Source: Aureococcus anophagefferens (taxonomy: Eukaryota; Sar; Pelagophyceae; Pelagomonadales; Pelagomonadaceae). From it: a stretch of DNA of 64,000 nt. Made by a program: the position numbers and the translations under genes. Positions 1-64,000 of this stretch are shown piece after piece. The stretch is from positions 1,181,824 to 1,245,823 of the forward strand of contig NW_008705566.1 in the NCBI RefSeq assembly GCF_000186865.1, in the 5' to 3' direction. The notes below the pieces were generated by a model. It did not search any database. It was not told the origin of the DNA and saw only the letters and a program-made list of their open reading frames with translations. Within the stretch, counting starts at the first letter, position 1. Each line of letters opens with the position of its first letter.

Positions 1-1
1 G

Positions 2-82
2 CCGGGCGACGACGACCCGACGAAGACGGACGACCTCACCGTCGCCGCGACGACGACGAGCAGCAGCGAGGAGACCGCATAG
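2..82 (+). CDS. 3' end of an unidentified gene cut by the window edge
   Basis: Only the last 26 codons are present, reading in frame from base 2 to a TAG at 80-82. The tail is hydrophilic, rich in Asp, Thr and Ser (it begins PGDDDPTKTDD and ends SSSEETA). It converges on ATG101, whose stop lies 78 bp downstream, which fits the tail-to-tail packing seen throughout the window. Too little remains to assign a family. The frame could be fortuitous, so confidence is modest. Confidence 0.4.
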   Translation, partial: PGDDDPTKTDDLTVAATTTSSSEETA

Positions 83-160
83 CGGCCCCTTCTCCCGGCG
101 CTTCTAACACAGCTGAGTTCTTTCCTACGTAGTCCCCGGCGAGCGGCACTTCTCCACATG

Positions 161-883
161 TTACAGCTGCACGCCGATGGAGGGCGGCGTCAGCATGGAC
201 GTCCGCTTGCGGGGCTCGTCGAGGGCCGTCTTCGAGATCTCGAACTCGTACATGGAGTTGGGGACGTGGTCGATGGGCCCGTTGACGATCTTGTGGATGT
301 CCGTGATGCGCTGCCGCAGGAGCCGGTCCGCGTCCGCGTCGGCGCGGCTCCGCTCGAGGCGCGACGGGTCGTCGTCGCCGAGGGGCCGCGGCGTGGTCGA
401 AATCAGGAGCGGGATCGTCCACTGCTCCCAGACGATCTTGTCCTCGTTCTTCACGAGGCCGAAGAGCGCCTTGCTCCGCCGTCGCTCGAAGAAGGACAGC
501 ACGATGGCGCCCTTGAGCAGCTCGGGGCCCGCGGGCACGAGGCCGCCGGGCGAGATGAGCGCGTCGACGGCCCGCTCCACGTTCCGGATCACGGACGAGC
601 TCCCGACGCGCGCGAACGCCTGCGGCGAAGACGCGCGCCGTCGGCGTCGCGCGCGCGCGCGTCGGCGCGGCGGAAACGCGCGAGCTCGAAGTGGTCCGCG
701 TAGACCGTCTGCGGCTTGAACGGCCCCGGCGCGCGACCTGCGGCGGCGCGGTCGTGGTTGCGCGGGCGTCGAGGGGTACGTACAAAAGAGGATGGTGTGC
801 AGCAGGCCCTGCAGCGCTTCGCGCGCCTGGTCCACGCCCCAGAGCTCGATTTCTTCCAACCTGTGCTCTTTCACGCCGCTCAT
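161..883 (-). CDS. ATG101: ATG101-like autophagy initiation protein
   Basis: ATG101 is the small HORMA-fold subunit that stabilises ATG13 in the ATG1/ULK1 autophagy-initiation complex. The gene is three exons on the minus strand: 883-784, 737-682 and 619-161. The first intron (738-783) has a textbook GTACGT donor. The second (620-681) is best explained as a GC-AG intron, because only that splice gives a continuous reading frame. The spliced product, about 205 residues, has the family's usual length. It contains the conserved N-terminal block (MSGVKEHRLEEIEL then LHTILF), a central FELAFARV strand matching FTYVRV of animal ATG101, and a WEQWTIPLLI block matching WEVWTV. The start is the first ATG before this block. 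Alternative: another HORMA-like protein, but the block order fits ATG101 best. Confidence 0.82.
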   Translation of the reverse strand: MSGVKEHRLEEIELWGVDQAREALQGLLHTILFCTYPSTPAQPRPRRRRSRAGAVQAADGLRGPLRARAFPPRRRARARRRRRASSPQAFARVGSSSVIRNVERAVDALISPGGLVPAGPELLKGAIVLSFFERRRSKALFGLVKNEDKIVWEQWTIPLLISTTPRPLGDDDPSRLERSRADADADRLLRQRITDIHKIVNGPIDHVPNSMYEFEISKTALDEPRKRTSMLTPPSIGVQL

Positions 884-1055
884 TTGTTGCGGCGGGGCGT
901 GTGCAGTGGCAGGCGCGCGCGGCGCCGAGGCCTTCGTGAAGGCGCCGAGTCTGAGGTCGAGCGGCAACAAGTCGTCAATATGTTTTGATGCCGTGCGGGT
1001 GCGATGATGGTGTCGCAAAAAGGCTGCTCGTGGGCTGCCCAAACGTGACGCAGCG

Positions 1056-2869
1056 ATGGTGAGCGTCGCTCGCTGGCTGCTCACGACGGTGGTGGCCGCC
1101 GCTGGAGGCACCGACGACGTCCAGCGCGCTGGCAAAGACGCGAGCAACCAGCAGCGCTACCTCTGGCGCTGCGTCGGCGCGCGGCACGCCACGGACGTGT
1201 CGGACATCGCCTATGCCGTGGCGGCGCGGGACGCCGCGAGCATCGCGCGCGACGTCGACGTGGCCGAGCTCTTCGGCGACGCCTGCCCCGGCGAGCCCAA
1301 GGAGCTCGTCGGCGGCGGCGCGGCGATCGCGACGGCGGGCCCGGCGCACGACCGGCTCGCGCGGCGAGCGCTCGTGGCGATTCCGTCCGTCGAGCGGCCG
1401 CGCGGCGGCGGCCGGCGCCACGCTCGACGCCGGCTCCGCGGCGGCCGCGCTCGACGCCGCCGGCTCCGCGCGGCGGGCGCGCGGCGGCCGGCGCTCGCCG
1501 CCGAGCTCGTCGCGTCGTTCATGTCGACGGCCAAGGGCGACTTCTGGCACACGCGGGCGATCGCGGCGAAGCGGACCTGGGCGGCGGACTTCGACAACCT
1601 GTTCTACGTCATGGAGGGCACGGACGCCGCGGAGGCGCTCGTCTCGGGCCCGGACTGCCGCGAGCGTCGCGGCCTCCGCGAGTGCCCGAACCAGCCCGCG
1701 GTGCTGCTCGTCGCCGCGTGCGACGGCACCTACTACGGCGCGTCCGGCCCCTGCTGCAAGTTCGACGAGGCGGCGAAGTACATGCTCTCGGCCGACGGCG
1801 CGGCGCGGTTCCCGGCGATGCGGTGGTGGCTCTTCGCCGACGACGACAACTACGTCGTGTTGCCCAACTTCCTCCAGTACCTGGGGCGGCTCGACGCGTC
1901 CGCGGCCCAGTTCCGCTCGCCGCTGCGGCGGAAGCAGACGCCGGAGCTGCAGCGGGGCATGTGGGGCTACCCCGAGTGCGTCGGCACCGTCGAGTCGCGC
2001 CTCGCGCAGCCCCTCGCGCTGAGCGCCGCGGGCCTCCGGACGCTCGCGGTCGCCGTGCGCAGCCGCGGCACGGAGCGGCTCTGCGCCGCGTGGCGGCTCA
2101 CGCACGACTGGGGCTGCGCGCTGCTGTTCTGGCAGCACGGCCTCGGCTGGGGCCCGATGGCGGGGTTCGGTGTGGAACGAATCACTGGTTCAGGGGGGCC
2201 TGACCAAACTTGAAACCTCTCTAGCTCGGTCGAATCGACGTCGATTCGGCTGACTTTCGGACAGATCGATCGCTCTCCTTGAATTCTCGAAGCACGGCCG
2301 AAGAGCTCGCGTCGAAACGGTCTCATACGCGCACGTCGAAGTATGGTTGAAGATTCGGTTCCGCGCAGGCGGGCTTCGGCGCGTCCGCGAAGAAGGAGTA
2401 CGACGAGCAGCACGCGGCGCGGCCGCAGATCCGCACCGTCGCGGACACGCAGATCATCCACTCCATCAAGAAGCACCGCGACAAGATGGACTTTGCGGCC
2501 ATCCACGCGCTCCTGCGGCGGCGCGTCCCGCCGGGCCACAACGTCACCTGGCCCGCCGCCGAGGACGGCTGGCCGGACTGGGAGGCGCCGATCCCGTGCA
2601 CGGGGTACGCCGCGACGGCCTTCGCGAAGCGCCAGCGCCCCGGCGTCTACGAGCCGTACCCGCCGGCGGAGTGCTGCGCGAACGCGACGACCGACCCGAA
2701 GGGTCGCTGCGGCCCGAACGGCACGAAGGTCGTCGGCTGGCCGCTCCGGGACCTCGATTCGAACGAGACGGTGTGTTCCGGGACCAAGGCCGCGTGCAAG
2801 CGGGACAAGCTCGTCGACCGGCATCGGGCCGCCGTCGCCAAAAAGAAGAAGAAGAAGGCGGGGGGCTAA
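1056..2869 (+). CDS. Fringe-like (GT31-type) glycosyltransferase, introner-interrupted
   Basis: Predicted secretory-pathway glycosyltransferase. The N-terminus is hydrophobic (MVSVARWLLTTVVAAAGG), consistent with a signal peptide or anchor. The central part has the Fringe/GT31 layout: a GDFWHTRA..TW segment followed by the metal-binding FADDDNYV motif near residue 265. The gene is interrupted by a 209-bp introner (2160-2368). Splicing GPM onto AGFGASAKK restores a Cys-rich C-terminal domain of about 165 residues that ends in a Lys-rich tail. Bases about 1395-1500 encode an improbable Arg-rich run, while another frame there reads Ala-rich, so a frame error, an unrecognised intron or a real disordered loop is possible. 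The stop lies 5 bp from the convergent stop of the next gene. Donor and acceptor sugars cannot be predicted. Confidence 0.65.
2160..2368 (+). mobile_element. Introner, family A copy 1 (functions as a GC-AG intron)
   Basis: The element proper spans 2168-2368 (201 bp). Its ends are CGGTGTGGAAC and GTTCCGCGCAG, imperfect inverted repeats. It is flanked by an 8-bp target duplication, GCGGGGTT (2160-2167) and GCGGGCTT (2369-2376), with one mismatch. Reading the intron from the first base of the left duplication (GC) to the terminal CAG restores the glycosyltransferase frame exactly, giving ..GPM|AGFGAS... The internal GTGTGG donor would leave 10 extra bases and break the frame. The internal sequence is clearly homologous to the copies at 23647 and 53481. 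Confidence 0.9.
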
Positions 2870-2874
2870 GTTGT

Positions 2875-3954
2875 TTACCAGGACGACGCGATGCCACTCT
2901 CGTCGCGCTTCGCCTTGCACTCGTCGGGGACGTCGTCGGGCCGGCCGACGACGTTGCCGAGCTCCTCGCGGAGCGTGACGGCGCCCGGCGGCGCCTTCGG
3001 CGGCTTGCTGATGTGCTTCGGCGACGTGTAGGTGACGTCGGCCTTCGCCTCCGTGCGCAGGTCGCTGTAGAAGGCCGCGAGGTTGGCGGCCATGGCGAGG
3101 CAGGCCGCGTCGGGCTCGCGGTAGAACCGCGGCGCGCGCGACAGCTGGAGCAGCACGTGCGCGCCGGGCGCGTTCCGCGCGTGGAGCCAGACGTCGCCGT
3201 CGCGGGCGATGACGAGCGACAGGTGGTCGTTCTCGCGCCGCGACCGGCCGACGAGGATGGGCACGCCCGCGGGGCTGCTGAACGTGCGGCCCGTCCACTC
3301 GCGGCGCTTCTGCTTTTGCGACGGCGGCGGCGCCTTGGGCTTGGGCTTCGCCGCGGGCGCCGCGCCGCGCTTCGCGGCGCGCTTCGCGACGATGTCCAGG
3401 GCGTCGTCGTCGGCGGCGGCGGCGCACTCGGCCGCGAGGTCGGTCAGCGCCTCCGCCCGCTCGGCGGACTCGAGCAGCAGGCCCTCGACGACCGCGGAGC
3501 CCCGCCGGAGCCGCCGCGCCTTCTTGAAGCCCGCGTCGGCCTCGTCCTTGGCGCTCCGGAACGACGGGTCCAGGTCGATGGCGACGAGCGCGCCGTCGTC
3601 CTCCCAGTCCTCGACCTCGATCGTCTTCGTCGTCGCGTCGATGCGGTAGAGGTTCGAGAAGATGAGGTTCGCGCGGTGGCTCAAAGCTTCCGCGGCCTCG
3701 GCCTTGCGCTTCTCGTCGCGCAGCGCGTTGGCCTTGTTGGCTTCCTTTTGTTTTGCCTTCTCGAGGGCCTGGAGCACGGCGGACCGCCGCGTCTCGAGGT
3801 CGTCGGCGCCGTCGGTGGGCGTGGCGCTACAGAGGCGCGTCGGTTGTCTGTGGATGCTGCCGCGCGTCGGCGCGGCGCGTCGGATGTTTGGTTGGAGCGT
3901 TGTGGCGCCGCGCAGGACGGCTAGGAGGGCGACGCGCGCCATTGTCCAATGCAT
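2875..3954 (-). CDS. NFACT-R domain protein (C-terminal half of RqcH/Rqc2/NEMF type), organelle-targeted
   Basis: NFACT proteins (RqcH in bacteria, Rqc2/NEMF in eukaryotes) bind stalled 60S/50S subunits and recruit Ala-tRNA to tag stalled nascent chains. About 360 residues are encoded. A presequence-like N-terminus (MHWTMARVALLAVLRG, then basic residues) is followed by a coiled coil and the middle-domain signature (IFSNLYRID, then DLDPSFRSAKDEADAGFKKA). The NFACT-R block has GDVWLHARNAPGAHV and a C-terminal YTSPKHISKPP. The N-terminal NFACT-N domain of full-length RqcH is absent, so this is a half-length protein. The start at 3954 is the first ATG close to the hydrophobic segment; ATG 3942 is also possible. 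Plastid location is inference. Confidence 0.75.
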   Translation of the reverse strand: MHWTMARVALLAVLRGATTLQPNIRRAAPTRGSIHRQPTRLCSATPTDGADDLETRRSAVLQALEKAKQKEANKANALRDEKRKAEAAEALSHRANLIFSNLYRIDATTKTIEVEDWEDDGALVAIDLDPSFRSAKDEADAGFKKARRLRRGSAVVEGLLLESAERAEALTDLAAECAAAADDDALDIVAKRAAKRGAAPAAKPKPKAPPPSQKQKRREWTGRTFSSPAGVPILVGRSRRENDHLSLVIARDGDVWLHARNAPGAHVLLQLSRAPRFYREPDAACLAMAANLAAFYSDLRTEAKADVTYTSPKHISKPPKAPPGAVTLREELGNVVGRPDDVPDECKAKRDESGIASSW

Positions 3955-4527
3955 GCTCGTCGAGCGGCTCGGCCTGCTCGAATTACCACAAGGTTGGGCG
4001 GGGTACCCAGCTAAAATGCGCATCCGCACACATCAACACGCGGTATTTTGGAGCAATGTGTCACCCCGGAGCTGCGACGTTCGTCCGGCGGCGAAGCGAG
4101 TCCCTCGGCACGTTGTCGCCGTTCAGAATTCAAATTTTGAACGAGGCGTAACTTTACGAAATCCACGTCGATTTCCACGAATCCCGATGCAGCGACCATC
4201 GGCCCGGCGCCGACTCTCGAACGCGCCAAAGCGGCGCCGCGAAACTCGACGAACTTGGGGAGAGGTCGGTGACGTCAAGTTGAGAAGTGCAAGAACCAGT
4301 GAAATTCTCACCGAACATTGCGCGTGCGCTGTCAGCCGGCCACACCCGCTCAACCCGCCATCGCGTCCGCGCGCGCGACGTCTACGTGCTCATCCGCCCG
4401 GCCCGGGACGCCCGGCCTCCCCCTCTGCCACTGCGCCCAGCTCCGCGGGGTGGAAGCGGTCAGAACGCGTCGCGAGAACCCGTTCCTTCAGAAGGCGACT
4501 TTGAATTTTCGCGGGTTCGTCGTCACC
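3955..4527. other. Intergenic region between divergent genes
   Basis: This 573-bp stretch separates the divergent NFACT-R gene and the methyltransferase, so it should hold both promoters. It is visibly less GC-rich than the genes around 4130-4300. I see no convincing open frame, tRNA or repeat, and no TATA box. Confidence 0.6.
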
Positions 4528-5580
4528 ATGCACCGCCCGCACGCGCCCCGGAGGCGCCGCGCCACCCTCGTGACCGCGTTGACGCTCGCGTCGTCGTCCG
4601 TGAACGCGCTCCAGACGTCGCCCCAGGCGCCGGTGCCGAAGAAATGGCGGCGCGCGACGTACGTCGACACGCTCGAGGAGAAGCCGGACACGGCCGCGCG
4701 CCCCCCGGCGGACGTCGAGGGCCTCCCCGCGCCCGGCGACTCGAAGAACAACGTCCTCAAGTTCATCCCGGCGGCGCTGCGGCGGGACCCCGGCGCGAAG
4801 GAGAGCGCGTGCGCGTTCTCCGCCGCGTCCGTCGAGGCCGCGACGCACCTCACCCAGGACGCAGAGCACGCCTACCCGGAGCTCGCCGCGACGTACTGGG
4901 ACGACCCGCGCATCCACGGCTTCGGGAACCGGGGCGCCTGGGGCGCGTTCCACGCCGTCGTCGCGCCGTCGTTCACCGTCGCGCTCGACGTCTTCGCCTA
5001 CGGCGGCGTCGACGTGCGCAAGGTCGCCTGGAACCGCATCGTCGCCCAGCGCGCCGCCCGCGGCGCGCCGGACATCGCCAAGGCCGTGGACCTGGGCACG
5101 GGCACGGGGCCGACGGCGCGGAGCCTCGCGCGGTCGTTCCCCGGCGCGGACATCGCGGCCGTCGACACGAGCCCGGAGATGCTCAAGGCCGCGGCGGACA
5201 TCGCGTCCCTCGAGGTCGACCTCGACGGCATCGCCTTCATGCGGGGCAACGCCGAGGCCACGGGCCTGGCGCGCGCGGAGCGCGACCTCGTCGCCGTCTT
5301 CTTCCTCCTCCACGAGGCGCCCGCCGACGCGCGCGCGCGGATCCTCGAGGAGGCCCACGCGCTCGTGGCGCCGGGCGGCACGCTCGCGGTCTGCGACATC
5401 CACCCGTCCTACGTGCCGTCGCCGACGATGGCCATGGGCGAGCCCTACGTCGCGGGGTACCTCGCGAACGTCGACGCCGAGTGCGAGGACCTCGCGCACC
5501 GGAAGGACTTCGACGGCCACGAGCGGCACGTCGTCTACGAGGACCGCCTCGTCCTCTGGACCTTCCACCGACCCATCTGA
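4528..5580 (+). CDS. SAM-dependent class I methyltransferase with targeting presequence
   Basis: About 350 residues. The N-terminus (MHRPHAPRRRRATLVTALTLASSSVNALQTS) looks like a signal peptide ending at SVNA-LQ, consistent with secretory or complex-plastid targeting. The catalytic domain carries the SAM-binding motif I (VDLGTGTGPTARSLA, near residue 190), the acidic loop AAVDTSPEMLKAA, a post-II segment (FFLLHEAP) and a CDIHPSY motif after LVAPGGTLAVCD. This resembles UbiE/Methyltransf_25 enzymes. The start is ATG 4528, in the context CACCATGC, directly before the hydrophobic leader. The substrate is not predictable. Confidence 0.75.
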   Translation: MHRPHAPRRRRATLVTALTLASSSVNALQTSPQAPVPKKWRRATYVDTLEEKPDTAARPPADVEGLPAPGDSKNNVLKFIPAALRRDPGAKESACAFSAASVEAATHLTQDAEHAYPELAATYWDDPRIHGFGNRGAWGAFHAVVAPSFTVALDVFAYGGVDVRKVAWNRIVAQRAARGAPDIAKAVDLGTGTGPTARSLARSFPGADIAAVDTSPEMLKAAADIASLEVDLDGIAFMRGNAEATGLARAERDLVAVFFLLHEAPADARARILEEAHALVAPGGTLAVCDIHPSYVPSPTMAMGEPYVAGYLANVDAECEDLAHRKDFDGHERHVVYEDRLVLWTFHRPI

Positions 5581-5798
5581 ACACACCGCCCCCCCCCCTT
5601 GAACATACGCGCCCCTGTCCATACCCCGCGCACCCGTTTTGACACATAACGTTTTACTTCTGTAAATGGCGCCTTCGGTCGATCAGCCGCGCGAGCTGTT
5701 TCCCCATGGGTCATCCGGGCCGTCGCTCGTCGCCCGACGAGCCGCGAAAGACGCGGATCACCGCGGCACCCGCTGAGTCGTGCGAGGACCCGCGCGTC

Positions 5799-6554
5799 TT
5801 ACTTCTTCTCGAGCCCGAGCAGCTTCGCGAGCCCGCTCGTCGGCAGGAGCGTCTCCACGCACCACGCGATCGTCGCGATGGGCGCGGTCTCGGGCAGGAA
5901 CGGGAGCCACTCCTCCAGCAGCCCGAGCGCGGGCACGACCGCGGAGTCGGCGAAGAGCGTCCGCAGCAGGAAAAAGTCCACGGGCCCGAGCAGCGCCTCC
6001 ACGAGCCCGTGCGCGCCGCCGGGCAGCGCCGAGGACCCGTCGCCGACGGCGTCGACGAGGACGCAGAACGCGAGCTTCGTCCAGGCGTCGGCCGGGATCG
6101 ACTTCGCGACGTCGGCCAAGTCCGCGTCCCGGACCCGCCGCGCGACGGCCGTCGCGATGGTCAGCGGGATGAGCGCGAGGCCGAACGCGGGCAGCGCCGC
6201 GAGGAACGCGACGGGCCGGACGACGTCCGCGACGCCGTCGCGCAGGTCCTGGAACGACGCGAGGTAGAGCGTAGAGTCGAAGGCCGCGAGCGATGGTGCC
6301 GCGGCGTCGAAGTGCGCGAGCGATGGTGCCGCGGCGTCGAAGGCCGCGAGCGATGGTGCCGCGGCGTCGAAGTGCGCGAGCTCCGGCAGCGATGGCGTCG
6401 AAAGCTCCGGCGGCGTCGTCGACGCCGACAGCAGCGCGTCGCCGAGCGTCGAGCGCAGCGGCAGGGCCCTGTGAGACAAGGCCTGCTGTGGCGCGAAGCC
6501 GCTGGCCAACGCAGGCAAGAGTGTTCCTACCAACCAGAGCCGTCGCAGCATCAT
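5799..6554 (-). CDS. Plastid-targeted membrane protein of unknown function with in-frame minisatellite
   Basis: The start at 6554 gives MMLRRLWLVGTLLPALASGFAPQQ. This is a signal peptide followed by an ASGFAP box, the heterokont ASAFAP-type motif whose Phe directs plastid import. Residues about 55-95 are four copies of a 10-residue unit (AHFDAAAPSL / AAFDAAAPSL) encoded by a 30-bp tandem repeat. After that come hydrophobic segments (VRPVAFLAALPAFGLALIPLTIA and others) ending in a C-terminal GLEKK, suggesting a membrane protein of about 250 residues. I do not recognise the family. An upstream in-frame ATG at 6659 exists but would bury the signal peptide. Confidence 0.7.
   Translation of the reverse strand: MMLRRLWLVGTLLPALASGFAPQQALSHRALPLRSTLGDALLSASTTPPELSTPSLPELAHFDAAAPSLAAFDAAAPSLAHFDAAAPSLAAFDSTLYLASFQDLRDGVADVVRPVAFLAALPAFGLALIPLTIATAVARRVRDADLADVAKSIPADAWTKLAFCVLVDAVGDGSSALPGGAHGLVEALLGPVDFFLLRTLFADSAVVPALGLLEEWLPFLPETAPIATIAWCVETLLPTSGLAKLLGLEKK
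6276..6380. repeat. 30-bp tandem repeat (about 3.5 copies) inside a coding region
   Basis: Units begin at 6301, 6331 and 6361, with a partial unit before 6301. Alternate units differ by AGTGCGCGAG versus AGGCCGCGAG, suggesting that a 60-bp pair was duplicated. The unit length is a multiple of three, so copy-number change keeps the frame of the plastid protein. Confidence 0.9.
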
Positions 6555-6929
6555 GCAAGAGTGTGCTGCGCGGCAGCGCTGGTTGCAGCGCGTCGCGCCG
6601 ACGCGCGCGAGCAGCGGCACACACAGAGCAGCACTAGCTCTAATCGATCGAGGCATCATCGCTTCAACATCAGATATTGAAGGACCCGGGAGCGCCTCAG
6701 GCGTAGCCGCGGCGCGTACGAGCAGAGCCTCGTCTCCCTTCTTTCGGTCGTCTAGGCTTGATTGCTTAAGGGCCGCGCGGCGCTCGCGTGTTCGAGGGGC
6801 GCGGTTTCGAGGCGAAACTCGACGGACGGCCGCGCGCGAAATGCGCGCGGCGGCGCGCCGGGGCGACGAGACGCGACGGACGTCGTCGAAGGCATTGAGA
6901 GGGAGTGGCAGGCTTCTTTTTCCGGCGCC
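6555..6929. other. Intergenic region, nothing recognised
   Basis: These 375 bp hold the presumed promoter of the plastid protein and the 3' untranslated region of the COPI-associated gene. I see no conserved open frame, structural RNA or repeat. Short ORFs here are Arg/Ala-rich shadows. Confidence 0.5.
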
Positions 6930-7566
6930 TCAGAACGCCGCGGGCGCGCCGGGATGCGGCGGCGGCGCGCCGGCCGTCATCGTCGCCTCCCGCGACGTCA
7001 CCGGCGCCTTGTATCGCTTGTTGCAGAGATGGTTCATCTCGCCATCGACGCAGAAACTGCAGCCGACGAAGCCGCAGCCGCTGCAGACGAACGCGAGCGA
7101 GAAGATCATCCAACCGGGAGACCCGTCCAGCATGAGGAACCCCCAGAAGATGAAGAAGAGGCCCTTGCCGAACCACGTGTCGAGGACCAGGAGGTGCTTC
7201 GTCAGCCAGGGCCTGCGGGGGGGGCGGGGCGGTGGCGGGCCGCGCGCGCGCGGCCGGCGGTCTCGCGGCGCCGGCGGCCGACAGGTACCAGAACTCGGTG
7301 GCGGCGCCGAAGATCCCGAAGGCGAGGAGGTAGATGCCGATCATGAAGTCGCGCGCGTCCTCGACGTCCAGGTTCGTCGCGCACCTACGAGCCGGGCGGG
7401 GGGTGCGGCGCGAGGGCGCGACGCGTCGATCGGCGTCGATCTCGTGTCGATCGGCGCGACGCCTCGATCGGCGCGGAGAGAACTACATGACGACGCCGGC
7501 GAGCATCATGGTCGACGAGAGCAGCAGGCCCGCGATGTTCAGGACGAGGGCCTTGTTCATCGGCAT
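6930..7566 (-). CDS. COPI-associated/TVP-like small tetraspanning membrane protein
   Basis: Three exons on the minus strand: 7566-7487, 7384-7289 and 7212-6930, with GT-AG introns 7385-7486 and 7213-7288. The spliced product of about 150 residues begins MPMNKALVLNIAGLLLSS. It continues into DFMIGIYLLAFGIFGAATEF, then DTWFGKGLFFIFWGFLMLDGS and a final hydrophobic Cys-rich segment (FSLAFVCSGCGFVGCSFC). The four membrane spans, the YLxxFG..ExxW pattern and the WFGKGLFFIFxGxL pattern match the COPI-associated protein family (PF08507) of Golgi/vesicle membranes. Splices were chosen because each restores one frame across the conserved spans. The family is assigned by pattern memory only. Confidence 0.75.
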
Positions 7567-7686
7567 GGTGGCTTCGCAGAAATTTTAGGTCGAGCCGCTC
7601 AGTGGTCGAGTCGCTCGCGCCAGATCGTGAATCGCACGCCGCGGGCACCCTTCTCACACGAGCCGTTGGCAGCCCCACGGACCACG

Positions 7687-8538
7687 ATGAAGGCGCTGGC
7701 GCACCGCGGGACGCCCGCAGCTCCCGACGCGCGGCCGAACGCCCGCGCGGCCTCGCAGTCGCGGCTCCTGCGCGAGCTCCTGCGCGGCGACGGCGCGGAC
7801 CACGCCAAGGCCCTGCTCCTCTTCGACGGCATGGTCGCCGCGGCGGACGTGACGCTCGAGAGCGTCCACCTCGTGCTCCAGGCCTGCGCCGACGAGAAGG
7901 CGGCGACCTCGATTCTCGCACGCGCGGCGGCGGCGAACGCGACGCCGACGGCGGCGACCTGGCGCCTCCTCGCGGCGAAGTGGCTCGTCGTCGGCGACGC
8001 GGCCGCCGCCGGCCGCGCGAACGCACGATTGACGACCCTCGGCGAGCACGCGGAGGCGATCGCCGCGCCCCAACTCGCCCGGAAGCGCGCGCTCTGGCTC
8101 CGGCGCCTCGTCGCGCGCAAGGAGGCGTCGCTCGTCGTCAAGACGCTCTCGGCGTACGCGGCGAGCGGCGAGGCGTCGCCGCCCATGCTGCTGGCGGTGA
8201 AGCGCGCCGCGGCGTCGGACCCGAGCCTCCGGGCGCGCCTCGACTGCGGCAGCGCGCCGCTCCGCGCGGCCCTCGCGGCCGTCGACGCGGAGAACTCGCC
8301 GCCGATCCCGCGCGCGGACGCCGCGGACGCCGCGGGGGCGCCCAAGCTGCCCGAGGACGCCGCGGCGGAGGCCCCGGCGACGCCGACGAAGGCCGACGAC
8401 GACGCCGCCGCCGCCGCGGAGCGCGCGCGCCAGGTCGAGCTCCTCCGCAGCCGCAGGCTCGAGCACCCGGGCGAGGACGACGAGCGGAGTACGTGCACGC
8501 ACGCCATCGAGCGGGACATCCGCGGGTCGCCCCAGTAG
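7687..8538 (+). CDS. Helical-repeat protein, PPR-like
   Basis: About 283 residues starting at ATG 7687. The N-terminal two thirds consist of paired amphipathic helices. The helix AKALLLFDGMVAAADVTLESVHLVLQACA is reminiscent of pentatricopeptide units (x-LFxxM-x...T-xxxxLxxC), which usually bind organellar RNA. The C-terminal third is acidic and low-complexity, ending with a charged helix (ERARQVELLRSRRLEHPGEDD). Only two or three units are recognisable, so the assignment is tentative. No clear transit peptide is visible. Confidence 0.5.
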   Translation: MKALAHRGTPAAPDARPNARAASQSRLLRELLRGDGADHAKALLLFDGMVAAADVTLESVHLVLQACADEKAATSILARAAAANATPTAATWRLLAAKWLVVGDAAAAGRANARLTTLGEHAEAIAAPQLARKRALWLRRLVARKEASLVVKTLSAYAASGEASPPMLLAVKRAAASDPSLRARLDCGSAPLRAALAAVDAENSPPIPRADAADAAGAPKLPEDAAAEAPATPTKADDDAAAAAERARQVELLRSRRLEHPGEDDERSTCTHAIERDIRGSPQ

Positions 8539-8804
8539 CTTGTAAAAGCAGCCGGGAGGTCGCGAGGCGCGGGTCCACCGAAATGCAAGCGGCTAATGCT
8601 GAATATTATATCTATTGTGTATATCCCTAAAGCCTTCCCTAGGCCGACGGACCAGCGCGGACTGGGGCGGTGCTGCCCGCTCTTCCGAGGCGCTGGGCCC
8701 GGCGCCCGGGCCAATGGTCGATCTCTGGTGAGGTAGCGCGCGGCCGTGCTCCTGGGCGGTCCTCGCTCCGGGGCGTCGCCCTCCGGCGGGGCAGCGCCGC
8801 CACC

Positions 8805-10655
8805 ATGGAGGCCGACGGCGGGCAGGTCGAGGAGAAGGCCATGGAGCCCGAGGAGGTGGACGGCGCCCTGGTCGGCGGATCCGAGGGCGCGGCGGGCTCG
8901 TCGCGGCAGCAGACGCCGCCGTCGACGCCGGAGCGCAGCGCCCGGTCCGCGGCCTACGAGGCGGGCCGGAGAGACTTCGGGCCGTCGCGCGGCAGCATGG
9001 ACTCGGCCGAGTCCGGCGACGAGGGCCGCGGCCGGCCGAGCGGCATCTCGCCCCTGCCCGGGGAGCGGCCGAGCCTGAGCCGCGCCGGCGGGGGGTCGCG
9101 GCGCCACGCGAAGCTCAAGAGCAGCAGCTTGCCCTTCGACACGTTCTTCGCGCTGTTCCGCGTCGACGGCGAGCACTGCAGCGGCGAGACGCTCGAGCGG
9201 CTGCGCTGGGTGCTGGCGTCGCTCACGGAGCGCGCCTACCAGCCCGGCGAGGTCGTCCAGCGCGAGGGCGACGCCGCGACGCCCGCGGAGATGCTCGTGT
9301 TCACGCGGGGGACCGTCGAGGTCGAGTGCGCGCCGCGGCGGTCGTCGCGGAGCGCGGCGCCCGCCGACGCGCCGGCGGCCGCGGGTTCTCTGGAAGCCGA
9401 CGGCGACGCCGCCGACGCGCCGGCGCCGGCGCCGGCGGCGGGCGAGGAAAAAGGGAGGCCGTCGCGGCGGTCGCGCGACGACCGGAGCACCGCGGTGCTG
9501 TCCGCGCCCTTCTTCGTGGGCGAGGAGCGCGTGCTCCGCGGCAGCTGGCCGACGGCGACGTACCGCGTCGCCGGCGACGCCGGGACCTGCAGCGCGTTCG
9601 TCCTGACGGAGGAGAACCTGAACGCGTTGGTCGCGACGGGCGGCTTCGACCTCGAGCGCACGCTGCGGCTGCGGGCCTTCGAGCGCACCATCGCCAAGCA
9701 CGGCATGCACACGTCGGTGCTGCGGGACGCCGTCTTCGTGGACCACATGATGTCCTACCTCGCGCGGAGCTCGGAGGCGGAGAACCTCCGGTTCCTCGTG
9801 GACCTCATGCAGTTCAAGCGCGACTTCGACGCGCGCGGCGGCTTCACGGAGCGGCACCGGCGCTTCGAGGCCATCTGGGACGCCTACATGCGGCCCTGGG
9901 ACACGATGGCGAACGTGTCGGCCATCGACTGCGAGCCCGCGCTGCTCGAGACGGTCGTCGCCGCGCGCGACGCGGCCGTCGCGCAGCGACACTCGCGGCG
10001 CCTCATGACCGTGCTGGACCCCGTCGCGCTCCGCGTGAAGCGCGACCTCGACCGGGCGGCGCTCCCGGCCTTCGTCGACAGCCGCTTCTACGACGCGTTC
10101 ATCCGCGAGCGGTTCCCGTTGAACCCCGACGCGGCCGCCAAGGGCCTCCGCGAGTCGAAGCAGGCCGGCGGCCAGCGCAAGCAGGGCTCCAACGGCGGCG
10201 CCGCGGGGCCCAAGGCGTCCTTCAAGGGCGGCCTCCTGCGGCGCATGTCCGTCGGCGCGCCGCTGGGGCTCGGCGGCCGGCCGTCGGTGACGCGGCAGTC
10301 GCCGGACAAGCGGTCGACGCCGAACCGCGGCACCATGCGGTCGACGCTCAACGCGGGCCGGGGCAACGCGTCGCTGCAGCGGCCCGCGGGCGGCGGCGGC
10401 GACGGCGACGGCGACGCGGGCAACGCCGCGCGGCTCAACCTCCGGGAGAAGCTCGCGAACATGACGTCGGAGCTCGAGGAGATCGAGCGCCGCGACTCCA
10501 TCCAGTCCCTCGACGAGGCCCGGGCGAAGCTGAGTCGCGGCGGCTCCCAGGGCGGCAAGCGGACGACGGAGCACGCGGCGCTCGCCGCGAGCCTCGTGTC
10601 CGGCGGCGTCGCGGCGCGCGAGCCGCCGAAGTCGGGGGCCTGTGTTATAAGCTGA
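8805..10655 (+). CDS. Cyclic-nucleotide-binding-like plus RGS domain protein with C-terminal CaaX box
   Basis: About 617 residues with an excellent start context (CCACCATGG). A disordered Ser/Pro-rich N-terminus precedes a domain about 105-290 resembling a cNMP-binding (Crp-like) barrel: FFALFRVDG..., YQPGEVVQREGDAATPAEM and VFTRGTVEVE, then FFVGEERVLRGSWPTATYRV. Insertions there suggest ligand binding may be lost. An RGS fold follows at about 310-435 (VFVDHMMSYLARSSEAENLRFLVDL ... FVDSRFYDAFIRERFP), expected to accelerate GTP hydrolysis by G-alpha. The tail has a coiled coil (LREKLANMTSELEEIERR) and ends CVIS, a CaaX box for prenylation, so the protein is probably membrane-tethered. The domains are clear as a pattern; biochemical activity is inference. 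Confidence 0.78.
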   Translation: MEADGGQVEEKAMEPEEVDGALVGGSEGAAGSSRQQTPPSTPERSARSAAYEAGRRDFGPSRGSMDSAESGDEGRGRPSGISPLPGERPSLSRAGGGSRRHAKLKSSSLPFDTFFALFRVDGEHCSGETLERLRWVLASLTERAYQPGEVVQREGDAATPAEMLVFTRGTVEVECAPRRSSRSAAPADAPAAAGSLEADGDAADAPAPAPAAGEEKGRPSRRSRDDRSTAVLSAPFFVGEERVLRGSWPTATYRVAGDAGTCSAFVLTEENLNALVATGGFDLERTLRLRAFERTIAKHGMHTSVLRDAVFVDHMMSYLARSSEAENLRFLVDLMQFKRDFDARGGFTERHRRFEAIWDAYMRPWDTMANVSAIDCEPALLETVVAARDAAVAQRHSRRLMTVLDPVALRVKRDLDRAALPAFVDSRFYDAFIRERFPLNPDAAAKGLRESKQAGGQRKQGSNGGAAGPKASFKGGLLRRMSVGAPLGLGGRPSVTRQSPDKRSTPNRGTMRSTLNAGRGNASLQRPAGGGGDGDGDAGNAARLNLREKLANMTSELEEIERRDSIQSLDEARAKLSRGGSQGGKRTTEHAALAASLVSGGVAAREPPKSGACVIS

Positions 10656-10683
10656 GGTGCGGTCTTCGGTTCGGTCGTCTTCC

Positions 10684-11775
10684 TCACGCGGCCTCGGGCA
10701 GGGGCTCGACGCGGGGCTTGAGCACGCGCACGCGGACCTTGTCGCCCGGCTCGAACTCCGGCGGCAGCACGAAGGACACGTCGCCGAGGTCGCCCGCGCC
10801 CACCGTGAGCGCGTCGCCGGCCTCCGCGCCGCGCAGGAGCGCCTCGTCGACGTCGCAGTCGCCCTCGGGCAGCGAGAAGGCGCCGTGGGGCCGCGCGCCG
10901 AGCACGTAGCGCGTGACCTTGGACCGCTTGCTCGTCTTGAGCTGCGAGAGCCGCGGGTCGTGCGCGTTCGAGAAGAGCTCGATGCCCTCCGCGACGTCCC
11001 AGGCGCCGTCGCCGCCGCGGCGCAGGGCCGTCGTCGCCGTGTACTGGATCGGCGGGCCCGCCCAGTGGCCGCGCTTGATCGCCGCGTAGGTCGGCAGCGG
11101 CTCGCCGCCGGGCTCCGGGCAGAGCGCGCGGACCATCTCCGCCGAGGGCCGGCCGTGCGTGACGAGGAGCGCCGTGCCCCGCTCGCGCACCAGGGGGTGG
11201 TCCGCCAGCTCGAGCGCGATCGTCGCCACGCGCTCCTCCGTGCAGCCGACCTCGACGCAGCCGCCCGGGTAGGCCGGGCCGCGCTCGAACCGGACGTCGC
11301 GCAGGGGCTTGTACTTGAGGTCGACGCGCGGCGACACGCACATGAGGTCCGCGGGGTTGAGGTACCACGGCTCGCGGCAGGCGAGGTGCGACATGTAGGC
11401 CATGTCCTCGCAGAGCCCCGGCTCGATGCAGATGCGCGTCGCCGACGATGCGTGGAGGCCGTCGCGCTGCAGGCCCTCGAGCTGCTCCGCGATGGCGTTC
11501 GCCGTCTGGACGCAGCGGATGAACGGGCTGCAAAAGATGGCCGTCGGCTGGTGCACGGGCAGCCGGCCGTAGAGCCACTTGCCGAGGCGCGCGGCCTGGC
11601 GCACGCCGCGCTGCGAGAGCGGCGTGTCCTGCGGGCGGAGGGCGAGGTCGCTCCACTCCGGTTGCTGGCGGTCGAGGCGCTCGGCGTGGCGGATGATGAA
11701 GAGCATCTCGGCGCCCGGTGCACCGGTGGAGTAGCGGCGCAGGCCACCCAGCGTCGTCTGCTGCAGGCGGAGCAT
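10684..11775 (-). CDS. Histidine phosphatase superfamily protein (phosphoglycerate mutase-like)
   Basis: The catalytic signature is LFIIRHAERLD near residue 25 (RHG-type motif with Glu in place of Gly). It is followed by DTPLSQRGVRQA, the FCSPFIRCVQTA helix and a downstream LLVTHGRPS carrying the second histidine. This is the UBASH3/Sts-like branch of histidine phosphatases. A C-terminal extension of about 100 residues (FELPPEFEPGDKVRVRVL-like strands) is unassigned. The start at 11775 gives MLRLQQTTLGGLRRYSTGA, which looks like a mitochondrial presequence; the longer upstream frame reads through Ser-rich untranslated sequence. A transposon lies 151 bp upstream of the start and may affect its promoter. 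The substrate is unknown. Confidence 0.75.
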   Translation of the reverse strand: MLRLQQTTLGGLRRYSTGAPGAEMLFIIRHAERLDRQQPEWSDLALRPQDTPLSQRGVRQAARLGKWLYGRLPVHQPTAIFCSPFIRCVQTANAIAEQLEGLQRDGLHASSATRICIEPGLCEDMAYMSHLACREPWYLNPADLMCVSPRVDLKYKPLRDVRFERGPAYPGGCVEVGCTEERVATIALELADHPLVRERGTALLVTHGRPSAEMVRALCPEPGGEPLPTYAAIKRGHWAGPPIQYTATTALRRGGDGAWDVAEGIELFSNAHDPRLSQLKTSKRSKVTRYVLGARPHGAFSLPEGDCDVDEALLRGAEAGDALTVGAGDLGDVSFVLPPEFEPGDKVRVRVLKPRVEPLPEAA

Positions 11776-11926
11776 GGCGATTGCCGAGGATAGATTACGA
11801 GGACGATGCGAGCTCGATGTTGGGTTGCAACTGGACGACGACGCTCTATCGATGACAAGGCCAGAACTCGAGAATTTTGTCTCAAGGGTCAACATCGGAA
11901 GGTGCCTTTTTCAACGAGGATGGTAC

Positions 11927-13000
11927 TTGAGGGGGGTCGGTGGCGCCCTCGGCGCCCTCGGCGCCCTCGGGACGAGGGCGCCGCCCCCTCGGCCGACGCC
12001 CTCGGCTGAGGGATTTTCCCCTCGTCCGAGGGAGCCGAGCGTCCGAGGGTCCGAAAGGGCCGAGGGCGCCGAGGGCGCCGACGGCCGCTGATTGGCCAAG
12101 GCACGCCCGGCCGATCAGCAGCCCTTCGGCCATCCGTCGTTTTAAGGTTATGAGGGGGGGCGGCAGCCCAAAGGCGCAGCCCTTGGGCGTCCCTGGGCGC
12201 GCCGTGGGTGCCGGCATTGACGCCCACGGTCGCGACGGTCCCCGAGACGGGGCGCAGCCAAGAGCGGCGGCCGTGCGGCGCTTTCCCCTCGCGGCGCCGT
12301 GGGCTGCCTACACGTCGGCGCGGGCACGAGGTCCTGTCGGTCCTAGGCCGCGCAGTCGCCCCAGTCGATGATGGAGCGTGGCCCGGGGGCGGCCAGGGAT
12401 GATCTCTCCTGGCTGCTGACGCTGGTGCTGCCGTGGATCATCACGGAGTCTCCGTCGGACCGCCGCGGCGCCCGAGCCCCGACCGGACGAACTCGACGAT
12501 TTCGAGTCTCACGACCCAGCCCTTGTACCGAGACGACGCCTGGGTGACGACGAACGATTCCCGATGCTGCAGTGACTCGAAACGAGTCGATGGGTTGGGA
12601 GGCGTCGAGCGCGCCCCACCCGAGCCTCTGAGAATCGCCCGCCTGTTCCCCGACGCCATCGCCTGGACGTCCCGTTTTCACCGGCGCGTCGTCCGTCAGG
12701 ATGCGGCCCATGCAGCCACTGAGATCGTTGCGCATCTCCGCGTATTCGCTGAGCGGCGCGGGTGCAAAGCCTGTCATCAATCATGCAGCCCGGACATCCA
12801 GCGCCCGGGGGTCACCAACGGTTCGCCGCCCTCGTCCGATGGACGTGCGCTCGTCCGACGGCCGTGCGCTCGTCCGACGGCCGAGTCCTCGTCCGAGGGC
12901 GCCGATCCGCCGTCCGAGGGTCCGAGGGCGTCGGCCGAGGGGGCGGCGCCCTCGTCCCGAGGGCGGCGAGGGCGCCGAGGGCGCCACTGACCCCCCTCAA
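11927..13000. mobile_element. 1,074-bp non-autonomous TIR DNA transposon with 8-bp target duplication
   Basis: The ends form a 79-bp terminal inverted repeat (11927-12005 and 12922-13000) with two mismatches, starting TTGAGGGGGGTC. The element is flanked by a perfect 8-bp direct repeat, GATGGTAC (11919-11926 and 13001-13008), a textbook insertion footprint. The arms are made of CGCCCTCGG/CCGAGGGCG units, so each end can also fold on itself. The interior carries no transposase: the only long frames (for example 12343-12780 minus, 145 codons) match nothing I know. An 8-bp duplication is typical of hAT-type elements and is the same length as for the introners here, but the termini do not match them. 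Probably mobilised in trans. Confidence 0.88.
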
Positions 13001-13441
13001 GATGGTACAGGACGTACCAAGGCGGCATATAGCGCGAATCTCGCGTCGGATGATGGACCTCGCGGAGCCATCTCATTTAGACCACCTCCGAGTCGACGCC
13101 ACGCGTCGTCGCGGTCGCCGGCCCGGCCCGGGGCCGCGTCCGAGTCCGAGTCCGACTCGGAGTCCGCCCCGGGCGGCGCCGCCGCGCGGCGGCCGCCAAT
13201 GCGGGGCCACGCCGGTGGCGACAACCACGGCGAGACCCGCACGCGACACGACCGCCGCGCACCCGTCGTGCGGCGGCGCTGGCGGGTTCGGCCGGGTATA
13301 TCCCCGCGGAGCCTCGAAGGCAAGTTGCGGTGCTCATGCACACGAGTCACTACGGTTGCAATTGCCACACCTGGGCGCCACTCTGAGATGGCTGCAAAGA
13401 TCCGAGCGGGCCACTGTGAGCAGACCATCTCGAAAGGCCGC
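13001..13441. other. Intergenic region with a (TCCGAG)n palindrome
   Basis: It lies between the transposon and the enoyl-CoA hydratase gene. At about 13125-13190 a run of GTCCGAG units faces GACTCGG units, flanked by GCCCGGGGC and GCCCCGGGC, giving a long GC-rich hairpin. The remainder shows no gene. An in-frame ATG at 13388 could extend the downstream protein by 18 residues. Confidence 0.5.
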
Positions 13442-14641
13442 ATGTGGCTCCTCGCGCTCATCGTCGTACAGAATGCGAATGCCATGTCGGCGAGCGGCGT
13501 GCGGACGTCCCTGGCGCCGAACGGCGTCGTCCAAGTCGAGCTCGACCGCGGCGGCAAGCTCAACGCGCTGAACCGGCCCATGTGGGAGGCCATCGCGGAC
13601 GCCGTCGAGACGTCGCCGGACGCGCCGCTCGTCATCACGAGCGCCGATCCCAAGGCGTTCAGCGCCGGCGGCGACGTGACGGCGATCGCCGGCGGTCCCC
13701 CGAAGGACGTCGTCGACTTCCTCCACCTCGAGTACGCGACGCTGGACGCGCTCCGCGAGCGGCGGAACACGATCGCCGTGAGCGACGGCATCGTCATGGG
13801 CGCCGGCGCGGGCGTCTTCATGGCCTGCGCGACGCGCGTCGTCACGGAGCGCGCGCGCTTCGCGATGCCAGAGGTCAGGATCGCGCTCGTGCCCGACGCG
13901 GGCGCGCTCCGCTTCCTGTCCAAGCACTGCGAGCCCGCCGTGGCGCGCTTCCTCGCCGTGACGGGCTACAATCTGAACGCGCACGACCTGGTCGCGTGCG
14001 GCCTCGCGACGCATTTCGTCGCCGCGAAAAAAGAACAACTCGCTCCGCTGCTCGAGGAGCTCGCCGCGGCGCCGGCGGGCGAGCTCGCCGTGCCCGTGGA
14101 CCGGCGCTGCGTCGGCCAGGCGCCGGCGCACCTCGCGACGCCGCTCTTCGTCGAGGCGAGCCTCGCGGCGCTGCGGTCCGTCTTCGGCGGGGAACGGTGC
14201 GCGGACGTCGCCGCGATCGACGAAAAGCTCGCCGCCGCGCGGCTCGAGGCGCGCGGGCTCCTCGGGTCCGTGGGCTGGCAGACGCGCGAGATCGCCGAGC
14301 AGGTGCTCGATTTGTTGGACGTGGCGCACGCCGCGCTCGCCGCGGCGCCGCCGCGCGCGCTCCAGGCGACGCTCGACGCGCTCGACGCGGTCCTCGCGGA
14401 AGCCCGGACCTCCGACGACGACGTCGCCCTCGCGCGCTTCGGCGCCAAGGTGGAGCTGGCGGCCAACGCGGTCCTGGGCACGGCGCCGGACTTCGCCGAG
14501 GGCGTCGCCTGCGTCGTCGGCGACCGCCGCGGCGAGGCGCCCGCGTGGGCGCCGCGCGACCCCGCGCCCGTGCGCGCGGCGCTCCTCGACCTGGGCGCGT
14601 CGCTCGACGACGTCCGCGACGCGGCGCTCGCGAAGCTGTAA
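13442..14641 (+). CDS. Enoyl-CoA hydratase/isomerase family protein (3-hydroxyisobutyryl-CoA hydrolase type)
   Basis: About 399 residues with a crotonase fold. LDRGGKLNALNRPMW is the first strand. The oxyanion-hole segments are FSAGGDVTAIAGG and SDGIVMGAGAGVFMAC, followed by the FAMPEVRIALVPDAGA stretch. The length and the C-terminal all-helical extension match 3-hydroxyisobutyryl-CoA hydrolase/hydratase-like enzymes of valine catabolism more than simple hydratases. The chosen start gives a short hydrophobic leader (MWLLALIVVQNANAMSA), suggesting organelle or secretory entry; ATG 13388 is an alternative. The stop is 4 bp from the stop of the convergent WH2-like gene. Confidence 0.8.
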   Translation: MWLLALIVVQNANAMSASGVRTSLAPNGVVQVELDRGGKLNALNRPMWEAIADAVETSPDAPLVITSADPKAFSAGGDVTAIAGGPPKDVVDFLHLEYATLDALRERRNTIAVSDGIVMGAGAGVFMACATRVVTERARFAMPEVRIALVPDAGALRFLSKHCEPAVARFLAVTGYNLNAHDLVACGLATHFVAAKKEQLAPLLEELAAAPAGELAVPVDRRCVGQAPAHLATPLFVEASLAALRSVFGGERCADVAAIDEKLAAARLEARGLLGSVGWQTREIAEQVLDLLDVAHAALAAAPPRALQATLDALDAVLAEARTSDDDVALARFGAKVELAANAVLGTAPDFAEGVACVVGDRRGEAPAWAPRDPAPVRAALLDLGASLDDVRDAALAKL

Positions 14642-14645
14642 ATCG

Positions 14646-15806
14646 CTAGTTGTAGACGATCCGCGTCCTGTTGAGCGCGTCGGCCTTGGGGCCGTAGGTG
14701 CCGGCGACGTAGGGGTTCGACGCGCAGCTCCCGAGGCCCTTGGGCAGCTTCGCGCCCTTCTTGGCGGGCGCGGCGGACGTCTCGCTGAGCAGCGCGGGCA
14801 CGCCGACGTCGCCGCGCGAGAGGAGCGCGGCGCACTTCTCCGGGCCGACGAGCTGGACGACGAGCCGGAGCGTCTTCAAACGCTCCTCCTCGACGGCGTC
14901 GACGTCCGCGCGGAGCTTTTTGGCGTCGTCGACGGCGTCGCCCGCGCGCTTCTCCGAGAGCGCCGCGAGCTGCGCGTTCTTCTCATTTTGCGCGTCGAGG
15001 GCCTTCCGCAGCGCGACGAGCTCGCGCTGGAGGTCGTCGACGCTCTTCTCGTCGGCCGCGGCGCCGTCGTCGCCGCCGTCGTCGTCGTCGTCGTCGTCGA
15101 AGACGTCCGCGACGGGCGGCTCGGGGCTCCGGGCCGCCGACGGCGCGCGGGGCCGCGCGGCGGACGGCGCGCGCGACCGCGTCGCCGACGACCGCACGGA
15201 CGACCGCTTCGCCGGCGGGGGCGTCGCCGCGGGCGGCGCGGGCGCGGGCGCGGGCGGCGCGGGCGGCGCCGCGGCGGCCTTGACGGCCGTCGGCGGGCCG
15301 GGCGGCGCTGCGGCGGGCGGCGGCGGCGCGCGCGAGCCGATGGCCGGCGGCGGCCGCCCGGCCGCGGGCTTGGCCGAGATCGCGGGCTTCTCCCTCGGCG
15401 TCGGCGGCGGCGCGGCCGCGGGCGCCTTGGGCGTCTCCGGCGGCGGCGCCTCCTCCTCCTCGTCGGACCAGCCGCTGTCGTCGTCGTCGTCGTCGTTGGG
15501 CCGGCTCCCGGACCCGGCGCTCGACGGCGTCTTCTGCTTCTGGGCCATCTGGTCGAGCATCGACATGTTGAAGCCGCCGCCGGAGTCCGGGCTCTTGGGC
15601 GTCGACGGCGCGGGCGCGGGCGGCGCCGCCGGGGGCGCGCTCGCCTTGGCGGCCTCGCGCTTCGCCTTGGCCGCGCGGATCTGCGCCATCAGGTCGCCGC
15701 CGCCGCCGTCGTCCGCCGGCGGGGGGTCCGCGAGCTCTTTCTTCTCCGTGGCCTTGGGCGTCTTCTTGAGCTGCTTCCCGGCCTTGATGTCGTCGAGGAA
15801 GCCCAT
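14646..15806 (-). CDS. Proline-rich protein with WH2-like actin-binding motifs and coiled coil
   Basis: About 386 residues. The N-terminus GFLDDIKAGKQLKKT closely resembles a WH2 motif (amphipathic helix then LKKT/V), which binds G-actin. A second related helix, DLMAQIRAAKAKR, follows near residue 40. The middle is a long Pro/Ala-rich disordered region with polyproline tracts, possibly profilin or SH3 ligands, and acidic Asp runs. A coiled coil (DLQRELVALRKALDAQNEKNAQLAAL) lies near 275. The order WH2, polyproline, coiled coil suggests a WASP/verprolin-like actin regulator. The family is inferred from motifs alone because low complexity limits alignment. Confidence 0.6.
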   Translation of the reverse strand: MGFLDDIKAGKQLKKTPKATEKKELADPPPADDGGGGDLMAQIRAAKAKREAAKASAPPAAPPAPAPSTPKSPDSGGGFNMSMLDQMAQKQKTPSSAGSGSRPNDDDDDDSGWSDEEEEAPPPETPKAPAAAPPPTPREKPAISAKPAAGRPPPAIGSRAPPPPAAAPPGPPTAVKAAAAPPAPPAPAPAPPAATPPPAKRSSVRSSATRSRAPSAARPRAPSAARSPEPPVADVFDDDDDDDGGDDGAAADEKSVDDLQRELVALRKALDAQNEKNAQLAALSEKRAGDAVDDAKKLRADVDAVEEERLKTLRLVVQLVGPEKCAALLSRGDVGVPALLSETSAAPAKKGAKLPKGLGSCASNPYVAGTYGPKADALNRTRIVYN

Positions 15807-16054
15807 GGTCGAAGGGGCGGCGGCGAGCGCGCCTCGAGCCGCGTGTCCTCTTCTACGCTGCAGCTACCGCGCGGGTCGTCGTCCGCCTATCGTGAGGCTG
15901 CCAAGACTGTTTCTTTTAGCGCCGCAGATTGTTGCCGTGCAACAAGCTGTGACACACGATGGTGGTGATCAGAAAGGGCTCCCCATAAACAAGCGCAGCA
16001 CCTCCGTCGATCGAGCTCTTCTTCGGCGGCGCGACGCGAACACAAAAAAGAGAG

Positions 16055-17526
16055 ATGCACGCGGCGCACCGCGTGCCGCTGGAGCCCGGGTCGCCGCGGA
16101 GCATCATCGACGAGGGCGAGGCCTACACCGTGCGCGGCAAGAACGGCGTCAAGGTGCGCCAGGACGTGGGCAAGGGCTCGGCCCAGCTCTGCGACCTGCG
16201 CGAGGGCACGGAGGTGCGCGTCCTGGAGACGCACACGCTCGAGGACGGCACGGAGCGCGCGCGGATCACCGCGCTCGAGGCCGGCGTCGTGAGCGGATGG
16301 TGCACGCTCCGCATGCTCCGGAAGCGCGAGAAGAAGGCGCGCACGCCCCTCGGCACGCTGGGCCACCCGCTGCGCCGGGAGCGGGAGGAGCCCGAGGCGG
16401 ACCTCACGGCGCTGCCGCCGCGGCTCAATCTCGCGCGCATGCACGACGTCATCGAGGAGCCGCTCCGCGACCCGTACCCGGAGAACGCGCAGGTGACCTG
16501 GACCTGCACCTTCAACGGGCGCCTCGAGGCCTTCTTCGAGACGCTGACGTCCTTCCTGCGGGAGCTCGAGCCGCGGTCCATGCGCCACGTGCGCGAGTGG
16601 GTCGTCGTCGCGGACAACAGGGCAGCAAAAGGGTGATTCAACGTCGCTTCAACATGAGTGCTCCGCGCGCGCGCGTTTCGGAAACAGCACCCACGCTTCG
16701 AGAGCGCTCCGAGAGATGATCGCTCGTCCAAAAATCAGCCGAAACGAGCGGAAAACGGCCGAGATAGGAGCCTTTGAAGTTGGGAATTTCGCACCCTTTT
16801 GCTGCCCAGGCGGACAAGGGCGCGTCCGCGGACCACCGCCTGGCCATCGTGCACCGCGCGCCCTGGCTCACGGTCATCGCCAAGGGCCGGTCGCTCCACC
16901 GCCACCCGCTGAGCCTGAACATGCTGTGCGAGGGCTTCGTGAAGACGCGGTACTGGTGCCAGTGGGAGGACGACTGGGCCGTGGCCTCCGGGAGCGCGCG
17001 CGCGCCGGGCGGCGACCTGCTCCAGCGCGCGCTCGACGTCGCGCGCTGCTCGGGCTGCCACCAGGTGAGCATGAACGGCGCCTTCACGGAGACGTGGCGC
17101 GAGCGGAGCACGGAGTACGTGACGTCGAAGCAGCGGACGCCCATGGGCTGCGCCTACGTCGTCACGGAGCTCGCGCCGGCGCACCGGACGCCCATCGTCG
17201 CGCGGGACGACCTGCGGCAGCTGACCTTGGAATATTCGAACAAGTTCGGCTACCGCGACGCCTTCGGGAAGCCAGGCGCGCCGTGGCCGCTCTTTTCCCT
17301 GCAGCCGTCGCTCCTGGACACGGACTTCATGAAGAACCACGTCTACCCCTTCTCCGAGGACCCGCGGCTCAACCCGGCCCACGCCTACTGGATGTTCGAG
17401 ATGGAGGCCGCGCTGAAGTTCGTGAAATTCGGCGGCACGAAGGCGTCCATCGACTCGGGCTACGTCGCGCGGCCCCTCGCGGTGGCGAGCTCGTCCCACA
17501 ACTGGAACCTGGACGGCCTCGGGTAG
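16055..17526 (+). CDS. Glycosyltransferase-like protein with N-terminal SH3-like domain, introner-interrupted
   Basis: Exon 1 (16055-16609) encodes an N-terminal beta-rich domain (GEAYTVRGKNGVKVRQDVG ... EVRVLETHTLEDGTERARI) like an SH3-type barrel. It then enters the catalytic region (VTWTCTFNGRLEAFFETLTSFLRE). A 200-bp introner (16610-16809, GC-AG) is removed to join REWVVV to ADKGASADHRL. Exon 2 has WLTVIAKGRSLHRHPLSLNM and a DxD-like QWEDDW motif near residue 245, typical of GT-A glycosyltransferases. The total is about 423 residues. No strong signal peptide is visible. I do not recognise the exact family. Replacing the splice with the GT inside the element shifts the frame, which supports the chosen boundary. 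Confidence 0.65.
16610..16809 (+). mobile_element. Introner, family B copy 1 (functions as a GC-AG intron)
   Basis: The element is 16618-16809 (192 bp). Its 18-bp terminal inverted repeat (CAGGGCAGCAAAAGGGTG at the left, CACCCTTTTGCTGCCCAG at the right) has one mismatch. The 8-bp target duplication is GCGGACAA (16610-16617 and 16810-16817), perfect. The intron runs from the GC of the left duplication to the terminal CAG and restores the host frame. The core contains GTCCAAAAATCAGCCGAA, shared with family A. Confidence 0.93.
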
Positions 17527-17684
17527 CCCTAACCGGTGGGGACGACGGCGCGCTAGGCTGGTCGTCGTCGTCAACATTGACCTCAAGGACCTCGGCCGGC
17601 CTATGTTGCCTCGGGCTCTCCGCGCGCGGTGAGCTCTTCGCCGGCTGCGCTCGACGCCGCAGAGTGCTCGGACTGCCGCAGAAG

Positions 17685-18908
17685 ATGATGTTCGCGCGCG
17701 CCGCGGCGCGACGGCTGCCGCCGACGGCGCGGCGCTTCTCGGAGGCCCCGCAGAAGCTCGACCGCGCGGCGCGGCGCGCGGCGCGGCTCGAGGCCGGCGG
17801 CCAGGCCACGGGCGAGGAGACGGGCACGACGGCCGCGCTCTGGGCGTCCGTCGCCGCGTCGACGGCCGTGATCTCCGGCGGCATCTACAGCCTCATGGCC
17901 GACCCCGAGGAGAGCGCCCTCGCCAAGGCCGCGCAGTCGAGCGCGCTCGGCGGGTGGGTCGTCGCGAACGTGTCCGAGGCGTCGAAGCCGTTCGTGCAGC
18001 CGAGCCGCGAGAAGCTGCTGCCGGACTGGCCGCCGGACTACCTCAACATCTCGCCCGACGTGCCCTGCCCCCACACGCTCGTCCTGGACCTCGACGACAC
18101 GCTCGTGCGCGCGACGTGGGACCGCCGCTACGGCTGGCGCCACGCGAAGCGGCCGGGCGCGGAGCAGTTCCTCCGCGAGATGGCCAAGTACTACGAGATC
18201 GTCATCTTCACGACGAACATCGCCGGCGTCGCGGACCCCGTGGTGCACGCGCTCGACAAGGACGGCTGCGCGATGCACCGGCTCTACCGCGACGCGACGA
18301 TGTTCGTCCGGGGCACGCACTGCAAGGACCTGTCGAAGCTGAACCGCGACGTGCGCAAGATCGTCGTCGTGGACAAGGACCGCGCGGCCGTCCAGCTCCA
18401 GCCGGGCAACGCCATCATCGTCAAGCCCTACACGGACGCGACGGACCGCCTCGACACGGAGCTCGAGGATCTCACGCCGTTCCTGGCCGCGCTCGTCAAC
18501 GAGAACGTGCGCGACGTGCCCGCGGCGCTGGCCAAGTTCTCCTCCAACGACGCGACGGTCGTCGCGGCGGAGTACGGCGACATGCTCAAGGAGGCGAAGA
18601 ACAAGACGGACGCGGTCCGCAAGATCGGCCTCGGCGGCTTCGTCCGCGGCCGCGCGCGGCAACCGGAGCCGGACCTCGCCCTCGAGCCCGCGGGCACCAT
18701 GCTCTCCGCCGCGGGGCTCTCGGCCAAGGACATCGCGGGCGACGCGCCCGAGGCGACGCCGAAGAAGGGCGGCATCTTCGGCTGGTGGGACCGCAAGAAC
18801 AAGGAGGCGGAGGAGGACCAGAAGAAGAAGATGGAGGCCTGGCAGAAGGTCCTCCAGAAGAAGGAGGCCCAGAAACGACTGGCCGCCGAGGCGCGCGCCG
18901 CCGCCTGA
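17685..18908 (+). CDS. TIM50: TIM50, mitochondrial inner-membrane import receptor
   Basis: TIM50 is the presequence receptor of the TIM23 complex and belongs to the FCP1/SCP-type HAD phosphatase fold. The 407-residue product has an Arg-rich mitochondrial presequence (MMFARAAARRLPPTARRFSEAP). A transmembrane segment (TTAALWASVAASTAVISGGIY) follows, then the CPDxxDD-like core TLVLDLDDTLVRATWD and IVIFTTNIAGVADPV. KIVVVDKDRAAVQLQPGNAIIVKPY comes next. The family length is usual, apart from an added C-terminal Lys/Glu-rich helix (WDRKNKEAEEDQKKKMEAWQ). The start is the first of two adjacent ATGs at the presequence. It begins only 158 bp after the preceding gene on the same strand. Confidence 0.93.
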   Translation: MMFARAAARRLPPTARRFSEAPQKLDRAARRAARLEAGGQATGEETGTTAALWASVAASTAVISGGIYSLMADPEESALAKAAQSSALGGWVVANVSEASKPFVQPSREKLLPDWPPDYLNISPDVPCPHTLVLDLDDTLVRATWDRRYGWRHAKRPGAEQFLREMAKYYEIVIFTTNIAGVADPVVHALDKDGCAMHRLYRDATMFVRGTHCKDLSKLNRDVRKIVVVDKDRAAVQLQPGNAIIVKPYTDATDRLDTELEDLTPFLAALVNENVRDVPAALAKFSSNDATVVAAEYGDMLKEAKNKTDAVRKIGLGGFVRGRARQPEPDLALEPAGTMLSAAGLSAKDIAGDAPEATPKKGGIFGWWDRKNKEAEEDQKKKMEAWQKVLQKKEAQKRLAAEARAAA

Positions 18909-19072
18909 GTGTGTGGTCTAACGCGTCCTTACTGCCACGCGCGTCGCCCGCACTGGCGCCGCGCCGGCGGACTTGCCGGCGGCCTGCCCCGGCCCGGGCG
19001 AGATGAGCGAGCTGCGTCAAAAGTCTCGTCAGTGTCAGTCTGACGCCACGCGACAACGCCGCGCTGCGAGAG

Positions 19073-20122
19073 ATGCCGAGCGCGTCGGACGTGCTGCGAG
19101 TGCTCGTACAGCACGACAGTGTGTGCGAGCTGCGGCGCCTGCCAATCGAGAACGACGCGTGTAAGGCGATGCTGAAAAGTCGCTATTTTCGGGCGGTGCT
19201 CAACTTACTCGACTGTGCGAGGCCCATCGACGCTTCGCACCCAGCGAAACCAGTTTGTCAGGGCATACGCGACGAAGTTCTCGCCAGGTTCTTTAACAAC
19301 GATGACGATCAGAATGTTGACGAGCTCGCGCGGATTCCGCTGAACGATAAGCTCGCGGTCATCCCGTGGCTTTGCGCGTACGGCTACAACGTCATCGGTA
19401 ATACCGGTCCTCTTCCAGAGCGCTTCGGACCCGAGTCACTTTTTCTCGTCGTTTGGGGGCTATCAGCGGAATATGTTGAGACCAACGACGGGTCGGAGCC
19501 CAGCGCGGCCATCGGCTTACAGATTTTTTACGAAAACGTCTGCTCCGCAGCGCTCGAGCAAGGCCGCCCCGTGCTCTACCGCGCGTCCTCGAGCCCGCTC
19601 ACCGAGACGAACGTGTCAAACGTGAAGTCGGCGCTGCGGGTGGTGCTGCGACACGACGATAGCAATGAACTTCGGCGACTCCGCGAGGAAAACGAGCGAC
19701 TGAAATCGATGCTTACGAACCGCTATCTGCGCTGCGTTTTGAATCTGCTCGCAGCAAGGGAAATCACGATGACTGAGCAGGGCTTAGTACAGGCAGTGGG
19801 AGATGTATTTCTCAGCAGGTACTACGACAGTAACGACGAGGTAAACGAGATCGAACTCGCGAAAGTACCGATTTCCGAGAAGCTCGCGATCATTCCGTCG
19901 CTGTGCGCGCTCGGATACTTCGTGATAAGCGGAACGACGAGTCCCCTTCCCGAACCTATCGGTGATCACCATTTTTTGGTGATTTGGTGGAAGAACGGCT
20001 CTCCGGGGCCCAACGCGCCGACGGCGGACGAAACGACCCTTTTCGAAAGTCATTGTGCACTCGCCAAACTTCGCGGCGACCCGCTCCCCGTCCTCCACCC
20101 CGCGTCTTCCACCCCGCTCTAA
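19073..20122 (+). CDS. Orphan protein made of two tandem copies of a ~170-residue domain
   Basis: Residues about 1-180 and 185-349 are clearly duplicated. Each copy has ELRRL.EN..LK.ML..RY.R.VLNLL, then a variable stretch and (D/N)E(I/L)A(K/R)(I/V)P(L/I)(N/S)(D/E)KLA(V/I)IP. This leads to LCA.GY.VI..T.PLPE.(F/I)G...FLV(V/I)W and a terminal VL(Y/H).AS(S/T).PL. I do not recognise the domain. A coiled-coil start (LRRLREENERLKSML) suggests self-association. Base composition is visibly less GC-rich than its neighbours, with more A/T at third positions, hinting at a recently acquired or less constrained gene. There is no signal peptide. Its stop is 1 bp from the convergent LRR gene's stop. Confidence 0.7.
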   Translation: MPSASDVLRVLVQHDSVCELRRLPIENDACKAMLKSRYFRAVLNLLDCARPIDASHPAKPVCQGIRDEVLARFFNNDDDQNVDELARIPLNDKLAVIPWLCAYGYNVIGNTGPLPERFGPESLFLVVWGLSAEYVETNDGSEPSAAIGLQIFYENVCSAALEQGRPVLYRASSSPLTETNVSNVKSALRVVLRHDDSNELRRLREENERLKSMLTNRYLRCVLNLLAAREITMTEQGLVQAVGDVFLSRYYDSNDEVNEIELAKVPISEKLAIIPSLCALGYFVISGTTSPLPEPIGDHHFLVIWWKNGSPGPNAPTADETTLFESHCALAKLRGDPLPVLHPASSTPL

Positions 20123-20123
20123 C

Positions 20124-21947
20124 TTAAGTACGCGGGGCTAGCCGGTCCCGGTGGAGCGTCTGGGCGTGGTGCCGCACGACGGACTCGAGCGCGCCGAGGA
20201 CCGAGTCGATGTTGTTCCCCGGCGGCGGCGGCGGCGGCGGCGGCGGCCGCGCGCGCGGCGCGGGCGGCGACGCGGGCGGCGGCGGCGCGGCGCCCCGGGG
20301 CGACGGCGGCGCGGCGTCGTCGCGGCCCTTCTTGGGCCTGGGATCGTCCTTGCGCAGGTTGCGGACGACGACCGCGGCGGCGTCGGCGCCGATCTCGCGG
20401 TCGAGCATCCACCGGGGCAGGATCGCCGGCGGCTGGCGCCAGGGCAGCTCGCTCCAGGCCTCCATGATCTCCGTGTCGCGGTCCTCCTCGGCCGCGCGGC
20501 GCGCGTCGCCGTCGTCGCCGCGCGGGAGCTCGGGCGCCGCGGGCGCGCGGCGCCGCGAGCCCGTCCGCGCGGCGTGGCGGCGGTCGTCGGCGGCCTTCTG
20601 GCGGCGCCGGGCCGCGGCGCGGACCTCGCGCGGGTCCGGCGAGCCCGGCGCGGACGCGGGCGTCGCGGACTCGGTCGGCGGGCTCGGCCCGAGCGCGCGG
20701 CGCGAGTCGGCGCCGCGGCCGCGGCCGCCGCGGCGCTTCGCCCGCCGCTGCTGCTCGTCGGTGCGCAGGCCCAGCGTCGCGACGCGCACCTCGTCGGCGA
20801 AGGCCGCCGTCGCCGCGAGGTCCGCGCGCTTGCCCACGGGGCCGGCCGTCCGCGCGGACCGCGGCGCCTTCGGGCTCCGCTTGCGCTCCTCGAGGCGCAG
20901 GTGGTTCCCCGCGTAGGTGTTGTTCCGCGGGTCGCTGGGCTTGAAGTGCGTCAGCGCCGGCGCCGGCGGCGCCGTCGCCCCCCCCGCGCCCGCGAGGAGC
21001 CGCGGCGCCGCGTCGTCCGCGTCCGGCCCGACGCCCAGCCGCGACAGGTTCACGAGGACGGACCGCAGCTGCGCCTTGGCCGTCTTCGCCGCGTCGGGCG
21101 TGGCGCAGAGCGGGTTCCCGCGGACGTCGAGCGACGACAGCTTCGGGTTCACGGAGAGCGCGCGGAGCGCCGCGCAGCTCGCGACCGCGTTGCCCCGGAG
21201 GTCGAGCGTCGCCAGCCTCGCGAGGGCGCAGAGGCCGTCGGCGCCGCGGAGCCGGTTCCAGCCCAGGTTCAGGGTCGTGAGCGCGTGGAGCGCCTCGAGG
21301 CCCGACGGCGACCCCTCGAGGCCGTTGGACGACAGGTCGAGCGTCGCCAGGCGCCGGAGCCTCCCGAGGCCCGCCGCCGCCGCGACGGACGGGCCGAGGC
21401 GGTTCCTCCCGAGGTCGAGGAGCGTGAGCCGCGCCTCGAGGGGCACGACGGACCGCGGCGCCGCCGCCGCGAGCGCCGACGACTCCCAGCTCGGCTCGTC
21501 CCACGCGTCCTCCGACGGCGGCGCCTCGCTCGCGGCGCCGTCGGCCGCGTCGTCCTGCCAGCCCATCATCATCATGTCCATGAGGCCGTTGCTCGCGCCG
21601 CGGCCGCCGCTCCCGCCGTGGATCTCGCCGTAGCCCTTCTCCGGCTCCGCGGGCGCCTCGCGCGCCCTCCGCCGCCGCCCGCCGCCGCCGCGGCCCGACG
21701 GCGGGCCCCGCGAGCTCGCCGTCGCCGCCGCGTCGGGCACGACCACGGGCAGCACGAAGCGCGCGCAGTCGTTGCCGCCGCAGAGCAGCTCCAGGGCCCG
21801 CGGCGGACCGACGCCCGGCGCGTAGCCCTCGTCGCGCTCGTCCTCCTCCTGCAGCACCTTGCTCAGGCGCGCCAGGGCCTCGCCGAGGCTCTTCGACGAG
21901 AGCCGCCGGTCCGACAGGTCCATGACGTAGGCGTCGTCGTCGCCCAT
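20124..21947 (-). CDS. Leucine-rich-repeat protein with long disordered C-terminus
   Basis: About 607 residues from ATG 21947 (MGDDDAYVMDLSDRRL). Residues about 165-290 contain five LRR units of the pattern LxxLxLxxNxL: LTLLDLGRNRLG, LATLDLSSNGLEG, LTTLNLGWNRLRG, LATLDLRGNAVAS, LSSLDVRGNPL. These resemble SDS22-type cytosolic LRRs with a closing cap. A THFKPSDPRNNTYAGNHLRLEERKRSPK segment and a long Arg/Ala-rich disordered region follow, then WSELPWRQPPAILPRWMLDREIG and a polyproline tract. No kinase or membrane span is visible. The C-terminal block with PRWMLDREIGAD recalls axonemal/ciliary LRR proteins, but that is only a guess. Confidence 0.7.
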   Translation of the reverse strand: MGDDDAYVMDLSDRRLSSKSLGEALARLSKVLQEEDERDEGYAPGVGPPRALELLCGGNDCARFVLPVVVPDAAATASSRGPPSGRGGGGRRRRAREAPAEPEKGYGEIHGGSGGRGASNGLMDMMMMGWQDDAADGAASEAPPSEDAWDEPSWESSALAAAAPRSVVPLEARLTLLDLGRNRLGPSVAAAAGLGRLRRLATLDLSSNGLEGSPSGLEALHALTTLNLGWNRLRGADGLCALARLATLDLRGNAVASCAALRALSVNPKLSSLDVRGNPLCATPDAAKTAKAQLRSVLVNLSRLGVGPDADDAAPRLLAGAGGATAPPAPALTHFKPSDPRNNTYAGNHLRLEERKRSPKAPRSARTAGPVGKRADLAATAAFADEVRVATLGLRTDEQQRRAKRRGGRGRGADSRRALGPSPPTESATPASAPGSPDPREVRAAARRRQKAADDRRHAARTGSRRRAPAAPELPRGDDGDARRAAEEDRDTEIMEAWSELPWRQPPAILPRWMLDREIGADAAAVVVRNLRKDDPRPKKGRDDAAPPSPRGAAPPPPASPPAPRARPPPPPPPPPGNNIDSVLGALESVVRHHAQTLHRDRLAPRT

Positions 21948-22195
21948 GGCTGCGGCGCCGCGGGCAGCGGCAGCGAGCGCTGCTGCACTGCCGCCGACGA
22001 CGAGAGCTGCCACAGGCAACCGTGCGATCACTGATTCGAAGTCAAATGCGGCGGGACTTCGTGATTGGTGGACGCCGTCGCACATCGACGACGTCCTTCA
22101 CGGTCAAGGACGCGTCCAGCGCCGCCAACCGCCTCACGCACGCGTCCGCGCCAACGCGCACATGCCACGAGCAACAACCACAACAGAAGCCGCCG

Positions 22196-24607
22196 TTACC
22201 TCGCGCGCGTGTGCGGGTCGTAGTTCTCGTCGCTGCGGTCCTGCCAGAAGACGAAGGCGTAGAAGGTCGGGATGTGGAGGAACAGCCAGGCGCCGTACAT
22301 GACGACGAGGTCGAAGGCGATGGCGCTGCGCTTGGGCCAGACGAAGCCCTGGTCCGCGGCGTAGTCGTCCCCGAGGAGCATGCGCTGGCACGCGTCGTAC
22401 GGGTAGTGGAAGACGGACCTGGGGGGGAACGAGCGTTTTTTCTTCGTGGGACGACGGAAAGCACGGGAGACGCGGCGGAGGCGCACGTGTACTGGAGCCA
22501 GGTCGCGTCCGGGTTCATGGACGTGAGGTCCACCGGGAAGCCCGACGTGATGAAGCCCTGGATGAAGACGCCCATGGCGATGATGAAGGCCGCGTTGAGG
22601 TTGCGCGTGATGGCCACGGAGAGCATGAGGATCTGGGAGAAGAGGAGGCTCAGGCCGTTGCAGATCGCGCCGAAGTAGACCGCGAACTTCAGCTGGCAGA
22701 GGATCTGGAGGCCGAAGGGCCGCACGGCGACGCTCCAGCACCGCACGAAGCCCATGAGCTGGGCGTACAGGATGCCGCAGCTCAGGGAACAGTTCGTGAT
22801 GATGAAGGTCTCCACGGACATGTACGCGCAGTACCACGCGGCCGTGCTGTAGAGCCCGGCCTTCCGCTCCTTGAGGAAGAAGGTGCGGTCGTACTGGATG
22901 CAGCCGATGGGCACGTAGGCCATGAGCGCCGTGAAGACGAGCCAGCTGAAGAGGCCGCCGTAGTAGCTCGTCAGGTCCTCGCCGACGTAGTCGCCGACGT
23001 AGCCGCCCTTGATGGACCGCCGGTGCTGGTTGCCGAAGACGCCCGCGGAGATGACGGCGACGATGTTCATGAGCACGTTCCGCGCCAACGCGTTGCCCTT
23101 GTTCCGCGTGTGGCTCTCCATCGTGCGCTTCGCGAGCACGCGGTACTGGCGGACGAAGTCCGACGCGGCCTCGGCCGAGTCCGACAGGCCCGCCGTGGAC
23201 AGGAAGCGCCGCAGGCCCCGCTTCTTGTCGTCCGACGCCCGGCGCGCGACGTCGAAGGCCTCCGGGTCGGAGCCCATGACGTTGAGGACGAGCGCGCCGA
23301 GCTTCGCGCGGTGCACGGCGTCGAAGGCCTGCGCGGCCGCGCGGACGTCGTCCTCGTCGAGCATCGTGTTCTTGCCGAAGAGCGCCGGGTCCTTGTAGTG
23401 GTTGATGGACACGAGGTCGACGCAGGTGTCCGCCGGGTTGCCCCCCGCGACGACGTCCTCGAGCAGGTAGCCGAGCGACTTGAACCAGGGCACGCAGCCG
23501 TCCGCGGGCCCGACGTAGCACGCGTGGCCCTCGCTCAACAAACAAACCTGGTCGAACATCTGCCAGACGGCGAGGCGCGGGTGGTGCTCCGTGCAGATGA
23601 TGCCCAGGTGCGCGTTCGCCGCGAGGTCGTGCATGACCTGCATGACCTGTGTGGAAATCAAATCTTCAACCCGACTTCAATGTGCGCGTAATCGAACGGT
23701 TTGGACCAGACTCTTTCGCCGTGCTTCGAGAACTCGACGAGAGCAATCGATCCGTCCAAAAATCAGCCGAATCGACTTCGATTTGATTGAGATAGAGAGT
23801 TCTGAAGTTTGGTGGGGACCCCCCAAACCAGTGGTTGATTTCCACACAGTGCATGACGCTCAGCGCGCTCGACGCGTCGAGGCCGCTCGTCGGCTCGTCG
23901 GCGAAGATGAGCGCGGGCTTCGACACGAGGCCGCAGCCCAGGGACAGGCGCCGCCGCTGGCCGTCGCTCAGGCCCCGCACGTTCAGCCCGCCGCTGAGCT
24001 CGCCGCCGACGAGGACCGCGGCCTTGTCCGCGAGCCCCAGCTCCTCGAGCAGCAGCATGCACAGGTCGTTCAAGTCGTCGTCGTTCATGGCGCCGCTCCG
24101 CACGCGCATGCGCGCCACGAAGAACAGGCTCTCCAGCGTCTCCAGGTGCGGCAGGAACAGGTCCTCGTCCGCGACGTAACTCGACATCGCCTTCATGGCC
24201 TCGCTGTCCAACGGCGTGCCGTCGACGGCCAGCGAGCCGGACACGCGCGCGTCGGAGGCGAGGCGCCCGCCCAAACACTGGAGCAGCGTCGTCTTGCCCG
24301 AGCCCGCGGGGCCGAGGAGCGCCGTGAACGTGCCGCGCTGCACGGACCCCTGCGCGCCCGCGACCGCGGCCTTCTCCACGCCGCCGTAGCGGATGCTGAG
24401 CTTCGTCCAGAGGAGGAGCGGCGTCAGCTTCGACGCCTTGACCTGCTCGCTCGCGCGCTTGAGCACGGACGTCTGCGGGATGCCCGCGAAGCTCGCGCGC
24501 CGCACGCCCCGCCGCGACGCCATGTGGGCCTCGGCGCGCGCCTGCTGCTCCTCGTCCAAGTTCTTGAACTTGTCGTCCATGAGGCCCTGGCCCTTGACGA
24601 AGGCCAT
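22196..24607 (-). CDS. ABCG-type half transporter, introner-interrupted
   Basis: Three exons on the minus strand: 24607-23858, 23646-22487 and 22418-22196. An introner (23647-23857) joins ..SSALSV to MQVMHDLAANAH, and a 68-bp GT-AG intron (22419-22486) joins ..TWLQYT to SVFHYPYDACQRM. The N-terminal nucleotide-binding domain has Walker A GPAGSGKTT, signature LSDGQRRRLSLG, Walker B LIFADEPTSGLD and the downstream CTEHHPRLAVWQMFDQV switch. A six-span ABC2-type membrane domain follows, including the ABCG hallmark late W.QY(T/W).(S/P)FHY. NBD-before-TMD order identifies the G subfamily. Such pumps export lipids, sterols or xenobiotics; the substrate here is unknown. The start MAFVKGQGLMDDKF is the first ATG. 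Confidence 0.88.
23647..23857 (-). mobile_element. Introner, family A copy 2 (functions as a GT-AG intron)
   Basis: The element is 23647-23849 (203 bp) with perfect terminal repeats CTGTGTGGAAATCAA / TTGATTTCCACACAG. The 8-bp target duplication TGCATGAC is perfect (23639-23646 and 23850-23857). On the gene's strand the duplication reads GTCATGCA, so its GT is the donor and the terminal CACAG the acceptor. Relative to its gene it lies in the same orientation as copy 1. Confidence 0.95.
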
Positions 24608-24830
24608 GGTCGCGGGCGGCTCGGCGGGGCTGCCGAGGGCCGCGACACGAGGGGCGGGGCAGCCGAATCCCTCGACGTCACGGCAATTCCAATCGGGGAA
24701 TCATGAAGATCGTGAGGCTGGACGTGTTTTCGGCGAGCTGTGGCACGACTATCACGACTGAGCACATCCCGGACTATGGCAGCGCGCACGATGTGCAAGC
24801 GCTTACGCAAACGAGCGCTCCTGGGCACAA

Positions 24831-24890
24831 ACAGCTGGGCATGCGCACCAACACCTGGGCATGCGCACAAACACCTGGGCATGCGCACCA
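24831..24890. repeat. Three 20-bp tandem repeats abutting a start codon
   Basis: Units of ACACCTGGGCATGCGCACMA start at 24831, 24851 and 24871. The last base of the third copy is the A of the methyltransferase start codon, so the array forms the immediate 5' leader. Each unit contains the palindrome GCATGC. Confidence 0.85.
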
Positions 24891-25708
24891 TGGGCACAGA
24901 CGCAAAGACGCAGGGCGATTGGAGCGCCATGGGCGACAGCTACGCCGCGAACCGCGGCACCTTTCAGGCGGCCTACGCCCACGCGTTCTGGGATAGGATG
25001 CGGGCGCGGCCGAACGTCGCCGCGGCCGTCGACTGCGCAGAGCGCGTCGTCGACGTCGGCTGCGGCACGGGCGAATTCACCGCGGCGCTGGCGGAGCTCC
25101 TGCCGGACGCGGCCGTCGAGGGCGTCGACATCTCGCCGGACATGGTCGCGCGTGCGCGGCGGTCGTTCCCGCGCGTCGCCTTCGCCGCCGCGGACCTCGC
25201 GGCGAACGGCGACGCGCCGAGCGGGCCCTTCGACGTCGCCACCTCGACGATGATGCTCCACTGGCCGGGCCCCGACGCCGCGCTCCTCGCCGGCGTCGCG
25301 GCGCTCCTGGCGCCCGGCGGCCTCTTCCTCGGCGGCCTCCACGGCGCCGGGTCCTGCCAGGAGGGCGTCGACGCGCTCGAGGCCGCCGCGGCGAATCGGG
25401 GCCGCGCGCTTGCGCTCGACGCCCTGCCGACGATGTTCCGGCGCGACGGGCCGGACGCGTGGCGGGCCGCGCTGGACGCCGCGGGCTTCGAGGCCGTCGA
25501 CGTGCGCGAAGAAGTCATCGTCACGCCCTACTCTGACGTGGACGAAGCGCGGCGGCGCCTCGCGGCCGCGTGGCCGCCGATCCTCGCGGGCCGCGTCGAC
25601 GACGACGAGATCGCCGCGCTCGTCGACGACGCGGCGGCGCTCCTGGTGAATCGCGGCGGCGCCATGACGAGCCACGTCCTCGAGTTCGACGCGCGCGCGC
25701 CTTCGTAA
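24890..25708 (+). CDS. SAM-dependent methyltransferase (Methyltransf_11/trans-aconitate-like)
   Basis: About 272 residues. The order is typical of small-molecule class I methyltransferases. An N-terminal helix YAANRGTFQAAYAHAFWDRM is followed by motif I VVDVGCGTGEFTAAL, the acidic VEGVDISPDMVARARR, motif II FDVATSTMMLHWPGPD and motif III ALLAPGGLFLGGLHG. No targeting peptide is seen from the chosen ATG 24890 (MGTDAKTQGDWSAMG). The upstream in-frame extension is translated repeat sequence and was excluded. The substrate is unknown. Confidence 0.75.
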   Translation: MGTDAKTQGDWSAMGDSYAANRGTFQAAYAHAFWDRMRARPNVAAAVDCAERVVDVGCGTGEFTAALAELLPDAAVEGVDISPDMVARARRSFPRVAFAAADLAANGDAPSGPFDVATSTMMLHWPGPDAALLAGVAALLAPGGLFLGGLHGAGSCQEGVDALEAAAANRGRALALDALPTMFRRDGPDAWRAALDAAGFEAVDVREEVIVTPYSDVDEARRRLAAAWPPILAGRVDDDEIAALVDDAAALLVNRGGAMTSHVLEFDARAPS

Positions 25709-26197
25709 CATGTTTGCTGTGCCTCTGCGCGGCCACACCCTGGGAGCCCCAAGAGAGAACCCCCGGCGGGCTTTGAAAGATACGGGTTCAAGCTCTAGGA
25801 TCCCTAATCCATATATATATGCGTGAGTTGTGCGCGGGGGTTCCCCCGCCGTACGAAAATTAAATGGCTGTCGTCGCGCAAGCGGTGCAGAGGGAAGCAT
25901 TGACACGGGAATGAGTGGCTCAGCACGCGCGAGCGCGCCCGAAGGGCGCGCTCTCGCCGCGCCGCAGGCAAGCCCCCCGGCAGGGGCAAGTAAGCCGTAG
26001 GCGTCTTGTATAATATATTATTAAACCTCATCCGGCAGCTCTTTTGGTTGAATTTGAACGCTTGAAGTTAAAGAGCAGCGACGGCTGATGGACAATGATT
26101 AAGACTCAGTTGTACTTCCAAATCCTTGGGTTGTATTCGGATGAAACGAGGGCGGCTAGGCCCTCTCGCAGCCAACGCCTCGCCATAGACAGAAAGG
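25709..26197. other. AT-richer intergenic region with a perfect hairpin
   Basis: This 489-bp gap lies between two plus-strand genes. At 25931-25953 GAGCGCGCCC pairs perfectly with GGGCGCGCTC across a GAA loop. A (TA)n stretch lies near 25810-25822 and another AT-rich patch at 26010-26030. No reading frame or tRNA could be supported. Confidence 0.55.
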
Positions 26198-28423
26198 ATG
26201 GGCGGCGGAGCGGGTAAGCACGCAAAGGAGCCGGCGCAGGATGTCGGCGACGACGAGGTCTTCTCGCCGATCGTGCCGGAGGAGAAGCGCGAGGACCAGG
26301 GCCAGGGCATGAGCGCGCACCAGTCGGTGCGTTTCGAATTCCGAGCCCACCGGCCGCCCCGGACCGGCCGGCGCCGGCTCCCCCGCCGCTGCCCCCGCTC
26401 GACGGTCCGCGCGCCCGCGCAGGAAAAACTGAAACGAAAGAGCATGCAAATCAACGAGGCCTACGCAAAAGCCGACCAGAAGGAGATGTCGATACACGTC
26501 GCCTCGCTGCGCGCGTGTCCCGCGGCCAAGGTGCCGGCGCCCCAGGTGAAGAAGGCGCGGCGGCCCGCGTCCGCGCCCACGTGTTATGTGCCGCGAGAGC
26601 CGCGCCGCGCGCCGGCGATGTCCGAAAACCCGACCGCGCGCGCGCAGGAGGGCTACAGCGCGCCGGTGAAGCACGAGGGCTGGCTGAGCTGGGCGACGCC
26701 GAGCGGCCAGATCAAGCGCTACTACCAGCTCGTGGGCTGCTACCTCATCCGCTTCAAGGACGAGAAGAGCGCCAAGGGCACGGCCATCTTCCCGACGTAC
26801 GTCCACGGCGTCGAGTCGATCGTCGAGGGCGCGCAGGAGGTGTCCAAGGAGTTCATCGCCGACATGGAGAACCGGGGGTCGAGCTTCTACCTCTACACGC
26901 CGACGCGGACCATGACGCTCTACGCGGGCAACATCAAGGAGCAGAAGGCGTGGATCGCGGCGGTGAACGACGCGCTCAAGGAGGCGTACACGGCGGACGA
27001 GATCGCGAAGAAGGAGGCGTCCCAGGCGGCCATGCGGCCCCTGCTGCTGGACCAGGCCCAGATCCAGTTCAAGCGCATGAACGTCATCCTGTCGAATTTG
27101 CGCGCCGCGGGCTTCGTCGCGGAGCAGGAGAAGATCAAGTCGAAGAAGAAGGGCTACCTCGAGTTCCAGCGCGTCGAGTACGAGGACGAGCAGTTCTACG
27201 CGGACCTGCTCACGGACGAGAAGCCGGAGGAGGCCCAGTTCAGCAAGATGTACTGCGTGCTCCGGTCGGACCAGACCATCGTCTACGGCGCGACGGAGCA
27301 CGAGGCCAAGTCCGACCCCGAGGGCATCATCTCGCTGAACCACCTCCACGTCGTCCTCGACACGGAGACGATCGAGAAGACGGGCAAGATGATCTTCTCG
27401 CTGGTGACGCCCCTGCGCACCTTCGTCATGAAGGCCGCGCACCAGGTCGCCCTCGAGGAGTGGCTCCGCGCGATCATCAAGGTCACGGCGAAGCTCGACG
27501 ACCAGGGCAACACGCTCGCGGCGCTCAACGAGCTCTCGGCCATCGAGTCCGTCACGGACATCGACCTCCACATGGTCCTCGACGACGACGCGGGCATCGA
27601 GGCCTACGAGCACTACATCGAGGAGGCCGCGGCCGACAAGCCGGGCATCCAGACCATCTTCAACTGCTGGAAGCTCGCGAAGGAGTACAAGGACGCGCAC
27701 GAGTACGAGGACGACGGGCCGGGCCACCAGGACCACATGAAGAAGCTCGAGCAGCAGATGATCTCCAAGTACCTCGGCGGCGACGGGTTGCCCGAGGACG
27801 TGTCCAAGGAGCCCCAGGAGGACTTCAAGAAGGCCGTGTCCGACGGCCAGCCGCCGCCCATGGGCGCGCTCCGCGCCGTCTGCCTCACGAAGCTCATGGA
27901 GAAGACCTACGAGGGCTTCAAGGAGACGCCCGCCTACAAGGCCTACGTCGACGAGGCCAAGGGCGGCGGCTCCGCGGAGCCCATCCCGCAGGACGCGCAG
28001 CGCCTCCTCATCTACACGCCCAACGACCCCTCCGCGCTCAAGAAGCGCCTCCAGAAGATGACCCACGCCAAGACCAAGCTCAAGAGCGTCGGCAAGAAGG
28101 ACGACGGCGAGAAGATCTACGAGGCCTGGACCTTTCTGAAATCCAAGGAGGGCAAGGACAAGTCGACGACGATCGGCCGCGACCACAAGCAGGACGTCGC
28201 CGTCGACGACGACAAGAAGGTGAGCCGCGAGCACGCGCGCATCGACTGCACGGGCGACGGCAAGGTCATCTTCATGGACCTCGGCTCCAGCCACGGGTCC
28301 AAGGTGAACGGCAAGTCCGTCGCGGGCCGCGTGTCGCTCGCCGTCGGCGACGTCATCAAGGTCGGCAAGACGAAGATCCTCTTCACCATCATCCCCGCGG
28401 GCGCCGAGGACCCGATCCGCTAG
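26198..28423 (+). CDS. PH-PH-RGS-FHA multidomain signalling protein
   Basis: The domain order is readable. A first PH domain (HEGWLSWATPSGQIKRYYQLVGCYLIRF ... WIAAVNDALKEAY) comes first, then a second PH domain (KGYLEFQRVEYEDEQF ... MYCVLRSDQTIVYG ... LEEWLRAIIKV). An RGS-like helical domain follows (IDLHMVLDDDAGIEAYEHYIEEAA ... FNCWKLAKEYKD ... FKETPAYKAYV), then a C-terminal FHA domain (STTIGRDHKQDVAVDDDKKVSREHARI ... DLGSSHGSKVNG). PH domains bind phosphoinositides, RGS domains bind G-alpha and FHA domains bind phosphothreonine. The Arg/Pro-rich stretch 26327-26422 has GT and AG ends in phase 0 and is probably a 96-bp intron. The N-terminal exon before residue about 140 may be a separate small gene; ATG 26620 (MSENPTARAQ) is an alternative start. 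Confidence 0.8.
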   Translation: MGGGAGKHAKEPAQDVGDDEVFSPIVPEEKREDQGQGMSAHQSVRFEFRAHRPPRTGRRRLPRRCPRSTVRAPAQEKLKRKSMQINEAYAKADQKEMSIHVASLRACPAAKVPAPQVKKARRPASAPTCYVPREPRRAPAMSENPTARAQEGYSAPVKHEGWLSWATPSGQIKRYYQLVGCYLIRFKDEKSAKGTAIFPTYVHGVESIVEGAQEVSKEFIADMENRGSSFYLYTPTRTMTLYAGNIKEQKAWIAAVNDALKEAYTADEIAKKEASQAAMRPLLLDQAQIQFKRMNVILSNLRAAGFVAEQEKIKSKKKGYLEFQRVEYEDEQFYADLLTDEKPEEAQFSKMYCVLRSDQTIVYGATEHEAKSDPEGIISLNHLHVVLDTETIEKTGKMIFSLVTPLRTFVMKAAHQVALEEWLRAIIKVTAKLDDQGNTLAALNELSAIESVTDIDLHMVLDDDAGIEAYEHYIEEAAADKPGIQTIFNCWKLAKEYKDAHEYEDDGPGHQDHMKKLEQQMISKYLGGDGLPEDVSKEPQEDFKKAVSDGQPPPMGALRAVCLTKLMEKTYEGFKETPAYKAYVDEAKGGGSAEPIPQDAQRLLIYTPNDPSALKKRLQKMTHAKTKLKSVGKKDDGEKIYEAWTFLKSKEGKDKSTTIGRDHKQDVAVDDDKKVSREHARIDCTGDGKVIFMDLGSSHGSKVNGKSVAGRVSLAVGDVIKVGKTKILFTIIPAGAEDPIR

Positions 28424-28767
28424 GCGGCGCGCCCCGCCGCAGTCCCCCCCTCTTCCCCCCGACAGGTCGCGTGCCGGGTCCAAGTTCGCGGCCCCCGCGT
28501 CCGCCGCGGTCGACCCGCGCCCCGCCGCGCCGCCTCTCGCGCGCGGCGGCGGCGTCGGGCCGCCGCGCCCGCCCAACCTGCCGTGCGGGTAACGCCGGCA
28601 GTTATCGAGACACCGAGGCGGGGGCCGGGGGGCTCTCGAGAGGACGTCGTCAGTACGTCGTCCGCTCGGAGACGCGGTACACGCCTCGCGGCCGACATCG
28701 ACTGCATCGTCAAGTGCATCGTCCGCATTGCCGCCGGCGAGCGTAAGTCTGGGGCCCCTGAATTTGC
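28424..28767. other. Intergenic region, nothing recognised
   Basis: This holds the 3' region of the PH-RGS-FHA gene and the presumed promoter of ligA. It is GC-rich with a CCCCCC-TCTT-CCCCCC tract near 28443-28460. No reading frame or repeat could be supported. Confidence 0.5.
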
Positions 28768-30717
28768 ATGTTCCGCCGCGCCGTCGTCGCGCTCTCGGCC
28801 ATCGTCGGGATGCGCGGCGCCGTCGCGCTCGTCGCGAGAGCGAGCGTCACGCGCGCGCGCGCGCGCGCGGCGACGCGCCTCGCGTCGGCGGCGCCGCGGA
28901 ACCTGGAGGCGCTCGAGGCGGAGCTCGCGAAGCACGACGACCTCTACTACAACGCCGCGGCGCCGACGCTGAGCGACGGCGAGTACGACGCCCTCGCCGC
29001 GCGCGTCGACGCGCTGCGCGCCGCGCACGCGCTCGCGCCGCGCGCCGTCGGCGCGAAGCGGAGCGGCAACTTCCGCGCGGCGGCGCCCCACGCGGCGCGC
29101 ATGCTGTCCCTCGACGCCATCAAGGTCGGCGGCGACGGCGTCGAGGCCGCCGTCGCCAAGTGGCTGAAGAAGGCCCAGCGCGCCTGCAAGGGCGAGCCCC
29201 TCGGCGCCATCGTCTGCGAGCCGAAGCTCGACGGCCTGTCCGTCTCGCTCCGCTACGAGGACGGCGCGCTCGTCCAGGCGGCGACGCGCGGCGACGGCGT
29301 CCAGGGCGACGACGTCACGGCGAACGCGCGGGCCGTCGCGGGCGTCGTCGAGTCCCTGGGCGCGCGCGGCGCGGTGGAGATCCGCGGCGAGGTCTGCGTC
29401 GCGGTTCAAACGTTCCGCGAACTGGCGGGCGCGGACGCCGCGAACCCGCGCAACTACGCCGCCGGGTCCCTGCGCCAGAGCGACGCCGAGGAGACGCGCC
29501 GGCGCCGCCTGCGCTTCGTCGCCCACGACGCCGTCGGCGACGCGTTGGGAAACGCGTCGTTCGCCGAGAAGCGGGCAGCGCTCGACGCCTGGGGCTTCGA
29601 GGCCGCGCTGCCCGCGCGCGTCGTCGCCGTCGACGGCGACGACGTCGAGGCCTGCGCGCCGGCGCTCGCGGCCTACCACGCCGAGCTCGGCGCGCGGCGG
29701 CCGGCCGTGGACTCGCCGGCCGCCGACGAGCTCCGCTACGAGATCGACGGCGTCGTCTTCAAGGTCGACGCGGCCGCGGCGGCGCGGGCCGCGGGGTCCA
29801 CGGCGCGCGCGCCGCGGTCGCGCGTGGCGCTCAAGTTCGAGGCCGAGGTCCTCGCGGCGACGACGCTCGAGGGCGTCGAGATCGGCGTCGGGAAACGCGG
29901 CGTGCTCACGCCCGTCGCCAAGGTCGCGCCCGTCGCCGTGGGGGGCGTCGTCGTGCGGTCGGCGACGCTGCACAACTTCGCCATGCTCCGCAGTTGCCTC
30001 GGCGGCGCGGACGTCGGCGACGCGGTGCTCGTGAAGCGCGCGGGCGACGTCATCCCGCAGATCCGGCCCGCGGGCGGCGGGTCCAGGGTCTGGGCGCCGC
30101 CGGCGACCTGCCCGTGCTGCGGCGCGCGCACGGTCGTCGACGAGGACGCGGGCCGGGCGACGTGCCCCAACGGCGTGGGCTGCGACGACCAGGCCGCGGG
30201 GCGGCTCGCGCACTTCGTGGGGCGCGGCGCGATCGACCTCGCGTCGGGCGCGCTGGGGAAGAAGAAGCTGCGCCAGCTCGTGCGCGAGGGCGTCGCGCGG
30301 TCGCCCGCGGACCTCTTCGACCTGCTCGACGACCGGGACGCGGCGGCCCGGCGCCTCGAGGCGCTCGACGGCTGGGCGTCCACGTCCGCGGCGAAGCTCC
30401 TCGACGCGCTCGAGGCCCGCGCGGCGCGGCCGCTGCCCCTCGCGGACTTTGTGTACGCGCTCGGCGCGAACCGCGTCGGCAAGGCGACGGCGAAGCGCGT
30501 CGCGGCCCTCGCGGGGACCTGGGGCGCGCTCTGGGCCGCGCTCGACGCGGACGACGCGACGGCCGCGGGCGCGGACCTCCGCGCGGCGCTCGCGGACGCG
30601 CGCGGCGTCGGCGACGCGGCCCTCGCGGGCCTCCGCGAGCTCGCCGCGGACGCCGACGACCGCGACGTCGCCGCGCGCGCGGCCGCGCGGCTCGCGATCG
30701 CCCCCGACGACGGCTAG
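28768..30717 (+). CDS. ligA: NAD+-dependent DNA ligase (LigA type), probably organelle-targeted, BRCT lost
   Basis: This is the bacterial class of ligase that uses NAD+ to seal nicks. The 649-residue protein has an Arg/Ala-rich N-terminal leader (MFRRAVVALSAIVGMRGAVAL) that looks like a presequence. Domain Ia, the NMN-binding part, reads HDDLYYNAAAPTLSDGEYD. The adenylation motif is EPKLDGLSVSLRY with catalytic Lys about 153. ATRGDGVQGDDVT, EIRGEV and NPRNYAAGSLRQ follow. An OB fold contains KRAGDVIPQI, then a four-Cys zinc finger (CPCCGART...CPNGVGC) and helix-hairpin-helix repeats (ALGANRVGKATAKRVAAL). The chain ends about 40 residues after the HhH region, so the usual BRCT domain is missing. 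Eukaryotic nuclear ligases normally use ATP, so this is likely acquired from bacteria or a virus and used in an organelle (inference). Confidence 0.9.
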   Translation: MFRRAVVALSAIVGMRGAVALVARASVTRARARAATRLASAAPRNLEALEAELAKHDDLYYNAAAPTLSDGEYDALAARVDALRAAHALAPRAVGAKRSGNFRAAAPHAARMLSLDAIKVGGDGVEAAVAKWLKKAQRACKGEPLGAIVCEPKLDGLSVSLRYEDGALVQAATRGDGVQGDDVTANARAVAGVVESLGARGAVEIRGEVCVAVQTFRELAGADAANPRNYAAGSLRQSDAEETRRRRLRFVAHDAVGDALGNASFAEKRAALDAWGFEAALPARVVAVDGDDVEACAPALAAYHAELGARRPAVDSPAADELRYEIDGVVFKVDAAAAARAAGSTARAPRSRVALKFEAEVLAATTLEGVEIGVGKRGVLTPVAKVAPVAVGGVVVRSATLHNFAMLRSCLGGADVGDAVLVKRAGDVIPQIRPAGGGSRVWAPPATCPCCGARTVVDEDAGRATCPNGVGCDDQAAGRLAHFVGRGAIDLASGALGKKKLRQLVREGVARSPADLFDLLDDRDAAARRLEALDGWASTSAAKLLDALEARAARPLPLADFVYALGANRVGKATAKRVAALAGTWGALWAALDADDATAAGADLRAALADARGVGDAALAGLRELAADADDRDVAARAAARLAIAPDDG

Positions 30718-30720
30718 GGG

Positions 30721-31968
30721 TTAGGACAGGGGCTTCTGGCGCACGCGGACGTTGAAGTTGAAGTGGGTCCGGAGGCCGCCGAACCAGTCCGCCGTGTTGC
30801 CGAGGCGGAGCACGGTCGGCAGCGGGTAGGGGCTCGGCGTGACGACGAGCTCGTCGCCGCGCTTGAGCTTGACGCGGTTGCGGCCGTCGAAGGTCGCCCA
30901 GGCGTCGGCGCGCGCGTCGCCGTCGACGACGAACTTGAGCTCCGCCGAGTCGGGGAAGACCATGGGCCGGAAGGAGAGGCTGTGGGGGCAAACGGGCGTG
31001 AAGACCATCGCGTTCGCCGACGGGTGGACCATGGGCCCGCCCGCGGACAGCGAGTAGGCCGTCGACCCCGTCGGCGTCGCGACGATGATGCCGTCGGCCT
31101 GGGCCGTCGTCAGGTGCTCGTCGTTGCAGAAGCACTCGACCGCGGACAGGAACTCGGAGTCGCCGCGGTTCACGACGACCTCGTTCAGCGCCTCGTGCCG
31201 CGCCAGGACGTCGCCCGAGCCGCCGTCGAAGACCGTGCACCGCAGGCGCATGCGCAGGGACACGGGCCAGGGCGGCGGCGGCCGCGACGCGCCGCGCTCG
31301 AGCCCCGCGGCCAGGCCCATCGCGTTCTCGACGCCCCCGTCTGCGCTCTCGTCGTACGCGTCGAAGGGCGCGAGGAACCCCAGGCTCCCCGCGGAGAAGG
31401 CGATGACGGGTGGCGGCGCCGTGCGCTGGAAGAGCGCGTTCGCGTAGAGCAGCAGCCCGTCGCCGCCGATCGTCGCGAGGAAGTCCGGCCGCCGCTCGCC
31501 GTCGTCCTCCGACTCCCAGAGCGCCGCGGCGATGCCCCGGTCCGCGAGCCGCGCCCGGGCCCGGCTGTAGAGCGGCTCGGCCAGGAGGATGTCGATGCCC
31601 AGGCCCGCGATCACGCGCGCGACCTCGGACGCGACCCGGAGCTCCGCGTCGTCCATCGACTTCTTCGCGAGCACGAGCGCGCGCCGCGGGGGCCGGCTCC
31701 AGGTCACCTTGTAGGTCGCCGCGGCCGTGCAGCGCAGATACGTCTCGTCGGCGACGTCGCAGGGCTCGCGCCCCTCGCCCATGGTCCGCACGAAGCACCA
31801 GGCGTCGCTCGTCGGCGCCTCCTTGCCGTACGTCCACCCGGGCGTCGACGACGACTGCGTCGACGACAGTTTCGTCAGGCATCGTCGCGGTGGCGGTGCG
31901 AGGCCGAGGGCCAGGTGCAGGCACAGCGCCGCGAGCTGCGGTGCGCGCCGGCCGCGCGACGACGCCAT
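30721..31968 (-). CDS. NAD kinase (ATP-NAD kinase family)
   Basis: Phosphorylates NAD+ to NADP+. The diagnostic motifs are ATIGGDGLLLYANALF (GGDG), FSAGSLGFLAPF, ALNEVVVNRGD, ADGIIVATPTGSTAYSLSAGG and HSLSFRPMVFPD. The start at 31968 gives MASSRGRRAPQLAALCLHLALGLAPP, a signal-like leader compatible with plastid targeting, followed by about 390 further residues. The frame extends upstream but through repeats. Its stop (30721-30723) lies 3 bp from the stop of the convergent ligA. The start is head-to-head with the GH35 gene, 212 bp away, so a shared bidirectional promoter is likely. Confidence 0.9.
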   Translation of the reverse strand: MASSRGRRAPQLAALCLHLALGLAPPPRRCLTKLSSTQSSSTPGWTYGKEAPTSDAWCFVRTMGEGREPCDVADETYLRCTAAATYKVTWSRPPRRALVLAKKSMDDAELRVASEVARVIAGLGIDILLAEPLYSRARARLADRGIAAALWESEDDGERRPDFLATIGGDGLLLYANALFQRTAPPPVIAFSAGSLGFLAPFDAYDESADGGVENAMGLAAGLERGASRPPPPWPVSLRMRLRCTVFDGGSGDVLARHEALNEVVVNRGDSEFLSAVECFCNDEHLTTAQADGIIVATPTGSTAYSLSAGGPMVHPSANAMVFTPVCPHSLSFRPMVFPDSAELKFVVDGDARADAWATFDGRNRVKLKRGDELVVTPSPYPLPTVLRLGNTADWFGGLRTHFNFNVRVRQKPLS

Positions 31969-32040
31969 GTTGGGAGGCAGCTCCAGATTGCCACTGCACG
32001 ATGGGCGAAGTTTGCCGGTGCGATGCGTGTTGACGCCGAC

Positions 32041-32160
32041 CTTGCATCTCTGAATTCTCGCGGTCTGGGGCTGCTCGCAGAGCGTCTCTACGTCTCCGCC
32101 GTCTTGCACCTTGCATCTCTGAGTTCTCGCGTCTGGGGCTGCCTCGCGGAGCGTCTCCGT
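32041..32160. repeat. 69-bp imperfect tandem duplication in a divergent promoter
   Basis: CTTGCATCTCTGARTTCTCG begins at 32041 and again at 32110, followed in both copies by TCTGGGGCTG and a GCGTCTC segment. It sits in the 212-bp gap between the divergent NAD kinase and GH35 genes, so the repeat may carry duplicated regulatory sites. Confidence 0.8.
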
Positions 32161-32179
32161 ACCCCGAGATCTTCGCAAT

Positions 32180-34582
32180 ATGCTGCGCATCCTTGGGCTC
32201 GTCGTCGCCGTGGAGGCGGCCCTGGAGACCGCGACGCTGCCCACGTCCATCCCACGACCATCGACGAAGAACGTGTCCAACGTCTTCCACAACAACACCA
32301 GCCCGGACAACATCACTATAACCGCCGACAGCAGATCGCTGCTCGTCGACGGCCGCCGCTGGTTTCCAGTCGACGGCGAGCTGCACTTCACGCGCGTGCC
32401 GCGATTCATGTGGCGCGAGGAGCTCCGGCGCGTCAAGGCGGGCGGCTTGGATCAGGTCGCGACGTACGTCTTTTGGAACCACCACGAGGAGCTCCGCGGC
32501 GACTACGATTTCTCCGGGCGGCGCGACCTGCGCGCGTTCCTCGAGACCGCGCGCGACGTCGGCCTGAAGGTGCTCCTGCGGCTCGGGCCGTGGTCCCACG
32601 GCGAGGCGAAGAACGGAGGGCACCCCGACTGGGTCCTGGGCGACGACGAGCCCTGCGGCGCGAAGCTCCGGTCCTTGGACGCGCGATACATGGCCTGCGT
32701 CGATGCGTGGTTCGGGCGCCTCGGCGAGGAGCTGGCGGGTCTCTTCTGGCGGGACGGCGGCCCCGTCTGGGCCGTCCAGCTCGACAACGAGATCGGCGAC
32801 TGGAAGTACCTGCTGGGTCTCCGCGAGATCGCGCTGTCGTACGACATCGCGCCCGCGGCCTTCACGAAGACGGGCTGGCCGAACCCGGACGCCGGGTATC
32901 CGGCACGCTACCCCATGCTTCCCTTCTTCGGGGGCTACGCGGACGCTTCCTGGACGAACGACATGAAGGATCAGATCCAAGCGAACACGTTCGAGTTCCA
33001 CAAAGGCCCGATGATGCTCCTCGGAGAAGGCCCGGATCCGACGTGCCCGGGATGTTATCCGCTCGTGCCGGGCTTCCCGTGGCTGGACGTGGAGATGGGC
33101 GGCGGCATGAACAGCGACTACAACCACAGAACGCACTTGGAACCCCTGGACATGGAAGCCCTCGCGCTCTGCACGGTCGGCGGCGGCTCCAACGGCGTCG
33201 GCTATTACATGTACCACGGCGGCAATAATCCCCACTCCAAGCAACACGACGTCGCGGGCGACGCGCTCCGGGACGCGCCGAACGTGACGCTCCAGGAATC
33301 CGCGTGGTCCGCGGCGGGCACGCAGAATCCCACGACGTCTTCGTCCTACGACTACTTCGCGCCGCTCGGCGAGTTCGGCCAGCCCCGCGGCCACTACCAC
33401 GGGCTCAAGGCCTTGCATTTGATGCTCCGCGCCTGGGGCGACGTGCTCGCGGACGCCGTCCCCGTCCCCGGCGGCGGCGACGACGGGCCGACGGCGCTGC
33501 GCTGGGCCGCGCGCGCGTCGCCCGCGGGCACGTTCCTCTTCGTCAACAACTACCAGCGCGGCGCGACGCTCCCGCCCAAGACCGACGTCCGCTTCGCGCT
33601 CGAGCGGGGCGACGCGACGCTCGCCGTGCCGTCGAACGGCAGCGCGCCGCTGACGATCGACTCGAACGCGTCCTTCGTCTGGCCCGTCGACGTCGCGCTC
33701 CCCGTCGGCCGCATCGCCTGGGCGACGGCGCAGCTGCTGACGCGGACGGACGGCGTCGTCTTCCTCCTCGAGACGCCCGGGTTCTCGGAGGTCGCGCTCG
33801 ATCTGGGGTCGGCGGCGCTCGACACGACCGCGGCGCGGACCGACGAGGGCGGCGTCGCCGTGCTCCGCGGCGTGAAACCGTCGCTCGCGCCCTTCGCCAC
33901 GATCCGCGAAAACGGCCGCGAGGTCTCGCTCGTGCTCCTCGCCGCGGAGTACGTGGACCGCGTCTGGACCGACGAGGACGCTTCGCCGCGCCGCGTCTTC
34001 GTCTCGTCTCCGGGGACGCTGTTCGTGCTCCCCGACGGCGACCGCGTCGACCTCCGCCTCGACGACGGTAACGCGCGAGCCACCCTCCTCGTCTGCCCGC
34101 CGCCGGCCGGGGGGACGGGCGTCTTCGGCGCCGTAGACGAAGTCGACCTGCCCGCGCTCGACCCGCCGCGGCCGGCGGTCCGACTCGTCAAGCCCTTCGC
34201 GACGCCCGTGCGATCCATCCCCGTCGTCAAGTCGAGCGGCAAACCCCGCGAGCCGGACTTGGACGACTGGCTCGGGGCCGCGGAATACGAGATCAACGTG
34301 ACGCTCCCGCCGGGCGCCGAGTGGCGGCTCCGCGTCGACTACGCGGGAGACGCCGCGCGCGTGCTCTTCGAGGACCGTCTGCTGACCGACAACTGGTACA
34401 CGGGCTACGAAACCTCCGGCGGCCTCGAGGTCGGCCTGAGCTTCCTCGCCGACGAGAACCCGGGGCTCCTCGGCGGCACGACGACGCTTCGTCTCCTCGT
34501 CCTGCCGCTCCAGAAGAAGGCCCTCGAAGGCAACGTCTTCCTCGACGAGATCGCGGTCCGCCCGGCGAACGTTAATCTTTAG
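32180..34582 (+). CDS. Secreted GH35 beta-galactosidase-like enzyme
   Basis: About 800 residues with a signal peptide (MLRILGLVVAVEAALETAT). The catalytic TIM barrel follows the GH35 pattern: VDGRRWFPVDGELHFTRVP, RVKAGGLDQVATYVFWNHHE, LRLGPWSHGEAKNGGHPDW and the acid/base AVQLDNEIGDW. LDVEMGGGMNSDY probably carries the nucleophile, followed by GYYMYHGGNNPHS and YDYFAPLGEFGQPRGHY. C-terminal beta-sandwich domains follow (EYEINVTLPPGAEWRLRVDY). Such enzymes release terminal galactose from polysaccharides or glycoproteins. Several N-X-S/T sites fit secretion. The last codon's TAG overlaps the TAA of the convergent Uvr fusion gene. Confidence 0.85.
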   Translation: MLRILGLVVAVEAALETATLPTSIPRPSTKNVSNVFHNNTSPDNITITADSRSLLVDGRRWFPVDGELHFTRVPRFMWREELRRVKAGGLDQVATYVFWNHHEELRGDYDFSGRRDLRAFLETARDVGLKVLLRLGPWSHGEAKNGGHPDWVLGDDEPCGAKLRSLDARYMACVDAWFGRLGEELAGLFWRDGGPVWAVQLDNEIGDWKYLLGLREIALSYDIAPAAFTKTGWPNPDAGYPARYPMLPFFGGYADASWTNDMKDQIQANTFEFHKGPMMLLGEGPDPTCPGCYPLVPGFPWLDVEMGGGMNSDYNHRTHLEPLDMEALALCTVGGGSNGVGYYMYHGGNNPHSKQHDVAGDALRDAPNVTLQESAWSAAGTQNPTTSSSYDYFAPLGEFGQPRGHYHGLKALHLMLRAWGDVLADAVPVPGGGDDGPTALRWAARASPAGTFLFVNNYQRGATLPPKTDVRFALERGDATLAVPSNGSAPLTIDSNASFVWPVDVALPVGRIAWATAQLLTRTDGVVFLLETPGFSEVALDLGSAALDTTAARTDEGGVAVLRGVKPSLAPFATIRENGREVSLVLLAAEYVDRVWTDEDASPRRVFVSSPGTLFVLPDGDRVDLRLDDGNARATLLVCPPPAGGTGVFGAVDEVDLPALDPPRPAVRLVKPFATPVRSIPVVKSSGKPREPDLDDWLGAAEYEINVTLPPGAEWRLRVDYAGDAARVLFEDRLLTDNWYTGYETSGGLEVGLSFLADENPGLLGGTTTLRLLVLPLQKKALEGNVFLDEIAVRPANVNL

Positions 34583-37500
34583 CTATACGTCCCGTTCACG
34601 ATGGCCAGCACCGCGTCGCCGTAGCGCGCGGACTTCTTGGGCCCGATGCCGTGGACCGCGAGGAGCGCGGACTCGTTGGCCGGCCGCAGCTGGACGACGT
34701 TCTCCAACGTCTTCTGGTTGAGCACCATGAAGGGCCGCTTCCCCAGCGACGCCGCGGTGAGCTTCCGCCAGTCGCGGAGCGCGTCGTAGAGCGCGGCGTC
34801 GACGGGATCGGCGAAGTCGGGCGCGTAGGTACCGCCTTCGGGCTTCGACGGGCCGAGGAGGTCGAGGATCTCCGTGTTCTCCGCGGACTTGTTCCGGCCC
34901 GCGCCGACGGGCACGACGTCGTGCCGCGCGTTGTGGTCGAGCTGGACGGCGCGCCGGTAGTTCGTCTCGTCGATGGCCTCGCGCATCGCGTCGCTGACGG
35001 TCCCGTCGTCCGTGTAGAGCAGCACGCGGCCGTCGACGTGGCGCGCGGCGCGGCCGATGGTCTGGATCAGCGACGTCGCCGACCGCAGGAACCCCTGCTT
35101 CTCCGCGCCGACGACGGCGACGAGCGACACCATCGGCAGGTCCAGACCCTCGCGCAGCAGGTTGCATCCCACGAGCGCCTGGAGCTCGCCCGCCTTGAGG
35201 CGCCGGAGCGCGTCCAAACGCTTACCGGAGTCGAGGCCGCTGTGCAAATACGTCGCGGCGACGCCGTTCTCCGTGAGCAGGTCCGCGATGCCCTCGGCCG
35301 ACGCTTTCGTCAGCGTCGTCACGAGCGCGCGGTCGCCCGCGGCCGCGGCCGCGGCGACGCGCGCGAGGAGGTGGTCCTCGAGCCCGCCGGCGGCGGCGGC
35401 GTCGACGACGGACACGACGGGGTCGACGACGCCCGTGGGACGCACGATCAGCGACGTCACGGCGTCGTCGCCGCACATGTCGAAGACGTCCGCGTTCGGC
35501 GTCGCCGTCGCGAAGACGCACTGGGGGACCTTGGCCCAGAACTCCGCGTCCGTCAGCGGCCGGTTGTCCAGCGCGGACTTGAGGCGGAAGCCGTTCTCGA
35601 CGAGCGACGTCTTGCGCGCGCGGTCGCCCGCGTGCATGCCGCGGAGCTGGGGCACGGCGACGTGGGCCTCGTCGACGACGAGGAGCCAGTCGTCGTCCGG
35701 GAAGAAGTCCACCAGCGTCGCGGGCGCCTCGCCCGCCGCGCGCCGCGACACGTGGCGCGCGTAGTTCTCCATACCCGGGCAGAACCCGCGCCGCCGCATG
35801 TCGTCGACGTCGGCTAAGACGCGCTGCTCGAGGCGCCGCGCCTCGCGGAACCGCCCCGCGGCGCGGAACGCCGCGAGGTCGTCGTCGAGTTCCTCGAGCA
35901 CGGCTTGGGCGACGCGCTCGATCTCCTCGGCCGTCGCCACGTAGTGCGACGCGGGGTACAACACGTACTCGTCGACGGACCTCGCGTCGTCGGCTACGAT
36001 CGACACGTCGGACACGAGCAGCGCGTCGTCGCCGGCCTCGACGCTGATTTTGAGCGTCGCGGGCTCCGTGACCAGGCCCACGGACAGCGCCGCGCCGTCG
36101 TCGGTCCACGCGAAGCCGCCGCGGTCCGCGCCGTCCGCGCCGTAGCGGAGCGCGAGCATCGCGGCCTCGAGCTCGCTTCGACCCGTCCAGGACTGGCCCG
36201 GGTGGACGAGCAGCGCCGACGACAGGTACTCCTCGGGCATGCCCAACCCGTAGATGCACGACACCGTCGCGACGACGATCGTGTCGCGCCGCTCGTTTAG
36301 GGATCGCGTCGCGTCGTGGCGGAGCGCGTCGATCCGGTCGTTCGTCGCGGAGCGCTTCTCCGAGTACGTGTCGGACGCGAGCTTGTAGCTCTCGGGCCGG
36401 TAGTAGTCGAAGTGGGACACGAAGAATTTCACGGCGGCGTCGGGGAAGAACTCGCGGAGCTCCGAATAGAGCTGCGCCGCGAGGACCTTGTTCGGCGCTA
36501 AGACGAGAGTCGGTTTGTCCAACTGTTCGATCGCGTGGGCCAAAACGAACGTCTTGCCCGTGCCCGTCGCTCCTTTCAGGACGACGCGGCGCTCGCCGCG
36601 GCCGAGGCGGCCGACGAGCGAATCGATGGCGGCCGGCTGGTCGCCCGCCGGCGGGAAGGGCGCGCGCATCGAGAACGATCGCGCGACCGTGGACGCGATG
36701 GGCGCGCGAGACTTGGCGATCGGCTCGGCGACGGCCGCCGGCCGCGGCGCCGCGATCTCCGACGGCAGCGCCGGCGCGGACCAGGGCCCCAGCGCGGCGT
36801 CGACGTCGCCGGCGACGACGGCGACGAGGAGCGCGTCGAGGTTGCCGCGGTCCGCCGTCGCCAAGCGTAAATCCCTCCTAGACTTCCACCACCGCCGCGC
36901 GCGCGCCTCGTCGCCCGCCGCGTCGAGCGACACCGCGGACCGCCGGCCGTCGGCCGCGAGTGCCTCCACGGCCGAGTCGCGGTTGCCCAGGGAGACGGCG
37001 ACGTCGCGGTTGTCGGCGTCGCCCGATGTCTCCAGCCGCGCCCGGACCGCGGTCGCGACGTCGAAAGGCACGACCGCCGCCAACTCCTCGACGGACGCGG
37101 CGCGGAGCCGCGCGCCGCTGGGAAAGGCGGCGCGGAGCCGCGCCTTGTGCCGCGTCGACGCGCCGTCGAGGAGCGACGCGTGTTCGCCGAAGCGCCGCGA
37201 CCGGCGGTGCGCGAGGAGCGCGGACGCGTGCGCCTCGTCTCGCAGCCGCCGGAGCAGCGTCAGCGTCGGGTCGTGGTCCGCGAGGTTCAACTCGCCGCCG
37301 GCGCCGAAGTGCACGGTCTCCTCGCGCTTCGCGAGCGCCAGCGCCCGCACGTCCGCGCCCGACGCCTCGATGACGCGCCGCGCCGCGTTGAGCTGGCCCC
37401 GGCCGCCGTCGATGAGCACGCAATCCGGCGGCGGCCGGTCAAGCGCGAGCCGCGCCTCCAGGCTCTCGGCGATGGCCGCGCAGTCGTCGATGGCGCCGGA

Positions 37501-37932
37501 GCCCAGGCCGTACCAGCGGTACTCGTCCGTCGCGAGGAGGCCGCGGTCCGCGGCCGCGGACGCGCCGACGGTGTGCGCGCCGCAAAAGTGCGACACGTCG
37601 AGCGCCTCGATGCGCGCCGGCGGCGCGAAGGCGTCGCCCTCCCAGAAGACGCGCAACCCCTCGAGCGCCTCGACGGTCTCGGCCGCGCGCCACGCGCCCT
37701 CGTCGGCCGCCGCGAGCGCCTCCGCGCTCGACGCCGCGGCCGCGGCCGCCGCCGCCGCGGCGTCGGGCAGCGCGAGGCGCGCGGGGCCGCGCGCGTCCAG
37801 CGGCCAGGCCTCGATCTTTTGCGTCTGCGGGAAGCCGCGCGACGCGTACCAGCTCGAGAGCACGAGCGTCTCCACCGTGCGCGCGACGCCGCGCAGCCAG
37901 CGGTGCGAGACGACGCGGTGGGCGACCACCAT
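34579..37932 (-). CDS. Fused UvrC (nuclease half)-UvrB-HRDC excision-repair protein
   Basis: A single uninterrupted 1,117-residue frame. Residues about 100-240 are the UvrC C-terminal RNase H-like endonuclease: IEALDVSHFCGAHTVG (Asp112), CVLIDGGRGQLNAA (Asp175) and RDEAHASALLAHRRSRR (His235). UvrC-type helix-hairpin-helix follows at about 250-300. Residues about 421-1020 are a complete UvrB: Walker A GATGTGKT, the damage-probing hairpin region VSHFDYYRPESYKLASDTY, ATVSCIYGLGMPEEY, GFCPGMENYARH, VVDEAHVAVPQLRGMHAGDR, GCNLLREGLDLP and IQTIGRAARH. The end (about 1045-1117) is an HRDC domain (LRDWRKLTAASLGKRPFMVLNQKTL ... HGIGPKKSARYG) instead of UvrB's UVR motif. The UvrC GIY-YIG 3' nuclease is missing. 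The role is dual-incision-type repair, probably in an organelle; UvrA is not in this window. Confidence 0.9.
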   Translation of the reverse strand: MVVAHRVVSHRWLRGVARTVETLVLSSWYASRGFPQTQKIEAWPLDARGPARLALPDAAAAAAAAAASSAEALAAADEGAWRAAETVEALEGLRVFWEGDAFAPPARIEALDVSHFCGAHTVGASAAADRGLLATDEYRWYGLGSGAIDDCAAIAESLEARLALDRPPPDCVLIDGGRGQLNAARRVIEASGADVRALALAKREETVHFGAGGELNLADHDPTLTLLRRLRDEAHASALLAHRRSRRFGEHASLLDGASTRHKARLRAAFPSGARLRAASVEELAAVVPFDVATAVRARLETSGDADNRDVAVSLGNRDSAVEALAADGRRSAVSLDAAGDEARARRWWKSRRDLRLATADRGNLDALLVAVVAGDVDAALGPWSAPALPSEIAAPRPAAVAEPIAKSRAPIASTVARSFSMRAPFPPAGDQPAAIDSLVGRLGRGERRVVLKGATGTGKTFVLAHAIEQLDKPTLVLAPNKVLAAQLYSELREFFPDAAVKFFVSHFDYYRPESYKLASDTYSEKRSATNDRIDALRHDATRSLNERRDTIVVATVSCIYGLGMPEEYLSSALLVHPGQSWTGRSELEAAMLALRYGADGADRGGFAWTDDGAALSVGLVTEPATLKISVEAGDDALLVSDVSIVADDARSVDEYVLYPASHYVATAEEIERVAQAVLEELDDDLAAFRAAGRFREARRLEQRVLADVDDMRRRGFCPGMENYARHVSRRAAGEAPATLVDFFPDDDWLLVVDEAHVAVPQLRGMHAGDRARKTSLVENGFRLKSALDNRPLTDAEFWAKVPQCVFATATPNADVFDMCGDDAVTSLIVRPTGVVDPVVSVVDAAAAGGLEDHLLARVAAAAAAGDRALVTTLTKASAEGIADLLTENGVAATYLHSGLDSGKRLDALRRLKAGELQALVGCNLLREGLDLPMVSLVAVVGAEKQGFLRSATSLIQTIGRAARHVDGRVLLYTDDGTVSDAMREAIDETNYRRAVQLDHNARHDVVPVGAGRNKSAENTEILDLLGPSKPEGGTYAPDFADPVDAALYDALRDWRKLTAASLGKRPFMVLNQKTLENVVQLRPANESALLAVHGIGPKKSARYGDAVLAIVNGTYS

Positions 37933-37960
37933 TGCAGGACGGGCGCTCTCGCTTGAATGT

Positions 37961-38055
37961 GCACTGCTTACACGCTGCGGCCTGCCGCGCAGCTCACGAA
38001 GACAATGCGCACTGCTACACGCTGCGGACTGCCGCGCAGCTCACGAAGACGGCGC
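37961..38055. repeat. 48-bp tandem duplication upstream of the Uvr fusion gene
   Basis: GCACTGCTTACACGCTGCGG begins at 37961 and a near copy at 38009; each continues CTGCCGCGCAGCTCACGAAG. The two copies lie 29 bp upstream of the start codon of the Uvr fusion gene, in the presumed shared promoter with the small gene at 38159. Confidence 0.85.
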
Positions 38056-38158
38056 GCATCTTGGCATCGGCGCGGAGGCCAGCTCACGGCACTTCCAAGT
38101 GCTTGGCCGGCACGATCCGGCGAAGGTCGGCTACGCAGCCCCGGGCCGAGCATGAGCC

Positions 38159-38449
38159 ATGCGAGGTTGCCTCCTCATCACTGCCGTCGTCGCCGGCGGA
38201 TCCGGCGAGTGGCATCGGACATCGAATGCGACGCTCACCGATTCCTACCGGCGCTGCCCTTTTATGATGGGACGCTACATGGAAACTCCAAGCCACGACA
38301 GCAACTGCCGCGACGACGCGTTCCCAATGTACACCGGCAACGGCGTCTCGCTCGCGCCGCTCGAGATCCTCTGGTCGCCGTCGGCCGTCCTCCCGAAGCT
38401 GCCCTGGAAGCCGGGGAAGCGCAATTCGAAGCCCGAATTCGAAGCCTAG
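38159..38449 (+). CDS. Small protein of unknown function, possibly secreted
   Basis: 96 residues: a short hydrophobic start (MRGCLLITAVVAGGSGEW), two cysteines (RRCPFM, DSNCRDD) and a basic tail (LPKLPWKPGKRNSKPEFEA). Amino-acid composition is balanced rather than Arg/Ala-rich, unlike the shadow frames nearby. Its TAG overlaps the TAG of the convergent FSH1-like gene in a CTAG, the same compact ending as the GH35/Uvr pair, which supports it being real. No family recognised. Confidence 0.45.
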   Translation: MRGCLLITAVVAGGSGEWHRTSNATLTDSYRRCPFMMGRYMETPSHDSNCRDDAFPMYTGNGVSLAPLEILWSPSAVLPKLPWKPGKRNSKPEFEA

Positions 38450-39300
38450 TTAAGCAACGCGACGCCACCGGCCTCGTCGGCGGTCGCGTCGTCCGGCCGG
38501 AACACGTTCGGCGGAATCGCCAGCTGGGGCGTCGTCAGCCGCGCGATGTCCGGGTATTCGGCGGGCATGGTGACGCGGTCGACGAAGTCGCAGATCCTCC
38601 GCGCGAGCCGCACGGCGTCCGCGTGGTCCGCGGGGAAGGGCCGGTGGTCCTCGTCGTGCGTCGCGAGCTCCAAGTTCGCCTCGCTGAAGAGCGCGCGGAA
38701 GCCGTCGAAGGACGGCCCGACGCGCTCGTCGTTGGTCCCGATCGTCGCGAGGACCGGCGGCGACGCGATGGGCGCCGCGAAGAGCTCGCCGCGGTCGCGC
38801 AGCGCCGACGCCCAGCCGAAGTCGCCGCCGCCCATGAGCACGGCCCACCGCACCGGCGGGTCGACGCCGCGCTTCGCGAAGTCGGCGAGCAGCATGGCCG
38901 CCAGGTTCGCGCCCTGGCTGAAGCCGACGATGCCCTCGTAGCGCGGCGCCTCGTCCGCGAGGTAGAGGTCGCGGAAGGCGGCGAGGGACGCCGGTAGCCT
39001 CACGTAGCTGCCCCGGTCCGGCGCCGGCGGATGCGGATAGAGGTCCTTGCTCGCGTAGGACGACTTCGCCGACGTCGTCTTGTTCACGTAGCTGTAGAAC
39101 TTGCCGGGGTAGAGCGCTTCGAGCATGGGGTCGCCGACGCACTCGTACATGCCGTCGATGCACTCGAAGTCGAGCGCCAGCCCTTTGCCGATGGCCGACG
39201 CGAAGAACGGGCGCAGCTGCATGCGCAGGATCTCCGCGCGCGAGCCCCCGCCGTGGAGGCAGAGCACTCTGCGCGTCGGACCGGCGTCGAAGAGGGCCAT
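38446..39300 (-). CDS. FSH1-type serine hydrolase (alpha/beta hydrolase)
   Basis: About 284 residues. The N-terminal strand RRVLCLHGGGSRAEILRMQL leads into FASAIGKGLALDFECIDG, then the nucleophile elbow GIVGFSQGANLAAMLL with its Ser. The late strand PVLATIGTNDERVGP probably provides the Asp, and DEDHRPFP the His. This is the order of the FSH1/ovarian-tumour-suppressor OVCA2 family of small serine hydrolases. The start at 39300 is the first ATG before the strand (MALFDAGPTRRVL). The natural substrate is unknown. Confidence 0.82.
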   Translation of the reverse strand: MALFDAGPTRRVLCLHGGGSRAEILRMQLRPFFASAIGKGLALDFECIDGMYECVGDPMLEALYPGKFYSYVNKTTSAKSSYASKDLYPHPPAPDRGSYVRLPASLAAFRDLYLADEAPRYEGIVGFSQGANLAAMLLADFAKRGVDPPVRWAVLMGGGDFGWASALRDRGELFAAPIASPPVLATIGTNDERVGPSFDGFRALFSEANLELATHDEDHRPFPADHADAVRLARRICDFVDRVTMPAEYPDIARLTTPQLAIPPNVFRPDDATADEAGGVALLN

Positions 39301-39511
39301 GGCCGAGCGCTCCTCGACGTCGCCGGGGATCGGCACCTGCGCCCCGAGGACCACTTCGTGGACGTCGCGCACTTCGACGGCGACGGCTCCGCGCGGGTCG
39401 CCGTGCGCGTGCGAGGACGAGCGCGCGCGCTGCGCGGGCTGCCCAGATGCTCCGGGACGATTGGTGGCGTTCATCCTCACTTCAATTGGAATTACCGCCA
39501 AAAGAGGTGAC

Positions 39512-41469
39512 ATGGCCGCATCCAAACAGGGCATGCCCGCAGAAAACGCGTTTGCAAAAGCTGAGGGCGGCATGGATCCAGCCATGACTGAGGATGCCTG
39601 GTCTTGGACCGACGGCCGCGAATGCACTGTCTCCAGCACCGCGGAGCTGCGCGCCGCGCTCGCGCACGCGGCGCGCGACCGGACGACCACCATCCGCCTC
39701 GAGGCCGGGGCCTACGAGCTCGACGCCGTGCTGGAGGTCGAGCGCGGCGCGCGGGTCTGCCTGGAGGGGCCCGAGGAATTGCCGCCCGCCCCGGAGACGG
39801 CGGACCACCGCCTCGCCGTCGGCGCCGTCGCCTGCGGCCTCGCGGGCTGGCGCGCGGCGCCGCGCGCCGTCGCCGTCGCGGCGTCGTGCGCCGTCGCCGC
39901 GGAGCTCGCGCGGTGGTGGCGGCGCCGCGGCGCCGCGGCGCCGCGGCGGTCGCCGGCGCCGGCGGCGCGGCTCGAGGACTCGTGGAGCGGCGCGCTCCGC
40001 GTCGCCGGCGGCGGCACGCGCGTGTCCCTGCGCCGGGTCGAGGTCCGCGGCTGCGGCGGCGACGCCGTCACCGTCGACGGCGCCGCGCTGCGCGCGGCGC
40101 GCTGCGTCATCTCCTGCCAGCGGGGCCACGGCGTCGTCGTCGCCGGCGGCGGGTCGCTGGCGCTCGCGGACTGCGTCGTGCGCAACTGCGCGTCGTCGGG
40201 CGCAGGGCAGGAAAAGGGTGATTCAACGTCGCTTCAACGTGAGTGTTCCGCGCGCGCGCGTTCCGGAAAAATCATCCACGCTTCGAGACCGTTCCGAGAG
40301 ATGATCGCTCGTCCAAAAATCAGCCGAAACGAGCGGAAATCGACCGAGAAAGGAGCCTTTGAAGTTGGGAATTTCGCACCCTTTTCCTGCCCAGGTCGGG
40401 CGTCGTCGTCACGTCGGGAACCGCCGCCGCGCGCGAGACGCGCTTCGCGCGCTGCCGGCGCTTCGGCTTCGAGGCCCAGGGCGGCGGCCGCGTGCGCGTG
40501 GAGGACTGCGCCTTTGCCGACGGCGGCGTCTGCGTGAGCGACCGCGAGGGCTGGGCGGCGGGCGCGGACGTCCGCGTCGACCGGTGCGTCGTCGAGGGCC
40601 AGGCCGCGTGCCTGCCCGGCATCTCGGTCATCGGCGACCGCGTGCCCGACGTCGCCGTGCGCGACACGACGGTGCGCGGCGTCAACGGCACGGGCGTCTA
40701 CTGCCTCGGCGGCCGCGTGTCGCTCGAAAACTGCGACGTCCGCGCCGCGCTCATGGCCGGCGTCGAGGCGCTCCGGTCCTCGAGGGTCGAGATCCGCGCG
40801 TCGCGGGTCTGCCGGAACCGGGGCGGCGGCGTCGTCGCCCACGCGGGCGCGACCTGCGCCGCCTTTGGCACGACCATCGCGGAGAACCGCGGCGGCGGCA
40901 ACGTCGGCTGCTTCGACGCCGCGACGTGCCGGCTCGAGGACTGCGACGTCGCCGGCGCCGTCGGCGCCATGAGCGTGCACTGCTCGCGCGCGACCATGAC
41001 GCTGAAGAACACGCGCGTGGGCGCGCGCGACCCCGGCGGCCCCGGCGTCGTCGTCTCCGGCGCCGACAGCCGGACGAACCGCGCGAAGATGAAGCTCGTC
41101 AAGGCGCCGCCGTCGCGGCTCTACGTCTCCGGCGGCGTCTTGAACAGCCTCATGGTCGCCATGCACCCGCGGCAGGACCCCGGCGACGCGCCCTGGGCCG
41201 CGCTCTTCGCGGAGCGGACGCGGCTCCTCGCGCCGCTGGCGCTCCGCGCGCCGACGGCGGGCTCGCTCGACGGCGTCGCGTGCGGCGCGGACGAGGTCGC
41301 GCCGGGCCTGGGCCTCGGCGTCGCCGACGACGCGTCGATCGGCTTCTGGCGGGGCGCCACGCGCCTCCCCTGGTCCCGGGAGCGGCTCCTCCACGTCCTC
41401 GCGCGCGACTCCGCGCTGTCGCGACTGCATCCGCAGGTGCTCCGGTCCATCGCCGACTTCGCGAGCTAG
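39512..41469 (+). CDS. Right-handed parallel beta-helix protein, introner-interrupted
   Basis: Exon 1 is 39512-40194 and exon 2 is 40395-41469, joined across an introner (40195-40394) so that ..VRNCAS runs into SGVVVTSG. From about residue 45 the chain is a succession of 20-25-residue coils with the PbH1 pattern, for example GTRVSLRRVEVRGCGGDAV, GSLALADCVVRNCAS, GGRVRVEDCAFADGG, GRVSLENCDVRAALMAG and ATMTLKNTRVGAR. About a dozen coils can be counted, resembling pectate-lyase-like and F-box/SHCBP1-type beta-helices. The conserved Cys at coil turns may form an internal ladder. No catalytic motif or signal peptide is evident. The C-terminal part (PWSRERLLHVLARDSAL) is helical. The role is unknown. 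Confidence 0.72.
40195..40394 (+). mobile_element. Introner, family B copy 2 (functions as a GT-AG intron)
   Basis: The element is 40203-40394 (192 bp) with terminal repeats CAGGGCAGGAAAAGGGTG / CACCCTTTTCCTGCCCAG. The perfect 8-bp duplication GTCGGGCG lies at 40195-40202 and 40395-40402. The duplication supplies the GT donor and the element the CAG acceptor. It is the same length as the copy at 16618 and differs at few positions. Both ends carry the same AGCAAAA to AGGAAAA change, showing compensatory or gene-conversion-like matching of the repeats. Confidence 0.95.
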
Positions 41470-41487
41470 GCGCGCGCGTTAGGCGGC

Positions 41488-43881
41488 CTAGCAGGCGGCG
41501 AGGGCCGTCTGGATGACGCCGGCGACGAAGGACGCGTCGCCGTCGCCCTCGACCTTGATCGTGAGGTCGGCCTTGGGGCTCGCCTTGTCGATGACGCACT
41601 GGACGAGGTAGAGCGCGCTCCGCGTGTCGCGCGCGTAGACGAAGAACTTGACTTGGTCCGGGAGCTCGCCGCTGGCCATGGTGTGGACGTGGAGCGACGC
41701 GAGCATGGCGTCGACCATGTCCGTGCCCTGCGGCGGGCCGTTCGTCGGGATCGTCGCCGGCGTCTCGGCCGCGATCGCGCCCCACTTGGCCTGGAAGTCC
41801 TCGCCGGAGACGGAGCCCGCGGCCTCGACGAGGGCCCGCGGCGCGGGCGCCGCCGGGGCGCCGCCGCCGCCGCCGCCGAGGAGGTCGCCGAGGAGGTCGA
41901 CCTCGGGCGCGGGCGGCGCCGCCGCCGCCGGCGCGTCGCCGCCGCCGCCGCCGAGGAGGTCGCCGCCGCCGTCGTCGGCCGCCGGCGGCGCCGCCGGCGG
42001 GGGCGCGCCGGCGCCGCGCTTGGGCAGGTCGTCCTTGGCGCGCTTGTTCGGCGCGATGAACTGGTCGGGCGTCTCGCCGTACAGCACCGCGAGCGTGTTG
42101 AAGCCCTCGTCGACGAGGCGGTCGAGGAGCGCGCAGTTGTCCTCGGCGAAGGCGCCGACGACGACGCCGCAGGGGTCGCGGCCGTTGACGACCTTCTGGG
42201 CCGTCGCCACGTCGCGGCGCAGGAGCCGGAAGTAGAAGAGCGCCTTGTCGCGCGCGTCGCTGCTGCTCGCGTCCTCGAGCGCCGCGTCGAGGAGGCGCCC
42301 GAGCATGTTCTGCATCTCCGGCGGGCGCTTGAAGAAGAGGCGCGTCGCCGCCGTCAGCAGGGCGAGCTTGACGTCCACGGACGTCTCGGAGCCGTAGGCG
42401 TCGATCAGGGGCTCGAGCATGTACGGCGCGTCCGTGATCTCCTCGCCCCACTGGCCGACGATGAAGAGGGCCGCCGCGCGGCCCGCGGGGTTCGCCGACC
42501 CGTCGAGGTCCTTGAGGTAGCGCGCGAGCGACGGCAGGACGTCGCCGCGGCGCTCCGGGTAGCGGCGGAGCACGTCCTTGGCGACGAGCAGGGCCTCCGC
42601 CTTCACGTAGGCGACGTCGAGCTCGAGGAACTCGACGAGGGCGCGCGTCGCCGCCTCGGCCTTGGTCCGGAGCCGCCCGGCGATGGCGCCGATGGCGCGG
42701 ATCGCCGCCTTGGCCAGATCCGCGTCGACGTCGGCCGCGTACTCCTTGAGCTCGGCCATGACGTCGTCCGCGGACTGGTCGCTCGCGAGCTCGGCGAGGA
42801 GGTGGACCTTGACGTGCTTCACGGGGCTCGGCTCGTCGTAGCGGATGTAGAAGTTGCGGTAGTCCGGCTGGAACGCCTCGCGGCAGCGGAAGACGAGGAG
42901 CTCCGCGTGCTTGAGCAGGCAGTAGAGGAGCTCGAAGTCGCCGCCGCCGTGGGCGCCGCCGGCCATCAGGGTGAGGAGGGGCGTCTTCAGGCGCTCGTAG
43001 ACCTGGGCGTGGAGCTCGGGCAGGTGCTTCGTCAGGTTCACGAAGCAGCCGATGCACTCGAGGACGACGCCGCTGTTCGACGTCCGCAACACGGGGTCGA
43101 GGACGTTCATGACCTGGAAGGTCTCCTCGTCGCTCGCCGGCTCGTAGCGCGCCACGAGCTTGAGCACGCTGCAGAGCCCCCACTCGTTGAAGTCGTTGAG
43201 GCGGCCCAACAAATGGTGCACGATGGCCGTGTTGATCGCGATGCCGCCCTCGTCGAGCATGATCTCGTTGAGCACGACGATGCAGTTCGCGACGACCGTG
43301 CCGTCGCCGTCGCGCAGCATGTCGTAGAGCACGTCCACCAAATCGCCGCCGCGCACGGACTCCGGGTCCATGTGGTAGACCTTGAGGATGCCCATGACGC
43401 CCGTCTTCCGCACGTAGCTGTGCGCGTCGCTCAGCGACGCGCGGAGCGGCCCCTGGATGTACTCGAGCACCGTCGGCAACCGCAGGGAGCACAGGGACCG
43501 CAGCGCGAGGCCGCGCACCATGGGGTCGTCGTTGCTGCAGTCGCGCTGCAGCGTGTTGATGCACATGAGGCCCATCTCCGGTTTTTCGTGCGCGTACGTA
43601 CATAAATAATGGTAGACCATCTTCTTCACGACGAGGTCCCGCGTCTCGATGGACATGACCATCTCCGTGAAGAGCCGCGACACGTCGATGCCCAACGTCA
43701 TGTACGCGATGACCTTCTTGATGACGTCGCGCTTCCTTTTCGGGTCGCGCTCGACGCCGACGTTCCGGAGCAGCGTCTTCAGCTCGTTGACCTCGCCCTT
43801 CTTGCTGTCGGGCTGGAAGTAGGAGCTCCCCTGGCCCGCGGCGCTCGGCGGGCCGGGCGCCGGCGCGCTCCGGTTCATCAT
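41488..43881 (-). CDS. AP4B1: AP-4 adaptor complex beta subunit
   Basis: The large beta-adaptin trunk of AP-4, which sorts cargo at the trans-Golgi. The start at 43881 (MMNRSAPAPGPP) is followed by the adaptin N-terminal solenoid: ELKTLLRNVGVERDPKRKRDVIKKVIAYMTLGIDVS, FTEMVMSIETRDLVVKKMVYHYL, INTLQRDCSNDDPMVRGLALRSL and SLSDAHSYVRKTGVMGILKVYH. The solenoid continues to about residue 590. A Gly/Ala/Pro hinge with LLGGGGG and DLLGDLLG repeats, possibly clathrin- or accessory-binding, leads to a beta-appendage-like end (FQAKWGAIAAETPATIP ... KFFVYARDTRSALYLVQ). Sequence blocks fit AP-4 beta better than AP-1/2 beta. The length of about 797 residues is normal. Confidence 0.85.
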   Translation of the reverse strand: MMNRSAPAPGPPSAAGQGSSYFQPDSKKGEVNELKTLLRNVGVERDPKRKRDVIKKVIAYMTLGIDVSRLFTEMVMSIETRDLVVKKMVYHYLCTYAHEKPEMGLMCINTLQRDCSNDDPMVRGLALRSLCSLRLPTVLEYIQGPLRASLSDAHSYVRKTGVMGILKVYHMDPESVRGGDLVDVLYDMLRDGDGTVVANCIVVLNEIMLDEGGIAINTAIVHHLLGRLNDFNEWGLCSVLKLVARYEPASDEETFQVMNVLDPVLRTSNSGVVLECIGCFVNLTKHLPELHAQVYERLKTPLLTLMAGGAHGGGDFELLYCLLKHAELLVFRCREAFQPDYRNFYIRYDEPSPVKHVKVHLLAELASDQSADDVMAELKEYAADVDADLAKAAIRAIGAIAGRLRTKAEAATRALVEFLELDVAYVKAEALLVAKDVLRRYPERRGDVLPSLARYLKDLDGSANPAGRAAALFIVGQWGEEITDAPYMLEPLIDAYGSETSVDVKLALLTAATRLFFKRPPEMQNMLGRLLDAALEDASSSDARDKALFYFRLLRRDVATAQKVVNGRDPCGVVVGAFAEDNCALLDRLVDEGFNTLAVLYGETPDQFIAPNKRAKDDLPKRGAGAPPPAAPPAADDGGGDLLGGGGGDAPAAAAPPAPEVDLLGDLLGGGGGGAPAAPAPRALVEAAGSVSGEDFQAKWGAIAAETPATIPTNGPPQGTDMVDAMLASLHVHTMASGELPDQVKFFVYARDTRSALYLVQCVIDKASPKADLTIKVEGDGDASFVAGVIQTALAAC

Positions 43882-46274
43882 CCTCGCGGCGTCGTGGGTG
43901 TTTGGAAACTGTGGCAATTCCCGCGCGCGCGTCGCGCCGGCGGAACCTCGCGCGCTTTCGGCGCTCCGGCGCCCGCGGGGACGGCGACGGCGTCGAGAGC
44001 TCCGGTCGCGGCCGAAGAGCGGCCTCGCCGCCGCGCGCCGGTGATCGACGCGACGCGCGCCTCGCACAGTCGACGACAGGCCGCCAAGCCAGCGAGATCT
44101 CGAGGAGCCGCAGGCTGATCTTGCGTGCACCTCTGGCTGCCCCGTACAGTCCCATGGTGAGGTGGCTCGCTTCGCCTCGCCACTGAGCCGGCCGCGGCGC
44201 GGCCGTCCCAGACTCTCTCATTCCGGAGCGCGACGCCCAACTTGTTAAGGTCAAAACTTCGCGGATTTGCCTCGGGACGGCCATTAAAGTCTCCCAACGT
44301 GGTCGGAGTCGAAGGATGTGAGCTTCCTGCGTCGAAAACGAAGGCATTGAACGAAAGATCGAAGGATTCGTCGCACGATATCTCGATCTCCTGCCCCCCC
44401 GGCCGCCTAGGACCCTGCGCGGGGCCAAAGAGGCGCGGGCCGGGTCCGCAAAGGGTCTCGTCGGGCGTCTCTACCGCTCTCTTCCTGGATGTCCGCGGGA
44501 CCGCGCGCGAGGGATCGCGCCGTCGTCGCGTTATCGTCTCGCCGCCGTCACCGCGCGGCTCCGCGATGGCTCGGCCGAGTCACGGGCTACGACGGCCCCG
44601 GCGACTCCTCCACTATCCCGACGGACTCGAGGGCCGCAGCCTCGGGCCTCGGGGCCGCGCCCCGCGGCGCGCGGGGCGCCCGAGCGGGTCCTCGCGGCGG
44701 CGCTCGAAGCGGTTCGGCCGGACCGCGCGGTAGATCGATCTCCGGCGCTGTCGCGGACGCGCGGAGACGAAGCGCTCGTCGTGGCTCGCGGCCTGGGCCC
44801 GCGGCCGCGAGGTCGTCTACGCCGCGCCCGTCGCGGCGCCCGAGCGGGTCCTCGCGGCGGCGCTCGGACCCGGTTCGGCCGGACCGCGCGGTCGATCGAT
44901 CTCCGGCGCTGTCGCGGACGCGCGGAGACGAAGCGCTCGTCGTGGCTCGCGGCCTGGGCCGCGGCCGCGAGGTCGTCTACGCCGCGCCCGTCGCGGCGCC
45001 CGGGGACGAACGCGCGTTGGTAAAGGCGCGGGCTCCCAGAGCTCCGTGTGCTCAAACTGCTGCTCGGGCGCGCGGCTTGGAGCTGCTCGATCTTGAGAGT
45101 TATTTCATCTATTTCGCGGAGCTGCGGCAGGTGCAGCGCCGGCGCCGGCGCCGCGTCGTCGGGCGGAGGCCCCTCGTCGTCGGACTGCGCCGCGGGCTGC
45201 TCGTCGAGCTCCATCATGTCCGAGACTACATCATGATGCGCATATTATGCGCATTCCGTCCAGGGAGCTCGTGGGGAGATCCCTCGATCGATTTACACAT
45301 AGATGCAAACCTTTTTTGTTTTGTTGAAGCTCTCTTGACTCGACACCCGTCCCCCTCTGCTTCCGCGCGGCCGCCTCGGCAAGGCCGCGTCGCCGTGCGA
45401 CGCGTCGGTGACGCCCCCACAGCGCCGCGCCTCGGAAAGAGCGAGCATCTTAGCGCGCGCGCGCCGCGCGCCACCGCGCGATCAGAGGCGTCGGTCGTCG
45501 CCTGGTGGTGCCGGCGACGCGCTCCGAGACGCCGTCGCCGGCGACGTCGCACCGCTGGCGCCTCGCGGCGCCGGCGACGCGCTCCGGGACACCGTCGGCG
45601 GCGACGTGCTCCACGAAGCCCTCGTCGTCGTTTCGGCCCGACGGCGCCGGCGCGCGGCCGCTCGGACAGTTCGAAGTCGTCGCTAGCCAAATCACTCCGA
45701 GGCGCGCCCGGTACCCCCTCGATGAGGACGCACCACGCGCTGGGCCGCCGCGCTGCCAAGATCGCCGGAGAAGGTCGATTCTCGAAGACGCTCCGTTTAG
45801 CCGACGACGATCGTCGGACGGCGTCTCGCCGACGCCGGCGCCGACGCTGGCGAAAATGCCTCGAGGCACGCCGATGGACCCCCTGAAGGGCCTGACAGCG
45901 TCTCAAGCCTTGGCGCTGCGAGACGAGCGCGGCAGAGCCCGCAGCCAGGGGCACGAGCTCGAGGCGACGAAGAAAGCCGTCGCGTATCTTCGCCCTCGGC
46001 GTCGCGAGAGAGCCGCAACTGCTCGGCCCGACTCAGGGTAGCATGGGGCCTCGCCCAACGGGCCGGGGTGGCTGGAACGTGCCGGGGGGCGCTTAGCAAG
46101 TGGGTCGTAATGAGAGGTGCTGGGGCTGTGGCGAGAGCCACAGCACCGGACGCTCGCCGAAGGTGACGGCAGGCTCGGCTTGGGGCTGTGCCCCGTAGAC
46201 CTCTGTGGCGACGTCGACATCGATGGCGAAGTGGACGGGCTGCCCGCGCGCGTGAGGCGGCCAGTAGAGACGCC
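43882..46274. other. Gene-poor, repeat-bearing 2.4-kb region
   Basis: No gene could be assigned with confidence. A minus-strand frame from 45217 begins MMELDEQPAAQSDDEGPPPDD and has a short coiled-coil-like helix (LREIDEITLKIEQLQAA). It turns Arg-rich where it enters a 160-bp direct repeat, so at most its first 55 residues look genuine (a small gene or first exon). A perfect 9-bp inverted repeat with a one-base spacer (ATGCGCATA T TATGCGCAT, 45236-45254) sits 18 bp upstream of that start. A shorter imperfect duplication lies at about 45505-45615. The remainder is Arg/Ala/Pro-rich shadow frames. Confidence 0.5.
44679..45000. repeat. 160-bp tandem duplication
   Basis: CGAGCGGGTCCTCGCGGCGG occurs at 44681 and 44841, and the following bases, including TCGATCTCCGGCGCTGTCGC and GTCTACGCCGCGCCCGTCGC, repeat with the same spacing. 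The two copies differ by a few substitutions and one-base indels, so translated frames shift between copies, which argues against coding function. Confidence 0.85.
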
Positions 46275-47294
46275 ATGCCATCCATCCGGCTCCTCGCCGC
46301 CGCGCTCGCGTCGGCGCGCGCGAATTACACGCTGCCGCGGCTGCATCCGCGCGCGCCCCTGAGCTACCGGGAGCAGGAGCTGCGCTACGCCCAGCACCAC
46401 ATGTACGTCGACGTGAAGCACAAGTTGCTCTACTGCGCCGTGCCCAAGGTGGCGTGCACGGAGTTCATGCGCCTCTTCTTCCGACTAAAGGGCGAGAACC
46501 AGAACCAGCGCTGGAAGGGCGACCCGCACTTTCGGCAGGACAAGCCGCTCTTTAACAAGATCATGAACGTGACGACGGCCACCGCGCTGATGAACGACCC
46601 GACCTGGACGAAGTTCGCCTTCTGGCGCGACCCGGCGGAGCGGCTCCTGAGCGCCTACCTCGACAAGTTCGCGAACGGGAAGCGCTACTCGACGGGGTCG
46701 TACGCGGTGCGCATCTTCAAGGACAAGCACATGAACTTCAGCGGCTTCGTGGACCGCATCGCGTCGAAGAACCGCGTGCGGGGCAAGCCCGACGGGCTGC
46801 ACCCGAACACGAACCCCCACTGGCGGCCCCAGCGCTTCATGTGCAACATGGAGAAGTTCCTACCGGCGTACAACTTCGTGGGCTCCTTCGACCACCTCGG
46901 GGACCACGCGGAGAAGCTCCTGCGGGCGTTGGGCCTCTGGGAGGCCTACGGCGCGGCGGGCTGGACGAAAGCGCTGAAGCGCACGGTCGTCGACAAGATC
47001 AAGGGCGCCGTCGGCGGCGGCGACGACGGCGGCCGCATGTTCCAGAAGAACGCCGCGTGGCACCAGACGACGAAGATGAAGCCCGAGAACCACGACCTCT
47101 ACACGCCGGAGCTCCTGGCCAAGGTGCGCCGCGCCTACGCCATGGACTACGAGATGTTCGACGCCGTCGGCTTCGGCGGCGACGAGCCCGCGTCCGGCGC
47201 CAACTGGGGCGACGCCAAGTACGCGGGCCGCCAGACCATGGGCGGCTTCGACCGCGCCTTCAAGGACGACCACGGCGTCCGCGCGTGGAGCTAA
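46275..47294 (+). CDS. Carbohydrate sulfotransferase-like protein
   Basis: About 339 residues with a weak signal-like start (MPSIRLLAAALASARANY). The PAPS-binding 5'-phosphosulfate loop is recognisable in KLLYCAVPKVACTEFMRLFF, and the 3'-phosphate region in FAFWRDPAERLLSAYLDKF. This matches the Sulfotransfer_2 (HNK-1/chondroitin-type) family, which sulfates glycans in the Golgi. PTWTKFAFWRDP, QRFMCNMEKFLPAYNFVGSFDHL and YTPELLAKVRRAYAMDYEMF follow the usual order. The acceptor is unknown; pelagophytes carry sulfated exopolysaccharide, so a cell-surface role is plausible (inference). Confidence 0.82.
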   Translation: MPSIRLLAAALASARANYTLPRLHPRAPLSYREQELRYAQHHMYVDVKHKLLYCAVPKVACTEFMRLFFRLKGENQNQRWKGDPHFRQDKPLFNKIMNVTTATALMNDPTWTKFAFWRDPAERLLSAYLDKFANGKRYSTGSYAVRIFKDKHMNFSGFVDRIASKNRVRGKPDGLHPNTNPHWRPQRFMCNMEKFLPAYNFVGSFDHLGDHAEKLLRALGLWEAYGAAGWTKALKRTVVDKIKGAVGGGDDGGRMFQKNAAWHQTTKMKPENHDLYTPELLAKVRRAYAMDYEMFDAVGFGGDEPASGANWGDAKYAGRQTMGGFDRAFKDDHGVRAWS

Positions 47295-47321
47295 CGAGGA
47301 TTAAAGCTCGCTCGCGCGGAC

Positions 47322-48155
47322 CTACGCGAAGACGGGCCCGCTCCAGGCCCACTTCGCCGCCGCGGGCGCGGGGGCGGCCGGCGCCGGCGCCGCGGGCGCG
47401 CCGAGCGCGACGCCAAAGTCGGCGTAGGACGTGACGCCCGAGGCGTCGCAGGCCGCGCGCCACTCGGCGGCCGTCGGCGGCGCGCCGGCCGGGGCCGGCG
47501 CGGGCGCGCTGGCCTCGAGGAGGTCGCCGTCGCCGTCCCTGAAGCCGACGTCCGCGGGCTCGGAGAGGAGCGCGCCACAGGCCAGGGCGCTGAGGCGCAC
47601 GTTCCCCTCCGCCTCCGCGGCGATGGCCCCGAGGAACGCGGCTTCGCTCCGCAGGATCTTCGCGGGCTCGCGGACGTCCGGCGTGACGACGCAGTGGAGC
47701 ACGTCGCGCGTGCCGCCGCGGTCGAGGACGAGCGCGAGGCAGGCGCCGTGGAGCTCGTCGTTGCGCAGCGAGCCCACGACCTTGGCGCAGCTCAGGTCGC
47801 CGTCGAGCTTCGCGACCGCCTCGGGCCCGGCCTGGCTCGCCGCCGCGAACGTCCGCATGTCCGCGTACGCGCGGTCGAAGGCCTTCTTCACGAACATGAT
47901 GCGCTGCACGGACCGGTCCGGGTGCGTGTGCTGCGGCAGGAACCCGAGCGCGATCTGGTTCTCGACCTCCATCTTCCACTTGGTGATGAGCAGGGCGGCC
48001 TGCGCCGGCATCAGCGACCGCAGCTCGTAGTCCGCCGTCGTCGCCGCACCGGCGCAGCGCGCCGGGCCGCGCGCGACGCGCTGCGTGGGAGCGACGAGGG
48101 CATGGGCCGCGCAGATCACTGCCGCGAGAGCTGCGATGGCTGTGCGCGCAAGCAT
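47322..48155 (-). CDS. Plastid-targeted protein of unknown function
   Basis: About 277 residues. The leader MLARTAIAALAAVICAAHALVAPTQRVAR is a signal peptide ending at AHA-LVAP. This position resembles the heterokont ASAFAP box, though Leu replaces Phe, which usually weakens plastid import. The mature part has a helical N-terminal domain (MPAQAALLITKWKMEVENQIALGFLPQHTH) and a mixed region with KVVGSLRNDELHGACLALVLDRGG that recalls acetyltransferase (GNAT) folds. A Pro/Ala linker follows, then a terminal WSGPVFA. The GNAT suggestion is weak. The start at 48155 was chosen for the signal peptide. Confidence 0.6.
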   Translation of the reverse strand: MLARTAIAALAAVICAAHALVAPTQRVARGPARCAGAATTADYELRSLMPAQAALLITKWKMEVENQIALGFLPQHTHPDRSVQRIMFVKKAFDRAYADMRTFAAASQAGPEAVAKLDGDLSCAKVVGSLRNDELHGACLALVLDRGGTRDVLHCVVTPDVREPAKILRSEAAFLGAIAAEAEGNVRLSALACGALLSEPADVGFRDGDGDLLEASAPAPAPAGAPPTAAEWRAACDASGVTSYADFGVALGAPAAPAPAAPAPAAAKWAWSGPVFA

Positions 48156-49795
48156 GTTGCCGGTGCGACGCGACGATGGGCGCGGCGCGTGGCGTCTCGA
48201 TCGCGACGGCCGTGTCGATTGCGTCAGCACGGACAGGGCCGGCACCCGCGTCCGGGGGTCGCCTTCTGCGACGCCCCAATCCCGCCGATTCGGCCGGCGG
48301 ACTCGTAGGGTAGTCCGTGGGGGCTGCTGGGGTCATGCGCCGAGGTGGCCGGCTCGGAATCGAGGCCATGGCGTCGCCGCGCGCGCGCGAATGCGAGCTT
48401 CCCATTGGTCGATTCGAACCGAGCTGATGTTGCACTCGACTCGGCGCGGCGCCAAGGGGATATAAATCTAGATGGGGTGGCAGGCGAAACGCGAGGTCCT
48501 CGTACTACTCGGGGCCGCCGCTAGCGTTTTCTTTCTTCTTCCACGCCGCAGCGCGCGGGCTGAGTGCAACGATGGCGGGTCGCGCGGCGCGGCGCGGCTG
48601 CGGAACCCTTCGACGGGGCGGGGCAGCGAATTTGGGCTGCTGAGATCATTGCGTTGGCTCGCGAGCGCGACGGTTGTTCGGCGGCGGGACGAGAGGGCGG
48701 CGGTGTGAGTCGAGTGTGCGATATTTTCTTGTCCTTAGAGGTTGGAGGCGCCCTATGGGTACCCGCGGGGGGCTCGAAACCTTCAGGACACACTTTTCCC
48801 ACGATCTCAGAGCCTGCGCAGCCCCGGCGCCGACGGTGTCGCAACACAGTTTCTCGGGCAGCGTGCGGGCATTCGAGGTCGAGAACTTTTCGTGTCCTGA
48901 GATGCTCGAGCCCATCCATAGGTACCAACGAAGGGCTCTGCAGCGCCAGCAGACGGTCCACGACCATCATCATCGCGNNNNNNNNNNNNNNNNNNNNNNN
49001 NNNNNNNNNNNNNNNNNNNNNNNNNNNNNNNNNNNNNNNNNCCCATACTATTTATTACCCCTTGGCGGCGCTCGTCCTCCGAGAGGCAGCCCCTCGCGCT
49101 GAGCTGGTCGTGGAGCGCGACGCCTGGAGCCTAGGTGGCGGCGGTGGACACCTCGTACCCATGGGTGACTCCGGAGGTGCTCTGCTCGCGGGAATTGGCT
49201 GTGTCGTCGAACGCTTGGGCGTCGGAGCGGCGATTCCCAGTGGTGGCACAGCTTCGAGTGCCTCTGTGGCAGCCCCAGGGTGGCACCACGCGCAGCCGAG
49301 CGGCCAGTACCACGCTCTAGTATGTCGGCGAGCACAGCGCCGCGCCATGGACCGCGCCGTGACCGGAGCCATTCGCGCGGCGGCCTCGAACGCCTTGCAT
49401 GGCGCACAGCGTCATCGAGTGTACCTGGCTGGCCTTTGGGCTGCTCACGTTAGTGTTGGGGCCTCCAGGCAGGTCGGACGGACCCATGGACCAGATCGGA
49501 CGCAAGAACGCGACCGCCAAGGTCGAGATGCGCATCACAGATCGATTCGAGCACACCGCGGCCACTGCGCGCGCGCGCGGTCGCCATCACTGCACGGACT
49601 TCCACCGAGTCTTATCCCCCCGGCCCTTTTCCCACGCGCGACGGGTCGGGTAAGGAGCGGCCTCGCCGCGTTGGCGGGATTGGGCTACTCGTCGTCACGC
49701 GCTGCGGCCGGCGCCGGGGTCGAGTGCCGGGCCTTTCAGCACGGCAAGGAGATCGATGATGCAGTACAACTTCGGGAAAAAAAAACATAGCGAAC
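48156..49795. other. Gene-poor region around an assembly gap
   Basis: It contains an imperfect inverted repeat on the left of the gap: a segment near 48748-48800 (GGGTACCC...GGGGGCTCGAAACC...CAGGACACA) faces one near 48870-48935 (GAACTTTTCGTGTCCTGAG...GCCCATCC...GGTACC). This suggests a degenerate mobile element. A 78-codon plus-strand frame at 48472-48708 (MGWQAKREVLVLLGAAASVFFLLPRR) has a hydrophobic start and a TATA-like GATATAAATC 12 bp upstream, but is otherwise unsupported. Frames spanning the gap are not trustworthy. Confidence 0.45.
48978..49041. other. Assembly gap (64 N)
   Basis: A run of undetermined bases. It follows an inverted-repeat segment and the string CATCATCATCGCG, so a repeat probably stopped assembly. 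The true gap length is not known from the sequence. Confidence 1.
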
Positions 49796-51184
49796 TTACC
49801 CCGACCCCCAGCCGACGGCGTAGAGCGTCGCGTCGACGAGCTCGACCTCCAGCGCGACGCTCGAGCCGACGAGCCCCGCGAAGTTTGCGCCGCCGCGGTA
49901 CGCGGCCGCCGCGGCCGTCGCGTCGGCCTCGAGCGGCACCGCGTCGTCGACGCCGAGGCCGGGGACGGCGGCGCCGACGCGCAGGGACCCGCCCGGGCGC
50001 ACGTCCGCGGTGATCAGGAGCGTCGCGTTCTCGCACAGCACCGGCCGCAGCGCGAAGGCGCCGTCGCCGCGGACGCCGGCGTAGCCGTCCGCGCGGAGCG
50101 TCGCGACGCCGAAGGACGAGTTGCGGACGCCGCTGTGGGGCCCGTCGCCGCCCATGTAGTAGATCCGTGTCTCGCCGTCCCAGGACGCGGGCGACGCCGC
50201 CGCGAAGCAGACGTGGGAATCGAAGGCGCCGCCGTCGCCGAGGGGCACGAGGTCCGGCGCGGACGCGGCGTCGCCCGCGACCCAGCGCCAGCCCGCGCGG
50301 GGCTCCGGCGCCCACGCGAGCCGGCAGTGGACGCGGCCCGCGGCGCTCTCCGCGTCGTAGACCATGACGATGCCGAGGTAGACGTTGAGCCAGGGGAAGG
50401 TGACCTGGCTGTAGAGCTGCGCCGACGCGTTGCCCGCGAGCGTTTCGACGGGTTCCACCGCCGCGTCGAAGGCGAAGCCCGTTGAGCTCGCGGCGACGCC
50501 GACGGCTCGTCCCACGGGCCCGCCGAAGCCCTCGCGCGTCGTCGCGACGTAGCGGCCGCTCGGGCCGTCGCGGAAGAGGTTGTTGTGGCAGTCGTAGCGC
50601 TGCGGGTCCGGCCAGTCGACGGCGCCCGCGCCCGTCCAGCGCAGCCCGTCCGGCGACGTGGCGAGGTCCGCCGTCGCGCCCGCCCAGCGGCCCGCTTCGA
50701 AACGGGCGACGCCGCCGTCCCAGGCCGCGGGCCCGAAGCCCTTGTACCGCTTGGAAGCGTCCGGCTCGGCGGCGTCGTAGTAGACGCCGAGGCCGCCGCC
50801 GGCGACGACGACGTTGTTCGCCGTGCCGCCCGCCAGGCCGATGGACCCGAGGTCGAAGAGGCCGAGGCGCGGCTTCGTCCACGCGAAACCGTCCGACGAG
50901 TTCGCGTAGAGGAGCACCTGCGTCTCGCAGCCGCGGGCGCAGTCGCCGTAGAAGAGCTGCCACGACGGCGACGCGTCCGTCGGTGGCACGACGTTCGGGT
51001 AGCCGTTGTCGATTCTTGGCTCCCAGGGCTCGGTCTGGCCGAAGAGGGCACCTCGCTTCGTCGGTGCGCCGACGGCGAAGGCGACGCCGTCCGGCAGGTC
51101 GTCCGGGGCGAGGGAGATGGCAGCGAGCATGCCGGCGCGGGCCGAGGCGGCGAGCAGCGCCATTACTGCGATTAACAAAGGCAT
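49796..51184 (-). CDS. Secreted five-bladed beta-propeller glycosidase-like protein (GH32/43/68-like)
   Basis: About 462 residues with a signal peptide (MPLLIAVMALLAASARAGM). The mature region shows repeated beta-propeller blades typical of glycoside hydrolase clans F/J. One is WQLFYGDCARGCETQVLLYANSSDGFAWTKP (the hydrolase Y.S.DG..W pattern), others are TADLATSPDGLRWTGAG and NLFRDGPSGRYVATTREGFGG. A further one is IVMVYDAE..GRVHCRLAWAPEPRAGWRWV, followed by GGAFDSHVCFAAASPASWDGETRIYYMGGDGPH. A C-terminal beta-sandwich follows. The catalytic acids could not be assigned with certainty, so it may be an inactive or carbohydrate-binding homologue. Confidence 0.7.
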   Translation of the reverse strand: MPLLIAVMALLAASARAGMLAAISLAPDDLPDGVAFAVGAPTKRGALFGQTEPWEPRIDNGYPNVVPPTDASPSWQLFYGDCARGCETQVLLYANSSDGFAWTKPRLGLFDLGSIGLAGGTANNVVVAGGGLGVYYDAAEPDASKRYKGFGPAAWDGGVARFEAGRWAGATADLATSPDGLRWTGAGAVDWPDPQRYDCHNNLFRDGPSGRYVATTREGFGGPVGRAVGVAASSTGFAFDAAVEPVETLAGNASAQLYSQVTFPWLNVYLGIVMVYDAESAAGRVHCRLAWAPEPRAGWRWVAGDAASAPDLVPLGDGGAFDSHVCFAAASPASWDGETRIYYMGGDGPHSGVRNSSFGVATLRADGYAGVRGDGAFALRPVLCENATLLITADVRPGGSLRVGAAVPGLGVDDAVPLEADATAAAAAYRGGANFAGLVGSSVALEVELVDATLYAVGWGSG

Positions 51185-51281
51185 TGTCTTCCCGGGGCGG
51201 CCTTTGTTCGGGCAGCATCGTGCCTGAAAGAATCCTGAGGCTGCCCTGCTCGACCAGCTTGAAGGGCTGCCCCACGTGCTG

Positions 51282-52191
51282 ATGTACCGCCGATCGACTC
51301 TGTTTCTGGCGGCGTCGACGTCCGCGTTCCAGATGGCGGCCCTCGGCCGCGCGTCGAAGGTGCGGCGCCTGGCGAGCTTCCACGACTTCGAGGAGCATCT
51401 GCTCGCGCCGTCGGCGGACGAGAAGGGCGAGCTCGTGTCCATGGCCTCGTACAAGGGCGCGCATCCAGTGTCTTTTCGCAACCCGTCGGATGCCGCATCG
51501 CGCGACCGCGCCGCGGCGCCGTCGCATCCGTGCGCGACGACGCTGGCAGAAAAATCCCGCTCTTTCGCGCCGCGCGCGCGCCTCATCGTCGCCGATCTTT
51601 AGGCCAGGTCGTGCTCGTGGAAAACGTCGCGAGTATCTGAGGCACGACGGTCAGGGACTTCACGCAGATGAACGACCTGACCGAGAAATTCGCCGGCAAG
51701 TTCACGTGCCTCGGCTTCCCGACGAACCAGTTCGGGAAGCAGACGAACGAGAAGGACTGGGAGCTGCTGCCCATGCTCGCGCACGTGCGCCCCGGCGGCG
51801 GCTTCGTGCCCAACTTCCCCATCTTCACCAAGACCGAGGCCAACGGCGAGGGCGCGTCGGACCTGTTCAAGTTCCTCCGGTCGTCCCTCGGCGCGCCGAG
51901 CGACGACTTCAAGGGCCAGGGCAGCGACTACGTCATCTCGACGAAGAACATCATCTGGACGCCCGTGACGCGCAGGGACCAGCGTCCTGTGACGACTTTC
52001 GAGAGATTTGGACCGGGAAAAGATCGTCACCGTCGCGCTCGGTAGGCACGGACCTCGCCTGGAACTTCGAGAAGTTCCTCATCAACCAGGAGGGCAAGCC
52101 CGTGAAGCGCTACTCGCCGGGCTTCCTGACCGCGGACGTCGCCGCGGACGTCGAGGCCCTCCTCGAGCACGGCCCCGACGCCCTCGGCTAG
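51282..52191 (+). CDS. Selenocysteine-containing glutathione peroxidase
   Basis: Three exons: 51282-51456, 51603-51971 and 52046-52191, both introns GC-AG. The spliced chain runs SFHDFEEHLL ... MASYKGQVVLVENVASI, then an in-frame TGA (51638-51640, residue 71), then GTTVRDFTQMNDL. The TGA sits exactly at the catalytic Sec of GPx. Gln in FPTNQFGKQ and Trp in TDLAWNFEKFLI complete the active site. NIIWTPVTRTDLAWNFEKFL aligns with mammalian GPX1 across the second splice. The N-terminus (MYRRSTLFLAASTSAFQM) resembles a heterokont plastid presequence with TSAF-Q. It reduces peroxides with glutathione or thioredoxin. Reading TGA as stop would leave an inactive fragment, so recoding is the better call. 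Confidence 0.9.
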
Positions 52192-52220
52192 GCGACGACG
52201 GCGCGCGCGCGGCGGCGACG

Positions 52221-52294
52221 CGGCCCGGCCGCCGATGACGGCGGCGGCGCGCTTTTCCATGCGCCCGCCGCCCGAAAAACACTTGGCCCGGTCG
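52221..52294 (+). promoter_or_regulatory. Candidate SECIS element in the GPx 3' untranslated region
   Basis: Thirty bases after the GPx stop, CGGCCCGGCC (52221-52230) can pair with GGCCCGGTCG (52285-52294; one mismatch, one GU). The SECIS quartet candidates are ATGA (52235-52238) and GA (52274-52275). Between them GGCGGCGGCGCGC faces GCGCCCGCCGCC around a TTTTCCAT loop. The loop has CC rather than AA, as in the rarer SECIS type. The fold was made by eye only. Confidence 0.55.
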
Positions 52295-52327
52295 TCGTCC
52301 GTCGTAACGCTAGGACGCCGGACGTGT

Positions 52328-53996
52328 CTACCCCTCGGCGGCCGCGCGCCCCGCGGCGAAGGCGCGCGTCTGCCCCTCCGCGGCGACGAGCGCGGCGGGG
52401 CTGTGGAGGAGCGCGGCGGCGCGGCGGCTCGCGTCGACCTTGGTCTTCGCGCGCGGCAGCATGGCCGCCCAGTACGCGTCGAGCGCGTCCTCGACGCCGC
52501 GGTTCCGGCGGAGCTCCGCCGGCGCGAGGTCCGTCGCGCCGAGCTCGCGCGCGAGGGCCACGCCGTCGATGAGCGCCTGGTTCGCGCCCTGGGCCTTGAA
52601 GGGCGCCATGGGGTGCGCGGCGTCGCCGACGAAGGCGACGCCGCGGGGCCGCGCGGGCGCGGCGTCGCGGTCGACGATGGGGTAGCCCGTGCAGTCCGCC
52701 GGCGCCGTCGCGCGCACGGCCGCCAGGACCCCCGGCGCCGTCGCGGCCCAGGCCTCGACGATGCCCAGCGCCGCGGCCTTGAGCGCCGCGCCGGACGGCC
52801 GGTCCGGGAGCCGCGGCGGCGCGCCGCCGGCGCCCGTCCGCCAGCTCAGCTGCCACATCGTGCGGTCGTCGTCGTAGGGCATGGCGTAGACCCGCGCGAC
52901 GCCGTCGACGGCCTCGAAGCAGTCGCGCGCGTAGTGGGGGCCGAGCGCACTCGAGTCGCAGAAGCCGAGGACGACGCAGACGCCGAGGTCGCGGAGCGGC
53001 GCGTCGCCTTGGGCCGAGAGCAGGCGCCGCGTCGCGGACCGGATGCCGTCGGCGCCGACGACCACGGCGCAGTCGACCTCGTCGCCGCCGGCGAAGACGA
53101 GCGTGCGCCGCCCCGTCGCCGGGTCCGGCGCGCCGACGGCCTCGAGGCGCGCGCCCCAGCGCACCGTCCCCGCCCGGAGCCGCGACAGGAGGATCGCGCG
53201 GAGCGCGCGCCGCGGCAGGTGCGTCGCCGACGCCGCGGGCGTCGCCCGGCGCGCGGCGGCCCGCGCCGCCGCGCGCTCGCCGTGGACGCCGAGGAGGGCC
53301 CCCGTCCGCGCGTCGAGCGACACGTGGCGGCCCGTCGTCGTCCCCGCGGCGCGCACGGCGTCGAGCGCGCCCAGCGCCTCCAAGGCCTTGCCGCCCTGCT
53401 GCATGGTCAGGCCGTAGCCCGCGGCGCGCTCGTCGGCGTCGCCGTCGCGCTCGAAGACGGCGCAGCCCACGCCCCGGTGCCTGTGTGGAATTCAACCACG
53501 GGTTTGGGTGGTCCTGACCAAACTTTGAAATTCTCGAGCTCGATCACATCGAAGTCGATTCGGCTGATTTTTGCACGAATCGATTGCTCTCGTCGAGTTC
53601 TCGAAGCACAGCCGAAGAGCTAGCGTCGAAACCGTCGCATATGCGCACATTGAAGTCGGGTTGAAGATTTGAATTCCGCACAGCCCGGTGCTGCAGCGCG
53701 ACCGCGACCGCGAGCCCGCCGATGCCGCCGCCGACGACCGCGACGTCCGCGCGCGCGGGAATTTCCGGCGCGCCGGCGACGATGCCCGTGCCGCCGCAGG
53801 CGTCGCACTTGCGGCGCGCCGGCGCCGCCGCGCCGGGCGCCTCGGCGCCGCGCCGCCGCGCCTTGCGCGACCGCGAGAAGACGGCGCCCAGGCCACCGCA
53901 CGCGGCGCAGGCTCTGAACTCGTCGACGCGCGTTGGCGCGAGCGACGCCGCCATGGCAGCCATCAATACGACGCGTGCGACGGAGGAATGGCGCAT
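52328..53996 (-). CDS. FAD-dependent aromatic monooxygenase-like protein with N-terminal zinc-ribbon motifs
   Basis: Exons 53996-53692 and 53480-52328 join across an introner (53481-53691) so that VALQHR runs into GVGCAVFERD. The Rossmann FAD motif is DVAVVGGGIGGLAVAVAL. The second FAD motif (CAVVVGADGIRSATRRLL) and the third (PRGVAFVGDAAHPMAPFKAQGANQALIDG) identify the p-hydroxybenzoate/salicylate hydroxylase class. Before the FAD domain lie two CxxCGGxG motifs (CAACGGLG and CDACGGTG), as in DnaJ-type or plastid BSD2-like zinc fingers, an unusual fusion. The start MRHSSVARVVLMAAMAASLAPT resembles a signal or plastid leader. The substrate is unknown. C-terminal residues after about 480 are Ala-rich. 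Confidence 0.82.
53481..53691 (-). mobile_element. Introner, family A copy 3 (functions as a GC-AG intron, reverse orientation)
   Basis: The element is 53481-53683 (203 bp) with ends CTGTGTGGAATTC / GAATTCCGCACAG. The target duplication CCCGGTGC is perfect (53473-53480 and 53684-53691). On the gene's strand the duplication reads GCACCGGG, so the donor is GC and the acceptor the terminal ACACAG. Relative to its gene the element is inverted compared with copies 1 and 2, yet still forms a precise intron. Confidence 0.95.
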
Positions 53997-54167
53997 GCAG
54001 GCTGCACCATGCGCGAACAACCACGCTTAGCACATCGTCGCAACTATTGTCGCAGCTGCAAGCAGTGCTGCACGGCCTCAACCAACCAACGGCTCAGCAT
54101 TCCTCCCAGCTCGTGCAGGGCTCGTGCAGGGGCTGCAGAGTGTCTTAGAGTCTGCAAGCAGCGAACG

Positions 54168-54500
54168 ATGCCCGGCCGCTTCGCCGTGGGCGAGAAGGTG
54201 TCGTGCGTGCGCGACGGCAATGCCATGGGGAACAAGACCAGCGGGACCATCGTGGCCGTCGAGAAGGGCGTTCGGAACGCAGGGAGGGGGAACTGGCACG
54301 GCGACCTGAGCGTCACCTTCTATTGCATTTTGGACGCGCTCACGTGCAACCTCTTGCAGCCCGACAGCCTGTGGCGCTACTCCGTCAGGTACGACGCGGA
54401 CGGCTGCGAGGAGACGAAGGTGCCCGCGGCGCGGATCTACAGGGGCGCCGCCGCCGCAAAGGAGGGCGCCGCCGCCGCGAGGGCGGGCCCGACCCTGTAG
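54168..54500 (+). CDS. Small Tudor/SH3-like domain protein
   Basis: 110 residues. The chain is a single small beta barrel: FAVGEKVSCVRDGNAMGNKTSGTIVAVEKG, then LWRYSVRYDADGCEETKVPAARIYRG. The pattern (entry strand with a basic-acidic turn, G.I..V, Y.V.YD.G..E..VP..RI) is that of Tudor, Agenet or KOW-like barrels, which bind methylated histone tails or RNA. A short Ala-rich tail follows. It has no signal peptide and is located between two minus-strand genes. Function not assignable. Confidence 0.65.
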   Translation: MPGRFAVGEKVSCVRDGNAMGNKTSGTIVAVEKGVRNAGRGNWHGDLSVTFYCILDALTCNLLQPDSLWRYSVRYDADGCEETKVPAARIYRGAAAAKEGAAAARAGPTL

Positions 54501-54677
54501 CCGCTGGCTCGACGCCGGATGATCACTGTGGCCGCTCCACGACTCGCTCCGCGCGATCGGGATCGATGCGGTATGTGCTGTAAAATATGTGTCGGTGCGA
54601 GGGCGCGGGGCCGGCCGGCGCGCCGGGCCCGGCGGCGGCGGCGGCGCGGCGGCGGTCGCGCGTCCGGCCCGCGGCGC

Positions 54678-55901
54678 CTAGTTCTCGCGCTCGTAGCCGC
54701 CGCGGTCGCCGAAGGACGGCGGGAGGCCCTCGGGCGAGAGGACGAACTGCCAGAGGTGGATGGAGCGCGCGGCGAAGCCCGCGGCGGAGCCCGTGAGGTA
54801 GTAGTCCCACATGCGCCAGAAGCGGTCGTCGTACTTGTCCTTGGGCAGGTCGCCGCGCGCCGCGAAGGACTTCTCGCGCCAGGCGAGGCACGTGCGCATG
54901 TAGTCCACGCCGAAGTTGTGCCAGTCCTCGAGCTTCCAGCCGTCGCCGATGCAGCCCGGCTGGAAGAAGGGCTGCGGGCCCGGGATGCACGCGCCCGGGA
55001 AGACGTACTTGTCGAACCAGGGGTCCTGGTTGCGGTCGTCGACGGAGTTGCCGATGGTGTGGAGCAGGAAGAGGCCCTCGGGCTTGATGACCTGCTTCGT
55101 CTTCCGGAAGAAGTTGGGGAAGTTCACGGGGCCGACGTGCTCCATCATGCCCACGGACACGATGCGGTCGAACTTGTCGCACTTCTCCGCGATGAGCTTG
55201 TCCAGGAAGTCGCGGTAGTCCATGAGCACCAGCGTCTTGTTCTCGTGGTTGAAGTGCTGCTTCGAGTAGACCAAATGCTCCTCGCTGAGGTCGCAGCACG
55301 TCATCTTCACGCCGAAATGCGTGCAGAGGTAGTACGACAGGCCGCCGAAGCCCGCGCCGAGCTCGAGCACGCGCATGCCCGGCTCGAGCTTCAGCTTGCG
55401 CCCGATGAGGTCCAGCTTCTGGAGCTGGGCCGTCTCGAGCGCGTCCGGCACGTCGCGCCAGTACGCGCACGTGTACTGCATGTGGGAGCAGAGCATCTTC
55501 TCGTAGATGTCGTTGCCGAGGTCGTAGTGCATCTTCGCGACCTTGGTGGAGCGGAAGATGGACTGGGGGTTGATCCAGCCGAGGTTGGCGCTCAGGAACT
55601 GGAAGAACTTGAAGACGGCCTGGAGCCTGCCCTCGAGCGAGCCCGCCTTGATGGCGCCCGTGAGCACGTCCATGAGGCTCGTCGCCGGCGTCCAGTCGCC
55701 GTCCATGTAGGCCTCGCCGAAGGCGAGGGAGCCCTTGGTGATGACGCGCGTGTAGAGCCGGTCGTCGTGCACGATGATGGCGTTGCCCGGCAGCGCGTCC
55801 GTCTTCTTGTAGTCGGCGACGTCGACGCAGTCGAGGTTCGCGACGGCGAGCACGACCTTCTTGATGATCGGCTTGATCAGCGTGCCGATCTTCGTCTCCA
55901 T
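54678..55901 (-). CDS. Cyclopropane-fatty-acyl-phospholipid synthase-like methyltransferase
   Basis: 407 residues, one exon, start MEMETKIG-like METKIGTLIKPII. The N-terminal lipid-handling region (GSLAFGEAYMDGDWTPATSLMDVL) is characteristic of CFA synthases. Then come HYDLGNDIYEKMLCSHMQYTCAYW, the SAM motif MRVLELGAGFGGLSYYL and RIVSVGMMEHVGPVNFPNFF. The C-terminal signature FVFPGACIPGPQPFF follows as YVFPGACIPGPQPF. In bacteria the enzyme adds a methylene bridge to unsaturated phospholipid acyl chains; algal homologues may make cyclopropane or methylated lipids. No presequence is obvious. The family is clear, the exact product is not. Confidence 0.88.
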   Translation of the reverse strand: METKIGTLIKPIIKKVVLAVANLDCVDVADYKKTDALPGNAIIVHDDRLYTRVITKGSLAFGEAYMDGDWTPATSLMDVLTGAIKAGSLEGRLQAVFKFFQFLSANLGWINPQSIFRSTKVAKMHYDLGNDIYEKMLCSHMQYTCAYWRDVPDALETAQLQKLDLIGRKLKLEPGMRVLELGAGFGGLSYYLCTHFGVKMTCCDLSEEHLVYSKQHFNHENKTLVLMDYRDFLDKLIAEKCDKFDRIVSVGMMEHVGPVNFPNFFRKTKQVIKPEGLFLLHTIGNSVDDRNQDPWFDKYVFPGACIPGPQPFFQPGCIGDGWKLEDWHNFGVDYMRTCLAWREKSFAARGDLPKDKYDDRFWRMWDYYLTGSAAGFAARSIHLWQFVLSPEGLPPSFGDRGGYEREN

Positions 55902-56120
55902 GGTGGCGGAGCGCGCGGCGACGGCGGGGGCGCTGCGGGCAGCCTCGCGGTCAGACGCGCGCGATCGTCGCGTGAACGATTGGGCAAGCGCTGTGGGCAG
56001 CCCACGCGATTTTTGGCGTCGTTCAACAACGGTACTTCGCTAATAAATGCCACTTCGAAGGCTGCCGCGCCTGTACTTACAGGTAAGAGCCGCACGCTAC
56101 TCGCGCTGCCATCTCGTAGT

Positions 56121-57020
56121 ATGAGCTCCTTCGTGGAACCGCGCGGCGTGCTCGTCGTGCTCATGGGCCTGCCGGCGGTGGGCAAGTCGACGGTCGCGCG
56201 CGGCGTCGCGGCGGCGGCGGACGACTCCGTGCGCGTCGACGTCGTGCGCTTCGACGACGACCTCGAGGCGCGCGGCGCCGTCGCCGAGGCCTTCGACGCC
56301 GAGCAGTGGCGCGCGAGCCGCGCGGCGTCGCTCGCGCGCGTGCGGTCGCTGCTCGAGGCCGCGGGCGGCGGCGTCGACCGCGTCGTCGTCGCGGACGACA
56401 ACTGCGAGTACCGGTCCATGCGGCGCGAGCTCTTCGTCGCCGCGCGGGACCGCGGCTGGGCCTTCGCCGTCGTCCACGTCGCCGGCGCGAGCGACGTCTG
56501 CGAGCGGCGCAACGCCGCGCGGCCGGACCGCGAGCGCGTGCCCGCGGCGACGATCGCGGCGATGGCCGCGCGGCTCGAGCCGCCGGACCCCGCGGCGGGC
56601 TGGGAGCGCTTCGCGCGCACGCTGGCCTCCGGCGACGACCCGGCGCTCGTCCTCGCCCTCGCGGCGGCGGCCCGCGCCGCCGGCGCGCCGGAGAGGCCCG
56701 AGGATCCCGAGGTCGCGGCCGCGCGGCTCGCGGCGGCGCGCGGCGCGACGGCGCGGAGCGACGCGCACGCGCTCGACCTGCGCCTCCGCGCCTGCGTCGG
56801 CGCCGTCGCCGCGCGCGCCGGGCCGGGCCTCGCGACGAAGGGGCACCGGGCCGCGCTCGGGGCCGCGCTCGCGAAGGCGCGCAAGGCCGCGGGCGCCGCG
56901 GCGGACCCGCTCCCGGCCTTCCGCGACGACGCGCTCCGGCGCCTCGAGGGCGCGGCGCCGCCCTTCGACGCCGCGGCCCTCGCGCGCGTGCGCGCGGCGC
57001 TGGACGCCGCGATCACCTAG
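56121..57020 (+). CDS. PSTK: PSTK-like kinase (L-seryl-tRNA(Sec) kinase family)
   Basis: PSTK phosphorylates Ser-tRNA(Sec), the first committed step of selenocysteine synthesis in eukaryotes. The 299-residue frame has a P-loop (LMGLPAVGKSTVARG), an acidic Walker-B-like turn (VVRFDDD) and the family block VVVADDNCEYRSMRRELFVAARDRGW. CERRNAARPDRERVPAATIAAMAARLEPPDPAAGWERF follows; the RN..R...V....I..M..R.E.P....WE pattern is what marks PSTK and the related KTI12. The C-terminal half is helical and Ala-rich. KTI12 is the main alternative, but the tail length and DDN-YRSMR block favour PSTK. It lies 4 kb from the Sec-GPx gene. Confidence 0.72.
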   Translation: MSSFVEPRGVLVVLMGLPAVGKSTVARGVAAAADDSVRVDVVRFDDDLEARGAVAEAFDAEQWRASRAASLARVRSLLEAAGGGVDRVVVADDNCEYRSMRRELFVAARDRGWAFAVVHVAGASDVCERRNAARPDRERVPAATIAAMAARLEPPDPAAGWERFARTLASGDDPALVLALAAAARAAGAPERPEDPEVAAARLAAARGATARSDAHALDLRLRACVGAVAARAGPGLATKGHRAALGAALAKARKAAGAAADPLPAFRDDALRRLEGAAPPFDAAALARVRAALDAAIT

Positions 57021-57033
57021 CTAGAGAACCGAG

Positions 57034-57687
57034 CTAGAAATCGTCGAGCCAGAGCCGCGCGTCGAGGGGCCGGCCGCGCGCGTCGAGCGCGTCGGCGATG
57101 GCCTCGCGCAGCGCGACGTCGGGCAGCGAGACGACGAGGTCCGCGACGTCGCCGACGGCGAGAATCGCGTCCGCGGCGTCGAGCCACGCGTCCGGCGACA
57201 GGGAGCGCCGCCGCGCGGCCCGCGACGCCCGTTTGAGCGCGTCGAACCGCGCTTCGTCGAGCGCGTCGCCGATCCTCGCGACGGTCGCCGCCGCCGCGGC
57301 CTTGCGGCGCGCGGTCCAGGCGTCGCGCTCGGCGACGACGTCGCCGTAGCGCGTGTCCGGCGTGAAGCCCGAGCCGAAGATGCGGTCGACGCGCCGCTCC
57401 CGGTGCCAGACGAGCCGGTCGCCGTAGGAGACGAACGCGAAGCGGTGCTGCGGCAGCGCCTTGACGAGGAGCCGCTCGGTGCCGTTGATCTTGCCGTTGG
57501 CGTCGCCCCAGCGGCATCCCTCCTTCACCGGCGCCTGAGCTTCGCGGTAGAAGAACTCGAACGCGTCGCTGTCGATGCCGTAGTCGAACTCCATGCGCTG
57601 CAGCACGTCCTTCATCGGCCGCAGCGATGGCGCGGTGAGGCTGGTGGTGGTCGCCAAGACTGCTGCGACGAGGAAGTGCCGGTGCAT
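57034..57687 (-). CDS. Signal-peptide-bearing protein of unknown function
   Basis: 217 residues. The leader MHRHFLVAAVLATTTSLTAPSLRP is a signal peptide; TSLTAPS could act as a weak plastid box. The mature part has two blocks: MEFDYGIDSDAFEFFYREAQAPVKEG with RLLVKALPQHRFAFVSYGDRLVWHRERRVDRIFGSGFTPDTRYGDV, then an all-helical C-terminus ending RPLDARLWLDDF. I do not recognise a family. Its stop converges 13 bp from the PSTK-like gene's stop and its start diverges from the S28 peptidase. Confidence 0.65.
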   Translation of the reverse strand: MHRHFLVAAVLATTTSLTAPSLRPMKDVLQRMEFDYGIDSDAFEFFYREAQAPVKEGCRWGDANGKINGTERLLVKALPQHRFAFVSYGDRLVWHRERRVDRIFGSGFTPDTRYGDVVAERDAWTARRKAAAAATVARIGDALDEARFDALKRASRAARRRSLSPDAWLDAADAILAVGDVADLVVSLPDVALREAIADALDARGRPLDARLWLDDF

Positions 57688-57914
57688 GGTGATTGCCTCT
57701 GTGCGGCGACTGCTGCGTGCTTTCTTATGCGCGTCTTGCGACGATACTGCGTTGCTTTACGCGAAATACCTGCGAACCATGCTGCGCGCGCCGCTCGGAG
57801 CACTGCGCGCGAGCACCTTGAGGCGTGTTTGACTCAACTTGAGGCCGATATGTCGCCAAATGCCGCAAGAGCCCTCGAACTCTCACTCGCGCGCGCCGTC
57901 GAGCGCCTGCACCG

Positions 57915-59831
57915 ATGTTCGCCTCCTGGCTCCTCGCCGCCCTCGCGGCCACGACGCACGCCCGCGTCGCGTCCCTCCACCGCCGCGCGTCGAAGCTCAC
58001 GGCGGCGCGCTCGCCGCTGGGCGCCGAGGTGGCGCTGCCGTCGTCGGAGAACTGCACCTGGCGCGTGTTCAACCAGACGCTGGACCACTTCGCCGTCGGC
58101 TCGAATCCCGCCCGCTTCGGCCAGCGGCTCTGCCTCTACGACGGCTTCGTCACGGGCGCGGCGCCGCGCATGGTCTGGTTCTACACGGGCAACGAGTCGC
58201 CCGTCGAGGAATACGTCAACAACACGGGCCTCATGTGGGAGACGGGCGCGGAGCTCGGCGCGCTGCTCGTCTGGGCCGAGCACCGCTACGAGGGCGGGTC
58301 CGTGCCCGCGTGCGCCGGGCTCCGCGACTGCCTGGCCTACGCGTCCGTCGAGCAGGCCCTCGCGGACTACGCGGTCGTGATCGACGCGCTCCGGGCCGAG
58401 GTCGGCGACGTGCCCTTCGTGGCCGTCGGCGGCTCCTACGGCGGCATGCTGTCGTCGTGGTTCCGGTTCAAGTACCCGACGGCCGTCGTCGGCGCCATCG
58501 CGGGCTCCGCGCCCGTCTGGGGCTTCCCGCTCGACGCGCCGCCGCTCGACGGCTCCGCGGTCGCGATATCGCGCGGCGCGGGCTTCGCCGGCGGCCTCCC
58601 CGACGACAGGTGCGCGTCGAACCTCCGCGCGGCCTGGCCCGTGCTCGAGGACTTCGCGAGGACGGCGTCGCCCGCGGCGGACGGCACGACGGCGCTCGAG
58701 GCCGTCGCCGCGGCCTTCGACCTCTGCGAGCCGCTCGCGTCGCCCGACGACGTCGCGGAGCTCGTGCAGTCCGTCCAGGGCGTCTTCTTCGACCTCGCGG
58801 AGGCCAACTACCCGTTTCTTGTCGGCGTCCCGACACTTTCGAGGGCACCGATCGTCCCCTCAGGTTCCCGTCGACGTACATCACGAGCGCGGTGGGGCCG
58901 GGCGAGTACCCGCTGCCCGCGTGGCCCATGCGCGCGGCCTGCGCGACGCTCGAGAAGAGCGACGCGCTGACGCTGACCGTCGGCGAGCCCGCGACGAATT
59001 TTACCGTGGCCGCGGGGACCCTCCGCTGGGACGTGGCCTACGACGGCGTCGCCGCCGCGGCGCCCTACTCCGTCGACGACGCGAAGGCCGCGGGCGTGCT
59101 CGGCGTCTTCCGGGGCGTCCGGGACGCCTGGGCGACGTGGTGCAACGCGCGACGCCGCGTCTTCCGCGCTTCCGAAGCGCTCGTCGAACTCGCCGTCGCA
59201 GGTCACGGGCACGAAGACGTGCCTCCCCCTCGGCGGCTGCGCGACGGGCCGGCGGAGGCGGCTGGCGGCCGCGACGCGGACCCGGGGCACGTGCGCGCGG
59301 CCCTACGACGGCGGCTCCTGGGACCCCGTGTGCTGCAACGACGACCTGAACCTCGTCAACTACCTCGTCCAGGGCGTCGGCCGCGACTTCTACTGGCCGC
59401 CGAACGTCGCGGCCGGCGCGACGCTCGAGGACCTCATCGGGCCCCTTGGGGTCCGGGACGCGGGCTGCTCCGCGGGCCCGGGCCTCTACGGGTACCCGCC
59501 GACGTCCGACCCCTGGTCCACCTGGCTCCACAGCTACTTCGGGGGCCGGGGCGGCGCCCTCGCGACGTCGAACGTCGTCTTCTCCAACGGCCTGCTCGAC
59601 CCCTGGAGCGCCGCGGGCGTCTACGCGGACGACGCGCCGCTCCGGCCGGGGCCCTACGTCGGCCCCCTCGCGCGGAACGTGTCCGCGGCGGACGACGTCA
59701 CGGCGCTGATCATCCCGCTCGGCGCGCACCATCTGGACCTGATGTTCATGGACGACGACGACCCGCCCTGCGCGCGCTTCGCGCGCGAGTTCGAGGTCGC
59801 CGCGGTGCGGCGCTGGACGGGCCTCGCCTAG
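57915..59831 (+). CDS. Serine carboxypeptidase S28 family peptidase (PRCP/DPP7-like)
   Basis: Exons 57915-58813, 58864-59158 and 59202-59831, with short GT-AG introns of 50 and 43 bp. The splices restore NYPFPSTYITSAVGPG and ATWCNARRRVTGTKTC. The signal peptide is MFASWLLAALAATTHA. The S28 order is clear: FNQTLDHFAVGSNPARFGQRL, FYTGNESPVEEYVNNTGLMWE, EHRYEGGSVP, the nucleophile VAVGGSYGGMLSSWFRFKYP, VVFSNGLLDPWSAAGV (Asp) and IPLGAHHLDLMF (His). Family members cleave after proline from polypeptide ends in lysosomes or outside the cell. Several glycosylation sites fit secretion. Confidence 0.9.
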
Positions 59832-59902
59832 GCGTTTTTATGCGCTCAACTCAACTTGTTCGCATATCCCGCCGCGGCCGCCTTGGGTCGGAGCAGCTAC
59901 TA

Positions 59903-60844
59903 CTAGCGAAAAATGCTATAGCCCGCGGCCTCGTAGCGGCGCCGGTGCGCGTCCTCGGCCGCGCGGACGCGCTCCTCGAGGAGCGCCGCGAGGTGGGGGA
60001 AGCGGGCGTCCGCCGCGGCGTCCGCGGCGGAGCGGCCCGTCGCGTCGCGGACGAGCAGGTTCGACGGGTCTACGACGCCGAGGATCCACTCAACCATTTC
60101 AAAATGCCCCTTGGCCGCGGCCTTGTTCAGGGGCGTGTGGCCGACGGCGTTGGGCGCGGCGAAGTCGGCGCCGCGGCCGTGGAGGAACCGCGCCGTCGCG
60201 ACGTCGCCGCCCGCGCCGCACCAGTGCGCCGCCGTGCACCCCGTCCTCGGGCTCCGCGCCGCCGTCGACGCGCCGCGGTCGACGAGGTACGCCGCCGCCG
60301 CCGCGCGCCCGTGGAACGCCGCCCACATGAGCGGCGTCTGCCCGTCGCCCGTCTCCGCGTCGACGCGCGCGCCGCGCGCGCGGAGGAGCTCGAGGCACGA
60401 AACGTCGCCGCCGCGCGCCGCGAAGTGGAGCGGCGTGCGCCCGCGCTTCGACGCCTTGCCCGTCGCCGGCGCCGCCGCCGCGTCGCAGCCCGCCCGCAGG
60501 AGGAACGCCAGCGCGTCGGCGTGGCCGCCGCCCGCCGCGCGGTGCGCGCACCCGCACCCGTTGCGGTCGACGACCGCCGCGAGGTCGCCGCCGCCGCGCG
60601 CGAACTCCTCGAGCCGCGTGAGGTTGCCCGCGCCCGCGGCGCGCAGCACGCTCGTGGGGTCGCTGAGCGTGTCGACGACGCGCGCCGCCGCGCGCCGCGG
60701 CGTCCGCAGGTCGACGAGCTTCGGCGGCGCGCGGCGCGCGGGCGCGACTCCGGCGCGCGGCGGGGCGATCGTACTGAGTCCGCTGACAGCTGCGAGGAGC
60801 CCGAGGAGCACAGCCATTTGTCGCTGTCTTCGGACCATCATCAT
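59903..60844 (-). CDS. Ankyrin-repeat protein with signal/plastid leader
   Basis: About 313 residues. The leader (MAVLLGLLAAVSGLSTIAPPRAG) is a signal peptide with an STIAPP stretch near a possible plastid box. Six ankyrin units follow: DRNGCGCAHRAAGGGHADALAFLL, GRTPLHFAARGGDVSCLELLRARGA, GQTPLMWAAFHGRAAAAAYLVDRGA, GCTAAHWCGAGGDVATARFLHGRGA and GHTPLNKAAAKGHFEMVEWIL, plus a degenerate last unit. The end is a charged helix (VRAAEDAHRRRYEAAGY). The first ATG cluster (60844) and ATG 60817 are both possible starts. It is probably a protein-interaction scaffold in the organelle. Confidence 0.78.
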   Translation of the reverse strand: MMMVRRQRQMAVLLGLLAAVSGLSTIAPPRAGVAPARRAPPKLVDLRTPRRAAARVVDTLSDPTSVLRAAGAGNLTRLEEFARGGGDLAAVVDRNGCGCAHRAAGGGHADALAFLLRAGCDAAAAPATGKASKRGRTPLHFAARGGDVSCLELLRARGARVDAETGDGQTPLMWAAFHGRAAAAAYLVDRGASTAARSPRTGCTAAHWCGAGGDVATARFLHGRGADFAAPNAVGHTPLNKAAAKGHFEMVEWILGVVDPSNLLVRDATGRSAADAAADARFPHLAALLEERVRAAEDAHRRRYEAAGYSIFR

Positions 60845-62325
60845 CACGACTTCACTTCAACGCGGCCAGCGCCGTGGTTCGTGACCGCGTCGCCGACACA
60901 GCTTTTTCGGACACGGCACCTATTTCGTGCTGGCCGGGGGTGGAGCTGAAACGCCGACAGTGTCGGCGTTTGAGGAAGAGGCTCCGACAGGCCAAGTCTT
61001 GCGATGTGTGCGCCCCCTGGAGGCCCACCGGCGGTCACACCGTGTCCTAGGGGTTCACATGGACGCCGCTGACCCGCGGCGCGCACCAATTCGGTGCCGG
61101 CGGCGCGAGCCGCAACGGTTTCGGACCGAGCGCGACGCCGTGGCGCCGGGGCCAGAGCGGCGCCCGCCGACGCCGTGGACCGTACCCGCGCCCCACACAC
61201 GCCCACCGTATGCTGATCGACGCGCTCCGCCGAAAGATCGTTGGAAATCGCTGGGAATCCGGCCGCGGCGCGCCGCGAACTCGCTCCGCCGTAGCGCGAC
61301 ACCGTGGCGCCGAGGGCCAGGGCGGCGCCCGCCGACGCCGTGGACCGTACCGGCGGCCCAGACACGCCCACCGTATGTTGTTCGACGCGCTCCAACAACA
61401 AATTGTTGGAAATCGCTGGGAATCCGGCTGCGGCGCGCCGCGAACTCGCTCCGCCGTCGCGCGAGGACGCGCCGCTCGGCCGTCCGCGCGCAATTTTGCA
61501 TCGACCGATCACCATCGCTGTGTTCCGTCGGACGCATCGGCATCATGGAGCTCGTCGAGGGCGACCCTCACGGTTTTGGACGACCGCGCGCCGCGCGACG
61601 CTCGCCGAGATCGTCGCGACCGAGAACCAGCGGACGGCCACCGCGGCCCTGATGCGGCCCCGTCCGCGCCTCGCTCGGGGCCTCTGTCGGTCGCGCGTCC
61701 ATCGCCAGTTACGAACGTCGCCGCGGGTTGCTGGGCAGATGCAGAGAGAGCCTTTTGGCACGCCCAGGGTCCCAAAACGGCTGTATTTTCACCTAAATTC
61801 ATGCCAATATGGCTCGTTTGAGCGGCAGCTTGGCCCAGCTGGCTTTCTGCCAGCCCCGTTGTGTTTCTCCTACCTACGCCCCTGGAGCCTCGCGGCTCCT
61901 CCTGGGCTTGCTGGTCGCAGGCCAGCTACTTTTTTTGGCCAAACAGGCCAATTTTGGGCATCTTCTCAGCACAGGACCACTCATGATGATGGTGCTTCGG
62001 TACTACTCTCACGGAGTTCGAGGGACGCAGCAAGGTCCCCACCTTCTTTCTTTTACGCCTCCGGCGCCTTCGGCGCCTCTTCGGCGCCTCCGGCGCCGTT
62101 CCGGCGCCTTCGGCGCCGGTTTTTTTCTTTTTTTTTCCTCTTTTTTTCTCTTTTTTTGGTCTCTGCCAGCATGAAAAAAGTGCCCTTTTTCGTCGACCAT
62201 CGAGTGCTCGGCTCGCGACGCCGCCGCCGCACGACGATGTGGCCCTACCTGTGGTCCCTCATCCCGGTCCTGGCCCGCGGAACCGGCGCACGGCGAGCCG
62301 CGCCACCCCCGGGCGTTTTCGTTTT
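60845..62325. other. Repeat-rich 1.5-kb region without a supported gene
   Basis: It holds a 164-bp tandem duplication (61139-61470), short inverted segments near 61830-61935 (CAGCTTGGCCCAGCTGGC and CCAGCC/GGCTCC units) and, at 62050-62160, clustered GGCGCC palindromes followed by T-rich runs. Frames here are translated repeats. It serves as the shared upstream region of the ankyrin gene and the downstream end of the TPR-ankyrin gene. Confidence 0.55.
61139..61470. repeat. 164-bp tandem duplication
   Basis: CGACGCCGTGGACCGTAC recurs with a 164-bp period, as do CACACACGCCCACCGTATG-like and GGAAATCGCTGGGAATCCGG segments. Copy 1 is about 61139-61302 and copy 2 about 61303-61466. The copies differ by roughly a tenth of positions, including CGCCGAAAGATCG versus CAACAACAAATTG. 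Confidence 0.85.
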
Positions 62326-63444
62326 TTACCTCCGCTTCCACACGGTCAGGACGTCGGGCCGCGGCCGCGTCGGGAGGTCCGCGACGGGGTCCAGGGCCGC
62401 CTCGAGGCGCCAGCCCGGCCCGAGCTCCGCGCGGGCCCCGACGTGGACGACGGCGTCGCCGGCGTAGGCGCCGATCGTCGCGGCGTCGGCGTCGCCCACG
62501 AGGAGCAGCGCGCGGTCCGCGTGGCCCGCGTCGGCCGCCGCGGCCGCCGCGCCGCCGCGCAGCAGCAGCGCGCAGCCGTCGTCGAGGGCCGCGTCCGGGG
62601 CGCCGGCGCAGGCCGCGAGCAGGGCCGCCCGGCCGCCGTCGTCGGCCGCGTCCGGTGCCGCGCCCGCGCGGAGCAGCGCGCGGACGCCCTCGCCGTCGCC
62701 GCGCGCGGCGCAGATCGCCAGCGCCGGCGCGCCCGTCGCCGGGTCCCGCGCGCAGGCCGACGCGCCGCGGTCGAGGAGGAGGCGCAGGACGCCGTAGGCG
62801 CCGGCGGCGGCCGCGGCCGGCACCGCGCACCGGCCGCCCGCGGCGGCCGCGTCCGCGGGCACGCCCGCGTCGAGGACGGCGGCCACGGCGACGACGCCGC
62901 GGCCCACGGCCGCGACGAGCCGCGCCGCGTCCTTCGGCGCCGCGGCGGCGCCCGCCTCGCGCTCGACGCGCCGGAGCTCGAGGCCGAGCGCGTGGCCGAC
63001 CCTGAACTTGCGCGCGTGGTGCCGCGCGTCGTGCACCGCGGCCCGGGCGGCGCGCGCCGCCCGCGGGCCCCCGAGGCACCGCTGCGCGTCGGCGAGGCGC
63101 AGCGCGGCCTTGAGCGCGACGAGCGGCTTGTCGCGGCGCGCGCCGCGGAGCCGCGGGTCGCGGAGCGCGGCCGCGGCGTCGGCGGCGGCGCCGCGGAAGT
63201 CGTCGAGGCGCGCGCGGCTCATGGCCCGGTTGCAGAGCACGGCGAGCTCGTAGGCCGCCGGCACGGCCGGCCGCGCGAGGCACGCCTCGTAGTGCAGCAG
63301 CGCCGCTTCGTGGGCGCCGCGCGTCGCGCAGGAGTCGCCGAGCTCCTTGTCCAGCGCCCGCCGCTTCGCCTCGCGCGCCTCGGCGTCGTCCGCGACGCGC
63401 GCCGGCGTCGGCGGGAACGCCGGCGTCGGCGGGAACGCGCTCAT
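62326..63444 (-). CDS. TPR plus ankyrin repeat protein
   Basis: 372 residues, starting MSAFPPTPAFPPTPARVADDAE with a short duplicated FPPTPA. Residues about 30-130 form three TPR-like helix pairs (KELGDSCATRGAHEAALLHYEACLARP, AVLCNRAMSRARLDDFRGAAADAAAAL, DKPLVALKAALRLADAQRCLG), like Hsp70/90 co-chaperone TPRs. Residues about 190-310 are ankyrin-like units (AAGAYGVLRLLLDRGASACARDPATGAPALAICAARGDGEGVRALLRAGA). The end (VLTVWKRR) is basic. Function unknown. Confidence 0.72.
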   Translation of the reverse strand: MSAFPPTPAFPPTPARVADDAEAREAKRRALDKELGDSCATRGAHEAALLHYEACLARPAVPAAYELAVLCNRAMSRARLDDFRGAAADAAAALRDPRLRGARRDKPLVALKAALRLADAQRCLGGPRAARAARAAVHDARHHARKFRVGHALGLELRRVEREAGAAAAPKDAARLVAAVGRGVVAVAAVLDAGVPADAAAAGGRCAVPAAAAAGAYGVLRLLLDRGASACARDPATGAPALAICAARGDGEGVRALLRAGAAPDAADDGGRAALLAACAGAPDAALDDGCALLLRGGAAAAAADAGHADRALLLVGDADAATIGAYAGDAVVHVGARAELGPGWRLEAALDPVADLPTRPRPDVLTVWKRR

Positions 63445-63534
63445 CGCCGTCCGGCGCTAGGGCTGCCCGCCATCAGTGCTCAAAAATGCACCATGGTTCA
63501 ACGTGCCATGATGTTGAACGTACGGTAGAAGTGG

Positions 63535-64000
63535 CTACCTCTTAGTCTCCCGCGACGAACGGCCGGAGGATGCGAGGATCGCGCGCGCGGCCTCGCGCGC
63601 GCGCACCTCGAGCGGCTTGGGGTCCGCGGCGGCGCCCTCCGCCTTGAGCGCGTGGCGGAGCGCGGCGATCTCCGCGTCGAGCGAGCTCACCTCGTCGCGC
63701 AGCACGGCGGCGACGCCGTCCTCGGACGCCACGGCCCGCGCGGCGGCCCGCGCGGCGGACGGCGGCGGCGGCGGCGGCGCGGCGACCCGCGGCGCGGGCG
63801 CCGCGGCCGGCGGCGGCGGCGCGACGGGCGGCGCGGCCGCGACGGGCGGCGGCGCGGCGGCCGGCGGCGGCAGGACCACCGGCGGCGGCAGCGCGGCGCG
63901 CGCCGCGGCGATGGCGGCGTTCGACTCGGCCTCGAGCGCGCGGGTCTCGAGTTCGACGATGCGCGCGTTCGCGCGGCGGAGCGCGTTGCGGTAGCCCTGA
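63535..64000 (-). CDS. C-terminal part of a coiled-coil/proline-rich protein, cut by the window edge
   Basis: The frame is open from the right edge to TAG/TAA at 63535-63537, about 154 codons. It starts in a coiled coil (YRNALRRANARIVELETRALEAESNAAIAAARAAL), passes a Pro/Ala-rich linker and ends with a second coiled coil (LRDEVSSLDAEIAALRHALKAEG) and a basic tail (ILASSGRSSRETKR). No family can be named from the fragment. Confidence 0.6.
   Translation of the reverse strand, partial: QGYRNALRRANARIVELETRALEAESNAAIAAARAALPPPVVLPPPAAAPPPVAAAPPVAPPPPAAAPAPRVAAPPPPPPSAARAAARAVASEDGVAAVLRDEVSSLDAEIAALRHALKAEGAAADPKPLEVRAREAARAILASSGRSSRETKR

What the first reader, a model, noticed from the sequence alone, without database searches (positions are those of the whole stretch)
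34579..37932. UvrC nuclease half, complete UvrB and HRDC fused in one eukaryotic nuclear gene
Seen: one uninterrupted 1,117-codon frame holds the UvrC RNase H-like nuclease plus HhH, then all UvrB helicase motifs, then HRDC. Known: bacterial UvrB and UvrC are separate; UvrC joins the complex through UVR motifs and makes the 3' cut with GIY-YIG and the 5' cut with the RNase H-like domain. Inference: fusion makes the recruiting contact permanent. UvrB's C-terminal UVR is gone, replaced by HRDC, and the GIY-YIG half is gone, so the protein may make only one incision or need a separate 3' nuclease. I know of no described UvrC-UvrB-HRDC fusion in algae.
Basis: partly seen in the sequence, partly recalled or inferred. 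Interest (0 to 1): 0.92.

Follow-up and report, generated by a model that had tools for sequence, protein, structure and literature searches.

The report
Algal UvrC-UvrB repair nuclease fusion
An alga carries, in its nucleus, a single protein that joins half of a bacterial DNA-cutting repair enzyme to its partner motor; relatives occur in several other algal groups, and it may be a stripped-down DNA repair machine for organelles that were thought to lack one.

Summary
Minus strand 37932-34579 is one uninterrupted 1,117-codon gene: UvrC RNase H-like nuclease, an eroded (HhH)2 fold, a new linker, UvrB domains 1-3, and a RecQ-type HRDC. GIY-YIG and UVR are absent. It is a nuclear gene with one full-length copy, from Aureococcus anophagefferens or a very close relative.

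It is not unique. The RNase H-UvrB order occurs in two haptophytes (with HRDC), two chlorarachniophytes (no HRDC hit) and the green alga Cymbomonas (model cut short). The UvrB halves form one clade (100/99) beside cyanobacteria. All 17 fused proteins collected carry K/R before the Walker A loop (L in 91 of 92 bacteria) and 16 share an xWW linker motif, so the fusion probably arose once.

The own genome shows no UvrA, no second UvrC, and one GIY-YIG protein that looks like SLX1. The nuclease DDH residues and UvrB motor motifs are kept. UvrB domain 2, a UvrA contact, is significantly eroded in four of seven sequences tested.

Best reading: a UvrA-independent, one-polypeptide nuclease that finds lesions with UvrB and makes the 5' incision on opened or pre-nicked DNA, probably in an organelle. 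Location and activity are untested. The paper listings I saw describe no such protein.

The parts
34579..37932 (-). whole coding sequence, 1,117 aa, UvrC(RNase H)-UvrB-HRDC fusion
37681..37932 (-). N-terminal segment, residues 1-84; helix 10-30 conserved with haptophyte-type members; no GIY-YIG hit; no cysteine before residue 117; no signal peptide evident
37207..37680 (-). UvrC RNase H-like nuclease, residues 85-242; D112, D175, H235 present
37027..37206 (-). (HhH)2-like fold, residues 243-302, hairpin motifs eroded
   Evidence: no Pfam HHH hit here
36682..37026 (-). family linker, residues 303-417, with RWW motif (347-349); low-confidence tail 387-411
34885..36681 (-). UvrB domains 1a, 1b, 2, 3, residues 418-1016, helicase motifs intact
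35953..36219 (-). UvrB domain 2 (a UvrA contact in bacteria), about residues 572-660; keeps 8 of 22 highly conserved bacterial residues
   Evidence: domain limits recalled
34591..34803 (-). RecQ-type HRDC domain, residues 1044-1114, where UvrB has its UVR domain

Best explanation
Shown: a nuclear gene with one full-length copy encodes one polypeptide with the UvrC 5'-incision nuclease, a linker, a UvrB motor and HRDC. It belongs to an algal family whose sampled members form one clade in trees of either half, with the UvrB half placed beside cyanobacteria. UvrA and UvrC-type GIY-YIG were not detected in this genome. Inferred: the protein works as a UvrA-independent 'UvrBC in cis' enzyme. The UvrB part binds and translocates on opened or single-stranded DNA with ATP and stalls at a bulky lesion. 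HRDC and the residual (HhH)2 hold single-stranded DNA. The tethered RNase H domain then cuts the damaged strand on the 5' side. The 3' cut is supplied by another enzyme or is not needed because the substrate is already nicked, gapped or bubbled. The likely place of action is an organelle, most likely the plastid.
For: Architecture and fold. Nuclease residues in 17 fused proteins (near copies included): first Asp 16 of 17 (P0132 starts after it), second Asp and RDEAH His 17 of 17. UvrB Walker A 17 of 17; VDE[AS]H and IGRAAR in 8 of 17, missing in the eight P0200-type fragments and in the truncated P0206; hairpin Tyr96 8 of 8. No UvrA: best TIGR00630 match 37 bits against a cut-off of 729.8; of 14 controls 12 pass the cut-off. 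PF17755 no match, 13 of 14 controls ring. UvrC TIGR00194: this gene only, 12 of 14 controls ring. GIY-YIG: one locus, SLX1-like by eye, 12 of 14 controls ring. UvrB tree: fused rows 100/99, fused+cyano against the rest 99/97. Precedent: bacterial UvrBC binds lesions without UvrA and can incise DNA that is pre-nicked 3' or bubbled (PMC5814901 discussion). UVR contact is needed for the 3' incision, (HhH)2 for the 5' incision (PMC7835731 passages). Nuclear NER-type genes are present separately. The Diacronema homologue starts with a hydrophobic, signal-like segment.
Against: No activity, expression or localisation data. The window protein has no recognisable bipartite plastid signal at its ATG; an upstream exon was not excluded. 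(HhH)2, needed for the 5' incision in bacteria, is eroded here. Erosion of UvrB domain 2 is significant in 4 of 7 sequences (P0001, P0130, P0131, P0132; not P0005, P0006, P0206), so loss of UvrA docking is not uniform, and UvrA was searched in one assembly of unknown completeness. Hairpin positions 92/93 are H/F or N/F in the HRDC members, which might relax damage discrimination (recalled role). PMC5814901 says there is no evidence that UvrBC alone excises damage; PMC7835731 words the same finding more strongly. Long branches weaken the trees; the UvrC half's adjacency to cyanobacteria is weak (84/78). Mfd could not be searched.
Confidence: 0.5

Rival explanations
1. It is not an excision-repair enzyme but a structure-specific helicase-nuclease for organelle (or nuclear) recombination and fork processing, using HRDC as in RecQ; the UvrB/UvrC parts were repurposed.
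For: HRDC of RecQ type; no UvrA, UvrC-type GIY-YIG or UVR found; hairpin positions 92/93 changed in the HRDC members.
Against: No HRDC hit in P0130, P0131 and P0132, so it may not belong to the ancestral core; UvrB hairpin Tyr96 kept in 8 of 8, Tyr101 and Tyr108 in 7 of 8 each; nuclease residues kept.
Confidence: 0.25
2. It carries out ordinary dual-incision NER with partners that the searches missed (a divergent UvrA and a separate 3' nuclease such as the SLX1-like GIY-YIG protein).
For: UvrB domain 2 still predicted to fold and largely kept in Diacronema and Cymbomonas (15 of 22 each); one GIY-YIG protein exists.
Against: UvrA scores above its cut-off in 12 of 14 controls, and only short matches at general ABC level appear here. 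The GIY-YIG protein looks like SLX1. No UVR domain for docking.
Confidence: 0.1
3. A decaying relic of transferred bacterial genes without nuclease function.
For: Erosion of domain 2 and of the HhH hairpins; long branches.
Against: Nuclease residues and Walker A kept in pelagophyte, haptophyte, chlorarachniophyte and green-algal members (the green-algal model lacks the later UvrB motifs); full-length open frame; GC3 0.947-0.988 in every segment.
Confidence: 0.06
4. Assembly or contamination artefact joining two bacterial genes.
For: None found.
Against: Same fusion in separate records of Aureococcus, Prymnesium, Diacronema, Amorphochlora and an MMETSP-labelled chlorarachniophyte; shared linker motif in 16 of 17; eukaryotic neighbours; uniform GC3.
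Confidence: 0.01

Closest known systems
Bacterial UvrB (NF003673/TIGR00631; 1t5l, 3uwx, 6o8e)
   Same: Domains 1a, 1b, 2, 3; Walker A, DE(A/S)H, motifs V-VI; beta-hairpin with Tyr96
   Different: No UVR domain 4; domain 2 eroded in part of the family; L38 replaced by K/R; fused to a nuclease; below the equivalog cut-off (670 of 743 bits)
C-terminal half of bacterial UvrC (PF08459; 2nrt, 8b0q)
   Same: RNase H-like fold with the DDH residues and a following (HhH)2 fold
   Different: No GIY-YIG or UVR, no cysteine before residue 117 in P0001 (so no four-Cys region); HhH hairpin motifs eroded; continues into UvrB
Bacterial UvrBC complex acting without UvrA (PMC5814901, abstract and discussion)
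   Same: The same two proteins without UvrA
   Different: There a non-covalent complex through UVR regions with GIY-YIG present; here covalent, GIY-YIG absent
Cho / UvrC-like GIY-YIG proteins (PMC1564403, passages)
   Same: UvrC relatives that carry one of the two incision activities
   Different: Cho keeps the GIY-YIG half; this family keeps the RNase H half
RecQ helicases with HRDC
   Same: C-terminal HRDC (2ma1)
   Different: The motor is UvrB, not RecQ

Membership tests
UvrB | UvrB helicase core with Walker A/B and motif VI | tested here: met
UvrB | beta-hairpin with aromatic residues | tested here: met
   P0001 keeps Tyr95, 96, 101, 108; positions 92/93 are H/F
UvrB | UvrA-interaction domain 2 (PF17757) | tested here: not met
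   no Pfam hit, 8 of 22 conserved residues; the fold is still predicted, from an alignment that held bacterial UvrB
UvrB | C-terminal UVR domain (PF02151) | tested here: not met
   2 of 11 conserved residues
UvrC | RNase H-like domain with DDH residues | tested here: met
   residue names D367/D429/H488 recalled
UvrC | N-terminal GIY-YIG nuclease | tested here: not met
   (this protein); genome-wide only an SLX1-like hit
UvrC | C-terminal (HhH)2 | tested here: inconclusive
UvrABC excinuclease system | UvrA encoded in the same genome | tested here: not met
   one assembly of unknown completeness
UvrABC excinuclease system | dual incision of damaged duplex DNA | not testable with these tools
   needs biochemistry
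RecQ helicase | RecQ motor | tested here: not met
   motor scores as UvrB (670 bits); TIGR01389 recQ 60 bits, best stretch 1037-1113, the HRDC

The most novel reading that the evidence does not exclude
Several algal lineages keep an organellar, bacterial-derived excision system reduced to one nuclear-encoded polypeptide: a UvrA-free, GIY-YIG-free UvrC-UvrB fusion that senses lesions and makes the 5' cut by itself. It would derive from the cyanobacterial endosymbiont, and its HRDC form would be shared by pelagophytes and haptophytes through plastid-related gene transfer.
Probability: 0.35. Interest if true: 0.9.

Novelty: new variant of a known kind. Interest (0 to 1): 0.78.

Why it matters
A review states that flowering plants encode no UvrA, UvrB or UvrC homologues and that NER seems absent from organelles (PMC6981420, passages). 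[quoted passage not shown] A conserved algal UvrC-UvrB fusion without detectable UvrA gives a concrete, testable candidate. It may be a natural form of the UvrA-independent UvrBC activity seen in E. coli (PMC5814901, abstract and discussion). The fusion is also a shared character for tracing gene flow between pelagophytes and haptophytes, for which transfer of plastid-protein genes has been argued (PMC5462543, passages).

Tried and rejected
GIY-YIG half in an upstream exon: the upstream same-strand frame is an FSH1 hydrolase (38446-39693), and the one GIY-YIG hit in the genome looks like SLX1. Viral origin: of two scans of viral contigs, one search found no relative, and one search gave three loci (L005-L007) matching query residues 419-1058 only, with UvrB open frames of 660-677 codons; UvrC elsewhere on those contigs was not looked for. 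Bacterial origin of the fusion itself: among the best 120 of 231 hits the rows carrying both domains are named eukaryotes or unnamed metagenome proteins; 111 hits were not shown, and searches scored only the candidates sharing most words, so a rare bacterial fusion is not excluded. HRDC replacing (HhH)2 by function: suggestive only. HRDC members have no HHH hit in the UvrC half while P0130 and P0132 do, but P0131 has neither and P0206 is cut short. C-terminal stretches of the chlorarachniophyte proteins: no Pfam match above a cut-off. Linker fold (residues 303-415): model confidence mostly under 75, and the structure rows mostly span only the (HhH)2 part, so its fold stays unknown. Mfd: not completed.

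Rows left out. UvrB counts and trees start from 80 genome-contig loci less L055, L076, L078 (length filter) plus 15 proteins = 92 bacteria; these are top hits, not a random sample. One search used 74 rows (6 fused, 17 of 41 cyanobacterial, 36 other loci, 15 proteins); searches used 44 of them (6 fused, 13 cyanobacterial, 25 other). P0002-P0004 (near copies), P0206 (truncated) and the P0200-type fragments are not in the UvrB trees. The UvrC tree (46 rows: 8 fused, 12 cyanobacterial, 26 other) omits P0132 (N-terminus missing), P0002 and P0003 (near copies), P0201, P0202, P0204, P0205, P0207, P0208 (close relatives of rows kept) and L114/L115 (split gene). A first pass of the domain counts used numbering off by 12 and was replaced.
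Full report

GENOMIC SETTING. The window is C6:1181824-1245823 of a 49.05 Mb, 86-contig genome, with one full-length match to this protein. Of 10 other frames scanned, 7 have Pfam hits: beta-adaptin, FSH1 hydrolase, FHA/PH, NLI phosphatase, KTI12, enoyl-CoA hydratase, GH35. GC3 is 0.947-0.988 in the five protein segments, as expected of a long-resident gene. The nearest named protein is Aureococcus anophagefferens (Pelagophyceae) P0003: at least 48 of 50 residues identical in 16 of 23 bins; the poorer bins look like gene-model differences (inference).

ACTIVE SITES. In 17 fused proteins (near copies included) the first Asp of the nuclease is present in 16 (P0132 starts after it), and the second Asp and the His of RDEAH in 17. 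Aligned to Thermotoga UvrC, D112, D175 and H235 fall, with one constant offset, on D367, D429 and H488. These numbers are recalled; the paper is not held, and I saw only its title, which speaks of an Argonaute-like triad, in a reference list. UvrB Walker A is kept in 17 of 17; VDE[AS]H and IGRAAR are found in 8 of 17. The other 9 are the eight P0200-type fragments, which end before these motifs, and the truncated P0206.

WHAT CHANGED IN UVRB. Of residues conserved in at least 90% of 92 bacterial UvrBs, P0001 keeps 82/94 in domain 1a, 29/41 in 1b, 74/104 in 3, but 8/22 in domain 2 and 2/11 in domain 4. The lowest bacterium keeps 12/22 in domain 2. Domain 2 against the other core domains: p 0.00011 for P0001, 0.00016 P0130, 0.0003 P0131, 0.0015 P0132, but 0.078 P0005, 0.28 P0006 and 1.0 P0206. 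UvrB domains 2 and 1b are the UvrA contacts in bacteria (PMC7616783, one passage). Position 38, before the Walker A loop, is L in 91 of 92 bacteria and K/R in 8 of 8 fused rows aligned and 17 of 17 by motif. Hairpin positions 92 and 93 are each Y in 91 of 92 bacteria; they are H/F or N/F in the HRDC-bearing members and Y/Y or F/Y in the others. Domain limits and the roles of these tyrosines are recalled.

THE FAMILY. Protein searches brought the same RNase H-UvrB order in Aureococcus (P0003; P0004 is a UvrB-HRDC-only model), Prymnesium parvum (P0005), Diacronema lutheri (P0006, Haptophyta), two chlorarachniophytes (P0130, label 'Norri...' with taxid 91329; P0131 Amorphochlora), the green alga Cymbomonas (P0206; model truncated within UvrB) and unnamed metagenome proteins (P0002, P0132, P0200-P0205, P0207, P0208). 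Of 12 scanned against Pfam (P0001-P0006, P0130-P0132, P0200, P0206, P0208), none has a GIY-YIG, UVR or UvrB_inter hit, though P0200, P0206 and P0208 are too short to show UVR and P0004 lacks the UvrC half. HRDC is in P0001-P0006. A Pfam HHH hit in the UvrC half is in P0130, P0132 and P0206, not in P0001-P0003, P0005, P0006, P0131, P0200 or P0208. An xWW motif in the linker is in 16 of 17: RWW in P0001-P0003, P0005, P0006, P0130; KWW in eight metagenome proteins; QWW in P0206; SWW in P0131; none in P0132.

ORIGIN. UvrB tree, 44 rows, C20 mixture, domain 2 left out: fused rows one clade 100/99; fused plus cyanobacteria against all others 99/97. Holding the fused rows with Chloroflexota, Bacilli or Actinobacteria is rejected at p 0.021, 0.017 and 0.030. 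The tree is unrooted, fused branches are long and cyanobacterial sampling is partial; some rows fail the composition test. UvrC nuclease tree, 46 rows: fused rows one clade 100/98, adjacency to cyanobacteria weak, 84/78. A single fusion of a cyanobacterial-type (plastid ancestor) pair is the simplest reading. That a pelagophyte and haptophytes share the HRDC form fits the pelagophyte/dictyochophyte-to-haptophyte transfer of plastid-protein genes argued in PMC5462543 (passages); the same paper reports that plastid-encoded genes do not show that link. The tree here joins P0001 with P0005 beside P0006 (95/84), too thin to give a direction.

PARTNERS. Own-genome searches: UvrA TIGR00630 best 37 bits against a 729.8 cut-off, ten short matches at general ABC ATPase level; all 14 controls ring, 12 over the cut-off. 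UvrA_DNA-bind PF17755 no match, 13 of 14 controls ring. UvrC TIGR00194 only this gene, 12 of 14 controls. GIY-YIG one locus, a 352-aa frame with a Cys-rich RING-like stretch, SLX1-like by eye. XPB-type and four ERCC4-type loci are present, so nuclear NER is probably served separately. Mfd could not be searched.

HOW IT PROBABLY WORKS. In bacteria the UVR contact is needed for the 3' cut and for an extra damage-independent 5' cut, and (HhH)2 for single-strand binding and the 5' cut (PMC7835731, passages). UvrBC binds lesions without UvrA and was reported to incise only DNA already nicked 3' or opened as a bubble; excision by UvrBC alone is not shown (PMC5814901 abstract and discussion). The fusion keeps the 5'-incision set and lacks the 3' set and the UVR tether, in a genome without detectable UvrA. 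So the most likely function is lesion-checked 5' incision on opened or pre-nicked DNA, with HRDC adding single-strand grip (inference); the eroded (HhH)2 speaks against it unless HRDC makes up for it. Organelle location is inferred from the cyanobacterial affinity, the bacterial type of the machine, the presence of nuclear NER genes and the signal-like start of P0006. The window protein shows no such signal, so location is the weakest step.

NOVELTY. Ten paper searches in the held open-access library, with terms for UvrB/UvrC/HRDC fusion, haptophyte, prasinophyte, plastid and algal repair, listed no title or abstract start describing this fusion; several listings were capped (for example 10 of 322), and I did not open most papers. 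The RNase H superfamily census (PMC3985635, passages) gives, in what I saw, only the standard UvrC architecture. Public records label the homologues 'Type III restriction enzyme', 'DNA helicase', 'hypothetical protein' or 'Excinuclease ABC subunit ...'. Most subscription papers and all preprints were outside the library.

Noticed in passing
window 32180-34582 (+) and 34579-37932 (-): The GH35-type frame and the fusion gene converge and their frames overlap by 4 bases, a sign of a compact genome.
   Followed up: no
window 37956-38050: Just upstream of the fusion's ATG lies a tandem repeat of period 47, two copies, 93% matches; it may hold a splice site or an upstream exon.
   Followed up: partly
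L005, L006, L007: Viral contigs encode bacterial-type UvrB (40-42% identity to the UvrB half, open frames 660-677 codons).
   Followed up: partly
P0130 and P0131 C-termini: The chlorarachniophyte fusion proteins share their own C-terminal conserved stretch (F-K-[ND]-R-E ... R-R-A-x-[RK]-H-P-H) with no Pfam family above its cut-off.
   Followed up: partly
P0200-P0205: Six haptophyte-like metagenome proteins all stop at the same residue, after VATVSCI, as if at a conserved exon end.
   Followed up: no
P0189: An Anaerolinea UvrB of 1,318 aa carries extra precomputed Pfam domains (PF14528, PF14890) that I recall as homing-endonuclease/intein domains.
   Followed up: no
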